Notes under the pieces: generated by a model
Seen by the model: the letters and a program-made list of their open reading frames with translations, nothing else
The model's database searches: none
Told to the model about the DNA's origin: nothing
Translations under genes and position numbers: made by a program
Shown here: piece after piece, positions 1-64,000 of the stretch
Position numbering within the stretch: the stretch's first letter is position 1
Layout of the letters: every line of letters begins with the position of its first letter
Origin: Prochlorococcus sp. AG-418-D13
Lineage (GTDB): Bacteria; Cyanobacteriota; Cyanobacteriia; PCC-6307; Cyanobiaceae
NCBI GenBank assembly: GCA_003214315.1
Contig: QCLU01000002.1
Location: 124,001-188,000, forward strand
Length of the DNA: 64,000 nt
Direction: 5' to 3'

Positions 1-1418
1 CCTCTTTCTCCAACAATAGTTTTAAACCTTTGTGGAAAACTATTGATATCGTCAATTAATCCAGCTTTTGTAGCGCTTTCTTTAACTAGGTATTTAGAAG
101 CTTTGGGTTCTCCAAAACTTAGGTTTTCTGAGATCGTAGAAGTAAATAAGAATGCTTCTTGAGGAACGATTGAAATATTTTTTCTAAGATCACTCAATTT
201 TAAAGTTTTTACATCTATTTCATCTAAAAATAATTGATTATCTGGAATTTCAATAGTCCGTCCTAGAGACTTTGCTAGTGTTGTCTTGCCACAACCTACT
301 GGGCCAACTATTGCAATAAGCTCTCCAGGATAAATTTTAAAATTAAGACTATTTAATGAATTAAATTTTGATCCTGGATACTTTATTGTTAAATTTTTTG
401 CTTCTAAGAATCCTTTAACCTTTCTTTTTAAAGATTTAGTTTCTGCTCTATCTACAATATTTGGATTGTTCTGAAAGATTTCTTCCACACGATCTAAACT
501 TACTTGACCAAGTTGAAAAGTATTTAAGGTAAAACCTAATAGAGCTGTTGGGAAAACAAGTCTTTCTACGTAGAGAATTAAAGCTACTAAACCACCTATC
601 GAAATAAATCCACTCTCTAATTGAAAAGTTCCTAATGATAATAAAATCAATAATGAAATTGAGGAAATACCTTGTAACAAAGGGAATAGGGTACTCGCTG
701 TTCTTGCAAGTTTTATCGCTGAATTTTGATAGTCGTTATTATAAATGTTAAATTCTTTTTTCTCAGCATTCTCTTGGGCATAAATTTTAATGGCGCTTAT
801 TCCAGATAGATCTTCTTGTATTAGATCACTAAGTTTTGATAATGATTCTTGTTGAGCTTTTCTTTGTTTAACCATCCTGCCGCCAAATAGACTTACAATT
901 CCAAGGATTAATGGAAATATCATTAAAGCGGATATTGTTAATGTTTTATTAATCGAAAACATTGAAGGAATAGTGAATGAATAAGCTAGGACAATGTTGC
1001 ACAAGCTTAAAACTGTAAAACCTAAAAGTCTTCTTATGTTTTCAATATCGCTTGTAGCTCTACTAATAATGTCTCCACTACCTTTTTTTTGAATCCATTC
1101 TGGGTCTTGAATAAGTAAATGGTCAAAAAGTTTTTGACGAAGATTTACTTCTACTTTTCTACCTATGCCGAAGACAATCTGTCTTGAAAATAATCTTATT
1201 AAACCCATACAAGTTGCTAAAAATATTAACCATAAAGATTTTGAAATAACAAAATCCGAAGAAAACCCATTTTGTAATTGGTCAATTATATTTTTTACTT
1301 CTAAGGGTATTACAACACTTAGTATATTTACTAATAAGAGAGCTAAAGCTCCATATAAGAATTCTTTTTTGTAAGGTCTTAGGTATTTAGATATAACTTT
1401 TATCTTTAAATTTTTCAT
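1..1418 (-). CDS. ABC transporter, fused TM + ATPase (MsbA/multidrug-like), C-terminus truncated by window edge
   Basis: Reverse-strand reading from ATG at 1418 gives MKNLKIKVISKYLRPYKKEF..., later GELIAIVGPVGCGKTTLAKSLG (Walker A); no stop before window start, so absent from ORF track. Confidence 0.9.
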   Translation of the reverse strand, partial: MKNLKIKVISKYLRPYKKEFLYGALALLLVNILSVVIPLEVKNIIDQLQNGFSSDFVISKSLWLIFLATCMGLIRLFSRQIVFGIGRKVEVNLRQKLFDHLLIQDPEWIQKKGSGDIISRATSDIENIRRLLGFTVLSLCNIVLAYSFTIPSMFSINKTLTISALMIFPLILGIVSLFGGRMVKQRKAQQESLSKLSDLIQEDLSGISAIKIYAQENAEKKEFNIYNNDYQNSAIKLARTASTLFPLLQGISSISLLILLSLGTFQLESGFISIGGLVALILYVERLVFPTALLGFTLNTFQLGQVSLDRVEEIFQNNPNIVDRAETKSLKRKVKGFLEAKNLTIKYPGSKFNSLNSLNFKIYPGELIAIVGPVGCGKTTLAKSLGRTIEIPDNQLFLDEIDVKTLKLSDLRKNISIVPQEAFLFTSTISENLSFGEPKASKYLVKESATKAGLIDDINSFPQRFKTIVGER

Positions 1419-1498
1419 TTTATTTTGCCGATATGATTAAGATAATGTTTCATTTTTGAATATGTGAGCTAATTTTATAAATGATTTAGTATTTATTT

Positions 1499-1795
1499 AT
1501 GGGTAACGAGCAAACTCATCCATTACATGAAACAGACAAAAACATTATAGATTCCCTTATCACTAAAAAAAGACCAGAAGATCTTGACTATATAAATTTA
1601 GCTAGATTAATAAATCGTTATACCAATTTCCCAGGAGAAATTGAAATTAAAAACGATATTGAAAAAATTTTAAATTTTTGGAAGATCACTAAAAATGAAC
1701 TTTTTTCAAAAACAAAAAATATTTGGTCAAAAAGCTTCAGGCCTTCTAATACAAATAAAGATTTAGTTGGCTCAGGGTTTGATACCTCAAATTGA
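1499..1795 (+). CDS. small conserved cyanobacterial protein (DUF3288-like)
   Basis: 98-aa ORF, ATG start; resembles DUF3288 from memory (QTHPLHETDKNIIDSL, ARLINRYTNFPGE). Confidence 0.65.
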   Translation: MGNEQTHPLHETDKNIIDSLITKKRPEDLDYINLARLINRYTNFPGEIEIKNDIEKILNFWKITKNELFSKTKNIWSKSFRPSNTNKDLVGSGFDTSN

Positions 1796-1828
1796 ATTTT
1801 ATCTGCATAATCTTTCTTTCATAAATAA

Positions 1829-2863
1829 ATGTCTTCTAATCTATCAAACGCTGAAATCCTAAATAATTTATTGGAGGGAAGGGACCTTGATGAATTAACT
1901 TCTAGATCTTTAATGCAAAGATGGCTTAATGATGAAATTTCAGATGTTGAAACAGGAGCTTTTTTGAGTGCTTTGAGAGCAAAAAGTTCTACAGGTGTCG
2001 AACTAAGTTCTATGGCTGAGGAACTCTTAAATGTTTGCGAATTGCCATTAGCAAGACCAAATTTGTATTTGGTAGATACTTGTGGAACAGGAGGTGATGG
2101 AGCTAATACATTCAATATTTCAACTGCAGTTGCATTTGTAGCTGCATCTTGTGGGGTAAAAATTGCAAAACACGGAAATAAAAGTGCTAGTGGAAAAGTT
2201 GGCTCTGCCGATGTTTTGTTGAATCTTGGTTTGAATTTAAATTGTTCATTAGAAAAAGTAATCAAAGCCGTAAGTGAAATTGGAATAACTTTTTTGTTCG
2301 CACCTGTTTGGCATAAATCTTTAATAAAACTTGCTCCATTAAGAAAGACTCTTGGAATAAGGACAGTATTTAATCAACTTGGACCATTGGTAAATCCTTT
2401 AAGACCCAATGCACAAGTTTTGGGTGTTGCTTCTGAGGATCTTTTAAAACCTATGGGAAGCGCACTTTTAGAAATGGGAATGAATAGAGCAATAGTCGTT
2501 CATGGGGCTGGTGGCCTTGATGAAGCTTCGCTTCAAGGAGAAAATAAATTAGTATTTGTTGATAATGGTGAATTACGGTTTTCAGAAATAAATATTTCAG
2601 ACTTTAACCAAAAAAATATATCTAACGAAAAGCTTGTGGTTTCTGATCCTGAGTCTAACGAGGAAATATTAAAGTCTGTATTAAATGGTTCTGGACAAAA
2701 ATCTCATATTGATGTTGTTGCCTTGAACTCTGCTTTAGTACTTTGGGCCGCAGGTATTGAGGATGATTTAAATAAAGGATTTAATAAAGCTTTATTTTCG
2801 ATAAATCAAGGAGATCCTTGGAAAAAGTTTTTACTTTTAAAAAATTATTTACATACAATTTAA
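1829..2863 (+). CDS. trpD: anthranilate phosphoribosyltransferase
   Basis: [34 protein letters not shown] motifs. Confidence 0.96.
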
Positions 2864-2874
2864 TTTAGTTCAAA

Positions 2875-4017
2875 TTGATGATTAATCCATATAAGAAAAA
2901 TGCGAAATTGGTTTTAAGTAATGGAATTGTATTCCCAGGATTCTTTTTTGGTGCTTCTGGTACAGCCATTGGTGAAATAGTTTTTAATACGGGAATGACT
3001 GGATATCAAGAAGTTATTACTGATCCAAGCTATTATGGACAAATATTAACATTCACTTATCCAGAGATTGGAAATACTGGTATTAATTTTGAAGATTCAG
3101 AATCTAATACTCATGTTAAGGGTATAATTGTTAGAAATTTTTCATCTAATAGCAGCAATTGGAGATCTAAAAAGAATTTTAATCAATGGTTAGTTGAGAA
3201 GAATATCATAGGTCTATATGGAATTGATACAAGGGCTCTTGTTAAGATTTTAAGATCTAATGGCGCGATGAATGGAGTTATTACTTCTTTAGATAAAACT
3301 GATGAAAGTTGTTTAAAGATGATTTGTGATACGCCAAATATGGAGGGATTAAATTTATCAAAAGTTGTTTCAACAAAGCAACAATATTTATGGAAAAGTC
3401 ATACGCAAACAATTTTTGATTTAAGAAAAAGATATGAAGAATCTTCTAAAAAGTTAAAAATAGTAGCAATTGATTTTGGAATTAAAAATTCAATTCTAAA
3501 TAGACTTATATCCCATGGTTGTGAAGTTTTGGTTTTACCTTCTCGATCTTCTCTAAATGATGTTCTATCTAACAAGCCGGATGGTATATTTTTCTCAAAT
3601 GGTCCAGGCGATCCTTCTTCTGTTTTTGAAGGTATAGACTTAGCAAAATCACTCATTGAATATGGTGAAATACCTATGTTTGGTATTTGCCTTGGCCATC
3701 AAATATTTGGATTAGCATTAGGTGGTTCAACTTATAAATTACCTTTTGGACATCGAGGTTTAAATCATCCTTGTGGTATAAATAATAAAATTGAGATAAC
3801 TAGTCAGAATCACGGTTTTGCTATTGATCCCAATTCTCTCTCAAAGGACATAGTTAGAATTACTCACTATAACCTTAACGATAATACTGTGGCTGGCCTA
3901 GAGGTTTATAATAAGCCTATATTTAGTGTGCAATATCATCCAGAAGCAGGACCTGGCCCACATGATTCAGATTATTTATTTAAAAAATTTGTTTCTCTAA
4001 TGTTAGAAAGATGTTGA
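2875..4017 (+). CDS. carA: carbamoyl-phosphate synthase small subunit
   Basis: GMTGYQEVITDPSY and class I glutamine amidotransferase motif FGICLGHQ, QYHPEA. Confidence 0.97.
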   Translation: MMINPYKKNAKLVLSNGIVFPGFFFGASGTAIGEIVFNTGMTGYQEVITDPSYYGQILTFTYPEIGNTGINFEDSESNTHVKGIIVRNFSSNSSNWRSKKNFNQWLVEKNIIGLYGIDTRALVKILRSNGAMNGVITSLDKTDESCLKMICDTPNMEGLNLSKVVSTKQQYLWKSHTQTIFDLRKRYEESSKKLKIVAIDFGIKNSILNRLISHGCEVLVLPSRSSLNDVLSNKPDGIFFSNGPGDPSSVFEGIDLAKSLIEYGEIPMFGICLGHQIFGLALGGSTYKLPFGHRGLNHPCGINNKIEITSQNHGFAIDPNSLSKDIVRITHYNLNDNTVAGLEVYNKPIFSVQYHPEAGPGPHDSDYLFKKFVSLMLERC

Positions 4018-4080
4018 CATGTTGTTTTCTTTTGATTTGATAATTACATTTGATATATTAATTTTTTGGAGGTTTAGATC

Positions 4081-4443
4081 ATAGAAGATTTTCAGAAGTT
4101 AACCGTTTCTTTAAGAGGAAACCTTGAGGTTAAAACAAACATTATGGTTTTTACTTTTAAAGGCCAACTTGATGCTTTCTCAGAAAAACAATTTAAGACA
4201 TATGTTACTAATAATTTAAAAAATGACTTTCCATTCGTTATTGATCTTACAAAAATAGATTTTTTAGATTCCTCGGGACTTGGAGCACTTGTTCAAACTG
4301 CAAAAGAATGCAAAAAGTCTAAACTTGGGTTCTCTGTAGTTGGCAATTCGAGAGTGGCCCAAACAATTAAACTTGTTCGTTTAGGGGATTTTCTTAACTT
4401 GAAGTCAAGCCTTGAAGATGCCTTAAATTATCTAAAAAATTGA
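4081..4443 (+). CDS. STAS-domain anti-sigma factor antagonist; probable non-AUG start (first ATG is at 4144)
   Basis: FLDSSGLGALVQTAKE STAS motif; open in-frame extension IEDFQKLTVSLRGNLEVKTNI upstream of ATG 4144, GGAGG at 4068-4072. Confidence 0.8.
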   Translation: MEDFQKLTVSLRGNLEVKTNIMVFTFKGQLDAFSEKQFKTYVTNNLKNDFPFVIDLTKIDFLDSSGLGALVQTAKECKKSKLGFSVVGNSRVAQTIKLVRLGDFLNLKSSLEDALNYLKN

Positions 4444-4838
4444 ATTATTGGATTCAAAACCTGGTTCCATATGGATCTCCCGACGATATAGGTGTTATTC
4501 AACTTGCTTGGCTTGGAGATTCGGTATGGGAGCTCCACCAAAGACTAAGGCATGTTCATTTTCCTTTAAAATCTAAAGAACTCCATCTATCTGTAGTAAA
4601 CGAAGTAAAAGCAAAATCTCAGTCAAAATCATTAAGTCAAATTGAACATTTATTAAATACAAATGAAATGGATCTAATTAGGCGTGCTAGAAATAAAACA
4701 AAGAGATATCCAAAATCTTCAGACCCCACCATATACTCTAGAGCAACTGGTTTTGAAACTCTTATTGGCTGGCTATTTTTAAAAGATCCTCAAAGATTAT
4801 CAAAACTTTTTGAATATTTAGAATTAAAAATGAATTGA
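4440..4838 (+). CDS. mrnC: Mini-ribonuclease 3 (RNase III-like catalytic domain)
   Basis: LAWLGDSVWELHQRLRH, RATGFETLIGWLFL. Confidence 0.85.
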   Translation: MNYWIQNLVPYGSPDDIGVIQLAWLGDSVWELHQRLRHVHFPLKSKELHLSVVNEVKAKSQSKSLSQIEHLLNTNEMDLIRRARNKTKRYPKSSDPTIYSRATGFETLIGWLFLKDPQRLSKLFEYLELKMN

Positions 4839-4842
4839 ATCT

Positions 4843-5847
4843 ATGAAAAACTCCTCAAATAAATTTCGCGGAAAAAATAATAAAGAGTACAAAAAAAATT
4901 CAGATTTTGGTTATTACTCAAAAAATACAAATCGTTCAGAAAAAAATGATACATTTTTGAACAATTCCGCTAAAAATAAGAAAGTTGAAAATTTAAAAAA
5001 AAATTATGAAAATAATACTTTTTCGTCTTTAAAAAGAAGAAATCCAAGATTTAAATCTAATACAGAATTTCCTAATAAAAATTCTGATATGCATCAAGAG
5101 TTTACTAATAAGAGAAATTTGGATGATTGGATATGGGGTAAACATTCGGTTTATGAGGCTCTTAGCAGTGATAGAGCTATTAATAGGATTTGGTGTACTT
5201 CGGAAATTTTTTCTTCAGACAAATTCTATATTTTGCTTAAGGATCTTAAATCAAAAGGAGTTCTTATTGAAGAAGTTTCTTGGAACAGGCTTTCGCAGTT
5301 GACATATGGCGCTTCACATCAAGGTGTCGCATTGCAGTTAGCATGCTCAAAAACAATATCCCTAGAACAATTAATCGATTTTTCTAAACACAATTGTCTA
5401 AATCCTACAATAGTCGCATTTGACGGTATAACTGATCCTCATAATGTGGGTGCCATTATAAGATCAGCTGAAGCATTTGATTGCAAGGGTGTAATTATTC
5501 CTCAGAGAAGGTCTGCAGGATTGACTGGAACAGTCGCCAAAGTAGCTGCAGGAGCCTTAGAACACCTTCATGTAAGTAGAGTTGTAAACTTAAATAGAGC
5601 ACTTGAGGAACTTAAGAAAAATGGTTTTCTTGTTGTTGGCTTATCTGGAGATGGTCAAATATCTATCTCAAATTTTCAAGAAAAAGCACCTTTGGTAGTT
5701 GTAGTTGGCTCTGAAGATAAAGGTATTTCTTTGCTTACTCAAAAAAAATGCGATTTTATATTAAGTATTCCTCTTAAAGGTAAGACTTCAAGTTTAAATG
5801 CCTCTGTGGCGGCCGCTATATCCCTATTTCATTTGACAGGTAAATAA
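4843..5847 (+). CDS. rlmB: TrmH/SpoU-family 23S rRNA 2'-O-methyltransferase with Asn/Lys-rich N-terminal extension
   Basis: DGITDPHNVGAIIRSAEAF, VVVGSEDKGIS, IPLKGKTSSLNASVAAAI. Confidence 0.92.
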   Translation: MKNSSNKFRGKNNKEYKKNSDFGYYSKNTNRSEKNDTFLNNSAKNKKVENLKKNYENNTFSSLKRRNPRFKSNTEFPNKNSDMHQEFTNKRNLDDWIWGKHSVYEALSSDRAINRIWCTSEIFSSDKFYILLKDLKSKGVLIEEVSWNRLSQLTYGASHQGVALQLACSKTISLEQLIDFSKHNCLNPTIVAFDGITDPHNVGAIIRSAEAFDCKGVIIPQRRSAGLTGTVAKVAAGALEHLHVSRVVNLNRALEELKKNGFLVVGLSGDGQISISNFQEKAPLVVVVGSEDKGISLLTQKKCDFILSIPLKGKTSSLNASVAAAISLFHLTGK

Positions 5848-5992
5848 TTTATTGTTAATAATTACTGTTTTTAAAGACTATTAAAATGTTGTTGTTTCAA
5901 TACATTTATATCATTAATAAAAATTTATTGAATTTTCACTACAAAATTGTATAGAATTTAACAAGAATTGATGGTTTCACAGACCAAACAAA

Positions 5993-6208
5993 TTGATTAG
6001 AAACTTTGGAAACAAACTCGGTTTAGCCTGGTGGGCTAAAATTGAGACAGATAAACCTAGCTGTACCTACTGGTATGGCCCATTTATTACTAAGCGTAGT
6101 TTAAAGGAAAATATGTTTTCTTTTATTAATGATCTTTCTGAAGAAGGGTCTAAAAATATTAAACACAGTTTAGTACGTTGCAAAAAAGAAGAACCATTAA
6201 CTGTTTGA
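5993..6208 (+). CDS. DUF1816-like small protein (TTG start)
   Basis: LGLAWWAKIETDKPSCTYWYGPF typical of DUF1816. Confidence 0.75.
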   Translation: MIRNFGNKLGLAWWAKIETDKPSCTYWYGPFITKRSLKENMFSFINDLSEEGSKNIKHSLVRCKKEEPLTV

Positions 6209-6238
6209 TAACTTTGATTTTAAGAAATAAATTAAGAA

Positions 6239-7687
6239 ATGAATTTTAATTCTTTAAGAAAAGAAATTACCAGCAATAATGCTTCTGTTAAGGAATTAGT
6301 TAACGATATCTTTGCCAAAATCGATCATAAAGATCCTGAAATTAATTCATATATTTGTACTACAAAAGATAATGCTATCGCACAAGCAGAGAACATTGAT
6401 AAATTAATTCAAAATAAAGAAAAACTTCCTCCTCTCGCCGGGATGCCAATAGCAATAAAGGATAATATTTGCACCAAAGGAGTTGCAACAACTTGTGCAA
6501 GTAAAATGCTCAAAAGCTTTGTTGCACCTTATGAATCCACCGCTTCGAGTAAATTATGGTCTTCAGGGGGAATTTGTTTAGGAAAAACAAATTTAGACGA
6601 ATTTGCAATGGGTAGTTCAACGGAAACTTCTGTATTCGGGGTCACTTCAAATCCTTGGGATATTAATAGAGTGCCAGGAGGCAGTTCAGGGGGTAGTGCT
6701 GCTTCAGTTGCCGCTGGATTTTGTGCAGCGGCTATAGGTTCTGATACAGGAGGATCAATAAGGCAACCAGCTTCTTTTTGTGGCGTCGTAGGTCTTAAAC
6801 CTACCTATGGCAGAGTTAGCAGATGGGGACTTGTAGCATTTGCTAGCTCTCTTGATCAAATTGGCCCAATTACAAATACTGTCTCAGATGCGGCTGAAAT
6901 TCTTTATTCAATATCTGGTAAAGACCCCTTTGACTCAACATGTCTTGATAAGCCAGTACCAAATTATTTGACTGATTTAAATAAATCTATAAAGGGTTTA
7001 AAAATTGGAATCATTAAAGAATGTTTTGAACACCCAGGACTTAACCCAGAAGTTATGGAATCTGTTCTTTCTGGAGTTGATAGATTCCAAGCTTTAGGGG
7101 CTGAAATTATCGAAGTTGAATGTCCTAGATTTAATGATGGTATTGCGACATATTATGTCATTGCACCATCTGAAGCCTCCGCAAATTTAGCTAGATATGA
7201 TGGAGTTAAATATGGCTACAGATCGAATGAAGGTTCAAATCTTATAGATATGACTTCAAAAAGTAGAGCTGAAGGTTTTGGAGATGAGGTACAAAGAAGA
7301 ATTTTGATAGGTACTTATGCTTTGTCAGCTGGATACAGTGATGCCTATTACAAGAAGGCACAAAAAGTTAGGACACTTATAAGAAAAGATTTTGATAATG
7401 CTTTTAAGAAAGTAGATGTTTTATTAACTCCAACTTGCCCAACCACTGCTTTCTTGAAGGGAGATTTTGTCAATGATCCACTTTCAATGTATTTGTCTGA
7501 TCTATTAACTGTTCCTGTTAATTTAGCAGGCCTCCCAGCAATCAGTATTCCTTGTGGTTTTGATACTAAAGGATTACCTATTGGAATGCAATTAATAGGC
7601 AATGTATTAGAAGAAGATAGAATATTGAATGCCGCAAATATCTTTGAAATTGATGCTCAGGTAATTAAGAACAGACCTTTATTTTAA
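6239..7687 (+). CDS. gatA: Asp-tRNA(Asn)/Glu-tRNA(Gln) amidotransferase subunit A
   Basis: Amidase signature [36 protein letters not shown]. Confidence 0.97.
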
Positions 7688-7765
7688 ATTTGTATTAATA
7701 ATTAATTTGTAATCACAAAGTGTAGATCTTTTAGAAATTTTCTCTATCTTATAGATATAAATTAT

Positions 7766-10700
7766 TTGAATATGGCTTTCGTTCCGCTTCATAATCATAG
7801 TGACTACAGCTTACTTGATGGTGCCAGTCAAATTTCAAAAATTGTAGATAGAGCTTGTGATCTTGGAATGGAATCTATAGCTCTTACTGATCATGGAGTT
7901 ATGTATGGGGTTCTTGATTTGGTCAAGAAGTGTAAAGAGAAAGGTATAAAACCAATTATTGGTAATGAAATGTACGTGATTAATGGTTCTATTGATGATC
8001 CTCAACCAAAAAAAGAAAAAAGATATCATTTGGTGGTGTTAGCAAAAAATTATACTGGTTATAAGAATCTTGTGAAGTTGACAACAATTAGTCACCTAAA
8101 TGGGATGAGAGGTCGAGGCATTTTTTCTAGACCATGTATTGATAAATCTCTTTTAAGTAAATATTGTGATGGTTTGATAGTTTCTACAGCTTGTCTTGGT
8201 GGAGAGATACCTCAGGCTATCTTAAAAGGTAGATTAGACGTAGCCGAGGATATAGCTCTTTGGTATAAAAAATTATTTGCAGATGACTTCTATCTAGAAA
8301 TACAAGATCACGGCTCTATTGAGGATAGAATTGTTAACGTTGAATTAATAAAAATTGGGAAGAAGCACCAAATAAAAGTCATCGCCACCAACGACGCCCA
8401 CTACTTATCAAGTATGGATGTTGAAGCACATGACGCTTTGCTTTGTGTATTAACAGGAAAACTAATAAGTGATGAAAAAAGATTGAGATATACCGGTACA
8501 GAATATATTAAAAGTGAAAATGAAATGCTTGAACTTTTTAAAGATCATATTGATGATGAATCAATTATTGAGGCAGTGAATAATACAGTTGAAATTTCTC
8601 AAAAAGTTGAACTATTTGATTTGTTTGGTAATTATAGAATGCCAAAATTTCCTCTTAACGAGGATACAGATTCTTTTTCTTTCCTTACACAATTATCTAA
8701 TAAAGGCCTTTTAAAAAGACTTAAAAAAAATGATCTTACAGAAGTTGATGAGAACTATAAAAAAAGGCTATCTTCCGAATTAAAAATTATTAAAGATATG
8801 GGCTTCCCAGATTATTTTTTGGTTGTTTGGGACTACATCAAATTTGCTAGAGATAACTCTATCCCTGTAGGACCAGGTAGAGGTTCTGCAGCAGGCTCAC
8901 TAGTAGCTTATGCTCTTCAAATTACAAATATAGATCCTGTTGAGCATGGATTATTGTTTGAGAGATTTTTAAATCCAGCAAGAAAGTCAATGCCAGATAT
9001 TGACACTGACTTTTGTATTGATAGGAGAAATGAAGTCATTGATTATGTTACTAATCGTTATGGAGAGGATAAAGTTGCGCAAATAATTACTTTCAATAAG
9101 ATGACCTCTAAGGCGGTTTTAAAGGATGTTGCAAGGGTTCTAGACATACCATATGGAGAGGCTGATAAATTGGCTAAGTTAATACCGGTTGTAAGAGGGA
9201 AACCTTATAAATTAAATGAAATGATTGAAAAGAATTCTCCTAGCCAAGAGTTTAGAGAAAAATATATTAATGATAATAGGGTGAAAAAATGGGTTGATTT
9301 GGCTTTGAGAATTGAAGGAACTAATAAAACATATGGAGTTCATGCTGCTGGAGTTGTTATCGCATCAGATCCTCTTGACGAACTTGTACCTCTTCAAAGA
9401 AATAATGAAGGACAAATAATAACTCAATATTCTATGGACGATATCGAATCACTTGGATTATTGAAAATGGATTTTTTAGGTCTTAAGAATCTTACGATGA
9501 TTGAAAAGACAGTTTCTCTTATTAATCAATCTACTGGAAGGAAAATAAACATCGATGAGTTACCACAAAATGATGGTAAAACCTTTGAGCTTATCGGGAG
9601 AGGAGATCTTGAAGGTATTTTTCAACTTGAATCTTCCGGCATGAAACAGGTCGTTAAGGATTTCAAACCTAACTCTCTTGAGGATATTTCTTCCATATTG
9701 GCTCTTTATAGACCTGGTCCTCTCGATGCAGGCCTTATACCTAAATTTATAAATCGAAAAAATGGGAACGAAAAGATTGATTTCCCTCATCCTTTTATAA
9801 AGTCAATTCTCACTGAAACCTATGGAATTATGGTTTACCAAGAACAAATCATGAAAATTGCTCAAGACCTAGCAGGTTATTCTCTAGGTGATGCTGATTT
9901 ACTTCGAAGAGCGATGGGTAAAAAGAAAGTTTCTGAAATGGTAAAGCATAGGAATATTTTTGTAGATGGTTCTATGAAGAAAGGTGTAAATGAAAAGTTA
10001 GCAAATGATCTTTTTGATCAGATGGTTTTATTCGCAGAATATTGTTTTAACAAAAGTCACTCAACTGCTTATGGTGCTGTAACTTATCAAACTGCATTTT
10101 TAAAAGCCCATTTTCCTGTTGCATATATGGCAGCCCTTTTAAGCGTAAATTCAGGCTCTAGCGATAAGATGCAAAGATATATTTCTAATTGTTATTCTAT
10201 GGGAATAGAAGTTATTTCTCCGAGTATTAATTTTTCTGGGGTTGATTTCACTATTAAGAACAATCAAATTTTGTTCGGGTTATCTGCAATTAAGAATTTA
10301 GGGGATTCTGCAATAAGAAATATAATTGAAAACCGAATTAGTTTTGGAACCTTTAAGTCATTATCCGATTTGTGCGACCGTTTGCCTTCTAATATTCTTA
10401 ATAAAAGAAGTCTTGAATCTCTAATTCATTGTGGAGCACTAGACGAGTTTTCAAATGATAATAATAGAGCTCAGTTATTGTCAGATCTTGAGCATGTTAT
10501 TGAGTGGGCCTCTTCAAGAAATCGTGATAGGCTATCAGGTCAAGGAAATCTATTTGAATCTAAAGAAGAATTTTCTAATGTTGCTTTTTCAGATTCACAA
10601 TTAGCTAAGGTTGATGATTATTCACTTATTGAGAAGTTAAAGTTAGAGAAGCAGCTATTAGGCTTTTATTTATCTGATCATCCTCTAAAGCATTTAACTA

Positions 10701-11269
10701 AGCCAGCAAAACTTGTATCACCTATAAGCATTTCTCAGTTAGAAGAAACAAAAGATAGAACAAAAGTCTCTTTAGTTGGAATGATTCCTGATTTGAAGCA
10801 AATTACAACGAGAAAAGGAGATAGGATGGCTATAGTTCAGCTAGAAGATCTTTCTGGATGTTGCGAAGCAATAGTTTTTCCAAAAACCTATGTAAGATTA
10901 TCAGAATTTCTTTTGACTGATACTAGATTGTTGGTGTGGGGAACAATAGATAAAAAAAGTGATAAGACTCAATTAATAATTGATGATTGCAGAGAAATAG
11001 ATAACCTTAAATTACTTATCATTAATCTAGAAAGTTCTCAAGCATCAGATGTAAGAGTACAAAATACTTTGAGAAACTGTTTAATTAAATTTAAACCAGA
11101 TAAAGGGAGATGTGGAATCAAGATTCCAGTTTTAGCTGCAGTAAGAAATAAAAATAGTGTTACCTACGTTAAATTTGGTGAACAATTTTGTATTGGAGAT
11201 ATTCAAGGCGCATGCAAATTATTAGAAAATAAATCATTCCAAGTTAATTTGAAATCTTTAGTTTCCTAG
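7766..11269 (+). CDS. dnaE: DNA polymerase III alpha subunit, intein-free
   Basis: PHP domain HNHSDYSLLDG, GPGRGSAAGSLVAY, PDIDTDFCIDRR; uninterrupted EYCFNKSHSTAYG. Confidence 0.97.
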   Translation: MNMAFVPLHNHSDYSLLDGASQISKIVDRACDLGMESIALTDHGVMYGVLDLVKKCKEKGIKPIIGNEMYVINGSIDDPQPKKEKRYHLVVLAKNYTGYKNLVKLTTISHLNGMRGRGIFSRPCIDKSLLSKYCDGLIVSTACLGGEIPQAILKGRLDVAEDIALWYKKLFADDFYLEIQDHGSIEDRIVNVELIKIGKKHQIKVIATNDAHYLSSMDVEAHDALLCVLTGKLISDEKRLRYTGTEYIKSENEMLELFKDHIDDESIIEAVNNTVEISQKVELFDLFGNYRMPKFPLNEDTDSFSFLTQLSNKGLLKRLKKNDLTEVDENYKKRLSSELKIIKDMGFPDYFLVVWDYIKFARDNSIPVGPGRGSAAGSLVAYALQITNIDPVEHGLLFERFLNPARKSMPDIDTDFCIDRRNEVIDYVTNRYGEDKVAQIITFNKMTSKAVLKDVARVLDIPYGEADKLAKLIPVVRGKPYKLNEMIEKNSPSQEFREKYINDNRVKKWVDLALRIEGTNKTYGVHAAGVVIASDPLDELVPLQRNNEGQIITQYSMDDIESLGLLKMDFLGLKNLTMIEKTVSLINQSTGRKINIDELPQNDGKTFELIGRGDLEGIFQLESSGMKQVVKDFKPNSLEDISSILALYRPGPLDAGLIPKFINRKNGNEKIDFPHPFIKSILTETYGIMVYQEQIMKIAQDLAGYSLGDADLLRRAMGKKKVSEMVKHRNIFVDGSMKKGVNEKLANDLFDQMVLFAEYCFNKSHSTAYGAVTYQTAFLKAHFPVAYMAALLSVNSGSSDKMQRYISNCYSMGIEVISPSINFSGVDFTIKNNQILFGLSAIKNLGDSAIRNIIENRISFGTFKSLSDLCDRLPSNILNKRSLESLIHCGALDEFSNDNNRAQLLSDLEHVIEWASSRNRDRLSGQGNLFESKEEFSNVAFSDSQLAKVDDYSLIEKLKLEKQLLGFYLSDHPLKHLTKPAKLVSPISISQLEETKDRTKVSLVGMIPDLKQITTRKGDRMAIVQLEDLSGCCEAIVFPKTYVRLSEFLLTDTRLLVWGTIDKKSDKTQLIIDDCREIDNLKLLIINLESSQASDVRVQNTLRNCLIKFKPDKGRCGIKIPVLAAVRNKNSVTYVKFGEQFCIGDIQGACKLLENKSFQVNLKSLVS

Positions 11270-11270
11270 A

Positions 11271-11714
11271 TTAACTTTTATCCTCAAAATTTTGAGTAGC
11301 AGGTTTGAAGGCAGCCTTTGCACGTTGTATGTTCATTGGAATATTTTCAATACCAAAAAAAGATCCAGGCTCTTTATCCCAACTAGCTGATAATATTCCA
11401 AAACTCAATCCGGCTAGACCTAACAAGAAAAACAATGCTGAAATTGCAATAGTGGAGGAAGGAGGTATTTCAGCAATATTTCTTGTAACGATAATGTAGC
11501 TAACAACAAAAACAGACATTCCTAATATTGTAGGTATTCCAGCTGTAAAAAATATTCTTCTAGCCATTCTATCGGCAACATATTTAGGAATTCCACTTGA
11601 GGATCGCTTTGGGGTAGTTACAGTATTAGATGTTTTTTCTAGATTAGCGAAAGCAGTTGTCTCAGGATAATTTTTTTTATTTTGTGTCTTTTTTTTAGAT
11701 TGCTTTTTTTTCAT
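11271..11714 (-). CDS. PAM68-like protein (DUF3464)
   Basis: MARRIFFTAGIPTILGMSVFVVSY two-TM protein, basic N-terminus. Confidence 0.8.
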   Translation of the reverse strand: MKKKQSKKKTQNKKNYPETTAFANLEKTSNTVTTPKRSSSGIPKYVADRMARRIFFTAGIPTILGMSVFVVSYIIVTRNIAEIPPSSTIAISALFFLLGLAGLSFGILSASWDKEPGSFFGIENIPMNIQRAKAAFKPATQNFEDKS

Positions 11715-11723
11715 TAATTGAGA

Positions 11724-11993
11724 TCATCCTCTGATTCCAATTTTCTTTACAAGTTCTTTATATTTTTGAACGTTTTTGTCTTTTATATAGGATAGTAATC
11801 TTTTCCTTTTGCCAATCATTTTTAATAATCCTTGCCTTGAAGCAAAATCATGAATGTTTCCTTGGAGGTGGTCACTTAATTTCGATATTCTTTTAGAAAG
11901 CATTGCTACCTGAATTTCAACAGAACCTGTATCAGTTGGATGTACTTGATGAGTTTCAATCAGCTTCTGTTTTTCAGCTGTATCTAATGACAT
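11724..11993 (-). CDS. rpsO: 30S ribosomal protein S15
   Basis: [36 protein letters not shown]. Confidence 0.97.
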
Positions 11994-12026
11994 AAAATTT
12001 ATTTTCTTTTATTCTATAATACTACG

Positions 12027-12704
12027 TCATCTAGCTAAATTACTACCATCCTTATCTAGATAACTCATAGCTAATTTCAATAAATTTTCAAATGATAAAT
12101 TATTTTCTTTTTTAGCAAAGAGATCTACTTCTTTAACAATAATTGGCAAAATAGTCTTTATTTCTTTATTTTTGTAATTTAATGATTGAAGGGTTAAATG
12201 AAGGTCTTCCATCATTTTATTAATTTCAGGATCCTTAATCTCTAATTCATCTTTGCTTTTCTCTTCTTCAAATAGAATTTCACTTTTAAATTTACTTTTT
12301 AATTCTAAAATTAATCGATCACTCATTTTTTGTCCTATTCCAGGCACGGAACAAATTAATTTTTTATTTTGTGTTTTAATTGCATTGATTACTTCATTAA
12401 TAGAAAATTTATTTAATATCCCCATACTAATTTGAGATCCAACACCTCGAATACTTAGAATTTTAACAAAGAAATTCTTTTGTTCTTTAGATGTAAAGCC
12501 AAATAATAAATCTGAATCTTCTTTCTTAATATGTTTTATCCAAAGATTTATTTTTTTATTTGATATCTGATTTGTTTCTAAATTGAGAAAGAAGGATTCT
12601 AGTATTTGTATTTCGTACCCTAACCCTTGACAATTTATTAAAACAAAAAACTTTTGATTAGTTTGCCAAAAATCAACTAGGTCTCCACTAATCCAACTAA
12701 TCAA
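12027..12704 (-). CDS. ruvA: Holliday junction DNA helicase subunit RuvA
   Basis: LSIRGVGSQISMGIL and VPGIGQKMSDRLILELK helix-hairpin-helix motifs. Confidence 0.9.
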   Translation of the reverse strand: MISWISGDLVDFWQTNQKFFVLINCQGLGYEIQILESFFLNLETNQISNKKINLWIKHIKKEDSDLLFGFTSKEQKNFFVKILSIRGVGSQISMGILNKFSINEVINAIKTQNKKLICSVPGIGQKMSDRLILELKSKFKSEILFEEEKSKDELEIKDPEINKMMEDLHLTLQSLNYKNKEIKTILPIIVKEVDLFAKKENNLSFENLLKLAMSYLDKDGSNLAR

Positions 12705-13058
12705 TTAACCACCATCCACTTGACAGCCAATTAGTGCCCCTGCAGTTCCTCCTGCTGGCACCGCCCAAAATCTATCTTTTCCTCTAGTGGAGGAAAGAGC
12801 TAATCCCGCCCCAAGAAGACCTCCGATAACTGAACCTTCACTACAATCATTATCATCAACTTTTTGTGCTTGCTCACCTCCACAAGGGATTTCTATATCA
12901 ACTACATAATTTTTTACGTAGCCTGGACTTGATTGTGTTCCAGGAATATATTCTTCTCTGTATTCCTTTCTTGTACATGTGGCGGACTTTGGGGTTGTTG
13001 CTTTAACTTGAACAATAGGAGAAAAACAAAATAATAAAGCTAAATAGTAAAATTTCAC
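12705..13058 (-). CDS. secreted small protein with signal peptide and glycine-zipper-like segment
   Basis: MKFYYLALLFCFSPIVQVKA signal; GSVIGGLLGAGLALSS...AGGTAGALIGC. Confidence 0.65.
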   Translation of the reverse strand: MKFYYLALLFCFSPIVQVKATTPKSATCTRKEYREEYIPGTQSSPGYVKNYVVDIEIPCGGEQAQKVDDNDCSEGSVIGGLLGAGLALSSTRGKDRFWAVPAGGTAGALIGCQVDGG

Positions 13059-13082
13059 CGTTTTTTTTACTCTATTAATATT

Positions 13083-13973
13083 CTATGTCCTTTTGATTAT
13101 TTTGGTAGTAGATATAATAGTTCCTAATAAAACTAGTGAGGCGCCTAATAAAAAATTTATGTTTATTAATTCCCTAAAAAACAATACCCCCCAAATTGAA
13201 CCGAATAAAACTTGTAAATAGTTAATTGTTGATGCTTCAGAAGCAGGTAAATTTTTTAATCCTATAGTTAAGAAAGTCTGACCTAATTGAGTAAATAAGC
13301 CAATCCCTATTATCCAAACTAATTCATTCAAATTTGGGGTAACCCAGTTGATTAATACAATTGGTAATAAAGTTATAAAAGAAACAAGTGGAAAATATTC
13401 AATAATTACATAAACATCTTCAGTAAATGAAAGTTTCTTAACTGTAACGTAAGCCAATGCGGTGCAGATTGCTCCAAGAAATGCTATCAAAATCGAAATA
13501 TTTTCAATTTCAACGTTTATATTTGATAATTGGATTGGATTTAATATTACTAATATTCCAATCCAGCCAATAATTAAAGCAAAAATTATATTACGAGTTA
13601 TTTTTTCATTTATAAATATGCCAGCAAATATAGATATAAAAATAGGATATGTGTACTGAATGACGGTAGATATACTAAGAGGCATATTTCTTATTGCATA
13701 AAAAATACAAACTAAAGCTAAAGTTCCTAAAACACCTCTTAAGATAAGTAATGGTCTGTTTTTGCCCCATGGATTTATATTTTTTAGATTAATTATTAAT
13801 AATGTAATTATTAAACTTAAAAATGATCTGAATAAAACTAATTCGTAAATAGGTATCCTTTTATCAATATTTTTTACGCACAAAGTCATCAAACTGAAGA
13901 AGAATGAGGCAAATACTAAATTAAACTTATTCAATGAATTAAATTTTTTTTCTAATTCTCGGATATCTATCAT
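13083..13973 (-). CDS. EamA/DMT family transporter
   Basis: ~10 TM segments, duplicated EamA-type layout. Confidence 0.88.
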   Translation of the reverse strand: MIDIRELEKKFNSLNKFNLVFASFFFSLMTLCVKNIDKRIPIYELVLFRSFLSLIITLLIINLKNINPWGKNRPLLILRGVLGTLALVCIFYAIRNMPLSISTVIQYTYPIFISIFAGIFINEKITRNIIFALIIGWIGILVILNPIQLSNINVEIENISILIAFLGAICTALAYVTVKKLSFTEDVYVIIEYFPLVSFITLLPIVLINWVTPNLNELVWIIGIGLFTQLGQTFLTIGLKNLPASEASTINYLQVLFGSIWGVLFFRELININFLLGASLVLLGTIISTTKIIKRT

Positions 13974-14067
13974 TTAAAAAAATAGTTTTTTTGTGAAATT
14001 AAGTAGATTCTTATTTGATTTTGACCTATAACAAATAAATCATTATTTATTTTTTATTAAAATCTCA

Positions 14068-16101
14068 ATGGTTCATTCTATACACCCAAGAACTATTGAA
14101 GAGGTTAAGGAAAAAGCAGATATTGTTGACGTCATATCTGAACATATTGTTCTTAAGAAGAAAGGCAAAGAATTTGTTGGGATTTGTCCTTTTCATGATG
14201 ATACTAAGCCATCTATGACAGTATCACCAAGTAAACAATTCTATTATTGTTTTTCTTGTGGTGCTGGTGGTAACTCTATTAAATTTTTAATGGAATTTAC
14301 ACGTGCAAATTTTTCAGATGTTGTACTTTCTCTTGCTAAGAAGAACAATATTAATGTTGAAAATCTTGAGGGTCCCCAAGTAGAAGCTTATAAAAAACAA
14401 TTATCTAGAAAGGAAGAGCTTTACAAAATATTAAGAGTCACCAAAAATTGGTTTAAGTCTCAATTAAATAATTCTCTAGGTTTTGAAGCTATGAAATATT
14501 TAACATCCAAGAGAAACTTGAGTAATAAAATTATTCATGACTTTGAACTAGGGTTTGCTCCAAATTCATGGAATGATTTATTTAACTATCTTTCCAAGGT
14601 AGAAAAATTTCCTATTAATCTAATATTGGCTTCAGGTCTTGCAATTTCTAAAGATAATTCTGATAAGATTTATGATCGTTTTAGAAATAGATTAATCGTT
14701 CCGATACATGATATGCAGGGACGTGTAGTTGCCTTTGGTGGAAGATCTCTTGATGGACAGGAACCTAAATATCTTAATTCTCCTGAATCAGAGATATTTG
14801 AAAAAGGGAAAATGTTGTTTGCATTTGAAAAAGCATCTAGCAATATCAGAAAAAGTGATAAAGCTATTATTGTTGAAGGTTACTTTGATGTAATTTCTCT
14901 TCATTCAAAAGGCATTGCTAATTCTGTAGCTTCCCTCGGTACAGCGTTAAATAAGTATCAAATTTCACAACTATGTAGATGTACAGATAATAAAAATATA
15001 ATCTTGAATTTTGATTCTGATAATGCAGGGATATTAGCTACAAAAAGGGTAATAAAAGAAGTCGAAAGCTTATCCCTCCATGATCAAATTAACCTTAAGA
15101 TACTTCAACTTAATGATTTTAAAGATCCTGACGAGTTTTTGAATAGTCATACCCCTGAAGATTATTTTAATTTAATTGATAATTCATCCTTTTGGATTGA
15201 TTGGGAGATTGATCAGATCTTTAAAGATAAAGATTTAAGCAAGTCTGAAAACTTCCAGAGTGTTATTTCTTTATTGGTAAAATTGTTGAGCAAATTACCT
15301 CAATCATCTACAAGAACCCATTACTTGCAAAAAGTTTCCGAACGATTGAGTAAGGGACAAGCAAGGTTAGCGATACAGTTTGAACAAGATTTAAGAAATC
15401 AAGTTAAAGGATTTCGTTGGCATGGTAGATCAAAAAAATTTGAACAACCCAATGAAATTTCTCGTCGTGAGAAAAATGAATCGGAAATAATTTTTTATTA
15501 TTTGCATTGTCCTGATCTTCGTCTTTTCATTCGCGATGAATTTCTTAAAAGAGAAATTAATGTTTTTAACACTAAATATATTCAAAATTTGTGGGAAATT
15601 ATTTCAAAAATTGAACAAACTAATTTGGGTTTAAATTATTTAAATGATTTAAAACAATCAAATAGTCAAATTCTACAAAAAGATTTTACTGCTATTAACT
15701 TAATTTCACTTCTGGCTGACTACTTAGCTATTAATAATCCTGATTCATCAAATAAAATAAATAATTTTGTTAACCCAAATGAATTGTTTTTAACATTGCT
15801 TAGTAACCCTAAAGATAATTTACTTGGAACTTTATCACTTCTTGAGAAATATAATTCTTTAAAAAGATGTAGACACTTGATCGAATCTTGGGGATCTCAA
15901 AGATTAAAAACTTTAGAAAACTGTATATCTATCTTGATTGACAATCCCTCTTCAGTTTCATCAGATACTAATAAAGAGATAGATGATCTTTTTAAGGATT
16001 TAAACTCAGATGCTATTAAATTTCAGGAATTATATTATCTAGAAAGACAACATATGAATTTTTTAGATAAACAACGCTGTGGCAATTTTATTGCTAGTTA
16101 A
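14068..16101 (+). CDS. dnaG: DNA primase
   Basis: CPFHDDTKPSMTVSPSKQFYYCFSCGAGG zinc finger; Toprim VEGYFDVI. Confidence 0.97.
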   Translation: MVHSIHPRTIEEVKEKADIVDVISEHIVLKKKGKEFVGICPFHDDTKPSMTVSPSKQFYYCFSCGAGGNSIKFLMEFTRANFSDVVLSLAKKNNINVENLEGPQVEAYKKQLSRKEELYKILRVTKNWFKSQLNNSLGFEAMKYLTSKRNLSNKIIHDFELGFAPNSWNDLFNYLSKVEKFPINLILASGLAISKDNSDKIYDRFRNRLIVPIHDMQGRVVAFGGRSLDGQEPKYLNSPESEIFEKGKMLFAFEKASSNIRKSDKAIIVEGYFDVISLHSKGIANSVASLGTALNKYQISQLCRCTDNKNIILNFDSDNAGILATKRVIKEVESLSLHDQINLKILQLNDFKDPDEFLNSHTPEDYFNLIDNSSFWIDWEIDQIFKDKDLSKSENFQSVISLLVKLLSKLPQSSTRTHYLQKVSERLSKGQARLAIQFEQDLRNQVKGFRWHGRSKKFEQPNEISRREKNESEIIFYYLHCPDLRLFIRDEFLKREINVFNTKYIQNLWEIISKIEQTNLGLNYLNDLKQSNSQILQKDFTAINLISLLADYLAINNPDSSNKINNFVNPNELFLTLLSNPKDNLLGTLSLLEKYNSLKRCRHLIESWGSQRLKTLENCISILIDNPSSVSSDTNKEIDDLFKDLNSDAIKFQELYYLERQHMNFLDKQRCGNFIAS

Positions 16102-16117
16102 CATATTTTATTTGAAT

Positions 16118-16585
16118 TTATAGACAGTATTTTTTAATCATATTTTTTACCTTTTTAGGCTTGTCTTCAAGAACATAAGCCTCTACTTCTTTTGCATAAG
16201 TTCCAGAAAAATTTGAAGTAGAGAACTCTAACGATCTCTTCTTACTTTGATGTAATTTACCTTCTAAATCTTTTATGTCCCCTACGGTCTTATTGTTATT
16301 ACATTTTTGTATAGCATGAGTAGCTTCATGTCTTAATGCTTTTCTTACTGCCAATTCTGTTTTGAAGTTATCTTTGTTTGGTCGCTGCTTTTCATTTCTA
16401 TAATTTGTTTTCCTTTTCGCATTTTCAGTACATATTATTATTTTATTTTCTACAAAATTATGTAGTCCTTTTATTTCTTTATTTAAGAGACATTCAATTT
16501 TATTTTCTTCAACTTTATATTTTGCTTTTATTAATAAGTCAAGAATCTCTTTATCTAATTTGCTTAAAAATATAATAAATTCCAT
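16118..16585 (-). CDS. uncharacterised protein with HExxH zinc-metallopeptidase-like motif
   Basis: ALRHEATHAIQKCN (HEATH) with downstream EVEAYVLEDKP candidate third ligand; follows umuC by 7 bp. Confidence 0.7.
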   Translation of the reverse strand: MEFIIFLSKLDKEILDLLIKAKYKVEENKIECLLNKEIKGLHNFVENKIIICTENAKRKTNYRNEKQRPNKDNFKTELAVRKALRHEATHAIQKCNNNKTVGDIKDLEGKLHQSKKRSLEFSTSNFSGTYAKEVEAYVLEDKPKKVKNMIKKYCL

Positions 16586-16592
16586 ATTATTT

Positions 16593-17879
16593 TTACTTTA
16601 CTATAGTTGGAATCTGGTCTATATCAGTTGTAGATGAGCGACTTAAGAAATTCTTATTCATCGCCCAACTTTTTGGCGTTTTTGTAATAGCCCATGTAAT
16701 TGCATTGTTATTAAATCTTTTATTTAATAAATCAATAGTTTTCATAAGATTTGCTGATTTTTTTAGGTCTTTCTGAGATTTGTAATTGATAACTGATTGC
16801 TGTAAATATTCGCTATTAGTTAAATCCTGCATTAAAACACCAGCTTTTGAAAATTTATATTCGGGATTATAAATTTCTTTAGATAATTCAACTACTATTT
16901 TTAAAATGCTGTTTGTATCGTCTGTTGCATTTGTAAGCTTTCTATGAGCACTTCTTTGATAATTTTGACTTGAATATTTACTGGTTCTGGCAAATACTCT
17001 AATATCAGATGATTGCAAATTCTGACTTCTCATTTTTTCAGATGCTTTTATTGCGTGAGTCGCCAGCGCTTGAGTTAAGTCTTCTAATTTTGTGACAGGA
17101 GTACTAAAACTCCTGCTTACCTGGATTTCTTTTTTTGATTTCTTGTTTTTTTCTATAGGCAGACATTTATAACCTTTCAGTTCTAATTGCAGTCTTTTCC
17201 CTACGATGCCTAATTTCTTAATGATTTCATTTTCTCCCATATCTCTTAGTTCTCTCGCATTTTTAATACCTTTACTTTGCAACCAATTAGAGGTTTGTTT
17301 CCCGACTCCCCATATCTTATCTATACTAATTCTTTTCAAATAATTATTCTCATTTTCGGTTCTAGCTAAATCAAATATTCCAGCTGAATAATCAATATTT
17401 TTAGCTAGTTTATTAGCAATTTTTGCTCTTACTTTATTTTCTCCTATTCCTACTGTTATGGTAATTCCTAGATTCTGATATATTAATGATCTTATGCTTC
17501 TTGCCCAGGAATATAGATTTTCATCATTAGGTCTAGAAATCGAGACGAATGCTTCGTCAATAGAATAAATTTCTATCTGTTCACAGTAGTTTTTCAGTAA
17601 ATTCATTAGTCTTCTGCTCATATCCCCATAAAGCGAGTAGTTTGAGCTTAAGACTGCTACATCTAATTTATTTAGTCTTTCTTTGACCTTAAAATACGGA
17701 GTTCCCATTTTAATTTTTAAAGCTCGCGCTTCAGGGCTTCTTGCAATGATACATCCGTCATTATTAGATAAAATTACTACTGGTTTATTTCTCAAATGAG
17801 GATTAATATTTTGTTCACATGACGCGTAAAAATTATTGGCATCTATAAGAGCTATTGCATCAATATTTGAAATTCTCAT
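16593..17879 (-). CDS. umuC: DNA polymerase V catalytic subunit (Y-family)
   Basis: LIDANNFYASCEQ, YSIDEAFVSI, NNDGCIIARS. Confidence 0.96.
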   Translation of the reverse strand: MRISNIDAIALIDANNFYASCEQNINPHLRNKPVVILSNNDGCIIARSPEARALKIKMGTPYFKVKERLNKLDVAVLSSNYSLYGDMSRRLMNLLKNYCEQIEIYSIDEAFVSISRPNDENLYSWARSIRSLIYQNLGITITVGIGENKVRAKIANKLAKNIDYSAGIFDLARTENENNYLKRISIDKIWGVGKQTSNWLQSKGIKNARELRDMGENEIIKKLGIVGKRLQLELKGYKCLPIEKNKKSKKEIQVSRSFSTPVTKLEDLTQALATHAIKASEKMRSQNLQSSDIRVFARTSKYSSQNYQRSAHRKLTNATDDTNSILKIVVELSKEIYNPEYKFSKAGVLMQDLTNSEYLQQSVINYKSQKDLKKSANLMKTIDLLNKRFNNNAITWAITKTPKSWAMNKNFLSRSSTTDIDQIPTIVK

Positions 17880-18292
17880 AAATAGCTATGTATTGAATAA
17901 ATAACAACTCCCCATATCTGTACATCAATATGGTTTTTAAATCTAAAATCAGGATAATTATGATTTTCTGCTTTTAAATATAATTCATTATTTTTTATAG
18001 ATAATCTTTTTATTGTAAATTCTCCGTCTATCATTGCAATGATGATATTCCCTGGCCTGGCTGTTAAGCTCTTGTCTACTATTATTAAATCTTTATCTTT
18101 AATTCCTGCATTTATCATTGAGTCACCTTTAACTCTAAGAAAAAAAGTGCTAAACGGATTAGATATTAAATGTTCGTTTAAATCAATATTTTCTTCTGTA
18201 TAGTCATCTGCAGGAGAAGGAAACCCTGCTGATACCGAATCAGTTAATAAGGGGATTTTAAATTTTTTAGTAGTTGAATCAAAAGAATCCAA
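17876..18292 (-). CDS. umuD: UmuD/LexA-type autoprotease (TTG start)
   Basis: Cleavage-site-like AGFPSPADDY; catalytic Ser in RVKGDSMINAGI, Lys in GEFTIKRL. Confidence 0.95.
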   Translation of the reverse strand: MDSFDSTTKKFKIPLLTDSVSAGFPSPADDYTEENIDLNEHLISNPFSTFFLRVKGDSMINAGIKDKDLIIVDKSLTARPGNIIIAMIDGEFTIKRLSIKNNELYLKAENHNYPDFRFKNHIDVQIWGVVIYSIHSYL

Positions 18293-18302
18293 AGTTAAAT
18301 TG

Positions 18303-18320
18303 ATAGTATATATGTACTAT
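18303..18320. promoter_or_regulatory. putative LexA/SOS box upstream of umuDC
   Basis: ATAGTATATATGTACTAT, 18-bp dyad with one mismatched pair; core AGTATATATGTACT (18305-18318) is one mismatch from RGTACNNNDGTWCB; 12 nt lie between the 14-nt core and the umuD TTG. Confidence 0.65.
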
Positions 18321-18390
18321 ATAGCAAAAAATCAAAAAATAGTTAGTTATTAAACTTTTATAGATTAATTTTAGATTGAATCTAATCTTT

Positions 18391-18807
18391 TTAAGAACGA
18401 TGGTAAGGGGAGTTGTTAGATATAGAAATAGCTCTATAGATTTGCTCGATTAGTATTAATCTAGCTAATTCATGAGGAAAAGTTAAAGGAGACAGGCTTA
18501 GTACAAGATCTGATTTTTCTTTTATATCTGAACCAACTCCATCAGTATCACCGATTAAGAAATTAATTTTTTTATTTTTAAAATTCAAGAGTAAGGAACA
18601 TAGTTCAACTGAATTAAACTTTTTCCCTTCTTCACTTAGGCAGATAATAATATTGTTATTGGATCTAAGATTATTTAAATTAAAAGTCTTTAACTCATTA
18701 ATAATAAGTTCAGGCATTCTTTTTTTGTATTGATTAATTCCATCTCTAATCCAAAGTTTCTTTATTTTGCCGATAGCATAAATTTCTAATCTATTACTCT
18801 GAAGCAT
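18391..18807 (-). CDS. rlmH: 23S rRNA pseudouridine-1915 N3-methyltransferase
   Basis: [42 protein letters not shown]. Confidence 0.93.
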
Positions 18808-18826
18808 AAGTAAATATTAAAACTAA

Positions 18827-19159
18827 TTATTCATCAAGAAGATAATTAAATTCATCATATAGTTCCTCTTCGGTTGTTAATTTCTTGGAAAAATTATCTG
18901 TTTTAGAATTCATATTAATTTGATTAATCTCACTTTCTCTTAGTGAATTATTAACGTTAGAAGTCTCCTCTAAAGATTCTGAACTATCAATTAACGAATA
19001 AAAAATTTTATTGGGATCTTCTGAATTAAGTGGATTGGTGATTAAATTATCATTATTAGTTATATTTGTGTAATTTTTTATATTTTTGCTTTCGTTATTT
19101 AAATTTTCCTTTTTTTTAAATTTATTGAGTTTATCTAAATTTTTTTTTGATAAGCTCAT
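18827..19159 (-). CDS. low-complexity Asn/Ser/Glu-rich hypothetical protein
   Basis: 110-aa ORF, predicted disordered, acidic C-terminus TTEEELYDEFNYLLDE. Confidence 0.6.
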   Translation of the reverse strand: MSLSKKNLDKLNKFKKKENLNNESKNIKNYTNITNNDNLITNPLNSEDPNKIFYSLIDSSESLEETSNVNNSLRESEINQINMNSKTDNFSKKLTTEEELYDEFNYLLDE

Positions 19160-19215
19160 GATATAAAGTATTAAATAAATTCATATTTAATTTAAACATA
19201 TTATTTATCTTTTAG

Positions 19216-20040
19216 ATGAATTCTAAAAACTATCATCAAAAAAAAAGATTTGGACAACACTGGTTGGTAAATAAAAAAATATTAGAAAAAATTAAAGAAA
19301 TTGCTGTTCTTAATGAAAATGACTTTATTTTAGAAATTGGTCCTGGTAAAGGAGCTTTAACCTCAAAGTTGTTAGATTCAGAAATTAAAAAATTACATGC
19401 AATTGAGTTAGATAAAGATTTAATAAATTTATTAAATGATAAATTCAATAATAATGATAAGTTTTCACTGCAGCAAGGAGATATTCTTTCTGTAAATTTA
19501 GATTCGATTAATAAGAAGATTACAAAAGTGATTGCAAATATTCCTTACAATATAACTGGCCCAATATTGGATATTTTCATAGGTCGATTGGGCATTATAA
19601 GAAACTATAATTACGAAAAAATAATATTTTTAATGCAGAAAGACGTTGTAGATAGGATTTTATCAAAAGAAGGTAGTCCCAATGCTGGGGCGCTTAGTAT
19701 AAGAATGCAACTTTTATCAAAAATAAAAAGAATATGTGATGTGCCGCCTTCATCATTTAGTCCGCCTCCAAAAGTTTTTTCTTCTTTAGTAGTTTTCGAA
19801 CCAATTAAAAATGATTTAAGATTAAATATTAGTTTAGAAAAATATATAGATAAACTTCTTCGAATTTCATTTAATTCAAGAAGAAAAATGCTTAGAAATA
19901 CTCTTAATTCAATACTTTCAAATGAAGAGATAAATGAATTATCTGAATCTTCAAAAGTTTGTTTTAATTTAAGACCACAAGATATTTCAATTGACCAATG
20001 GATTAAGCTTGCAGAAAATTGTATTAAAATTAAAAAATAA
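19216..20040 (+). CDS. rsmA: 16S rRNA dimethyladenosine transferase
   Basis: [38 protein letters not shown]. Confidence 0.96.
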
Positions 20041-20052
20041 AAATTTAAGTAT

Positions 20053-20988
20053 ATGCAAGATTTAGCTAAAACGAAAATTAATATAAAATCTCCTGCCAAA
20101 ATAAATTTGCACCTTGAAGTTATTGGTAAAAGAGAGGATGGATTTCATGAGTTAGCAATGATTATGCAAAATATCGATCTGTCTGATTATTTGGAATTTG
20201 AAATTAATAATGAAGGTTTAATTAAACTTGAGTCTGATTGCAATGATTTAAGCTTATCTGATGAAAACTTAATTGTTAAATCGGCAAATCTATTAAGGAA
20301 AAAATCAAATATAGATTACGGTGCGAATATATTTTTAAGGAAAAATATTCCAATTGGCGCAGGATTAGCTGGTGGATCCAGTAATGCAGCAGCAACATTA
20401 ATTGGTCTTAATAAGTTATGGGATTTGAACTTAGATCAAGAAACATTATGTTCATTAGCATCAACTTTAGGATCTGATATTCCCTTTTTTATAAATGGTG
20501 GTATTCAATTATGTTTTGGAAGAGGGGAAATTTTGGAGAAATTAGATTCAAACTTTGAATATGGAGTAATTCTTTTAAAAAATTCAAATGTATCAGTATC
20601 TACAGCTGAAACTTATAAAAAATATAGTAATAGATTTTGTGATCAATATCTTACTGATAGAGAAATGATTGAGAACATAAGAAAAAATTTAAGAGATAAT
20701 GGTTTAAATAACTTAAATTTTGATAATCAACATTTATCTATTAAAAATGATTTGCAGTTAGTTGTTGAAAATGAAAATGATTCTGTAAAGCAGGCATTAT
20801 ATTTACTTTCTAAATTAGAAAATTGTCTCACATTTTCAATGAGTGGATCAGGCCCTACATGCTTTGCACTCTTTAAAGATATAGAGACTGCTAAAAAAGA
20901 ATTAACTGCAAATTATAAATTGTTTAGAAATAAAGGTTACGATTCATGGGTTTGCACTTTCCTCGAAAAGGGAATAACATTCATTTAA
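20053..20988 (+). CDS. ispE: 4-diphosphocytidyl-2-C-methyl-D-erythritol kinase
   Basis: SPAKINLHLEVIGKREDGFHEL, PIGAGLAGGSSNAAATL. Confidence 0.96.
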   Translation: MQDLAKTKINIKSPAKINLHLEVIGKREDGFHELAMIMQNIDLSDYLEFEINNEGLIKLESDCNDLSLSDENLIVKSANLLRKKSNIDYGANIFLRKNIPIGAGLAGGSSNAAATLIGLNKLWDLNLDQETLCSLASTLGSDIPFFINGGIQLCFGRGEILEKLDSNFEYGVILLKNSNVSVSTAETYKKYSNRFCDQYLTDREMIENIRKNLRDNGLNNLNFDNQHLSIKNDLQLVVENENDSVKQALYLLSKLENCLTFSMSGSGPTCFALFKDIETAKKELTANYKLFRNKGYDSWVCTFLEKGITFI

Positions 20989-21012
20989 ATTTTTTTTGTA
21001 CAAAATTTTATT

Positions 21013-21315
21013 GTGGCTGATAATAGTAATGAGAATATTGAAAAAAACATTCCTGAAAAAGGACCATTAAATTTTATTGTAGGATCATTAACAAGTTTTT
21101 TATTATTTATATTTTTTTATTTTTTAAGTAATAAAATTGCAATTTATTTTTCATTACATAAACCATCTAATTCTTCTGAAATAGTCCAAAATATTTCTTC
21201 TAGTATTAATACCTTAATAATTGGATTATCTTTTTTGCTAACTTTCTCTTTTGCTTTTATAGGTATAGGACTTTTTATTGTATTTATTCGCAGTTTTTTT
21301 CTGAAGAAAAATTGA
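21013..21315 (+). CDS. DUF3082-like two-TM membrane protein (GTG start)
   Basis: 100-aa ORF, two TM segments. Confidence 0.65.
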   Translation: MADNSNENIEKNIPEKGPLNFIVGSLTSFLLFIFFYFLSNKIAIYFSLHKPSNSSEIVQNISSSINTLIIGLSFLLTFSFAFIGIGLFIVFIRSFFLKKN

Positions 21316-21349
21316 ATTGCCAATATTATTAAAAAAACACTATTTTTGA

Positions 21350-21445
21350 ATGTCTTTACATGACTTAGGCCTTTTAGTCCTTTTGCTTTCACCTGGAATG
21401 ATTTTATCAATATTACTACTCATAACCTTCGCTGAAGGAGGTTGA
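21350..21445 (+). CDS. 31-aa single-TM small protein (below ORF-track cutoff)
   Basis: ATG...TGA reads MSLHDLGLLVLLLSPGMILSILLLITFAEGG; intergenic between 21315 and pdhB. Confidence 0.55.
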   Translation: MSLHDLGLLVLLLSPGMILSILLLITFAEGG

Positions 21446-21494
21446 ATTATTCAAAGTGGTAGGATTATATATGTGATTAATTAGGTAATTAATT

Positions 21495-22478
21495 GTGGCT
21501 GGAACATTATTATTTAATGCTTTGAAAGAGGCAATTGATGAAGAAATGGCAAATGATGTAAATGTTTGCGTTATGGGGGAAGATGTTGGTCAATATGGAG
21601 GATCTTATAAGGTAACTAAGGATTTATATGAAAAATATGGAGAGTTAAGAGTCTTAGATACTCCAATAGCCGAGAATAGTTTTACCGGTATGGCTGTGGG
21701 TGCAGCAATGACTGGCTTAAGACCAATAGTAGAAGGAATGAATATGGGTTTTTTGCTTTTAGCTTTTAATCAGATATCAAACAATATGGGTATGCTTAGA
21801 TATACAAGTGGCGGAAATTATAAAATACCAGCAGTGGTTCGAGGACCTGGAGGAGTTGGTCGTCAACTTGGTGCTGAGCACAGTCAAAGACTTGAAGCAT
21901 ATTTTCATGCAGTTCCTGGCATAAAGATTGTTGCATGTAGTACACCCACAAATGCTAAAGGTTTAATGAAAGCAGCTATAAGAGATAATAATCCGGTTCT
22001 ATTTTTCGAACATGTTCTTCTATACAATTTGTCTGAAGAATTACCTGAGGGTGATTATACTTGCGCTTTAGATCAGGCTGACGTTGTAAAAGAAGGGAAA
22101 GATATTACTCTATTGACTTATTCAAGAATGAGACATCACTGCCTTAAAGCTGTTGAAGAATTAGAAAAAAAAGGAATAGATGTTGAGTTAATAGATTTAA
22201 TAAGTTTGAAACCATTTGATATGGAAACCATCTCAAAATCAATAAGAAAAACAAATAAAGTAATTATTGTTGAAGAATGTATGAAGACTGGAGGTATTGG
22301 TGCAGAATTAATTGCCTTGATAACAGAAGAGTGTTTTGATGATCTAGATGCTCGACCAATTAGATTATCTAGTCAGGATATTCCAACTCCTTATAATGGA
22401 AATCTTGAGAATTTGACAATAATCCAACCACATCAAATAGTTGAAAAAGTTGAACACTTAATTAGTGGGAGTATATAG
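21495..22478 (+). CDS. pdhB: pyruvate dehydrogenase E1 beta subunit (GTG start)
   Basis: [32 protein letters not shown]. Confidence 0.95.
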
Positions 22479-22481
22479 ACA

Positions 22482-23951
22482 ATGAAAAGAAGGCAAGGTT
22501 GGCTTTTTTTTATTATATTTTTACTTACTTTATCTGTTTATCTATTAATAAATTATCCCTTACAGTTGGGATTGGATTTACAAGGGGGTTCTCAACTTAC
22601 ACTTCAAATTATTAAAGAGGAAGGTAAGGTAACAAGGGATGAACTTGAAGCAGTTAATTCGGTTATAGATAAGCGCGTAAACAATTTAGGAGTTTCTGAG
22701 TCTAATTTGCAAACCCTCGGTGGAGATCAATTGATTTTAGAATTACCAGGCGAACAAAATCCATTAGTTGCTTCAAGGGTATTAGGTAAGACTGCTTTAT
22801 TAGAATTTAGAACCCAAAAAGAAGGAACATCTACAGATTTAAAAACCCTGCAACTACAGAGATTGAGTATTAAAGAATTAATTGAACGATATTCCTTTTC
22901 AGAAAAAAATCAAAATGATAATAATTTCTTAAAAGTTATTCAAGATGATCTTAAAGTTATAGAGCAAGAATTGAATTACTCATCTACTAGTAATGATTTA
23001 TATGGGAAGTTAATTGAAATCAAAAAATATGTTAATAAAGAAATTACAAATTTATTTATTAAAACAGATTTATCTGGTAAGGATCTTATTAACGCAGGAA
23101 GGAGACAAGAACAAACAAATAGTAATTGGGAAGTTTTATTGACTTTTAGTAATTTAGGAGGTGAAAAGTTTGCAGAAATTACAAAGTCAATTGCTGGCAC
23201 TAATCAACTATTGGCTATCATTCTAGATGGTGAATCAATAAGTGAAGCTAGTGTTGGTAATCAGTTTGCTATTACTGGCATTACTGGTGGATCAGCAACA
23301 ATAAGCGGCAATTTTAGTGCTGCAAATGCTAGAGAATTAGAAGTTCAACTTAAAGGAGGCTCATTGCCATTGCCAATTGAAATAGTAGAAACTAACACTG
23401 TAGGGGCTCTATTGGGATCCAAAAATATTTTAAAAAGTCTTTATGCAGCTATTAGTGGATTAATTTTTGTTGGTATATTTATGATTTTTAATTATAGAAT
23501 TCTAGGTTTCGTTTCAGTTCTGTCTCTAGTACTTTATGGTTTCTTTAACTTAGCCCTATATTCTTTAATTCCTGTAACTTTGACTTTACCTGGAATATCT
23601 GGGCTTATACTTAGCATTGGTATGGCTGTTGATGCAAATATTCTAATATTTGAGAGAATTAGAGAAGAATTATATGATGGCAATACTCTTACAAGATCTA
23701 TTGATAGCGGTTTTCAAAGAGCTAATTCATCCATAGTTGATGGTCATATTACAACTCTTCTAAGTTGTTTTGTATTGTTTTTATTAGGAACAAATTTTGT
23801 TAAAGGTTTTGCGGCAACATTAGGTATTGGAGTTCTAATAAGCTTGTTTACCTCATTAAATTGTTCTAAAACTATTTTGCGATTTTTTACAACATATCAA
23901 TCTTTAAGGCAAAAAAATCTCTATCTACCCAAGAATAATTTTTCAAATTAA
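22482..23951 (+). CDS. secD: protein translocase subunit SecD
   Basis: LGLDLQGGSQLTL, GMAVDANILIFERIREEL. Confidence 0.97.
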   Translation: MKRRQGWLFFIIFLLTLSVYLLINYPLQLGLDLQGGSQLTLQIIKEEGKVTRDELEAVNSVIDKRVNNLGVSESNLQTLGGDQLILELPGEQNPLVASRVLGKTALLEFRTQKEGTSTDLKTLQLQRLSIKELIERYSFSEKNQNDNNFLKVIQDDLKVIEQELNYSSTSNDLYGKLIEIKKYVNKEITNLFIKTDLSGKDLINAGRRQEQTNSNWEVLLTFSNLGGEKFAEITKSIAGTNQLLAIILDGESISEASVGNQFAITGITGGSATISGNFSAANARELEVQLKGGSLPLPIEIVETNTVGALLGSKNILKSLYAAISGLIFVGIFMIFNYRILGFVSVLSLVLYGFFNLALYSLIPVTLTLPGISGLILSIGMAVDANILIFERIREELYDGNTLTRSIDSGFQRANSSIVDGHITTLLSCFVLFLLGTNFVKGFAATLGIGVLISLFTSLNCSKTILRFFTTYQSLRQKNLYLPKNNFSN

Positions 23952-23973
23952 ATTTTTTGTTTCTAATTTTCCA

Positions 23974-24888
23974 ATGAAATACAATCTTGAACTAATAAAA
24001 AATAAAAGAAAGATAATTGGTTTTTCAACTGTCCTTATTTTGTTAAGTCTTTTAGGAATTTTATATTCTACTTTTAATACTTCTTTTAAGAAACCTATAA
24101 ATTTAGGGATGGATTTTGTTGGGGGAAATGAACTAAGAATAGAGAGAGTTTGTGAAGCAGAATGTTCAGATTTTACCCCTGATTCAGTTTTAGAAAAGTT
24201 AAGAGAGATCTCTAAAAATAAAAACGTTTTAAATAATATTAAATTACAATTCCAAAATAATAGTAAATTAATTTCAATAAGAACCCCTTATTTGAGTATC
24301 GAAGAATCAAATAATCTTATCAATAATCTTGATAGTATTATTGGGCCTCTAAATTATGACAGTAAGGATTCAAGATTAATAGGTCCAAAGCTTGGTAAAA
24401 GATTACTTACTAATTGTGTTACTTCATTGTTAGTGTCTTTATTTGCAATATCTTTGTATATAACAATTAGATTTGATAAAAAATATGCATTATTTGCACT
24501 ATTAGCTTTATTTCATGATTTAGTAATTGTTTTCGGTATATTTTCCTGGTTGGGAATTATATTATCTGTCGAGGTAAATAGTTTATTTGCTGTTTCCTTG
24601 TTAACTATTGCCGGTTATTCTGTAAATGATACTGTTGTTATATTTGATAGAATTCGTGAGAATTTAAAATCTAAGAAAGCTGGCTATAACGAAACTATTC
24701 AATTATCAGTTAACGAATCATTTAGGAGAACAACGTTTACCAGTATTACAACCCTTTTCCCTTTATTAAGCATAATTTTGTTTGGATCTTACTCACTATT
24801 TTGGTTTTCTTTGTCCTTATCTTTAGGAATTATAGTTGGAAGTTATTCAAGTATTTTATTGGCTCCATCTTTGTTGCTGAAAGACTGA
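23974..24888 (+). CDS. secF: protein translocase subunit SecF
   Basis: LGMDFVGGNELRI, AGYSVNDTVVIFDRIREN. Confidence 0.97.
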   Translation: MKYNLELIKNKRKIIGFSTVLILLSLLGILYSTFNTSFKKPINLGMDFVGGNELRIERVCEAECSDFTPDSVLEKLREISKNKNVLNNIKLQFQNNSKLISIRTPYLSIEESNNLINNLDSIIGPLNYDSKDSRLIGPKLGKRLLTNCVTSLLVSLFAISLYITIRFDKKYALFALLALFHDLVIVFGIFSWLGIILSVEVNSLFAVSLLTIAGYSVNDTVVIFDRIRENLKSKKAGYNETIQLSVNESFRRTTFTSITTLFPLLSIILFGSYSLFWFSLSLSLGIIVGSYSSILLAPSLLLKD

Positions 24889-24906
24889 GATTAACCTTCA
24901 AATTTT

Positions 24907-25089
24907 ATGAAATTAAATTACTATTTGATAATTTTATTTTCTTTAGTTTTAATAGATCTTTCTACTGAGATAAGAATATTATTTGATCATTTTACTTTTA
25001 GTTCACTATATTTTGCTATCGGTAAACATCCCTTAGCTTTCTTTATACTTTTTTCATACCCATATTTATATAAAAAATTAATTAAGTAG
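24907..25089 (+). CDS. 60-aa hypothetical membrane protein
   Basis: Hydrophobic ORF immediately after secF. Confidence 0.5.
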   Translation: MKLNYYLIILFSLVLIDLSTEIRILFDHFTFSSLYFAIGKHPLAFFILFSYPYLYKKLIK

Positions 25090-25092
25090 TTT

Positions 25093-26136
25093 TTAAATAT
25101 CTTTAAATGATTCTTTGATTAAAACCTGTATTACTACAGCTAATGGAAGAGATAGAATTAAGCCTAATGGACCAAAAATGAAGGTGAATCCAAATTGTGA
25201 AATTAATGTTAGGCCAGGAAGTAAGTTTGCTTTTTTCTTCATTATAGATGGCATTATTATATAGCTTTCAATATTTTGAATGATTACATATGCTCCTAAT
25301 ACGGCCAACGGCTTCCAAAAATTATCTAGTAGGGCAATTGAGATAGGAAATATACCACTAATAACTGGACCTATATTTGGGATTACATTAAGAACCATTG
25401 CTATTAAAGCATTTGAGACAACATATTTGACATCTAATATAGATAAAACTATTAATGATAATAAACCTACTGATAATGAGCTTATTACCATAGAAAAGGT
25501 CCAATTTGCTAATGCAATATTGCATTTTTCCAGAATATTTCTAAATTTGTTACGGTAATTTTTTGGTATTAATAGAAGTATATTTTCTTTATATTGTTTT
25601 GGTTCAATAGAAATCATCAAACTAACAGCTAATACGAATATTAATTTCAAAAGACCTGAACCCAGATTTCCCGCTATATTTATTAAATTCTTAAAACTTT
25701 CTTGAATAGCTTTTGCAATAGTTGAGACATCTGGAATGGTAACTACATTATTTATAAGATTGAATATGTCTATAACGTTTTCTGATTTTTCGCCATAAAA
25801 CAGGTTATTCAATTTGTTCAGATTTGTATTTATCAAAATATTTATTTTTGATAAACCATTTGGAATATCAACTAGTATTTCATTGAATTCTTTTATAAAT
25901 GGAGGCAATACAAGAATAAAAATAGTAAATACTATTACTGATATAACAATTAATACAAGAAACAAAGAAAGTGATCGAGGAATTTTCAATCCCTTTTGCA
26001 TTTGATTACATAAATTACATACAATATTTGAAATTACTAAAGAGCACACTATTAGGAGGAGAAAATCCCTTAAAGTCCATATTATTAACGAAGTGATTAA
26101 AATTACTACTAACTTGAAATATAATGAACTACTCAA
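25093..26136 (-). CDS. AI-2E family (PerM-like) transporter
   Basis: Multi-TM; VLNVIPNIGPVISGIFPISIALL. Confidence 0.88.
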   Translation of the reverse strand: MSSSLYFKLVVILITSLIIWTLRDFLLLIVCSLVISNIVCNLCNQMQKGLKIPRSLSLFLVLIVISVIVFTIFILVLPPFIKEFNEILVDIPNGLSKINILINTNLNKLNNLFYGEKSENVIDIFNLINNVVTIPDVSTIAKAIQESFKNLINIAGNLGSGLLKLIFVLAVSLMISIEPKQYKENILLLIPKNYRNKFRNILEKCNIALANWTFSMVISSLSVGLLSLIVLSILDVKYVVSNALIAMVLNVIPNIGPVISGIFPISIALLDNFWKPLAVLGAYVIIQNIESYIIMPSIMKKKANLLPGLTLISQFGFTFIFGPLGLILSLPLAVVIQVLIKESFKDI

Positions 26137-26149
26137 TTTTCAAAATATT

Positions 26150-26503
26150 CTACTTCTTTTCAGAATATCCTAATCCATTTGATTTGGCATAACTATTTGC
26201 AAATCTCATAAATCTATCAAAGTCTGATGTGTTCTTCCAAATATAAACTGCTTCTAAAAATATAGGTTCTCCATCAACAAACTTTACTTTAACTTCCCTA
26301 GTAAGTATTTCACCTTCGGAATCAATCATACGCATACCTGTGATTTCACCGTCTGTAATTGAAGATAATGCCTGAGGTTTTTCGAACAAAAATAATGCTT
26401 GGCCGGTGGTACCATCTTTACTCCTAGTTAGTCTTATTTCAGGCACTACTGGTTCATCGGTTCCCTCATAAAATTGTATTTTTGCAGTTTTATTTGCTGT
26501 CAT
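26150..26503 (-). CDS. psb28: photosystem II reaction center Psb28
   Basis: [33 protein letters not shown]. Confidence 0.96.
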
Positions 26504-26563
26504 AATATTCTGTTAATAATTTTTTATTTTAGGAAATATTTTTCACATTCGTTTGTAATTATT

Positions 26564-27604
26564 TTATAAAGCATTATTTATTAACTCTAGGATACTTTCA
26601 TCGTATTTTTTGTCGGTTAAATCTAATAACTTTATATTTGTTTTGCCAACCTTTTCAAATTCATAACACTTATCGTAATAATCTAGAATTGATCTGCAAA
26701 CTAAGTCCCATTTCTCATTATTTATTGATTCAAGAGCTGTTTTTGTTCTTTGCGGTCCTAATCTTTTTTTTATCCTTAATACAGATTCTTGGAGTTCCTC
26801 TTTCTTAAAAACACTATAAGTATCTATCAACTCATCTAACCTGTTAGATTCGCTCCTTAAAATTTCAATTCTCCTAGAATGTTTCATCTGATTGAAGAAT
26901 TCATGAGGAATTTTACATTTACCTATATTTGCACTTTCAGCTTCTACAAAAATATTATTAGAACATTTAAAAGAATTTAATTTTTCTGCAATTATATTTT
27001 CAAATTGTTCATTTGAAGGTTGTTCTTTCATTCCTAAACCTCCAAATGTACTGCCTCTATGACAAGCAAATCCTTCAAGATCAATAGTTTGATATTTATA
27101 TTTCTCTAGTAATGATAATAATCTTGTCTTTCCTGTTCCTGTTTTTCCACCAATAACTACTATATTCAACTTTTTTGAGAAACTATCTAATACCCATCTT
27201 CTATATATTTTGTATCCTCCATCGAGTGTAACTGGTTTTAATTTAAATTTATCTAATAACCATGCAATACTTTGTGAACGCATTCCTCCTCTAGAGCAAT
27301 ATATTCTGATAAAAAATTCATTATTTTTATTAGGAATAGTTTTATAAGATTCAATACTCATGAAAATATTATCAAGAAGTAATTTAATTTTTTTTTCGAA
27401 AAATTTTAATCCCTCTATGACTGCTTTTTTTCTTCCTTCTTTTTTATAAATCGTTCCAATTATAGATCTCTCATCATTATCAAATAGTGGAATGTTAATA
27501 GAATTAGGCAGGTGTCCTTTATAATATTCACTCGGGCTCCTAACATCTATAAGAGGTCCTTTAAAACTTCTAAATTTCTCTAGTTCTTTTCTTTTGAAAT
27601 ACAT
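26564..27604 (-). CDS. mnmH: tRNA 2-selenouridine synthase (rhodanese + P-loop)
   Basis: Rhodanese IDVRSPSEYYKGHLPNSINIPLF, active-site YCSRGGMRSQS, P-loop GGKTGTGKTRLL. Confidence 0.92.
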   Translation of the reverse strand: MYFKRKELEKFRSFKGPLIDVRSPSEYYKGHLPNSINIPLFDNDERSIIGTIYKKEGRKKAVIEGLKFFEKKIKLLLDNIFMSIESYKTIPNKNNEFFIRIYCSRGGMRSQSIAWLLDKFKLKPVTLDGGYKIYRRWVLDSFSKKLNIVVIGGKTGTGKTRLLSLLEKYKYQTIDLEGFACHRGSTFGGLGMKEQPSNEQFENIIAEKLNSFKCSNNIFVEAESANIGKCKIPHEFFNQMKHSRRIEILRSESNRLDELIDTYSVFKKEELQESVLRIKKRLGPQRTKTALESINNEKWDLVCRSILDYYDKCYEFEKVGKTNIKLLDLTDKKYDESILELINNAL

Positions 27605-27638
27605 GGATAGTTTTTATTTTTTAGATTGATTTTTTAAA

Positions 27639-28358
27639 ATGAATAACAAAGAACAATATAACCATAGTAATGCTACATTAGATCTAATAAAAAAATTTGT
27701 AGATTCCAATCAAAGAAAAAGAATAAATTCATTAACTCAAATAGAATCTGAAGTCGAAAATATTTTTAATCTTGGATCTTCACTGTTTGATATCTTTGAT
27801 AGTGATGGAGATGATTGGGCTGCTGGTTGGATATTGCAAGTTTTAAAAAAATTTAAGCCTGAATTCTTTGAAAGCTCTAAATTTAATAATTGGTTTAATA
27901 CATATTCAGATATTGATATTAATTATGATGATTTGCAATTGTTGTTGGTTGAGCAAAAATTTGAAGAGGCCGATAGATTAACAAGTTCCTACTTACGAAA
28001 ATTAGCTGGAAAATTAGCTGAAAAACGTGGATATGTTTTCTATAGTGAAGTTATGAATATGTCAGGTAAAGATCTAGAAACAATAGATAGATTATGGACT
28101 ATTTATTCTACTGGTCGATTTGGATTCTCAATTCAAGCAAAGATTTTAAAATCAGTAGGAAAAAAATATGAATTAATGTGGCCGAAAATAGGTTGGAAAA
28201 AAGAGGGCTTATGGACAAGATATCCTGGATCTTTTCGCTGGTCATTGGATGCTCCTGATGGACATATGCCTTTAATAAATCAACTAAGAGGAGTAAGACT
28301 CATGGACTCCATCCTACGTCATCCTGCTATCGCAGAGAGACATAATAATATTCTTTAA
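27639..28358 (+). CDS. gun4: GUN4-domain Mg-chelatase regulator
   Basis: TIDRLWTIYSTGRFGFSIQAKI, FRWSLDAPDGHMPLINQL. Confidence 0.87.
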   Translation: MNNKEQYNHSNATLDLIKKFVDSNQRKRINSLTQIESEVENIFNLGSSLFDIFDSDGDDWAAGWILQVLKKFKPEFFESSKFNNWFNTYSDIDINYDDLQLLLVEQKFEEADRLTSSYLRKLAGKLAEKRGYVFYSEVMNMSGKDLETIDRLWTIYSTGRFGFSIQAKILKSVGKKYELMWPKIGWKKEGLWTRYPGSFRWSLDAPDGHMPLINQLRGVRLMDSILRHPAIAERHNNIL

Positions 28359-28406
28359 ATTGAGGTATTTGATAAGTTAAAATTAAGACAGTATCAAAAT
28401 ATTATT

Positions 28407-28841
28407 ATGTCCTTATTTCGGGGCAAAAATATTTTAAAAAGATTTTTTAAAAGACCAAAGATTAACTGGTCAAACTACGAATTCGAGTCATCATTACAAT
28501 TAAATGAATTTGTCGATCAATTATTAGAACCTATTAAAAATTCTCCATCAAGCTATCTTATCAAACTTGGTTTACATGAAGCTCTAGTTAACGCAGTAAA
28601 ACATGGAAATAAATCAGATCCCAAAAAAAATATTAGAGTAAGGAGAATAATTACTCCTCATTGGTGTGTTTGGCAAATTCAAGATCAAGGTAATGGTTTA
28701 GAAATAAAAAAAAGAGATTACAAATTACCAAAAAAAATAAGTAGTGTAAATGGCCGTGGCTTATATATTATTAATGAATGCTTTGATGACATTAGATGGA
28801 GTAGTAAAGGTAATAGGCTTCAGTTGGCTTTAAAAAGGTGA
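28407..28841 (+). CDS. RsbW-like anti-sigma regulatory factor (HATPase_c)
   Basis: LHEALVNAVKHGNKSDPKKNI, QDQGNGLEI, GRGLYIINECFD. Confidence 0.88.
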   Translation: MSLFRGKNILKRFFKRPKINWSNYEFESSLQLNEFVDQLLEPIKNSPSSYLIKLGLHEALVNAVKHGNKSDPKKNIRVRRIITPHWCVWQIQDQGNGLEIKKRDYKLPKKISSVNGRGLYIINECFDDIRWSSKGNRLQLALKR

Positions 28842-29083
28842 TTTTTACTAGGGCAAGGTTGATCTACGTTAATTTCTTTTAACCATTTAATACTTTCTTC
28901 TATATACTCAATAGTTTCCTTTTCATTACAAGAAATAATTAAATGGCATAATCCCGCGGAAATTAGTTCTGCAGAACGTTTATATTTATTTCCTTTATCT
29001 TTATGCCATTTAGAATGGTCAATTTTTAATTTGTCATTAAGACTTTGAACAAGCTGAATAGTATCTTTATCCCAATAGGTCAT
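28820..29083 (-). CDS. small cyanobacterial hypothetical protein
   Basis: 87-aa ORF; convergent overlap of 22 bp with upstream gene. Confidence 0.6.
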   Translation of the reverse strand: MTYWDKDTIQLVQSLNDKLKIDHSKWHKDKGNKYKRSAELISAGLCHLIISCNEKETIEYIEESIKWLKEINVDQPCPSKNHLFKAN

Positions 29084-29095
29084 AGAAGTTTTTAT

Positions 29096-30151
29096 TTACT
29101 TTACAGCAGACCATACTTTGGTCATAAAAAACGAATTTGATTTAACATCTTTAAACCCTACTTCTTCTATTTTAGAATCTATATCCTCTTTTATGTAATC
29201 ACAATAAAAAGGCTCATGAAAAGATTTATAGAAGTTTTCCATTACGGATGTAAAGTCAGGTGAATCACTTATTTGAATTGAATCAGCTAAAACTAATATC
29301 CCCCCAGGTTCAAGAACTCTAAAAAATTCATTTAATACTTTAGCTCTAATTGTTCTAGGTAATTCATGAAATAAGTAAACACAAGAAATGCATTGAAAAC
29401 TATCATTTTCAAAAGGTAATTTCTCAGCATTACCTTTTAATAACTGAATTAAATCTCCATCTAAATCTGAAATATATCTACTTGCCTCTTTTAAGTATGA
29501 ATCAGATAAATCAAGTCCTGTAATTTTTTCTTTAGGGAATGCGGCTCTTAATTGTTTTAATGTCCTTCCTGAACCTGTAGCCACATCAAGTATTTTTATA
29601 GAACTTTTTTTTCTATCGTTAAAAAATTCAAGTCCTTCTTTTATTGGCTTAATTATTCTTCTCCTCATTGAGTCAGCACTTCCATTGAAAAGTATCTCTA
29701 CTTGTAGGTCATAAATGCTAGCTGAAAAATCTGATAAATAACCATCTGTTTGATGATGAAAATTTCTCAAGTAATATTGAGGATAATTATCTTTATCAAT
29801 TGATTTTGGAAGATCATCGAAGTTTTGTTTTCTGCGTCTATCCCATGTATTAGGCATATCTAGCCAAATTTTAGGATATTGAGTTAGGTATCTAAGCCAT
29901 GGTTCGTCAAACAATAATTTTTTTGGATATATATTTTTTTCTGCATCATTCCAATCTTCTTCTCTTAAGATATCCATTGAATTTTGGATTTGAATTAGAA
30001 GATCCTTATCTATATCAAAATTTTCAAGCTTCGAATCGGGAAGAATAAAATTCATTAATCTTGAACTGATCTGTTTGTGAGCGAAACCTGCAATGCTTTT
30101 ACTTTGTTGTAGCGTTTTATATGCAATTTTTGAGATAGATTCCCTAGCCAT
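29096..30151 (-). CDS. class I SAM-dependent methyltransferase
   Basis: ILDVATGSGRTLKQLRAAFP, RVLEPGGILVLADS. Confidence 0.9.
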   Translation of the reverse strand: MARESISKIAYKTLQQSKSIAGFAHKQISSRLMNFILPDSKLENFDIDKDLLIQIQNSMDILREEDWNDAEKNIYPKKLLFDEPWLRYLTQYPKIWLDMPNTWDRRRKQNFDDLPKSIDKDNYPQYYLRNFHHQTDGYLSDFSASIYDLQVEILFNGSADSMRRRIIKPIKEGLEFFNDRKKSSIKILDVATGSGRTLKQLRAAFPKEKITGLDLSDSYLKEASRYISDLDGDLIQLLKGNAEKLPFENDSFQCISCVYLFHELPRTIRAKVLNEFFRVLEPGGILVLADSIQISDSPDFTSVMENFYKSFHEPFYCDYIKEDIDSKIEEVGFKDVKSNSFFMTKVWSAVK

Positions 30152-30179
30152 TTTTCAATATATATATCTATATTCCAAC

Positions 30180-30230
30180 AAAAAAAAAATCAATTTGAGA
30201 TTATTTTGTGATATTTCTCAAATTGATTTT
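30180..30230 (-). terminator. rho-independent-type terminator downstream of glnA
   Basis: 15-bp perfect inverted repeat AAAATCAATTTGAGA (30186-30200) / TCTCAAATTGATTTT (30216-30230), followed by a U-tract on the minus strand. Confidence 0.85.
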
Positions 30231-30253
30231 ATTAAACTAATGTGTTTTTTTAA

Positions 30254-31675
30254 TTATGCATCGTAATACATGAAGAATTCATGGGGATGAGGCCTTTGTC
30301 TTAGTTGTTGTACTTCTTCGTATTTTATATCGATAAAGTTATCAATAAAATCTTCAGTAAATACTCCACCAGCTAATAGATAATCCTTATCTGCTTTTAG
30401 CGCATTAAGTGAGTCATTTAGAGATGATGGTACTGTATCAATTTTTGCAAGTTCATCAGCTGGAAGTTCAAATAAATCTACATCTACTCCATCACCAGGA
30501 TCAATTTGATTTTTAATTCCATCAATACCAGCAAGCATCATTACAGAGAATGCTAAGTAAGGATTTGCAAGTGCGTCACCTGATCTGAATTCTAATCTTT
30601 TAGCTTTAGGGCTTGGACCTGTTAAAGGTATTCTTACTGCAGCTGATCTATTACCCTCAGAATAAACTAGATTTACGGGTGCTTCGAATCCTGGAACCAA
30701 TCTTTTATAACTATTTGTAGTTGGGTTAGTAAATGCTAGGAATGAAGGTGCATGTTTAAGTATTCCTCCGATGTACCATCTTGCTGTTTGAGATAAATTT
30801 GCATATGCTCCCTCACCAAAAAATAGTGGCTGTCCACTCTTCCATAAACTTTGGTGAACATGCATTCCGGTTCCGTTATCGTTAAAAACAGGCTTGGGCA
30901 TAAATGTTGCAGTTTTTCCATATTTTTTTGCAACATTTCTGACGACGTATTTATAAGTCATAACGTTATCAGCAGCATTTATTAACGAATCGAATTTCAT
31001 TCCAAGCTCGTGTTGGCCGGCACCAGCAACTTCATGGTGATGTTTCTCTGTGGGGATACCTAATTCACCCATAAGAAGAAGCATCTCAGATCTTATATCT
31101 TGCGCAGTATCATTTGGAGCTACTGGAAAATATCCTTCTTTATATTGTATTTTATATCCTAAATTTCCCCCTTCTTCAATTCTCCCAGTATTCCATGGTG
31201 CTTCAATAGTATCTACACTATAAAAACAACCTCCTTCTTTAGAGTCGTATCTAACATCATCAAATAAAAAGAATTCTGGTTCTGGTCCAAAAAATGCTGT
31301 ATCTGCTATGCCAGTTGAGTCCAAATATTTTAATGCCTTTTGAGCTAAAGCCCTTGGACACCTATCATAAGGCTCACCGCTTCTTGGCTCTTGAATAGAG
31401 CAAATCATACTTAGTGTTTTATGTTTATAAAAAGGATCTATCCAAGCTGTACTTGCATCTGGCACCATTGACATATCCGAGGCATTAATTGCTTTCCAAC
31501 CTCTTATTGATGAGCCATCAAATGCTAAGCCTTCAGTAAAAGATTCCTCCTCTATCATGTCTGATGTAAGAGTTAAATGTTGCCATTTCCCATGAATATC
31601 TGTGAATTTTAAATCGATTAGTTCAATTCCTTCGTCTTTAATTTGACTTAAAACATCTTGAGGAGACTTAGACAT
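30254..31675 (-). CDS. glnA: glutamine synthetase type I
   Basis: [45 protein letters not shown]. Confidence 0.98.
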
Positions 31676-31724
31676 AATTTTGTAATACCTTATATGAAAT
31701 TAATAACTTGATGATTCTTGTTAT

Positions 31725-31738
31725 GTATCAACGATAAC
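31725..31738 (-). promoter_or_regulatory. putative NtcA-type site upstream of glnA
   Basis: Minus strand GTTATCGTTGATAC fits GTN10AC, one mismatch from GTA-N8-TAC. Confidence 0.5.
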
Positions 31739-31833
31739 TTTTTTTAAGACTTGATGACTTCTTTTAGTGTTTCAAGTCATAAGTTTAATAATTGTTTACC
31801 TAAATATTTAAATTGAATTAATTTCTTTAAATA

Positions 31834-31856
31834 AATATCGCTTATGTGGCGATATT
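31834..31856 (+). promoter_or_regulatory. hairpin/dyad upstream of the class V aminotransferase
   Basis: AATATCGC-TTATGTG-GCGATATT perfect 8-bp stem, 7-nt loop, 32 nt between dyad and start codon. Confidence 0.5.
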
Positions 31857-31888
31857 AGTTTAATTTAAAAGTAATTGAATGTAATGCT

Positions 31889-33073
31889 TTGACAGAAGCA
31901 AAACTTATTTCGGCTTTAAACGAAGAGAATTTATCTCATTTCTCAAAGACTTATGTTCCCTCTAGACTTTTATTAGGTCCTGGACCTTCAAATGCTCATC
32001 CAGAAGTCTTAAGCGCTCTTTCTTTGAACCCTATTGGTCATTTAGATGAAGCATATATTTCATTGATGTCTGATGTTCAACAACTTCTAAGATATACCTG
32101 GCAATGCAATAATCGTCTGACTCTTCCTATGAGTGGTACTGGAAGTGCAGCTATGGAAGCTTCAATAGCGAATTTTATAGAGGAAGGAGAAAAAATTCTT
32201 ATCGCTAAAAAAGGATATTTTGGAGACAGACTAGTTGATATGGCAACTAGATATAAAGCAGATGTATCTGTTATGGAAAAAACTTGGGGTGAATCCTTTT
32301 CTTATGAAGAAATCAAGTATGAAATAGAGACTAAAAAACCAGCTATATTTGCTATTGTTCATGCTGAAACATCTAGTGGGGTTTTACAACCTCTTGATGG
32401 AATTGGTGATGTATGTAGAAAAAATAACTGCTTGTTTTTGGTTGACGCAGTTACATCTCTTGGAGCTCTAGAACTATTGATAGATGAATGGAAAATAGAT
32501 TTAGCATATAGTTGTAGCCAAAAAGGATTAAGTTGCCCGCCTGGATTAAGTCCTTTTACAATGAATGAGAGAGCTGAAGAAAAACTAAGTTCAAGAAAAA
32601 CAAAAGTCCCCAACTGGTATTTAGATTTATCCCTTTTAAATAAATATTGGGGTTCTGATCGCGTTTACCATCACACTGCCCCTGTAAATATGAATTTTGC
32701 TATTCGAGAGGGTTTAAGATTAATTGCAAATGAAGGTTTAGAGAATGTTTGGAATAGGCATAATACTAATGCAAAGAAACTTTGGAATGGTTTAGAAAGT
32801 CTAGGAATGGAATTACATGTACCAGAGGATTATCGATTACCAACTCTCACAACTGTTAAGATCCCACCTGCAGTTGATGGAGATGGTTTTAGAAATCATC
32901 TTTTAAGAAACTTTGGAATAGAAATAGGCAATGGACTTGGAGAATTGTCTGGCAAGGTGTGGCGCATAGGATTAATGGGCTTTAACTCAAGTGAGGAGAA
33001 TGTAGACAGATTATTAAACCTATTTGATACTGAGTTAAAAAAATATTCTATTTTTGAGTCCTCAACTTTTTAA
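31889..33073 (+). CDS. class V aminotransferase (alanine-glyoxylate/serine-glyoxylate type), TTG start
   Basis: LLGPGPSNAHPEVL, VDAVTSLGALEL, SCSQKGLSCPPGLS PLP-Lys. Confidence 0.93.
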   Translation: MTEAKLISALNEENLSHFSKTYVPSRLLLGPGPSNAHPEVLSALSLNPIGHLDEAYISLMSDVQQLLRYTWQCNNRLTLPMSGTGSAAMEASIANFIEEGEKILIAKKGYFGDRLVDMATRYKADVSVMEKTWGESFSYEEIKYEIETKKPAIFAIVHAETSSGVLQPLDGIGDVCRKNNCLFLVDAVTSLGALELLIDEWKIDLAYSCSQKGLSCPPGLSPFTMNERAEEKLSSRKTKVPNWYLDLSLLNKYWGSDRVYHHTAPVNMNFAIREGLRLIANEGLENVWNRHNTNAKKLWNGLESLGMELHVPEDYRLPTLTTVKIPPAVDGDGFRNHLLRNFGIEIGNGLGELSGKVWRIGLMGFNSSEENVDRLLNLFDTELKKYSIFESSTF

Positions 33074-33563
33074 ACCATAATTGTAAAACTTGACTGCATT
33101 CCTCTTCTAAAATACCCCCTATAATTTCCATTTTGTGATGGGAACTTTTATGCTTTGACAAGTCAATTGAACCGCCCAATCCACCTCTTTTCTTATCGTA
33201 GGTACCAAACACTACTTTACCCATCCTTGCTTGAATAAGTGCCGATGCACACATGGTACATGGTTCTAAATTTGTGATAATAATACATTCATTAAATCTC
33301 CAATCATTTTTTATTAGAGATGCCTGTCTTAGTGCCATTATTTCAGCATGGCCTAATGGATCTTTATTTATATTTCTCCTATTAACTCCTCTCCCAATAC
33401 ATCTTCCTCTATCATCTAAAATTATTGAACAGATTGGTAACTCAACTTTCCCAATTTCTTCTGATCTTCTTAAAATAGAGTTCATCCATTTAGAGTATTT
33501 TAAAATATTTATTCCTTTTTGTTCATCATTATTACTATTTACATTTTCAAAAATATTCCTCAT
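33048..33563 (-). CDS. tadA: tRNA-specific adenosine deaminase
   Basis: GHAEIMALRQAS and PCTMCASALIQAR zinc motifs. Confidence 0.93.
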   Translation of the reverse strand: MRNIFENVNSNNDEQKGINILKYSKWMNSILRRSEEIGKVELPICSIILDDRGRCIGRGVNRRNINKDPLGHAEIMALRQASLIKNDWRFNECIIITNLEPCTMCASALIQARMGKVVFGTYDKKRGGLGGSIDLSKHKSSHHKMEIIGGILEEECSQVLQLWFKKLRTQK

Positions 33564-33606
33564 TTACCAATATTGAGAATAAACTTATTAATAGATATCT
33601 TATCTG

Positions 33607-34992
33607 ATGACTGAAGATTTAATTAATAAAAAAGATTTATACTTTCCTTCGTATTTAGGGACTAACGATAACTTAATTACTCTCCTAAATAAAGCAACTC
33701 AAATTCTTTGTGACTGGTTCTCTAAGTCCGATAAATATGGTCCATTACCATTTGATGAGAATTTCAAGTGCTTGATGCCTGATGAGGAAGGTAATTCTAC
33801 AGAAGATTTGTTTTCTGAGATTCAAGCCCTTTTGAATAATTCATTTAATCCAGTTCATCCAGGTTCTCTAGCTCATCTGGATCCCCCACCTTTGATTTTT
33901 TCTATTTTAGGCGATTTAATTGCTGCTGGTTTAAATAATAATCTTCTTGCTTACGAACTGTCTCCAAGTGTTACTCTGCTTGAGGAATCATTATGCAAAT
34001 GGTTTGCAAAGAAAATAGGGTTTAATGATTCTTCAGGAGGCATAGCAGCGAGCGGAGGAACTTTAAGTAATTTGAATGCACTTATAGCAGCTAGACATAA
34101 TTCTGGATTAGGTTCAGATCCCAATTCTGTATTACTTGTTAGTGAAGATGCTCATTCCTCCTTTATTAAATGTACAAGAATTATGGGTCTTAATGAAACA
34201 AATCTTATCAGGATTAAAACTGATAATAACGGTTGTATGGATATACAAAATCTTAGAAAAACTATAGATAAATGTTTTATTGATAATAAAAAGATCTTCG
34301 CTATTGTTGCCACGCTAGGTACAACTGTAAGAGGAGCGATTGATCCTATTAAGGAAATTAGTGAAATATGCAAAGAAAAAAATATATGGCTACATATCGA
34401 TGGCTCCATTGGAGGCATTTTTGCCGTAACTTCTATTCCAATAGAGGGTTTAAATAATATTAATCAAGCTAACTCCATTACAATTAATCCTCAAAAAATA
34501 ATTGGTATCACAAAGACTTCCTCTTTGTTATTAGTTTCAAATATGAGTACTTTAGAAAATACATTTTCTACTGGACTTCCCTACCTATCATCTAAAGATA
34601 ATATTATAAATAGAGGAGAAATTGGTATACAAGGTTCTAGACCTGCAGAGGTAATAAAACTATGGCTTGGGTTACGTTTTTTAGGTCTGAATGGAATTGA
34701 AAATATATTAAAATCATCAATAGATAGGAAGGATTTTTTATTAAAATATATTAGTAAAGATAAATTTGATATATATTCAGGTCCTCTACATATTGTTTCA
34801 TTTATACCAAAGGGGCTTGAGCCAAAAGACTCTGATGCCTGGACTCTATCTAAAGTTAATGAACTAATGAAAAATAATTTCATGCTTTCTAGACCAAAAT
34901 TTAAAGGTAAATATTATTTAAGAGTAGTGATGGGAAACTATAATACAAAAGATTCTCATATTGAAGAACTTTTGAGACTTTTATATGCTTAA
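33607..34992 (+). CDS. group II PLP-dependent decarboxylase, substrate unknown
   Basis: HPGSLAHLDPPPL, GGIAASGGTLSNLNAL, WLHIDGSIGG, SITINPQKI. Confidence 0.9.
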   Translation: MTEDLINKKDLYFPSYLGTNDNLITLLNKATQILCDWFSKSDKYGPLPFDENFKCLMPDEEGNSTEDLFSEIQALLNNSFNPVHPGSLAHLDPPPLIFSILGDLIAAGLNNNLLAYELSPSVTLLEESLCKWFAKKIGFNDSSGGIAASGGTLSNLNALIAARHNSGLGSDPNSVLLVSEDAHSSFIKCTRIMGLNETNLIRIKTDNNGCMDIQNLRKTIDKCFIDNKKIFAIVATLGTTVRGAIDPIKEISEICKEKNIWLHIDGSIGGIFAVTSIPIEGLNNINQANSITINPQKIIGITKTSSLLLVSNMSTLENTFSTGLPYLSSKDNIINRGEIGIQGSRPAEVIKLWLGLRFLGLNGIENILKSSIDRKDFLLKYISKDKFDIYSGPLHIVSFIPKGLEPKDSDAWTLSKVNELMKNNFMLSRPKFKGKYYLRVVMGNYNTKDSHIEELLRLLYA

Positions 34993-34994
34993 CA

Positions 34995-35132
34995 ATGAAT
35001 ATCGGTAGACCAAAAATTATAGCAATAGTCACAGGGTTTATATCTATAGCCATTTGCATTGCTTACTTACTTTTAATAACTATTTTTGATTTCAGAACTT
35101 ATCTAAATGATCAATTATCAAATTTTACTTAG
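34995..35132 (+). CDS. 45-aa single-TM small protein (below ORF-track cutoff)
   Basis: MNIGRPKIIAIVTGFISIAICIAYLLLITIFDFRTYLNDQLSNFT*, starts 2 nt after preceding stop. Confidence 0.65.
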   Translation: MNIGRPKIIAIVTGFISIAICIAYLLLITIFDFRTYLNDQLSNFT

Positions 35133-36624
35133 GAAATGGAGGCAAACTTTTATTTGATGTAAAATATTTTTTGATTTCAATTTTTGAAATTGCTTCCTTT
35201 ACGAAGTTATTTAAAATTTCCTCTCGCTTACTTATTCTATAAATCTTATCTACAACTTCTTGAATTCCTCCATCTCCCCAATCTTGCCCATTTTTAAAAT
35301 ATTCAATCAAACTTAGTCCTACTATTCTTATTAACCAGCCTGCTGTAATTGATTGTATCGATTTAGATATTATAATTTTAGTCAAACTTGTAGCTAAAGC
35401 TGGAGAAATAATGGCGAGCCCCCCTTTTAGTATTCCTTGTTTAGCCAATGCGCTTAGCAATGATTTCGATAAATCTTTTGCATCATTTTTTGTAAGCTTT
35501 ATTTCATATATTTTTGATAATTCCATTATCATTCGGAGATTTACGGAGGTAGTAGTAAGAAAATCAACAGCTGGAAGTGGATTAACTAGTATAACTCCTC
35601 CTGTTATCCACATATATTTATTAATCAATTTATTTGAAATTAAATATCTTTGTTCTTGAACGAAATTTTTACTTTTAATACCTAATTTAGTTGAGCGAAA
35701 AAGGATATTATCTGCTAATAACTCTTCACCATTATTATCGAGAGTTTCAATTATTTCTCTAAATAAACTTCCTACCTCTGGAACCAAATTTAATGAATTT
35801 GATTTTTCATAGGGAGATCCTTGAGGTACAGCAATTGTTTGAACAACTGAAATTTTATTTTTTCCAGCGGAAGTTATAGCGATTATATTTTCTTTGATGA
35901 GGTTATTTTCATCTCTAGACCTCAAGTCACATTTATTAAGAACTATTATTATTTTTTTTCCTATTTTCAATAATTCTTTGATTAAATAGTTTTCGTATTT
36001 ATTTATGTCCTGATCTAACACAAAGAGAACCAAGTCAGAATTTGATGCTTGTAAAATTGTTGCTTTTTCTCTTTCTTCCCCTGACTTAGATGGTTCGAAT
36101 AATCCTGGAGTATCAACTATATTAATGTTTCTTTTTAAGATTGGGATTCGAATTTTATAGCTATTAATTTGCTTTGTTGTACCTATTTTTGCAGATGTTT
36201 GACCGACAATATTTTTCAATAACGATCTTGCAATAGATGTTTTTCCTGAGGAACCTGCTCCAAAAAGAGTAACTTTATAATCTCCTGTTTTTAATTGTAA
36301 CTCTAGTTTATTTTTTTGATAATTTAACAATTCAACTTCTACTTTATCGTAAATTTTTTTATTGATTTTCTCGACCCCATCCAAACTTAACTTGGCAGCA
36401 CCATATGTATTTTTGAATGAAAGTGTATTTTTTTTATTTTTATATACTATTTTATAAACTATTTTTTTAAATAATTTTTTATCAACATTATAAAAGATAT
36501 ATAAAACTATTATTAAAAATAAAAGCGTATAAATATTTACTATTCTTATTACTATCGTAAATAAAATATATAAGAATAAAATAACGATTGAATATTTTAT
36601 ATACTTTAATTTCAAGAAATTCAT
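35125..36624 (-). CDS. Era-like GTPase with DUF697-type C-terminus
   Basis: GAGSSGKTSIARSLL, NIVDTPGLFE, VLNKCDLR; start at 36624 preferred because the tracked start (36693) overlaps lspA by 68 bp. Confidence 0.87.
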   Translation of the reverse strand: MNFLKLKYIKYSIVILFLYILFTIVIRIVNIYTLLFLIIVLYIFYNVDKKLFKKIVYKIVYKNKKNTLSFKNTYGAAKLSLDGVEKINKKIYDKVEVELLNYQKNKLELQLKTGDYKVTLFGAGSSGKTSIARSLLKNIVGQTSAKIGTTKQINSYKIRIPILKRNINIVDTPGLFEPSKSGEEREKATILQASNSDLVLFVLDQDINKYENYLIKELLKIGKKIIIVLNKCDLRSRDENNLIKENIIAITSAGKNKISVVQTIAVPQGSPYEKSNSLNLVPEVGSLFREIIETLDNNGEELLADNILFRSTKLGIKSKNFVQEQRYLISNKLINKYMWITGGVILVNPLPAVDFLTTTSVNLRMIMELSKIYEIKLTKNDAKDLSKSLLSALAKQGILKGGLAIISPALATSLTKIIISKSIQSITAGWLIRIVGLSLIEYFKNGQDWGDGGIQEVVDKIYRISKREEILNNFVKEAISKIEIKKYFTSNKSLPPFPK

Positions 36625-36625
36625 A

Positions 36626-37084
36626 TTATTGATTGTTCTTAAAAATGCTATACAGTATAAAAATAAAACCAATATTAATAGACATATCAGCAATATTAAA
36701 TACTGGAAAATTTATGATATTTAAATTTATAAAATCAATTACAAAACCATTTAATATCCTATCAATACCATTACCAATAGTTCCGCCAAGAATAAAGCTA
36801 TAAGAATATAGATCAATTGGGTTTAAAGTATTTTTCCTTAATATCAAATAAATAAGTAATAGTGAAAAAATAATACTTATCAAAGATAAAAATATTCTAC
36901 TTCCACTAAATATGTTAAATGCTGCCCCGTAATTTTTTACAAAGTCTAATTTAAATAAAAGAAAATCTTTATTTATAAACATTTTATAATTATTAAACAT
37001 TAAATATTTTGTAAATTGATCTATTAGAATAATAAAAATACTTAAAGATAAAAAATATAATTTTGTTTTAATTTTATTAATCAT
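36626..37084 (-). CDS. lspA: lipoprotein signal peptidase
   Basis: LIDQFTKYLMF, NYGAAFNIF, GGTIGNGIDRILNGFVIDFI, FNIADMSIN. Confidence 0.95.
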   Translation of the reverse strand: MINKIKTKLYFLSLSIFIILIDQFTKYLMFNNYKMFINKDFLLFKLDFVKNYGAAFNIFSGSRIFLSLISIIFSLLLIYLILRKNTLNPIDLYSYSFILGGTIGNGIDRILNGFVIDFINLNIINFPVFNIADMSINIGFIFILYSIFKNNQ

Positions 37085-37653
37085 TATTTGCTATTTTTTA
37101 AATATCTTATAGGTTTAATAAATAATAATAGTGGTAAAAGCATTAAAAAATGATATCCAATTTTACCTGCAGAGTATTTCCCTAAATTATATAAAAATAT
37201 ATTAAATTCACTGTAAAATATAATTTGTATAAAGTTGTAAAATATTCCAGTTAAATGCATAGCACCTATTGCTATAAATCCATTTATTAAAAAGTTGCCA
37301 ATATTTATTTTATTTGCAGTATTTAAATTATCAATTATTTTGATTAATGGATACATACCTAATAAATAACCAAAATTTGGAGTGAGCAAATATCCTATTG
37401 AACCTCCTTGATTAAATACTGGAAATATAAATAACCCTATAACTATATATATAGAAAATGCTCTGAAAACAACCCTTTTATTAAATAGAAGTGTTAATAA
37501 AATTATAGTCGGAATTTGCCATGTGATAGGCAATTCAAAGCTATTACTAGATCTATTGAGAAATGGTAGTGGAATATAAACAGGAAGCATTGTTGTTATG
37601 ACTAGTAATTGAAGACTCACCAGTATCTCAATTAATTTATACAAATTGAGCAT
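37084..37653 (-). CDS. bioY: BioY-type biotin transporter substrate-binding component
   Basis: VYIPLPFLNRSSNSFELPITWQIP; multi-TM, GYLLTPNFGYLLG. Confidence 0.8.
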   Translation of the reverse strand: MLNLYKLIEILVSLQLLVITTMLPVYIPLPFLNRSSNSFELPITWQIPTIILLTLLFNKRVVFRAFSIYIVIGLFIFPVFNQGGSIGYLLTPNFGYLLGMYPLIKIIDNLNTANKINIGNFLINGFIAIGAMHLTGIFYNFIQIIFYSEFNIFLYNLGKYSAGKIGYHFLMLLPLLLFIKPIRYLKNSK

Positions 37654-37668
37654 GATTATAAATTCTAT

Positions 37669-38901
37669 TTATAAACTTCTCAATGCAACAATTGGATCTA
37701 ATTTAGAAGCTCTTTTCGCGGGTAAAACGCCAAAGATTAAACCTATTGATCCTGAAATGATCATAGTGGAAAAAGTTGTTGTAATTCCTACTGATGCAGG
37801 AAGTGGTGTTATCAGAGATAAAAGAAAAACACCTGTTAATCCGGTTGTTGTTCCTATTAATCCTCCAATTGTAGATAAAATCAATGCCTCAATTAAAAAT
37901 TGAATTAAAATATCTGACTGTTTAGCACCTATTGCTTTTCTAAGTCCAATCTCTTCAGTCCTTTCGCTAACAGAAACGAGCATAATATTCATGATTCCTA
38001 TGCCTCCAACTACTAAAGATACTGCCCCAATACCTGCTAATAAAAAAGTTAGTCCACTTGTTATGTTGGTTACAATATTCAATGCATCTTCTTGTGATCT
38101 AACTGCGAAGTCATCATCTCTTGTTATTTTATGTCTTTGCCTTAGTAAGTTAGTAATCTGAAATTTAGCGGCACTAGTTGCATTTTTATTTATCGCTTCC
38201 ACACTAATGAAGCTTAAACTTACACCATATGTAGGATCCTTCCCAGTAATCCTATTTACCATTGTGGTTAATGGAATATATGCATTCTTGTCTTGATTAC
38301 TTCCAAATACAGCACCTTTTGGTTTTAATATTCCGATGATTTCATAACTATGATCTTTAATTCTGATTTTTTTTCCAAGTGATGAAGATTTATCTTTGAA
38401 AAATTCTTCTTTAAGATCAGGACCTATTACTACATAACTTCTTGCACTATTAACATCACTTATTGATAAAAATCTTCCCTTATCTACTTCAAAGCTCCTT
38501 ACTTCAAGAAATTCAGGAGTAACTCCTGCAATTGATATATTTAGGCTTTTTGAATTTGATTGCACTATTTCATTAGCAGAGATTTGAGGAGCAACTTTTT
38601 TTACTGTTGGGACTTGATTACTTATTGCCACTGCATCTTCTAAAACTAGGTTTTTCGGAAATGAAATACCTCTTCTTCTTGTGTCATTATTTCCAGGAAC
38701 AATGAATAAAACATTTGCACCTAAATTACTTAATTGGTTTTTTGCTAATGTTTGAGCACCTCTTCCAAGTCCAACAAGTGTAATAACTGATGCATTTCCT
38801 ATAATTATGCCCAGCATTGTTAACGAACTTCTCAATTTGTTCGAAACTAAAGTTTTTGTGGCCATGCCTAAGGCTTCTTTTATTGAGATATTCCTAGACA
38901 T
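37669..38901 (-). CDS. MacB/FtsX-type ABC transporter permease
   Basis: NKLRSSLTMLGIIIGNASVI, GGIGIMNIMLVSVSERTEEIGLRKAIGA. Confidence 0.93.
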   Translation of the reverse strand: MSRNISIKEALGMATKTLVSNKLRSSLTMLGIIIGNASVITLVGLGRGAQTLAKNQLSNLGANVLFIVPGNNDTRRRGISFPKNLVLEDAVAISNQVPTVKKVAPQISANEIVQSNSKSLNISIAGVTPEFLEVRSFEVDKGRFLSISDVNSARSYVVIGPDLKEEFFKDKSSSLGKKIRIKDHSYEIIGILKPKGAVFGSNQDKNAYIPLTTMVNRITGKDPTYGVSLSFISVEAINKNATSAAKFQITNLLRQRHKITRDDDFAVRSQEDALNIVTNITSGLTFLLAGIGAVSLVVGGIGIMNIMLVSVSERTEEIGLRKAIGAKQSDILIQFLIEALILSTIGGLIGTTTGLTGVFLLSLITPLPASVGITTTFSTMIISGSIGLIFGVLPAKRASKLDPIVALRSL

Positions 38902-40684
38902 ATTTATATTTATCTATTGCATCATCATCTTCAATTTGCCCCATGTATATAACACCTTCATTAAGCTGCAGTGTAATAAGGTCCCCATTACTAATTTGCT
39001 GATTATCCATATTTTCTAAATTACAAATTGTAGAAATCTTTTTATTATTTTTGTTAAACAAAGCATAAACATCATTTACATTTTGGTTCGTAACAATACC
39101 CGCAATATTTTTACTAAGTGGAATATTTTCCATTAATTCCCCCGGAACGAATAATATTTCTCCTGGACAGATTAAGGACATATCAAGATTATTTTTTATT
39201 ATTCTTGCTTTACCTGTAACACCGATTTCCCCTATTGAAATTCCTCTTGATACAATTTTTCTTACTAAACCGACTTTTATTAAATCTGTAGAGCCGCTAA
39301 TGCCAGTCAATGTGCCTGCAGTTTGAACTACTAAGTCTCCTTGGTTTAAGATCCCCATTTCCTGTGCAATTTGCATAGCTAAACTAAAAGTCTTTGCAGT
39401 TCTTTCATCATTTTTAACTACTATAGGAGTAACTCCCCAAACAAGTTGCAATCTTCTCGCTACACTCCTCTCTGTAGTAGTTGCTAAAATAGGTGTTGGT
39501 GGTCTGAATTTACTTACATTACGAGCAGTAGAGCCTGATTTTGTTAAAGGTATTATAGCTCCTGCATCAAGTTGTCTGGCTATATTACTAACTGCTGCAC
39601 TAATAGCATTCGGTATCGTACTAGGTAAGTGGCTCTCTATAGCTTTAAGTGGATAATCCCTTTCAATTCTTCTTGCTATAGTTGCCATCGTTTCTACTGC
39701 CTCTACAGGATAATCGCCAACTGCAGTTTCATTTGAAAGCATTACTGCATCTGTTCCATCCAGAATTGCATTGGCAACATCGCTAACTTCTGCCCTGGTT
39801 GGTCTTGGATTCGAAGCCATAGAATCCAGCATTTGAGTCGCTGTAATTATTGGGATACCTAATGAATTAGCTTTTCTTATTAATTCTTTTTGTAATAGAG
39901 GTACCTCCTCAGCAGGCATTTCTACTCCCAAATCACCTCTTGCAACCATAACCCCATCACATAGGGGTAAAACAGTATCAATTTGATCAATAGCTTCAAA
40001 TTTTTCAATTTTTGCGACTACAGGAGTTGAATGCCCATTTTTGTTTATTAAATCTTTTATTTCGTTTATATCGGATGGATTTCTTACGAAACTTAGTGCT
40101 ATCCAATCGACTCCTTCAGATAAACCGAATTTTAAATCCTTTTTATCTTTTTCTGTTAATGCTTTTACTGATAATTGAACATCTGGGAAATTAACACCTT
40201 TATTATTTGAAAGAACTCCCCCTACAGTTACCAGGCACTCTAAAAGATTAGCTTTTATGTCTACTTTTTCTACAATCATTTCTATTTTGCCATCATCTAA
40301 TAATATTCTTTTTCCTTCACTAACTTCTTGAGAAAGTTTGTTGTAGGTTACATTAGCAATAGTATTAGTACATTCGACTTCATTCGATGTCAGTGTAAAT
40401 TTATCCCCTTTTTTAACTTTTACTGGACCATCTTTAAAGCGCCCTAATCTTATTTTTGGTCCTTGAAGATCCTGTAATATTCCAATATCAATATCCAACT
40501 TTCTTGATACTTCTCTTATGGTTTTTATTCTCTCAGCATGATCTTTATGATCTCCATGCGAGAAATTTAATCTGAATGTTGTTACTCCAGCTTTAATTAA
40601 ATCTGTAATTATCTCTTCTGATTGAGTTGCAGGGCCAATAGTTGCGACTATTTTTGTTCTTCTTTTTAAATCAATATTCGACAT
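38894..40684 (-). CDS. pyk: pyruvate kinase
   Basis: TKIVATIGPATQSEEI, MVARGDLGVEMPAEEVP, ATQMLDSMASNPRPTRAEVSDVANAI. Confidence 0.97.
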   Translation of the reverse strand: MSNIDLKRRTKIVATIGPATQSEEIITDLIKAGVTTFRLNFSHGDHKDHAERIKTIREVSRKLDIDIGILQDLQGPKIRLGRFKDGPVKVKKGDKFTLTSNEVECTNTIANVTYNKLSQEVSEGKRILLDDGKIEMIVEKVDIKANLLECLVTVGGVLSNNKGVNFPDVQLSVKALTEKDKKDLKFGLSEGVDWIALSFVRNPSDINEIKDLINKNGHSTPVVAKIEKFEAIDQIDTVLPLCDGVMVARGDLGVEMPAEEVPLLQKELIRKANSLGIPIITATQMLDSMASNPRPTRAEVSDVANAILDGTDAVMLSNETAVGDYPVEAVETMATIARRIERDYPLKAIESHLPSTIPNAISAAVSNIARQLDAGAIIPLTKSGSTARNVSKFRPPTPILATTTERSVARRLQLVWGVTPIVVKNDERTAKTFSLAMQIAQEMGILNQGDLVVQTAGTLTGISGSTDLIKVGLVRKIVSRGISIGEIGVTGKARIIKNNLDMSLICPGEILFVPGELMENIPLSKNIAGIVTNQNVNDVYALFNKNNKKISTICNLENMDNQQISNGDLITLQLNEGVIYMGQIEDDDAIDKYKYV

Positions 40685-40745
40685 ATATAGATAATATTGC
40701 TAGATATAAATAAATTTACCATACCCAAAGTTAGTTATTTAAGTC

Positions 40746-41075
40746 ATGGATTTTAAAACTTATCAGAAAAAAGCTAGAGAGACAGCACAATATCCAGATT
40801 TAGGTTCAAATAATATTTATCCAACTCTTGGTTTAGTGGGAGAGGCTGGTGAGGTGGCAGAAAAAGTGAAAAAGGTTATAAGAGATAAAAATGGAATATT
40901 TGATAACGAATCAAAATTAGGTATTAAAAAAGAGTTAGGAGATGTTTTGTGGTATGTATCAAATCTTTGTACAGAATTAAATTTCAATTTAGAGGATGTT
41001 GCATTACAAAACCTTGAAAAATTAAAATTAAGAGCTGCTAAAGGCAAGATAAGAGGTTCTGGAGATGATAGATAA
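40746..41075 (+). CDS. MazG-like nucleotide pyrophosphohydrolase
   Basis: LGLVGEAGEVAEKVKK, KELGDVLWYVSNLC. Confidence 0.88.
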   Translation: MDFKTYQKKARETAQYPDLGSNNIYPTLGLVGEAGEVAEKVKKVIRDKNGIFDNESKLGIKKELGDVLWYVSNLCTELNFNLEDVALQNLEKLKLRAAKGKIRGSGDDR

Positions 41076-41077
41076 AT

Positions 41078-41356
41078 TCAGCTATAACCTAAGCTTGCAT
41101 ACTGGAGATTTGTAATTAAATTTTGAATGACATTTAAAAGTAAAAAAGCTAATAAAGATGAAATATCAAATCCACCTATTGGAGGGATAATACCTCTAAA
41201 AATGTTTAAATAAGGATCTGTGATAGAAGTTAATGCAGATAAAACACCATTACTCCAATCAATACCTGGAAACCATGTAAGTAAAATTCTTATTATCAAT
41301 ATGAAAGAATAAATTGATAAAGTTTGACCCAGAACTGCAAAAATCTCAGATAACAT
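41078..41356 (-). CDS. YggT family protein
   Basis: RILLTWFPGIDW, LTSITDPYLNIFRGIIPPIGGFDISSLLAFLLL. Confidence 0.9.
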   Translation of the reverse strand: MLSEIFAVLGQTLSIYSFILIIRILLTWFPGIDWSNGVLSALTSITDPYLNIFRGIIPPIGGFDISSLLAFLLLNVIQNLITNLQYASLGYS

Positions 41357-41394
41357 TATCTTGTAGTAATTTAATACATCCTAACATTTACTTA

Positions 41395-41856
41395 TTATTG
41401 CTGCTTATTGTTACCACTTCCTATATTTGAGAGATATTCATTACTTACAGCAAAAGTTTGAAAAAACTTTTCTGATAATGATAGCCAATATGATCTACCA
41501 TCTTTTTGCTTCCGTTTGACGATGAATTTCTTTTCTAGTAATTCTTTAATATGATCATAAGCGCCTGAACCTCGAAGAAGTATAAGATCCGATTGCAGGA
41601 TCTTTTTTTTGATCGCAATAGTTGCCAATGTCCTTAATTCGGATGTTTTCAAATCAGAAGGAAGTAAATCATCGACGAATTCATTAAGACTAGATTTTAG
41701 TTCGAGAGAAAAACTGTTATTAACTGCATTTAATTCAATAGCTGAGTTGGGATTAGAGTATTTATTTTTTAGATCTTTAATTGCATCATTTATTGAGTTT
41801 ATATCAGAATTAGTAATTTCTGAAAGATCCTTTTTTGTTATTGGTCTGCCTTTCAA
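41395..41856 (-). CDS. scpB: segregation and condensation protein B
   Basis: LSEL..LATIAIKKKILQSDLILLRGSGAYDHIKELLEKKFIVKRKQKDGRSYWLSLSEKF. Confidence 0.85.
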   Translation of the reverse strand: MKGRPITKKDLSEITNSDINSINDAIKDLKNKYSNPNSAIELNAVNNSFSLELKSSLNEFVDDLLPSDLKTSELRTLATIAIKKKILQSDLILLRGSGAYDHIKELLEKKFIVKRKQKDGRSYWLSLSEKFFQTFAVSNEYLSNIGSGNNKQQ

Positions 41857-41967
41857 ATATAGAACAGCTTCAACTTTAGTAACTATATCTATATCAGATA
41901 TTGGCGTGGTATTTAGATCAGATTGATTGATTTTAATTACCGAAATCTTTCCTAATTTACCTTAAAT

Positions 41968-43509
41968 TTAATCTGATGCACCAAGGAATAATCTATATGT
42001 ATCGTTCTGAGTTTCATTCCAGAATTTATAGCCTAAAATTCTTACAAATTTATTCCACTCTAAAATCTCATTTTTATCGATCAAAACTCCAATAACAATT
42101 TTCCCTACATCAGCCCCATAATTCCTGTAGTGAAATACGCTTATAGACCAATTAGATTTCATATTATTTAAGAAGTTTATTAATGCGCCAGGCCTTTCAG
42201 GAAACTCAAATCTGTATAAAAGTTCAATAAAGTTTCTATATTCCAACTCTTTAAAATTCCTTGGTAATCTTCCACCTACCATATGTCTGAGATGATTTTT
42301 AGATAATTCATCATCACTTATGTCAATAAATGAGTACTCAGAATTTTTAAATACATTTAATAAATTTTTTTTATCATTTAAACCATAGACTTGAACTCCT
42401 ACAAAGATCTGTGCATTCTTAGAATTCGACATCCTATAGCTAAATTCAGTTAAATTTCTATTATCAAGTAACTTACAAAAATCAATTAGACTACCAGCAC
42501 GTTCAGGAATTTCAACAGCCATCATTACTTCTTTACACTCTCCAAGTTCTGCTCTTTCTGCTACAAATCTAAGCCTCTCAAAATTCATATTTGCACCACA
42601 TGCAATCGCAACCATTTTTCTATTTGAATGATTTGAATTTAGAATATCTTTTTTCATTCCCGCTATTGATAAGGCACCTGCGGGCTCTAATATTGATCTA
42701 GTATCCTCAAAAACATCTTTTATAGCAGCACAGATTTCGTCAGTATTAACCCTAATCATCTTATCTATATATTTTCTACCAATATCAAAAGTATTTTTAC
42801 CAATTTTTTTTACCGCCACTCCATCTGCAAATTGACCTACAGAAGATAGTTCCACAATTTTTGATTCTTCCAAGGATTTTGTCATGGCATCTGCGTCTTC
42901 AGGCTCTACGCCAATTATTTTTACTTCTGGCCATATTTTTTTAATGTATAGAGATATTCCTGATATCAATCCACCACCGCCAACAGCAATATAAATTGCG
43001 TAAGGTTTTTCCTTTAGTTGCTGTTCAAGTTCAATAGCTATAGTTCCTTGTCCCGCAATAACATCTGGATCATCGAATGGATGAATAAAACATAAATTTC
43101 TTTCTTGACTAATCTTTATTGCCTCTTTATAAGTTTCATCATAATTATCACCAAATAATATAACTTTTGCTTTTAGATTTTTTACGGCGTTAACTTTTAC
43201 TATAGGTGTTGTAACTGGCATTAATATGGTTGCTTGGCAATTTAACTTGAGAGCACTAAGCGCAACTCCTTGAGCATGATTACCGGCACTTGAAGTAATT
43301 ACTCCTTGAGTAAGCTGAGATTTACTGAGCTTACTCATCTTGTTATATGCCCCTCTTATTTTGAATGAAAATACATCTTGAAGATCTTCTCTTTTTAGAA
43401 AAACTTCATTATTAAGTGTATTACTTAAATTATGAGCTTTCTCTAGCGGTGTTTTTTTTGCTACTTCATAGACTTCAGCTTGAAGTATTTTTTTAAAATA
43501 ATCATTCAT
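41968..43509 (-). CDS. ilvA: biosynthetic threonine dehydratase with tandem ACT-like domains
   Basis: FLKREDLQDVFSFKIRGAYNKM, SSAGNHAQGVA, GGGGLISG. Confidence 0.96.
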   Translation of the reverse strand: MNDYFKKILQAEVYEVAKKTPLEKAHNLSNTLNNEVFLKREDLQDVFSFKIRGAYNKMSKLSKSQLTQGVITSSAGNHAQGVALSALKLNCQATILMPVTTPIVKVNAVKNLKAKVILFGDNYDETYKEAIKISQERNLCFIHPFDDPDVIAGQGTIAIELEQQLKEKPYAIYIAVGGGGLISGISLYIKKIWPEVKIIGVEPEDADAMTKSLEESKIVELSSVGQFADGVAVKKIGKNTFDIGRKYIDKMIRVNTDEICAAIKDVFEDTRSILEPAGALSIAGMKKDILNSNHSNRKMVAIACGANMNFERLRFVAERAELGECKEVMMAVEIPERAGSLIDFCKLLDNRNLTEFSYRMSNSKNAQIFVGVQVYGLNDKKNLLNVFKNSEYSFIDISDDELSKNHLRHMVGGRLPRNFKELEYRNFIELLYRFEFPERPGALINFLNNMKSNWSISVFHYRNYGADVGKIVIGVLIDKNEILEWNKFVRILGYKFWNETQNDTYRLFLGASD

Positions 43510-43625
43510 ATATATATTTTTAGCATTAATTATTAATCTAATAAAACATTACATGATCTATTTCAAAAAAAATACTTATTTTGCACCTCGGCGTTTTAGA
43601 TTATATAGATACTAATTTTTGATAA

Positions 43626-45515
43626 ATGCTTTTAAGTGAGTTAAGTCATCCAAATCAACTTCATGGCTTATCAGTTTCACAATTAGAGGAAATTGCTTGT
43701 CAAATTAGAGAAAGACATCTTCAGGTAGTATCTACTAGTGGAGGACATCTTGGTCCTGGATTAGGTGTAGTTGAGCTGACATTGGCGTTATATCAAACTC
43801 TTGATCTTGATTTTGATAAAGTTGTTTGGGATGTTGGACATCAAGGTTATCCTCATAAACTAATAACAGGACGTTTCAGTCAATTTGATTCACTTAGACA
43901 ACAAAATGGAGTAGCTGGATATCTAAAAAGAAGTGAAAGTAAATTTGATCATTTTGGTGCTGGACATGCAAGCACTTCTATTTCTGCTGCTTTAGGAATG
44001 GCAATAGCAAGAGATAAAAAAGGTGAAAATTACAAATGTGTCGCTGTTATTGGAGATGGAGCATTAACTGGAGGAATGGCATTAGAAGCGATAAATCATG
44101 CAGGTCACTTACCAAATACTCCTTTAGTTGTAGTATTAAACGATAATGATATGTCTATCTCACCTCCAGTTGGAGCTCTGTCTTCTTACTTAAATAAGGT
44201 AAGAGTTAGTCCACCGTTAAAATTTTTGTCTGATAGTGTACAAGAAAGTGTAAAAAATATCCCCTTAATTGGTAAGGATATTCCAGAAGAACTAAAAAAT
44301 ATTAAGGGGAGCGTGAGACGACTAGCTGTTCCTAAAGTTGGAGCTGTTTTTGAAGAACTTGGATTTACTTATATGGGGCCAATTAACGGCCATGATATTG
44401 GAAATTTAGTTAATACTTTTAATGCTGCTCATAAACTTAAAAAACCTGTACTTGTGCATGTAGTCACAACAAAAGGAAAGGGTTACCCTTATGCAGAAGC
44501 TGATCAAGTTGGTTATCATGCTCAGTCTGCATTTGATCTGACAACTGGGAAATCTATTCCATCAAAGAAACCTAAACCTGTTAGTTATAGTAAAATTTTT
44601 GGTCAAACCTTATTAAAAATATGTGAGCAAGATAGCAAAGTCGTTGGTATTACAGCTGCAATGGCTACAGGTACTGGTTTAGATATATTACAAAAAAATA
44701 TCCCTGATCAATATATCGATGTAGGAATAGCAGAACAACATGCAGTTACTCTTGCGGCAGGAATGTCTTGCGATGGTCTTAAACCTGTTGTAGCTATTTA
44801 TAGTACTTTTCTTCAACGTGCTTTCGACCAATTAATTCATGATGTAGGGATACAAAATTTACCTGTATCATTCGTACTTGATAGAGCTGGGATAGTTGGA
44901 GCTGACGGTCCTACTCACCAAGGTCAGTACGACATCAGTTATATGAGATCCATACCTAATTTTGTATTGATGGCTCCAAAGGATGAGTCTGAGTTACAGA
45001 GAATGTTAATAACTTCAATAAACCATAACGGTCCTACAGCTCTAAGAATACCCAGAGGCTCTGGATTAGGAGTGGCTGTAATGGATGAGGGTTGGGAACC
45101 TTTGAATATAGGCGAAGCTGAAATACTTGAAGAAGGAGAAGATATTTTAATTATTGCTTATGGATCAATGGTCGCATCGGCTATTGAAACAGCAAAGATC
45201 CTAAAAAATATGAAAATTAACGCATGCATTGTTAATGCAAGATTTGTGAAACCTCTCGATAAAAATCTTATTATGCCATTAGCAAGTAGGATTCAAAAAG
45301 TAGTAACAATGGAAGAAGGAACCCTAATAGGTGGATTTGGTTCCGCAATAGTTGAATTGTTTAACGATAATGAAGTAAACATTCCCGTATACAGGATAGG
45401 TATACCTGATGTTTTAGTTGATCATGCTTCACCTGATCAGAGTAAAGAAAAATTAGGACTTATGCCTGATCAGATGGCAGACAATATTGTTAAAAAATTT
45501 AAGTTAGATAATTAA
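43626..45515 (+). CDS. dxs: 1-deoxy-D-xylulose-5-phosphate synthase
   Basis: [52 protein letters not shown]. Confidence 0.98.
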
Positions 45516-45534
45516 AAATTTAATAAATAAATTT

Positions 45535-45795
45535 TTATAAAACACCTCGTGAGGCTAATCCTAAGATTGCTCCAATTCCGAAAATATGACCTAGGCAATT
45601 AGCACCTACAACTGATGCGTGACTTAAACCACCATAGAATTTTGAATTAGGTATTTCAAAACCTTCATTAGGTTTTCTTATTGTTGCTCTAGCAATTGCA
45701 TAAGCAAAAACATTACATGCAATCATTACGACGGCACACTTTGGAGACCAAGAAAAAGTTGCTGGATCTGCAGCTGCAAATAATGTAGTAAACAT
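45535..45795 (-). CDS. psaK: photosystem I subunit PsaK
   Basis: VVMIACNVFAYAIARATI, LSHASVVGANCLGHIFGIGAILGL. Confidence 0.94.
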   Translation of the reverse strand: MFTTLFAAADPATFSWSPKCAVVMIACNVFAYAIARATIRKPNEGFEIPNSKFYGGLSHASVVGANCLGHIFGIGAILGLASRGVL

Positions 45796-45861
45796 AAAAA
45801 ATCGTTATTTTCATATATTCTCTAATACTTTTACCTAAAAAACACAAAATTGTAAAAGGTC

Positions 45862-46197
45862 TTAAGAGTTGTTTACTTCTAAGCTATTTAACAACTTTAT
45901 AAATCCAAACAAAATAACAAAATCACTTAGAGTTAGGAAGGATTCTGCAAAGCCATGCAGGAAGTCAACCTCAACAAGGGTTTTATCATAGTAATTTAGT
46001 ACGAAGATAGATAACAATATAGTTATGAATACGAATAAAACAGTTAAGGAAAATCCTGTTTTCACAAAAATATTAACGGATTTGATTTTATATAAGTAAA
46101 ACAAAAATATTGCATATGGAATTATTGATACTGCGAACAATAATGTGTTATCAATTGAACCTAATTTTTCTATAAATTTAAAAAATAAATCATTCAT
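45862..46197 (-). CDS. DUF3593-like membrane protein
   Basis: 3-TM; FLHGFAESFLTLSDFVILFGF. Confidence 0.8.
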   Translation of the reverse strand: MNDLFFKFIEKLGSIDNTLLFAVSIIPYAIFLFYLYKIKSVNIFVKTGFSLTVLFVFITILLSIFVLNYYDKTLVEVDFLHGFAESFLTLSDFVILFGFIKLLNSLEVNNS

Positions 46198-46492
46198 AAG
46201 TCTCTTTTCCTTTAAAAATTATTATTGCTGCTAAGGCTAATGTTGAATTTCCTATAAATGTAAATATTCCTTGAAGTGATACTAGGCCGTAAAGATTTTC
46301 TTGGTTGTCATAGATATGCCAGGTGATCGCACACATAGCACCTATTAAGTTTGGGACCATAGCGAGGCTTAACCAAAAAAATAAATTATATTTTTTATAT
46401 GTAGAAATTTTGTTTATGACTAATATGGCAAAAATCCATTCTATTACTGATGAGATATGTATTAACCAAGTTCCAAATGATAATTCGTGCAA
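46190..46492 (-). CDS. DUF2499-like membrane protein
   Basis: SFGTWLIHISSVIEWIFAI, LIGAMCAITWHIYDN; overlaps next gene by 8 bp. Confidence 0.8.
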   Translation of the reverse strand: MHELSFGTWLIHISSVIEWIFAILVINKISTYKKYNLFFWLSLAMVPNLIGAMCAITWHIYDNQENLYGLVSLQGIFTFIGNSTLALAAIIIFKGKETYE

Positions 46493-46496
46493 AATT

Positions 46497-47033
46497 TTAT
46501 ATTTTTTTCTTTAAAACGTTGAGAACTTCTTTAGCATGATTTATAGGTAAAACACTTATCCATCTGTACGAAATTTTCCCATCTGGAGAAATCAAAAAAG
46601 TATTTCTATCTGAGAATGGAGGAATCCAGGAACCATATTTATCACTAATAATTCCGTCAGGATCAGATAATAAAGTGTAGTTTATGGATTTCTCGCTGCA
46701 GAAACTCTCATGAGAATCTTGATTATCAGCGCTAACGCCAATAATTTCGGCATTATATTTTGAAAAATCTTTTTTTAATTCCGAAAAACCTTTAGCTTCA
46801 AGAGTGCAACCTGCTGTAAAATCTTTTGGATAAAAATACATAACTAGCCACTGACCTTCAAAATCACTTAATTCCCATTTTTTTTTTGTTTTTATGTTTT
46901 TATTAAAACCTTCTAACTGAAAGTTAGGAGCATAATCACCAATTTCAGGAGCAAAATCAAAAGAGAAGGCTGAATTACAATTAAATAAAAGAATAAATGC
47001 TATTAATATACTTACAACTAAATTTCTCATCAA
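46497..47033 (-). CDS. bcp: peroxiredoxin (Bcp/PrxQ type) with signal peptide
   Basis: YFYPKDFTAGCTLEAKGFSEL. Confidence 0.93.
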   Translation of the reverse strand: MMRNLVVSILIAFILLFNCNSAFSFDFAPEIGDYAPNFQLEGFNKNIKTKKKWELSDFEGQWLVMYFYPKDFTAGCTLEAKGFSELKKDFSKYNAEIIGVSADNQDSHESFCSEKSINYTLLSDPDGIISDKYGSWIPPFSDRNTFLISPDGKISYRWISVLPINHAKEVLNVLKKKI

Positions 47034-47035
47034 AT

Positions 47036-47272
47036 TTAGAATTTTTTTAAATCAACTCCATTTGATTTAGCAAATTTATCTAAACCTACTTTTTGTATAG
47101 ACTTTAGGGCTTTGGTGCTTATTTTTATATTTACCCATTTTTTGCCCTCTTCCCACCATAGCTTCCTTTTTTGGAGATTAACTTGTTGCAATTTTTTTGT
47201 ACGAATATGTGAGTGACTCACTGCCATCCCGTTATTAGCTTTTGCACCGGTCAGTTCGCAAACTCTTGACAT
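47036..47272 (-). CDS. rpmB: 50S ribosomal protein L28
   Basis: [27 protein letters not shown]. Confidence 0.97.
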
Positions 47273-47311
47273 ATTTATTGATTTATATCTTTAAAAATTC
47301 TAACACATGAC

Positions 47312-49216
47312 TCAATTTGTTGAATTAAGTAATTCTGAAATTAATTCGGCATTATTATTTTGTAAATTAATTATCTGCTCTTGATCTAATCCACCAACTG
47401 AAAGCTTAGCCATATCGTAAACATGATTAGCAATTTTAGATGCCAATGTATTCTCAATAGGATCTTTTTCATCAATAATTATTTTGTTGCCTGTAATTTT
47501 ATTAAGACCAACAATAAGTGGATGTTCTTTGTTAATTAAGAGCACATGATATTCAGGTAAGCCAGGCATTTTTTGTTCCATGTAAGCGCCCATATCATTA
47601 ATTCTTCTCATTTGTTCTGGAAGCAAGATCATGGCTGGTGGAGCATCTTTACTTGAAAGTGACTGCACTTTAACTGTTACTTTTTCATTGTTAAGGGCCT
47701 TAACTATCGTATCTCTAAGATTATCTGTATTTGATTTGCCATCCTTATCTACAATTTCTTTTGTTTCTTTATCTTCTAGTTCATTTATTTCTGAATCTAC
47801 TCTTTGGAATTGATAATCTTCATTTTTACTTTCCAACCATGGAAGAAATTGTGCGTCAATTAAGGGATCTGATTTAATAACTTCTTTATTATCAGATAAA
47901 CAAATATTTAATGCAATAGACTGAGCAATCAAATCTGAACAGTAAATTATTTTTTTAGAATCAGTTAATTTATTTCGCTCCTTGTAATTTGCGAGAGTTG
48001 TGAAATATTTATCATTGGACTTGATGAGGGATTTATTTTCAATATCTTTAGTTAAATCTTTCTCTGAATTTATTATTGTTTCGAAAATTATACTGTTATT
48101 GACTAAATCAGCAAATTTTTCATCTTCGATAGCACCAATTTTAATAAAAGCAGATATTGAATCCCAAATTTCTGCATAAAATTCTGGAGAATTTTTTATC
48201 AAATCCTTCAGTTTATTAGCGATTTTTTTTGAGATAAATGATGATATAGACCTTACTTTTCTATCTGTTTGTAATGCACTTCTACTAACATTTAGGGGTA
48301 TATCTGTAGAGTCAATAACTCCTCTTAGAGGTAAAAGGTATTTTGGTACTATCTCTTTAATTGAATCGCTTACGAATACTTGATTGCAAAATAGTTTTAT
48401 TTCTCCCTTTTCCCAATCAGCTCTACCTGACAACTTTGGAAAATACAATATCCCTTGTATGTCATATGGATAATCTGTATTTAGATGAATCCATAACAGT
48501 GGATCTCCCTGGAAAGGATAAAGGTATTTATATAACTCAATATAATCTTCATCTTTTAATTCACTAGGTTGTTTTCTCCAAGTAGGATATTTCTTATTAA
48601 TTGTCTCTCCTTCTAATAAAACATCTATTGGCATAAAATCACAATATTTTTTTATTAGCGATTTAATCCTTTCAGGCTCGATAAACTCTTTTTCTTCTTC
48701 AAGTAGGTGAAGAATAACATCTGTACCAATTGTCTCTCTTTCTGATTCCTCTAACGTGAAATTTGGCGATCCATCACAAGACCATTTGAAAGCTTTTGAT
48801 TCCCCAATTGCCGACTTAGTTAATATATCTACTCTATCTGCAACCATGAAACTTGAATAAAAACCTAGTCCAAAATGACCTATGAATTCATCATTATCTT
48901 TTTTGTATTTTGTTAGGAATTCTTCAGCACTAGAAAATGCAACTTGATTTATGTACTTCTTAATTTCTTCATCATTCATTCCAATTCCATTATCGGAAAT
49001 TGTTAACGTATTTTTTTCACGGTTAATTGTTATTTTTACTTGAGCCTGCTCAGTATTCTCGCAATCACCTGCCATAGAGGCCATTCTTCTTTTACTAATT
49101 GCGTCAACACCATTACTGACAAGTTCTCTTAAAAAGATTTCATGGTCAGAATATACTGCCTTCTTGATAATTGGGAAAATATTTTCGGTATTAATACGAA
49201 TTTCGCCTTTTTCCAT
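47312..49216 (-). CDS. htpG: chaperone HtpG (Hsp90)
   Basis: FLRELVSNGVDAISKRR, DNGIGMNDEEI, GHFGLGFYSSFMVAD; start at MEKGEIRIN preferred over tracked 49234. Confidence 0.95.
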   Translation of the reverse strand: MEKGEIRINTENIFPIIKKAVYSDHEIFLRELVSNGVDAISKRRMASMAGDCENTEQAQVKITINREKNTLTISDNGIGMNDEEIKKYINQVAFSSAEEFLTKYKKDNDEFIGHFGLGFYSSFMVADRVDILTKSAIGESKAFKWSCDGSPNFTLEESERETIGTDVILHLLEEEKEFIEPERIKSLIKKYCDFMPIDVLLEGETINKKYPTWRKQPSELKDEDYIELYKYLYPFQGDPLLWIHLNTDYPYDIQGILYFPKLSGRADWEKGEIKLFCNQVFVSDSIKEIVPKYLLPLRGVIDSTDIPLNVSRSALQTDRKVRSISSFISKKIANKLKDLIKNSPEFYAEIWDSISAFIKIGAIEDEKFADLVNNSIIFETIINSEKDLTKDIENKSLIKSNDKYFTTLANYKERNKLTDSKKIIYCSDLIAQSIALNICLSDNKEVIKSDPLIDAQFLPWLESKNEDYQFQRVDSEINELEDKETKEIVDKDGKSNTDNLRDTIVKALNNEKVTVKVQSLSSKDAPPAMILLPEQMRRINDMGAYMEQKMPGLPEYHVLLINKEHPLIVGLNKITGNKIIIDEKDPIENTLASKIANHVYDMAKLSVGGLDQEQIINLQNNNAELISELLNSTN

Positions 49217-49333
49217 TAAAAAAAAATCAAACATTTTAAATCTTATTTCTTAAAAACTAGTTAATCAAGTTTAATTAGGAGTATTGTCCGAACAATATAT
49301 GAATTTAAAAGTTAAATTAATTTTTAAAAGGTT

Positions 49334-50485
49334 TTATTTAACCCACAAAATCTCACTACAATTATTTTCTTTCATAATTTGATTGGCTTTAGCCAAGTCA
49401 TCACATGGATTTAAATGTAAGACAGCAATATTTCCTTTTTTCTGTTGTAATTTTTGTTCATTCATACCTTTTTCTAACAAATAAGAATCTTTAAACATCA
49501 ATAAAACCTTTTTTTTATCTGTCTTTTCTTCCTTAATTAAATTTCTTAAAATGTCTACTGAAATTGTAAATCCAATCCCATTAAATATTTTCTCATTAGG
49601 ACTATATGATCTTACTAATTCATCATATCTTCCGCCTTTTGCGATGACCCTTTTATTTTTACCATTATCTCCTATTAGTTGAAAAACTATTCCTTCATAT
49701 AAATTCAAGTGAGGTTGAAAAGTGGGATCAAGTTGTAATTTAACACCATATTTATTAGATATTTTTGATAATGTTTCAAATAAAAAATTTAAGTCATCTA
49801 ATGTTTTACTAATACCATATATAGTTTTTAATTTTTTTAATATTGCAATTGGCTCTCCTCGTGTGAATAAAAGATCTTTAAGAATATATTTATCATCTTC
49901 ATCTATTCCTAATTTAGATAAATTATCTTGATCAAAATTAACCAGACTTTTCTTAATTTCTTCAAAATTATTATTCTTATATTTGTTCAGTATCAAGTCC
50001 ATTATTTTTGTTGTGCTTACTAGTAGAAATAAATTACAACCATCCTTCAAATTAATATTATCGATTGAATCAAACAAAATATTAATAACTTCAATTTCTG
50101 GGTATTTTGTATCATATCCAATTAATTCAATTCCACTCTGCAATTTTTCTTGTAACTTAAATGAATTTTTATTATTTTGTTTTTTATCAAAAACCATTCC
50201 ATTTGTAAATAATCTTATGGGTCTTTTCTTATTTATTAATCTAGTAGATGACAATTTAACAATTGATGTTGTCATTTCTGGCCTAAGACATAATGAATTA
50301 TTACTTACTATTCCTACAACCTGATTTTCGTCAATAACGCCACGGCCTTTTATGGTCTCTAAAGTATTTATAAATGAGGGTGAAACCTCTTCATATCCCC
50401 ATAGTTTATAAATACTATTTAAATTATTTATGATGTTTGAGTTATTTTTTACATCGACTAATTTAATTTCCTTTATATCGGTCAT
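49334..50485 (-). CDS. hisZ: ATP phosphoribosyltransferase regulatory subunit
   Basis: Class II aaRS-like: LRPEMTTSIVKLSSTRL, AKGGRYDELVRSY. Confidence 0.88.
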   Translation of the reverse strand: MTDIKEIKLVDVKNNSNIINNLNSIYKLWGYEEVSPSFINTLETIKGRGVIDENQVVGIVSNNSLCLRPEMTTSIVKLSSTRLINKKRPIRLFTNGMVFDKKQNNKNSFKLQEKLQSGIELIGYDTKYPEIEVINILFDSIDNINLKDGCNLFLLVSTTKIMDLILNKYKNNNFEEIKKSLVNFDQDNLSKLGIDEDDKYILKDLLFTRGEPIAILKKLKTIYGISKTLDDLNFLFETLSKISNKYGVKLQLDPTFQPHLNLYEGIVFQLIGDNGKNKRVIAKGGRYDELVRSYSPNEKIFNGIGFTISVDILRNLIKEEKTDKKKVLLMFKDSYLLEKGMNEQKLQQKKGNIAVLHLNPCDDLAKANQIMKENNCSEILWVK

Positions 50486-50503
50486 TTTAATATTTAACTA
50501 ATT

Positions 50504-51352
50504 TTAGGTATAGAGATTTTTTTTAAATGGAGAGACTTTATCTAGTTCATTTTTTAATTCATTTTCAAGGTTGGGAGAACAAGCTAAAATTCTTCCTGAA
50601 CTTAAATTAAATTCGCCTGATGGATAATCAGAAATAATACCACCAGCCTCTTTAACAATAATAGCACCGGCCGCTAGGTCCCATACCTCCAATCCTCTTT
50701 CCCAATATCCATCTACCTTACCTGCCGCAACAAATGCTAGATCAACTGCTGCTGCACCTCCTCTTCTAACACCTCTAGTTTTATGTGTTAAATAACAAAA
50801 TTCAGCATAATTATTATCCTCTGTCTCAAATCTGTCATAAGAGAAACCAGTTACGAGTAGACTATCAGAAAGATTTGAAGGACTAGATACTTTAAGTTCA
50901 TTATCATTGCAAAATGATCCTAAACCGATACAGGCTGAATATAGTTCATTTAAATAAGGTACTGATATAGCTCCCATAATTGGCTTGTTTTTATATACAA
51001 GACCAATAGAAGTTCCAAAAAAAGGATATCCATGGGAATAATTTGTTGTACCGTCTAGAGGGTCTATACACCATGTTAAATCCGAAGATTTGTTTAATTT
51101 ACCCGATTCCTCTGCATTGATAGATATGTTTGGGGTCTCTTCTAATAAATATTCTTTTATTTTATTTTCAACTTCCAAATCAACATTGGTTACTAGATCA
51201 CCTTTCCTACCCTTTGATGATATTTTCTGAATTTTATTATAGTTAATTTTTAGAATTTCATTACCAATTTGAGCGGCGTTCTTCGCTATTTCATACAAAC
51301 TGGATAAGTTTACTTGATTTGTAATTTCCTCTATTTCACTTAATTCAAACAT
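50504..51352 (-). CDS. suhB: inositol monophosphatase family protein
   Basis: CIDPLDGTTNYSHGYPFF, WERGLEVWDLAAGAIIVKEAGG. Confidence 0.93.
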   Translation of the reverse strand: MFELSEIEEITNQVNLSSLYEIAKNAAQIGNEILKINYNKIQKISSKGRKGDLVTNVDLEVENKIKEYLLEETPNISINAEESGKLNKSSDLTWCIDPLDGTTNYSHGYPFFGTSIGLVYKNKPIMGAISVPYLNELYSACIGLGSFCNDNELKVSSPSNLSDSLLVTGFSYDRFETEDNNYAEFCYLTHKTRGVRRGGAAAVDLAFVAAGKVDGYWERGLEVWDLAAGAIIVKEAGGIISDYPSGEFNLSSGRILACSPNLENELKNELDKVSPFKKNLYT

Positions 51353-51357
51353 GATAA

Positions 51358-51732
51358 TTAATCTTCCTCAAACTCCCAAGGTGGCGCAACTCTTGTGTTT
51401 CCCCTCCCAAAATATTGTCCAAATTGTAAATCGTAAACTTCATCTTCGTATGTAGTTTCTACCTCAAGATCTGAAGTTGCTTTAGCGACACAAAGTAGTG
51501 CATAACCTTTATCTTTTAAGGCTTGAGATACACCCATGGCTTCAGGTTGTTGCAAACTACCAGATATTATTCTAACTGCACAACTTGTACAGCAACCATT
51601 TCTACATGAAAATGCAAGTTTGAAACCTTTCTTTTCAAATTCCTTAAGTATGTAATCATCACTATTAACCTGTTCTTGGTAGACCTTTCCGGTTTCCTTA
51701 TTTTTAATCGTGACTGTCAAAGTCTTTTTCAA
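51358..51732 (-). CDS. plant-type [2Fe-2S] ferredoxin with C-terminal extension
   Basis: FSCRNGCCTSCAVRI...LLCVAKA cluster ligands; ~27-aa tail ending GRGNTRVAPPWEFEED. Confidence 0.9.
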   Translation of the reverse strand: MKKTLTVTIKNKETGKVYQEQVNSDDYILKEFEKKGFKLAFSCRNGCCTSCAVRIISGSLQQPEAMGVSQALKDKGYALLCVAKATSDLEVETTYEDEVYDLQFGQYFGRGNTRVAPPWEFEED

Positions 51733-51781
51733 ATAACTTTCCTCTAAAATGGGATGATCAAGGGTTAAAATGGTTATCTTG

Positions 51782-51868
51782 GGAGAGGTGGCCGAGTGGT
51801 TGAAGGCGCAGCACTGGAAATGCTGTATAGGGGCAACTTTATCGAGGGTTCGAATCCCTCTCTCTCCG
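51782..51868 (+). tRNA. tRNA-Ser(GGA)
   Basis: Acceptor GGAGAGG/TCTCTCC, anticodon stem CAGCA/TGCTG with loop CTGGAAA, long variable arm, T arm GAGGGTTCGAATCCCTC; CCA not encoded. Confidence 0.97.
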
Positions 51869-52080
51869 TTTTATGTTAGTTTATTTTGGTTAACTACATC
51901 AACAACTTTGTCTTTAAAGAATGATTTAAAATATTGAGTAATAATTTTGACAAGTTATAAATAATCTTATTTTTTTAAATTAAGTTGAAAATATTTGATT
52001 TTTACTATTATATGTAAATATCTAAGAAAAAATTAATTAAATTATTAGTAAATTTTGCTTTAATTTAGCGATCTAAAATC

Positions 52081-54078
52081 ATGGGGCAAATAGTTGGAAT
52101 TGATTTAGGTACCACTAACTCTGTTGTCGGAGTTATAGAAGCTGGGCGTCCAACTGTTATTGCAAATTCTGAAGGTTCTAGAACCACCCCTTCAATAGTT
52201 GGATTTACAAAAGACAAAGAAATAGTAATAGGAGATCAAGCTAGAAGACAACTTGTTCTAAATCCTAAGAATACCTTTTATAACCTAAAAAGATTTATTG
52301 GTAGCGACTGGGATGAACTAGATGAAAATAGTATTTCTGTTCCTTATAATGTAAAAGCTAATACTAATGGAAGTGTTAGGGTTCTTAGTCCAAATACAGA
52401 AAGAGAATATGCACCGGAAGAGTTAGTTAGCTCATTGATTAGAAAATTAATTAATGATGCTGAAACATATCTTGGAGATACTGTTGACTCTGCTGTTATC
52501 ACAGTCCCTGCTTACTTTAATGAATCGCAAAGGCAAGCTACAAAGGATTCTGCAATATTAGCTGGTATTAAAGTAGATAGAATTCTAAATGAACCTACTG
52601 CTGCTGCTCTAGCTTATGGTTTTGAAAAAAGTTCTTCTAATAATGTTTTGGTTTTTGATTTAGGTGGAGGAACATTTGATGTTTCATTATTAAAAATTTC
52701 TAATGGTGTATTTGATGTTAAAGCTACTTGTGGTGATACACAGTTAGGAGGAAACAATTTTGATTCAAAAATAGTTGATTGGCTTGCAGAAAAATTTCTA
52801 GCTAAACATGATATTGATTTAAGAAGGGATAGACAAGCTTTACAGAGATTAACCGAGGCTGCTGAAAAAGCTAAATGTGAATTGTCAGGATTGCAAAAAA
52901 CAAAAATATCTTTACCTTTTATCACAACAAATAAAGAGGGGCCATTACATATTGAAGAAACCTTAGATAGGAAATTATTTGAATCATTATCACAAGATTT
53001 ATTAGATAGATTATTAGAGCCTGTGCAAATAGCTTTAGATGATTCTGGATGGAACGCAGAAGATATTGATGAGGTAGTTCTTGTAGGTGGCAGCACAAGA
53101 ATTCCAATGGTTCAACAATTAGTTAAAACTCTTGTTCCTAATGATCCTTGCCAATCTGTTAATCCTGATGAAGTTGTTGCAGTTGGAGCTGCGATACAAT
53201 CTGGAATTATTAGTGGTGATTTACAAGATTTACTCCTAAATGACGTTACTCCCTTATCTTTAGGTTTAGAAACTATTGGAGGTCTTATGAAGGTACTTAT
53301 TCCTCGTAATACGCCAATACCAGTCAGAGAATCTGATGTCTTTAGTACGTCGGAAGCTAATCAATCCTCAGTGGTTGTTCAAGTACGGCAGGGAGAAAGG
53401 CCTTTAGCCTCTGAAAATAAATCATTAGGTAAATTTAGACTATCAGGAATACCTCCAGCTCCAAGAGGAATACCTCAAGTCCAGGTAGCATTTGATATTG
53501 ATGCTAATGGTCTTTTAGAAGTAAGTGCAACTGATAGAACAACTGGAAGAAAGCAAACAGTTTCCATTTCTGGAGGTTCTAATTTAAATGAACAAGAAAT
53601 AAATTCGATAATTGAAGAAGCTAAATCAAAAGCTAATGATGATAGGAAGAGAAGATCTGTAATTGATAGAAAAAATAGTGCTTTAACTCTTATTGCACAA
53701 GCTGAGAGAAGACTTAGGGATGCTTCATTAGAATTTGGTCCTTATGGTGCCGAAAGGCAACAACGAGCTGTTGAATTAGCCATTCAAGATGTTGAAGAGT
53801 ATATAGATGACGATGATCCACAAGAACTAGAAATTTCAGTAAGTGCTCTTCAAGAAGCATTATTCGGCTTAAACAGAAAATTTGCGGCTGAAAAGAAAAC
53901 CGATAATAATCCCTTAAAGGGTATTAAAAATACATTTGGATCATTAAAGGATGAACTCTTTTCTGATGATTATTGGGATGATGATCCTTGGGATAATCAA
54001 ATGAATAGAAATTATAGAAATTCGAGGTATGGTAATTCTAGGGACGATGATCCATGGGACAATGACTACTTCCTCTAA
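52081..54078 (+). CDS. dnaK: DnaK-type chaperone with divergent acidic C-terminal tail
   Basis: [38 protein letters not shown]. Confidence 0.95.
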
Positions 54079-54988
54079 AAAAGACTATTTGTCGATTTTG
54101 GGTTTATCCCCTGATTTCGATGATAAAGAACTTAAAAAGGCCTTTCGAAGAGAAGCAAGAAAATGGCATCCTGATTTAAATAAAAACGATCTTAATGCAG
54201 AAGAAAGATTTAAATTAATTAACGAAGCATACGAATATCTACGTGATCCTAATGTAAGGAAAAATAGTTCGGATGAAAAAATCCAGGATGATAACGAAAA
54301 TAATAATTTTAAGTCAGGTTTTCCTGATTTTCAAGATTATCTTGATTCATTATTTGGATACGAATACTCACCAAAGAATTACGAGGAATATGATGATGAA
54401 CCATTTGAGGATGAATCGATAAATACAAATAATGACGAATTTAATACTTATAAATACCCTACAACCTCACCAGAAGAGCCGCCTCCAGTTAAACTCGACC
54501 AAGATATCGAGACAATTATTGAATTAACTCCTGATGAGGCCTTAAATGGATCTTCAATTTTAATAGAGCTTGAAGATGAAACCGTAGTAGAAGTTGATAC
54601 ACCTCCTTTCGCTGGAGACGGATGGCGATTAAGACTTGAAAATATTGCAAGAGGAGGTAAAGATCATTATCTACAGTTAAAAGTTCAAACGGAAAGTGGT
54701 CTAAGAATTGATGGTTTAAGAGTTCTTTATAAATTAGAGTTATTTCCTCATGATGCTCTTCTTGGTTGTGCAGTAGAGGTTCCTACCCTTGAAGGAAATG
54801 TCACACTTCAAGTGCCACCAAAATCATCTACAGGAAGAATGTTACGTTTGAAAGGTAGGGGTTTAACTTTCGCAGATAATGTAGGTGATCAATATGTTGA
54901 AATCTTGGTTGTGATACCTGCTGATATTAATGAAGAAGAAATTGCTTTATATACAAGATTACAAGAATTATCACTTTCTGATTCTTAA
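54062..54988 (+). CDS. dnaJ: DnaJ/CbpA-type J-domain protein without zinc finger
   Basis: YLSILGLSPDFDDKELKKAFRREARKWHPDLNKND; start MTTSSKKDY at 54062 preferred. Confidence 0.9.
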   Translation: MTTSSKKDYLSILGLSPDFDDKELKKAFRREARKWHPDLNKNDLNAEERFKLINEAYEYLRDPNVRKNSSDEKIQDDNENNNFKSGFPDFQDYLDSLFGYEYSPKNYEEYDDEPFEDESINTNNDEFNTYKYPTTSPEEPPPVKLDQDIETIIELTPDEALNGSSILIELEDETVVEVDTPPFAGDGWRLRLENIARGGKDHYLQLKVQTESGLRIDGLRVLYKLELFPHDALLGCAVEVPTLEGNVTLQVPPKSSTGRMLRLKGRGLTFADNVGDQYVEILVVIPADINEEEIALYTRLQELSLSDS

Positions 54989-55021
54989 TCAAATATTATA
55001 TTTATAGAAAAATCGATACTT

Positions 55022-55405
55022 ATGTACATATTTGTTCTTTTATATAATTCAGGAACAGATAAGGAAGGAATTCATTCAATCGAACTTAAAGGAAGGACAA
55101 TTGTCCTTATGTTTGAAGACAAGGATGATGCAACAAGATATTGTGGTCTACTAGAAGCTCAAGATTTTCCTTTGCCAACAGTTGAAATGATCAACATAGA
55201 GGAAATAAAAGATTTCTGCATTAAACTAAATTATGAATGCAAATTAGTAGAAAAAAATTTTGTACCTAAAACCGCAGAAGATAGGTTATTAATTTCACCA
55301 CCCCAAAAAAACTTAGAAGTTGAAAATTGGGAGGAAGACAAAAATAGTAATAAAGATAACATTGATATAAATACCATTAAGGAAAACCTTGAAAAGTTGC
55401 TTTAG
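55022..55405 (+). CDS. DUF3110-like protein
   Basis: MYIFVLLYNSGTDKEGIHSIELKGRTIVLMFEDKDDATRYCGLLEAQDFP. Confidence 0.8.
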   Translation: MYIFVLLYNSGTDKEGIHSIELKGRTIVLMFEDKDDATRYCGLLEAQDFPLPTVEMINIEEIKDFCIKLNYECKLVEKNFVPKTAEDRLLISPPQKNLEVENWEEDKNSNKDNIDINTIKENLEKLL

Positions 55406-55442
55406 CTATTAAAATATCAATAAATTATTAAACAAATGAAAA

Positions 55443-55880
55443 ATGACAACTGCATTATTTGAGACAGAAGTTGGAACCATAAATATTGATTTTTTCTCTG
55501 ACGACGCACCTAATACAGTTAAAAACTTCACGAAGTTGATTAGTGATGGTTTTTATGATGGTCTAGCATTTCACAGAGTTATTCCTGGATTTATGGCTCA
55601 GGGTGGATGCCCAAATACTCGTGATGGAGCATCTGGTATGCCTGGAACTGGAGGACCTGGATATAATATTAAATGTGAAATTAATTCCAATAAACATCTA
55701 AAAGGTTCACTTTCTATGGCTCATGCAGGAAAGGATACAGGTGGTAGTCAGTTTTTTATAGTTTATGAACCACAGCCTCATCTCGATGGAGTTCATACTG
55801 TTTTTGGTAAGACAGATGATATGGATGTAGTACTAAAGCTTACTAATGGTTCAAAAATTATAAAAGCAACTTTAAAATAG
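55443..55880 (+). CDS. ppiB: peptidyl-prolyl cis-trans isomerase, cyclophilin type
   Basis: [32 protein letters not shown]. Confidence 0.95.
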
Positions 55881-55884
55881 TAAT

Positions 55885-57621
55885 TTAGCCTCCAAAAACA
55901 ATACTAAATGTCTCTTTATCTAGATTAAATTTTCTTGAAGATGAATGTAAAATTTCATTATTAATAGTAAATTTAGCATTGATTAATTTGATGCTACTTT
56001 TTGGGTGTAATGCTTGTTCAATGTTTCTAGAAACAATGATTCCAATCTTTGTACTATTTTCATAATTGGATAGAAACTGAATTAATAATTCTATATTCTT
56101 TATCTCTTCATCATTGATGTTGGAATTGGTTCTATTTTGATCATGTAAAATTCGCCAAACTAATTTCGGTCGATTCCAAAAAGCCAATAATCTTGGAGTA
56201 CTTTCCAGTTTAATATTAATGTTCTTTTCACTACAGAATTTAATAACATTATTTTTTATTGGAACTAGATCATTCGATTTATATTTTCCGTCAAGAAAAA
56301 TCGATATAAATGGATCGATATTCCTAGAATTAGTATTATCATCATCAATCATGTGGCCTAGCTTCGTTTTTTTTACACTCAAATATTCTGCATTGTTATC
56401 GTTTGGACAAATTACTAGCGGAACTCTCTCAATTACTTCTATTCCATAACCACCTAATCCGGCAATCTTTCTAGGATTGTTTGTAAGTAATTTTAGTTTT
56501 TTTATCCCTAGATCGGTTAATATCTGTGCTCCAACTCCATAATTTCTGAGATCAGCTGGAAAACCTAATTTTTCATTAGCTTCTACAGTGTCTAATCCAC
56601 CATCCTGTAAACTGTAAGCTTTTAATTTATTTATAAGACCAATACCTCTGCCTTCTTGCCTTAAATAAACAACAACTCCTTCTTCCTCCTTTTCTATCCT
56701 TGATAAAGCAGCTTCTAACTGAGGTCTACAATCACAACGTAATGATCCAAAAGCATCTCCAGTTAAGCACTCTGAATGCATTCTTACTAGTACAGGTTCA
56801 CTTAATTTTGATGATTTTTGTTTAACTAATGCAACGTGCTCTGAACCATCAAGTTCATTTACATAACCATAAGCTTTGAAATTACCAAATATACTTGGAA
56901 GAACAGCATCGGATTTTCTAAATACAAATCTCTCAGTTTGAGACCGATAACTTATTAAATCAGCTATAGATATTAATTTCATTCCCCACTGTTTTGCATA
57001 CTCTTTAAGTTGTGGAAGTCTTGACATGGAACCGTCAGGATTTTGTATCTCACAAATTACTCCAGCGGGATAAAGACCTGACATTGCCGCAATATCTACT
57101 GCTGCTTCGGTATGACCTGCCCTTTTTAATACTCCACCTTTTTTAGCTCTTAATGGAAAAATATGTCCTGGCCTCCTTAAATCATCAGGTTTTGTATTTG
57201 GGTTTATAGCAACTTGAATTGTCTTTGCCCTGTCTTCAGCAGAAATTCCAGTAGTAACATTATTTTCAGGTCCAGCATCAATTGATATCGTAAAAGCTGT
57301 TTGATTTTCATCTGTATTTCTATCTACCATTAATGGTAAATCTAAAGAGTCAAGTTTTTCACCTTGCATAGCTAGGCATATAAGACCACGTCCCTCAGTA
57401 GCCATAAAATTAATTTGCTGTGGAGTTGCAAACTGAGCTGCACATATTAAATCTCCTTCATTTTCTCTTCTTTCATCATCTACTACAATTATGCACTCAC
57501 CATTTCTTATAGCTGCCAACGCATCGCTGATAGGATCAAATTCAATTTTAAAAGATTCATTTATATCCAAAATTGTTCCATTATTTGATTTGGGACTTGT
57601 TTCTTTCATTATTCCTATCAA
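55885..57621 (-). CDS. ribBA: bifunctional DHBP synthase / GTP cyclohydrolase II with extra C-terminal domain
   Basis: [44 protein letters not shown]; ~150 residues beyond the GCHII core. Confidence 0.95.
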
Positions 57622-57697
57622 TATAGAAAAATAGTGTTTTAGTTACCTTAAATTCAACACTTTATAATCCTATCTCAAAGTCTGCCAATTCAAAGAA

Positions 57698-58753
57698 ATG
57701 AATGTTGCAATAGTAGGTGCTACTGGTTACGGCGGTATTCAAGCGGTAAATCTTTTAAAGAAAAATAAAAAATACAAAATTTCATTTTTAGGAGGTAATA
57801 AAACATCTGGATCAAAGTGGAATGATAATTTCCCTTTTATTAATCTAGATAATGATCCTTATATAGAAGAAATTTCAGTAGATAACATTTCAAATAATGC
57901 AGATGTTGCTTTACTTTGCTTACCAAATGGCCTTTCTTCAACATTGACAAGGAAATTATTAGATAGAGGAGTTAAAGTTATTGATTTATCTGCTGATTAC
58001 AGATATAAGTCATTAGATGAGTGGAAAAAAGTATATTCCAAAGAAGCTGCTATTTATAAAAGGAATGATGATGATTTATGTAATGAGGCAGTCTATGGAC
58101 TTCCTGAAATAAATAAAGAAGCCATTTCAAAAGGAAGATTAATTGCATGCCCAGGATGTTATCCAACATCTGCTCTTATTCCATTAGCTCCTTATCTTTC
58201 TCAAGGAATTATTGATAATGAAGGTATAGTAATTGATTCTAAAAGCGGAACCTCTGGAGGCGGTCGAGAACCAAACCAAAAGCTACTCTTATCAGAATGT
58301 GGAGAAGGTCTATCAGCATATGGATTAATAAACCATAGACATACTTCAGAGATCGAGCAAGTAGCATCTTTAATTTCTGGAAATAAAATTGAACTGCTTT
58401 TTACACCTCATTTGGTTCCCATTTCAAGGGGTATGTATTCGACTATATATGGGAGATTAAGAGATCCAGGATTAACTTCTGATGATTGCAGAATTCTTTT
58501 GGATAATTATTATAGAAATTATAAAAATATTAAAGTCTTACCTGTAGATACATTCCCATCAACAAAATGGGTAAGAAATACAAATCAAATTTTCCTTTCT
58601 GTTAAAGTAGATATTCGAAATGGAAGGATAGTTATATTATCTGTAATTGATAATTTGTTAAAAGGACAGACTGGGCAAGCAATTCAAAATTTAAATATTA
58701 TGAGTGGATTTTCAATGGATGAAGGTCTTGAGTTAACTAATAATTTTCCATAA
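57698..58753 (+). CDS. argC: N-acetyl-gamma-glutamyl-phosphate reductase
   Basis: AIVGATGYGGIQAVNLL, ACPGCYPTSALIPL. Confidence 0.96.
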   Translation: MNVAIVGATGYGGIQAVNLLKKNKKYKISFLGGNKTSGSKWNDNFPFINLDNDPYIEEISVDNISNNADVALLCLPNGLSSTLTRKLLDRGVKVIDLSADYRYKSLDEWKKVYSKEAAIYKRNDDDLCNEAVYGLPEINKEAISKGRLIACPGCYPTSALIPLAPYLSQGIIDNEGIVIDSKSGTSGGGREPNQKLLLSECGEGLSAYGLINHRHTSEIEQVASLISGNKIELLFTPHLVPISRGMYSTIYGRLRDPGLTSDDCRILLDNYYRNYKNIKVLPVDTFPSTKWVRNTNQIFLSVKVDIRNGRIVILSVIDNLLKGQTGQAIQNLNIMSGFSMDEGLELTNNFP

Positions 58754-59423
58754 AATTACTTCTTATCAAAAAACCAGCATAAGAGATTGAGTGAGGTAAA
58801 ATTTTATGCTCAAGCATATGTATTCTCTTGGAAAGTGATTCAATATCATCATCATCTCTAATTGACAATGCAGCTTGCATTATCAATGATCCACTATCTA
58901 CCTCTTCTTCAACAAAATGTACTGAACAACCAGTTATTTTTGAACCATTTAATATAGAGTCCTTTATCGCAGAACCACCTTTATACGCAGGAAGTAATGA
59001 GGGGTGAATATTTATAATCTTATTTTTGAATTTTTTAATAAAAAATGGAGTTACAATTTTCATCCAGCCTGCCATAACAACAAGTTCAACATCGTAATGA
59101 ATTAAAGCATTCACAATTTCTAATTCAAATAGCTCTTTATTCAGAAAGTCATTGCCTCTTATTATTTTGTGAGGTATTTTTACACTTTGAGCTCTTTTTA
59201 TACAACCTGCATCATCTTTGTTAGTTATGAGAACTTTTATATCTATATCTAATTCTCCTTTTTCTGAGAGATTAATTAACTCCTGAAAGTTTGTTCCTCT
59301 CCCAGAGGCAAGTACACCTATTTTTAATTTTGGTGAAAATTTTCTAAATTCAGATATCTCAGGAGAAATTATGTAATTAAATGATTTATCCAAAGTTTTT
59401 ATTTTATCTAATGATAAATTCAT
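58737..59423 (-). CDS. purN: phosphoribosylglycinamide formyltransferase
   Basis: IGVLASGRGTNFQEL, INIHPSLLPAYKGGSAI. Confidence 0.95.
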   Translation of the reverse strand: MNLSLDKIKTLDKSFNYIISPEISEFRKFSPKLKIGVLASGRGTNFQELINLSEKGELDIDIKVLITNKDDAGCIKRAQSVKIPHKIIRGNDFLNKELFELEIVNALIHYDVELVVMAGWMKIVTPFFIKKFKNKIINIHPSLLPAYKGGSAIKDSILNGSKITGCSVHFVEEEVDSGSLIMQAALSIRDDDDIESLSKRIHMLEHKILPHSISYAGFLIRSNFMENY

Positions 59424-59573
59424 ATGAAATAAAATAAACCCTCTTCTTTAATTGTTTATATTCAAAAACATATTTATTTAAAATAAAAATTTAAACAATT
59501 TTAAATGATTCAAATCTATGTACTATCCGTATAGATATAATTAGTGAATAAATAAAAGAAACAAATATATAAA

Positions 59574-61157
59574 ATGAATGCAGATTTAAACTCCTGGGAT
59601 AAATTTTGTAATTATCTTTGGTTTGATAAAAATTTAAATATTTGGTTAGATATAAGCAAAATTAATTTCACAAATGAAGAGATAAAAAATTTAGAAGAAA
59701 AATTTAAAGATGTTCTCTCATCAATAAAAGAATTAGAAAATGGTGCAATCTCAAATATTGATGAAAATAGACAAGTTGGACATTATTGGCTTAGAAATCC
59801 ATCAATTTCTCCATCTTCCAAAATCGGAGACGAGATTAGTTCAGATATTAATGAAATCTCTGAATTTGGAAAACAAATTTTAAATGGGAATATTAAGAAT
59901 AAGAATAATCAGAACTACACTGATGTTCTATGGATAGGAATTGGTGGAAGTGGTTTAGGCCCATTACTTATTACTGAGTCACTGCAGAAATGCTCAAAAG
60001 GATTAAATTTTTCTTATATAGATAATGTTGATCCTTTTTTAATTAGCGAAAAGTTAGAAGAGTTAACTGAAAAATTATCCACAACATTATTTGTAGTAGT
60101 AAGCAAATCAGGCGGCACGCCTGAACCTAGAATTGCTATGGAAATTATTAAAAGTTATTGCGAAAGAAATTCTCTTGAATGGAATTCTAATGCTATAGCC
60201 ATAACTATGAAAGATAGTAAGTTATTTAAAAAAGCCACTACTGAAAATTGGTTAAAAATATTTAATTTGCAAGATTGGGTTGGAGGAAGAACTAGTATTA
60301 CAAGCTCAGTGGGATTACTTCCATTAGCTCTTATTAATGAAAATATATTTGAATTTATTAGAGGTGCATCATTAATGGATAATGCTACACGTACAAGTGA
60401 TTTTAAAACTAACCCCGCAGCATTATTATCATCTGCATGGTATTTAACTGGTAATGGCGTTGGAAAGAGAGATATGGTCGTTTTACCTTATAGAGATAGG
60501 TTACAGGTATTTAGCAAGTATCTTCAGCAATTAGTAATGGAATCATTAGGTAAGAAATTTAATAGGAAAGGTGAAGTCGTTAATCAAGGTATTTCCGTTT
60601 TTGGTAATAAAGGCTCTACAGATCAGCATGCTTATGTTCAGCAACTGAGAGATGGTATTGATAATTTCTTTTGTATTTTTATTGAATTATTAGATTCTCC
60701 ATCTACTAATATTTTTGATGAAAAAGAGAATCCTAAAGAATATCTTTCTGGTTTTTTGCAAGGAACTAGATCAGCACTCTCTAGTGAAGACAGACAAAGT
60801 ATCACTATTACTTTAGAAAAGTTAAATTGTTTTTCACTAGGGGCCTTAATCGCTTTATTTGAGAGGGCTGTATCCTTCTACGCTGAATTGGTAAATATAA
60901 ATGCATATGATCAACCTGGAGTTGAAGCTGGAAAGAAAGCAGCTGCAAATATTATTGAGTATCAACAAAAAGTAAGTAATTTATTAGATGAAGGTGGAGA
61001 ATATTCTATAAATGACATAACATCATTATTTAATAATTCAGTTAGTGAACCCATATTTTTTATACTCCGTGAAATGTGTTTCGGTAATGATAATTATTTA
61101 GTTAAAGGCGATTGGTCAAATCCAAATTCATTAGTTATTCAAAAAATAAATTCTTAA
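59574..61157 (+). CDS. pgi: glucose-6-phosphate isomerase
   Basis: [44 protein letters not shown]. Confidence 0.95.
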
Positions 61158-63724
61158 ACAACAATATTCATAATTTTTCCTTTAACAATAATTATTTTTC
61201 TTATTTCCTTATCTTGAGTCCATTTTAAAATGTTAGGTCTTTTAAGAGTCAATTCTTTAATTTGATCTTCACTCATATCATTATTAATATTTACTTTGTC
61301 TCTAACTTTTCCATTAACTTGTATTACTAGTTCATATGAATCTTCCTTTAGTGCCTCGGCATTAAATGAAGGCCAGTTTTCTAAATGTACAGATTTTTTA
61401 AATCCTATAAGATGCCATATTTCTTCTGCAATATGAGGTGCAAATGGAGCCAACAAAATACAAAATGTTTTTAAAGCATCAATTTTTAAATTATTGTTTA
61501 CGTCATTAATGGAATTTGATAATGAATTATAAAACTTCATTAGTTCTGAAATCGCAGTATTAAATTGGTTATTTAATATGTCATTTGAAATTTCTTTTAT
61601 AGCGATATTCATTGACTTTATTAAACTTTTTTCTTTATCTGGATAGGAATTAGATTTACTATTTATATCTTTTGCACAATTTATATAAAGCTTCCAAATC
61701 CTGCTTAAAAATCTAAATTGTCCTTCAACATCTGTATCTCCCCATTCCAAATCTTTTTCTGGTGGTGCTTTAAATAATATAAACATTCTTGCTGTATCTG
61801 CTCCATATTTTTTAATTACTGATTCAGGGTCTATTCCATTATATTTAGACTTAGACATCTTCTCGAAAAGAACTTCGAGTTTAGAATTGTCAATTGGATC
61901 TGTAGGATTTGATAAGTCAGTAATATCGGAAGGAGAAACATATTTACCAGTTTTATTGTTTTTATAGGCTGCCGCCTGAACCATTCCTTGCGTTAATAGT
62001 TTTTTGAAAGGTTCATCAATTTCAAATAGTTCATTATCCCTCAAGGCTTTAGTGAAAAATCTTGCATATAACAAGTGCAATATTGCATGCTCTACCCCTC
62101 CAACATATTGATCTACAGGCAACCACTGATTGATTTCAATCTTTTCAAATGGCTTATTAGAACATTTTGAAGATGGATATCTTAAAAAATACCATGATGA
62201 ACACATGAAAGTGTCCATAGTATCAGTTTCTTTTCTTGCCGCTATTCCACATTTTGGACATGTAGTATTTATCCAATTATTATTATCACCTAAAGCATTA
62301 ATCTTGTTAGCCGAGATTTCTATATCTTTTGGTAAGGAAACAGGTAATTCCGATTGCTTTAATGGAACAGATCCACATTTTTTGCAATTAACTATGGGTA
62401 TCGGACATCCCCAATATCTTTGTCTAGAGATTAACCAATCTCTTAGACGATATTGAATCTTATTTTCAGCCCATCCATTATTTACTCCCTCCTCTGAAAT
62501 TTTTATTTTAGCAATAGTATTTTCTATGCCATTGTATTGATTTGAATTAATAAGATAACCTTTTTCTACATAAGCTTCTTCAAGCTCTTTATTTTGTTCA
62601 GTTTTATCCTTTATTATTACCTGTTTAATATCAATATTATTTTTCTTAGCAAATTCAAAATCTCTTAGATCATGAGCAGGCACGCCCATAACAGCACCTG
62701 TGCCGTATTCATCGAGAACATAACTTGCCACCCAAATAGGAATAGGTTCAGAATTAACTGGATTTATTGCTGTTAAGCTAGTTTTTATTCCAATTTTTTC
62801 AAGTTCATTATTTTTATTATTTTTCAAATATTGTTTAAGATTTTTTATATTTTGTATTGTTTCTTGATCAGAAATATTTTTTACTAATGAATGATTAACA
62901 GAAATTGCTAAATAAGTAACTCCAAATAAAGTATCTGGCCTTGTTGTAAATACAGTAATTTTCTCTTCTGGATTGGTATTGATATTGAAATTAATATTTG
63001 TACCAATTGACTTTCCAATCCAATTATCTTGCATTATTTTTACTCTTTCTGGCCAGTTATCTAATTTTTCTAAATCCTTCAATAACTCATCCGCATAATT
63101 AGTAATTCTTAAAAACCATTGCTTTAATAATTTTTTTTCAACTAATGCCCCAGATCTCCAAGATTTACCCTCTGAGTCAACTTGTTCATTCGCTAGGACT
63201 GTATTATCTATAGGATCCCAATTAACTTCTGATTCCTTTTGATATACAAGACCTGCCTTATATAACTCTAAAAATAGATATTGAGTCCAAATATAATAAT
63301 TTTCATCACATGTTGCAAATTCCCTATCCCAATCAACTGATAGTCCCAAAAGCTTTAATTGTGACTTCATATGAGAAATATTTTTTTTAGTCCAGACACT
63401 TGGACTAATTCCTCTTTCAATCGCTGCATTCTCAGCAGGCAAACCAAAAGCGTCCCAACCCATTGGATGTAAAACAGATTTTCCCTTAAACCTTTGGAAT
63501 CGAGCTATTAAGTCTGTAATAACATAATTCCTAACATGTCCCATATGAAGATTACCTGAAGGGTAGGGAAACATTGATAGAGCATAAAATTTATCGCTAT
63601 TCTCAGTTAATTCATCGGTTTTGTATAAATTGTTTTCAGTCCATATTGACTGCCATTTTTTTTCTATTTCAGATGGATTATATAAATTGGTATCAGTCTC
63701 ATATTGTTTATCGGGAGAAATCAC
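61154..63724 (-). CDS. leuS: leucyl-tRNA synthetase
   Basis: [16 protein letters not shown] (HMGH) and [12 protein letters not shown] (KMSKS). Confidence 0.97.
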
Positions 63725-63831
63725 TTAATTTTTATTTGTTAAATTATTATTTTAATATCCATTGTATAAAATAGAAATAGATTGTTAAAAGGAATAATTT
63801 ATAATTAAAATTTAAAATATATTATCTACAA

Positions 63832-64000
63832 ATGAAAAATATAACTTTTGAAAAATATCAAGGTAACGGAAATGATTTCGTAATAATAGATTCTAGAGGA
63901 AATGAATTATATAAAAATTACAAGACAAATAAAATATTTGATATAAAAAAAATTTGCAACAGGCAATTTGGTATTGGAGCAGATGGTGTGATTTTTATAG
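63832..64000 (+). CDS. dapF: diaminopimelate epimerase, N-terminal fragment cut by window end
   Basis: MKNITFEKYQGNGNDFVIIDSRGN...CNRQFGIGADGVIFI. Confidence 0.93.
   Translation, partial: MKNITFEKYQGNGNDFVIIDSRGNELYKNYKTNKIFDIKKICNRQFGIGADGVIFI

Follow-up and report, generated by a model that had tools for sequence, protein, structure and literature searches.

The 155-aa ORF at positions 16118..16585 (minus strand) of the window, by which is meant the entire 64,000-nt stretch of Prochlorococcus DNA analyzed here, was found, on the basis of the ORF list, same-genus homologues and AlphaFold modeling, to be a zincin-like gene lying third after umuD and umuC. It is best described as belonging to a new cyanobacterial and cyanophage zincin family, and the operon context in which it occurs is also new. 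The encoded protein is likely to be an active zinc peptidase which is co-expressed with pol V under LexA, and the best explanation overall, to which a probability of approximately 0.4 is given, is that this cytosolic enzyme is co-expressed in the SOS response and cleaves a protein that is attached to the sliding clamp or replisome. Zinc binding, proteolysis, co-transcription and induction are all properties which we infer from these comparisons.

The ORF has an ATG start and is separated by 7 nt from the umuC gene on the same strand, confirming the position reported in the first-pass annotation of this DNA, and it is the only one of the 103 ORFs of at least 60 aa in the window to encode an HExxH motif. 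The umuC gene (16593..17879, minus strand) encodes the Y-family polymerase subunit of pol V (Pfam IMS, 1.2e-39; IMS_C, 2.7e-18; DUF4113) and overlaps by 4 nt with umuD (17876..18292, minus strand), which has a TTG start and matches Peptidase_S24 (5.2e-34) and a UmuD-like PHROG (6.8e-50). The translated UmuD retains what we take, by comparison with E. coli UmuD, to be the self-cleavage Ala-Gly site, Ser and Lys. On the other side of the 155-aa ORF, the operon is bounded by the convergent primase gene dnaG (14068..16101, plus strand; ORF list). A LexA-type box, AGTATATATGTACT (18305..18318), is located 13 nt before the umuD start and has one mismatch to AGTACN4GTACT, being the only site in the window with one mismatch or fewer. 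Such a box was detected upstream of umuD in 60 of 68 loci, compared with 0.5% of shuffled sequences. With umuD and umuC adjacent and the box in place, the locus was classed as a umuDC operon with predicted LexA control; a scan across it found no terminator-like site, and the sequence leads us to expect co-transcription of the 155-aa ORF with umuDC. The gene order umuD-umuC, the box and the UmuD self-cleavage residues are shared with the bacterial umuDC operon (pol V). However, that of Prochlorococcus has a third, metallopeptidase-like gene past umuC.

Predicted LexA regulons of several Prochlorococcus strains include umuCD (PMC3091678), umuC is mitomycin C-inducible in two marine Synechococcus (PMC3744912), and umuC expression is reported to remain high under UV (PMC2921402). 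The third gene is not named in the passages searched in the studies of MED4 and PCC9511. As had been stated at the outset, no described function and no publication on this gene were found in the literature. Near the operon, between rlmH and ksgA, the window also encodes a small protein of unknown function (18827-19159) which is conserved in Prochlorococcus and in Synechococcus-type genomes.

A homologue of the 155-aa ORF was identified in 112 of 151 same-genus genomes, and in 45 of the 51 nearly complete ones. Twenty same-genus genomes without the ORF are also without umuC. Ten of these were tested for dnaG, with nine lacking it and one having it cut at a contig end, and a reading of the co-loss as functional coupling was rejected because the region is evidently missing from those assemblies; the absences of the ORF look like assembly gaps. 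When 84,980 species of bacteria and archaea were scanned, 218 relatives were found, and the best 80 are all from Prochlorococcus. Among these 80 loci the gene lies directly after umuC on the same strand in 72, in agreement with the linkage to umuDC for which the first-pass annotation had proposed a survey, and dnaG is convergent in 73; of the others, six are unlinked although their flanks are complete, and two are at contig ends. Even highly diverged Prochlorococcus genera retain the umuD-umuC-ORF order. Sampled larger genomes of the Synechococcus/Cyanobium type possess umuDC with no linked copy. The unlinked copies have no LexA-type box and adjoin rpl20/thiG, a malate:quinone-oxidoreductase-like gene, a class II ribonucleotide reductase gene and others (names which, the reductase excepted, were assigned by reading the sequences). 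The copy next to the reductase gene (2515-5462 of its locus) begins ~150 nt after it, which is another DNA-synthesis neighbor.

Relatives were also found in the Kyanoviridae phages DSL-LC02, S-SRM01 and SynMITS9220M01, within the region of the sliding clamp and clamp loader genes, and in IMG/VR 326 contigs encode them. Unexpectedly, the homologue is located immediately after gp45, the T4-type sliding clamp gene, in 112 of the 116 viral contigs examined (a set gathered with a few peptide patterns, near copies included, and holding 64 distinct sequences). In nearly all such loci the stop codon of gp45 overlaps the start codon of the homologue by 4 nt or 1 nt, and gp44 (clamp loader) is the next recognized gene in 100 of the 116. 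For examples, Pfam matches confirmed the identities of both genes (gp45-slide_C, 8e-11; Gp44_lid, 5e-18). No umuDC was seen in the phage clamp-operon stretches that were read. The DSL-LC02 homologue (4001-4411 of its locus), which encodes a 136-aa protein with HExxH, is annotated as a serine hydroxymethyltransferase, a name which its sequence does not support. In SynMITS9220M01 the adjacent "DenV" repair gene (3248-3847 of the locus) has its match to 2OG-Fe(II) oxygenase (1.9e-4) rather than to any DenV family, so that the annotation is probably wrong, and for this reason it was not used as evidence.

The HExxH motif (HEATH, residues 86-90; 16316..16330, minus strand) was compared across 185 homologues, comprising 80 from Prochlorococcus, 64 from phages and 41 others. 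His86, Glu87, His90 and Cys95 are identical in all 80, all 64 and all 41, respectively. This invariance, together with a dN/dS of ~0.1-0.2 against close relatives, indicates that the motif is not a chance occurrence. The segment EVEAYVLEDKP, previously suggested to supply a third zinc ligand about 50 residues further on, corresponds to residues 133-143 and does contain a conserved acidic residue on a predicted helix, with a distance from His90 to Glu133 of 43 residues. Residue 133 (16187..16189, minus strand; helix 130-139) is Glu in 183 of the 185 homologues and Asp in two, and is probably the third ligand. All three Glu of the segment are conserved, but residue 133 appears a better candidate than Glu135, which varies between Glu and Gln, or Glu140, which does so in secreted forms. 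Two cysteine pairs are also suggested by paired absences in the alignment. Cys32 (16490..16492) and Cys52 (16430-16432) are jointly missing in ~11 secreted relatives, with Cys52 alone missing in one relative, and are probably partners; Cys95 (16301..16303) and Cys154 (16124-16126), all on the minus strand, are jointly missing in the form from myovirus ACG-2014f and are probably partners too. These pairs may form disulfides, though with less certainty in a cytosolic protein.

AlphaFold predicted a confident small fold for the host protein (pLDDT 92.3) and was also confident for the phage form (pLDDT 96.3). The models have two N-terminal helices, a small three-strand sheet, the HExxH helix (74-95 in the host form) and C-terminal helices, one of which bears Glu133. 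The fold comparison proposed in the first-pass annotation was borne out as to a confident model with HExxH on a helix and not as to a match among solved structures: Foldseek gave no significant match in the PDB for either the host or the phage model, and sequence searches of solved structures had no credible match. The top Foldseek rows were the catalytic part of anthrax lethal factor (E 0.45-1.4, probability at most 0.25) and were discarded as too weak. They may at most reflect a possible zincin-like core and would be uninformative on toxicity. Among predicted viral structures, the matches were to other cyanophage proteins of unknown function (TM 0.62-0.71).

Many cyanobacteria encode more distant relatives, frequently more than two in one genome, which are larger and have what looks like a signal peptide or membrane anchor. 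The forms in podoviruses P60 and S-CBP42 and in myovirus ACG-2014f also carry signal peptides or anchors, and the family therefore has a secreted and a cytosolic branch, with linkage to umuDC or gp45 limited to the latter. The early-gene position in P60 and S-CBP42 was considered as a wider replication link and rejected, as both of these forms carry signal peptides. In the tree, the cytosolic forms of Prochlorococcus make up one clade (SH-aLRT 95), with the unlinked copies near its base and the phage forms adjoining; a few Synechococcus-type copies are placed among the phage forms, an arrangement compatible with transfer in either direction. This topology would suit a general protease that was gained by exchange with cyanophages and became inserted between umuC and dnaG early in the ancestry of Prochlorococcus, having no special work in DNA damage. 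The existence of secreted paralogues and of six unlinked copies beside unrelated genes, without LexA-type boxes, is consistent with such an origin. The conservation of the umuD-umuC-ORF order over such diverged genera argues against it, however, as does the steady replication neighbor that the phage copies have of their own, and we consider it a somewhat unlikely account.

As regards known families, the 155-aa ORF has no credible match in Pfam or NCBIfam, and a PADLOC search also gave no match. It clearly matches phrog_16003 (E 1.5e-10), as do all 98 aligned members (best 1.7e-17); this is a phage family of which nothing is known as to function and to which the host umuC-linked members are newly added here. 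The weak Pfam matches obtained repeatedly, to M76, WLM and SprT-like, are all to HExxH families and were counted in favor of a zincin peptidase. Of the families first suggested for this gene, M76 (Atp23, PF09768) was indeed the nearest in Pfam, although below the cut-off, while M48 had no profile match for the 155-aa ORF or for 14 diverse members, and ImmA/IrrE (M78) had none for the ORF at E<=1 or for the 14 members at E<=10. Weak matches to M76 were the most frequent (four of the 14 members, best 9e-4; 14 of the 98, best 1.1e-3). Searched over 17 genomes, the M76 profile found seven places, five of which are family members, including one umuC-linked gene, all below the cut-off. The best score for PF09768 was 22.3 bits against a gathering score of 25.2, and membership of M76 is not claimed because every match falls short in this way. 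Common to both families are HExxH, a Cys five residues past the second His, and a distal segment with Glu; however, the present family is shorter, is bacterial and phage-borne, and lies beside umuDC or gp45. DUF6782 (PF20573), a putative metallopeptidase family, is weakly matched by the secreted relatives (best 6.7e-5) but below the cut-off, and the umuC-linked form has no match to it.

SprT-like (PF10263) and WLM/Wss1 (PF08325) proteins share HExxH and a DNA-damage setting with the family, and a Wss1- or SprT-like protease for DNA-protein crosslinks, removing adducts from the path of pol V, would be in keeping with the co-expression with a translesion polymerase that the operon predicts. The matches are weak, being found in eight of 98 homologues for WLM (best 4e-4) and three of 98 for SprT-like (best 0.046, under the gathering score), and the 155-aa ORF itself has no match to either profile. 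Identity with SprT was excluded because the same Prochlorococcus genome encodes a genuine SprT elsewhere (E 7.6e-26). A crosslink-clearing role is also at odds with a third ligand which appears to be Glu and with a model of the 155-aa protein which has no visible DNA-binding extension, and such a role is improbable.

The first-pass annotation had instead proposed a protease acting on UmuD, UmuC or another SOS protein, and a function in the shut-off or maturation of the SOS response, with UmuD, UmuC or LexA as substrate, would be in line with membership of the umuDC operon in Prochlorococcus and with the LexA-type box. The phage copies speak against this, since they follow the clamp gene, with the clamp loader downstream, in a replication operon where no umuDC was seen, and UmuD or UmuC fit poorly as substrates for that reason. 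Several incomplete genomes also hold the gene with umuC undetected, and UmuD, with its own self-cleavage residues, needs no helper protease. This proposal did not hold up well and is improbable. Yeast Atp23, which belongs to the nearest named family, additionally acts as a chaperone independently of its protease activity, but a metal-binding chaperone or scaffold would tolerate loss of the catalytic Glu87, which is never lost in the 185 homologues, making this reading very improbable.

The explanation preferred here is that the protein is a small zinc metallopeptidase located in the cytosol and belonging to an as yet unnamed zincin family, in which HExxH on one helix and Glu133 on a second would bind the metal and two cysteine pairs may be present. 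In Prochlorococcus the protein would be made along with UmuD and UmuC upon inactivation of LexA. The substrate of the cytosolic branch would most likely be a protein attached to the sliding clamp or to a stalled replisome, and its cleavage may help polymerase exchange or remove a blocking protein. A substrate at the clamp or fork was proposed because of the double linkage, to pol V in the host, which itself binds the beta clamp (PMC3716654), and to the clamp gene in phages; it is the best-supported guess. Against this explanation, no solved structure matches significantly, the linkage in Prochlorococcus may be simple inheritance, the fold has other uses too, as is evident from the secreted relatives and the unlinked copies, and the phage and host settings have replication in common only broadly. 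The fuller proposal, that this is a replisome-linked metalloprotease family of host SOS and phage replication operons which controls polymerase access by cleaving a clamp- or fork-bound protein, is rather unlikely in that complete form.

Taken together, the phage and host linkages hint at an unknown protease acting at the replication machinery. Prochlorococcus, a dominant phototroph of the ocean, lives under strong light and has a streamlined genome, in which the gene stays with pol V at nearly every locus that was read. The 155-aa host protein and its 136-aa phage counterpart offer a compact, testable system. If the enzyme is active, host and phage alike would seem to regulate events at the replication fork by proteolysis, and the fuller proposal, if true, would give bacterial translesion synthesis a level of proteolytic control that has not been described and that phages exploit as well when they replicate.
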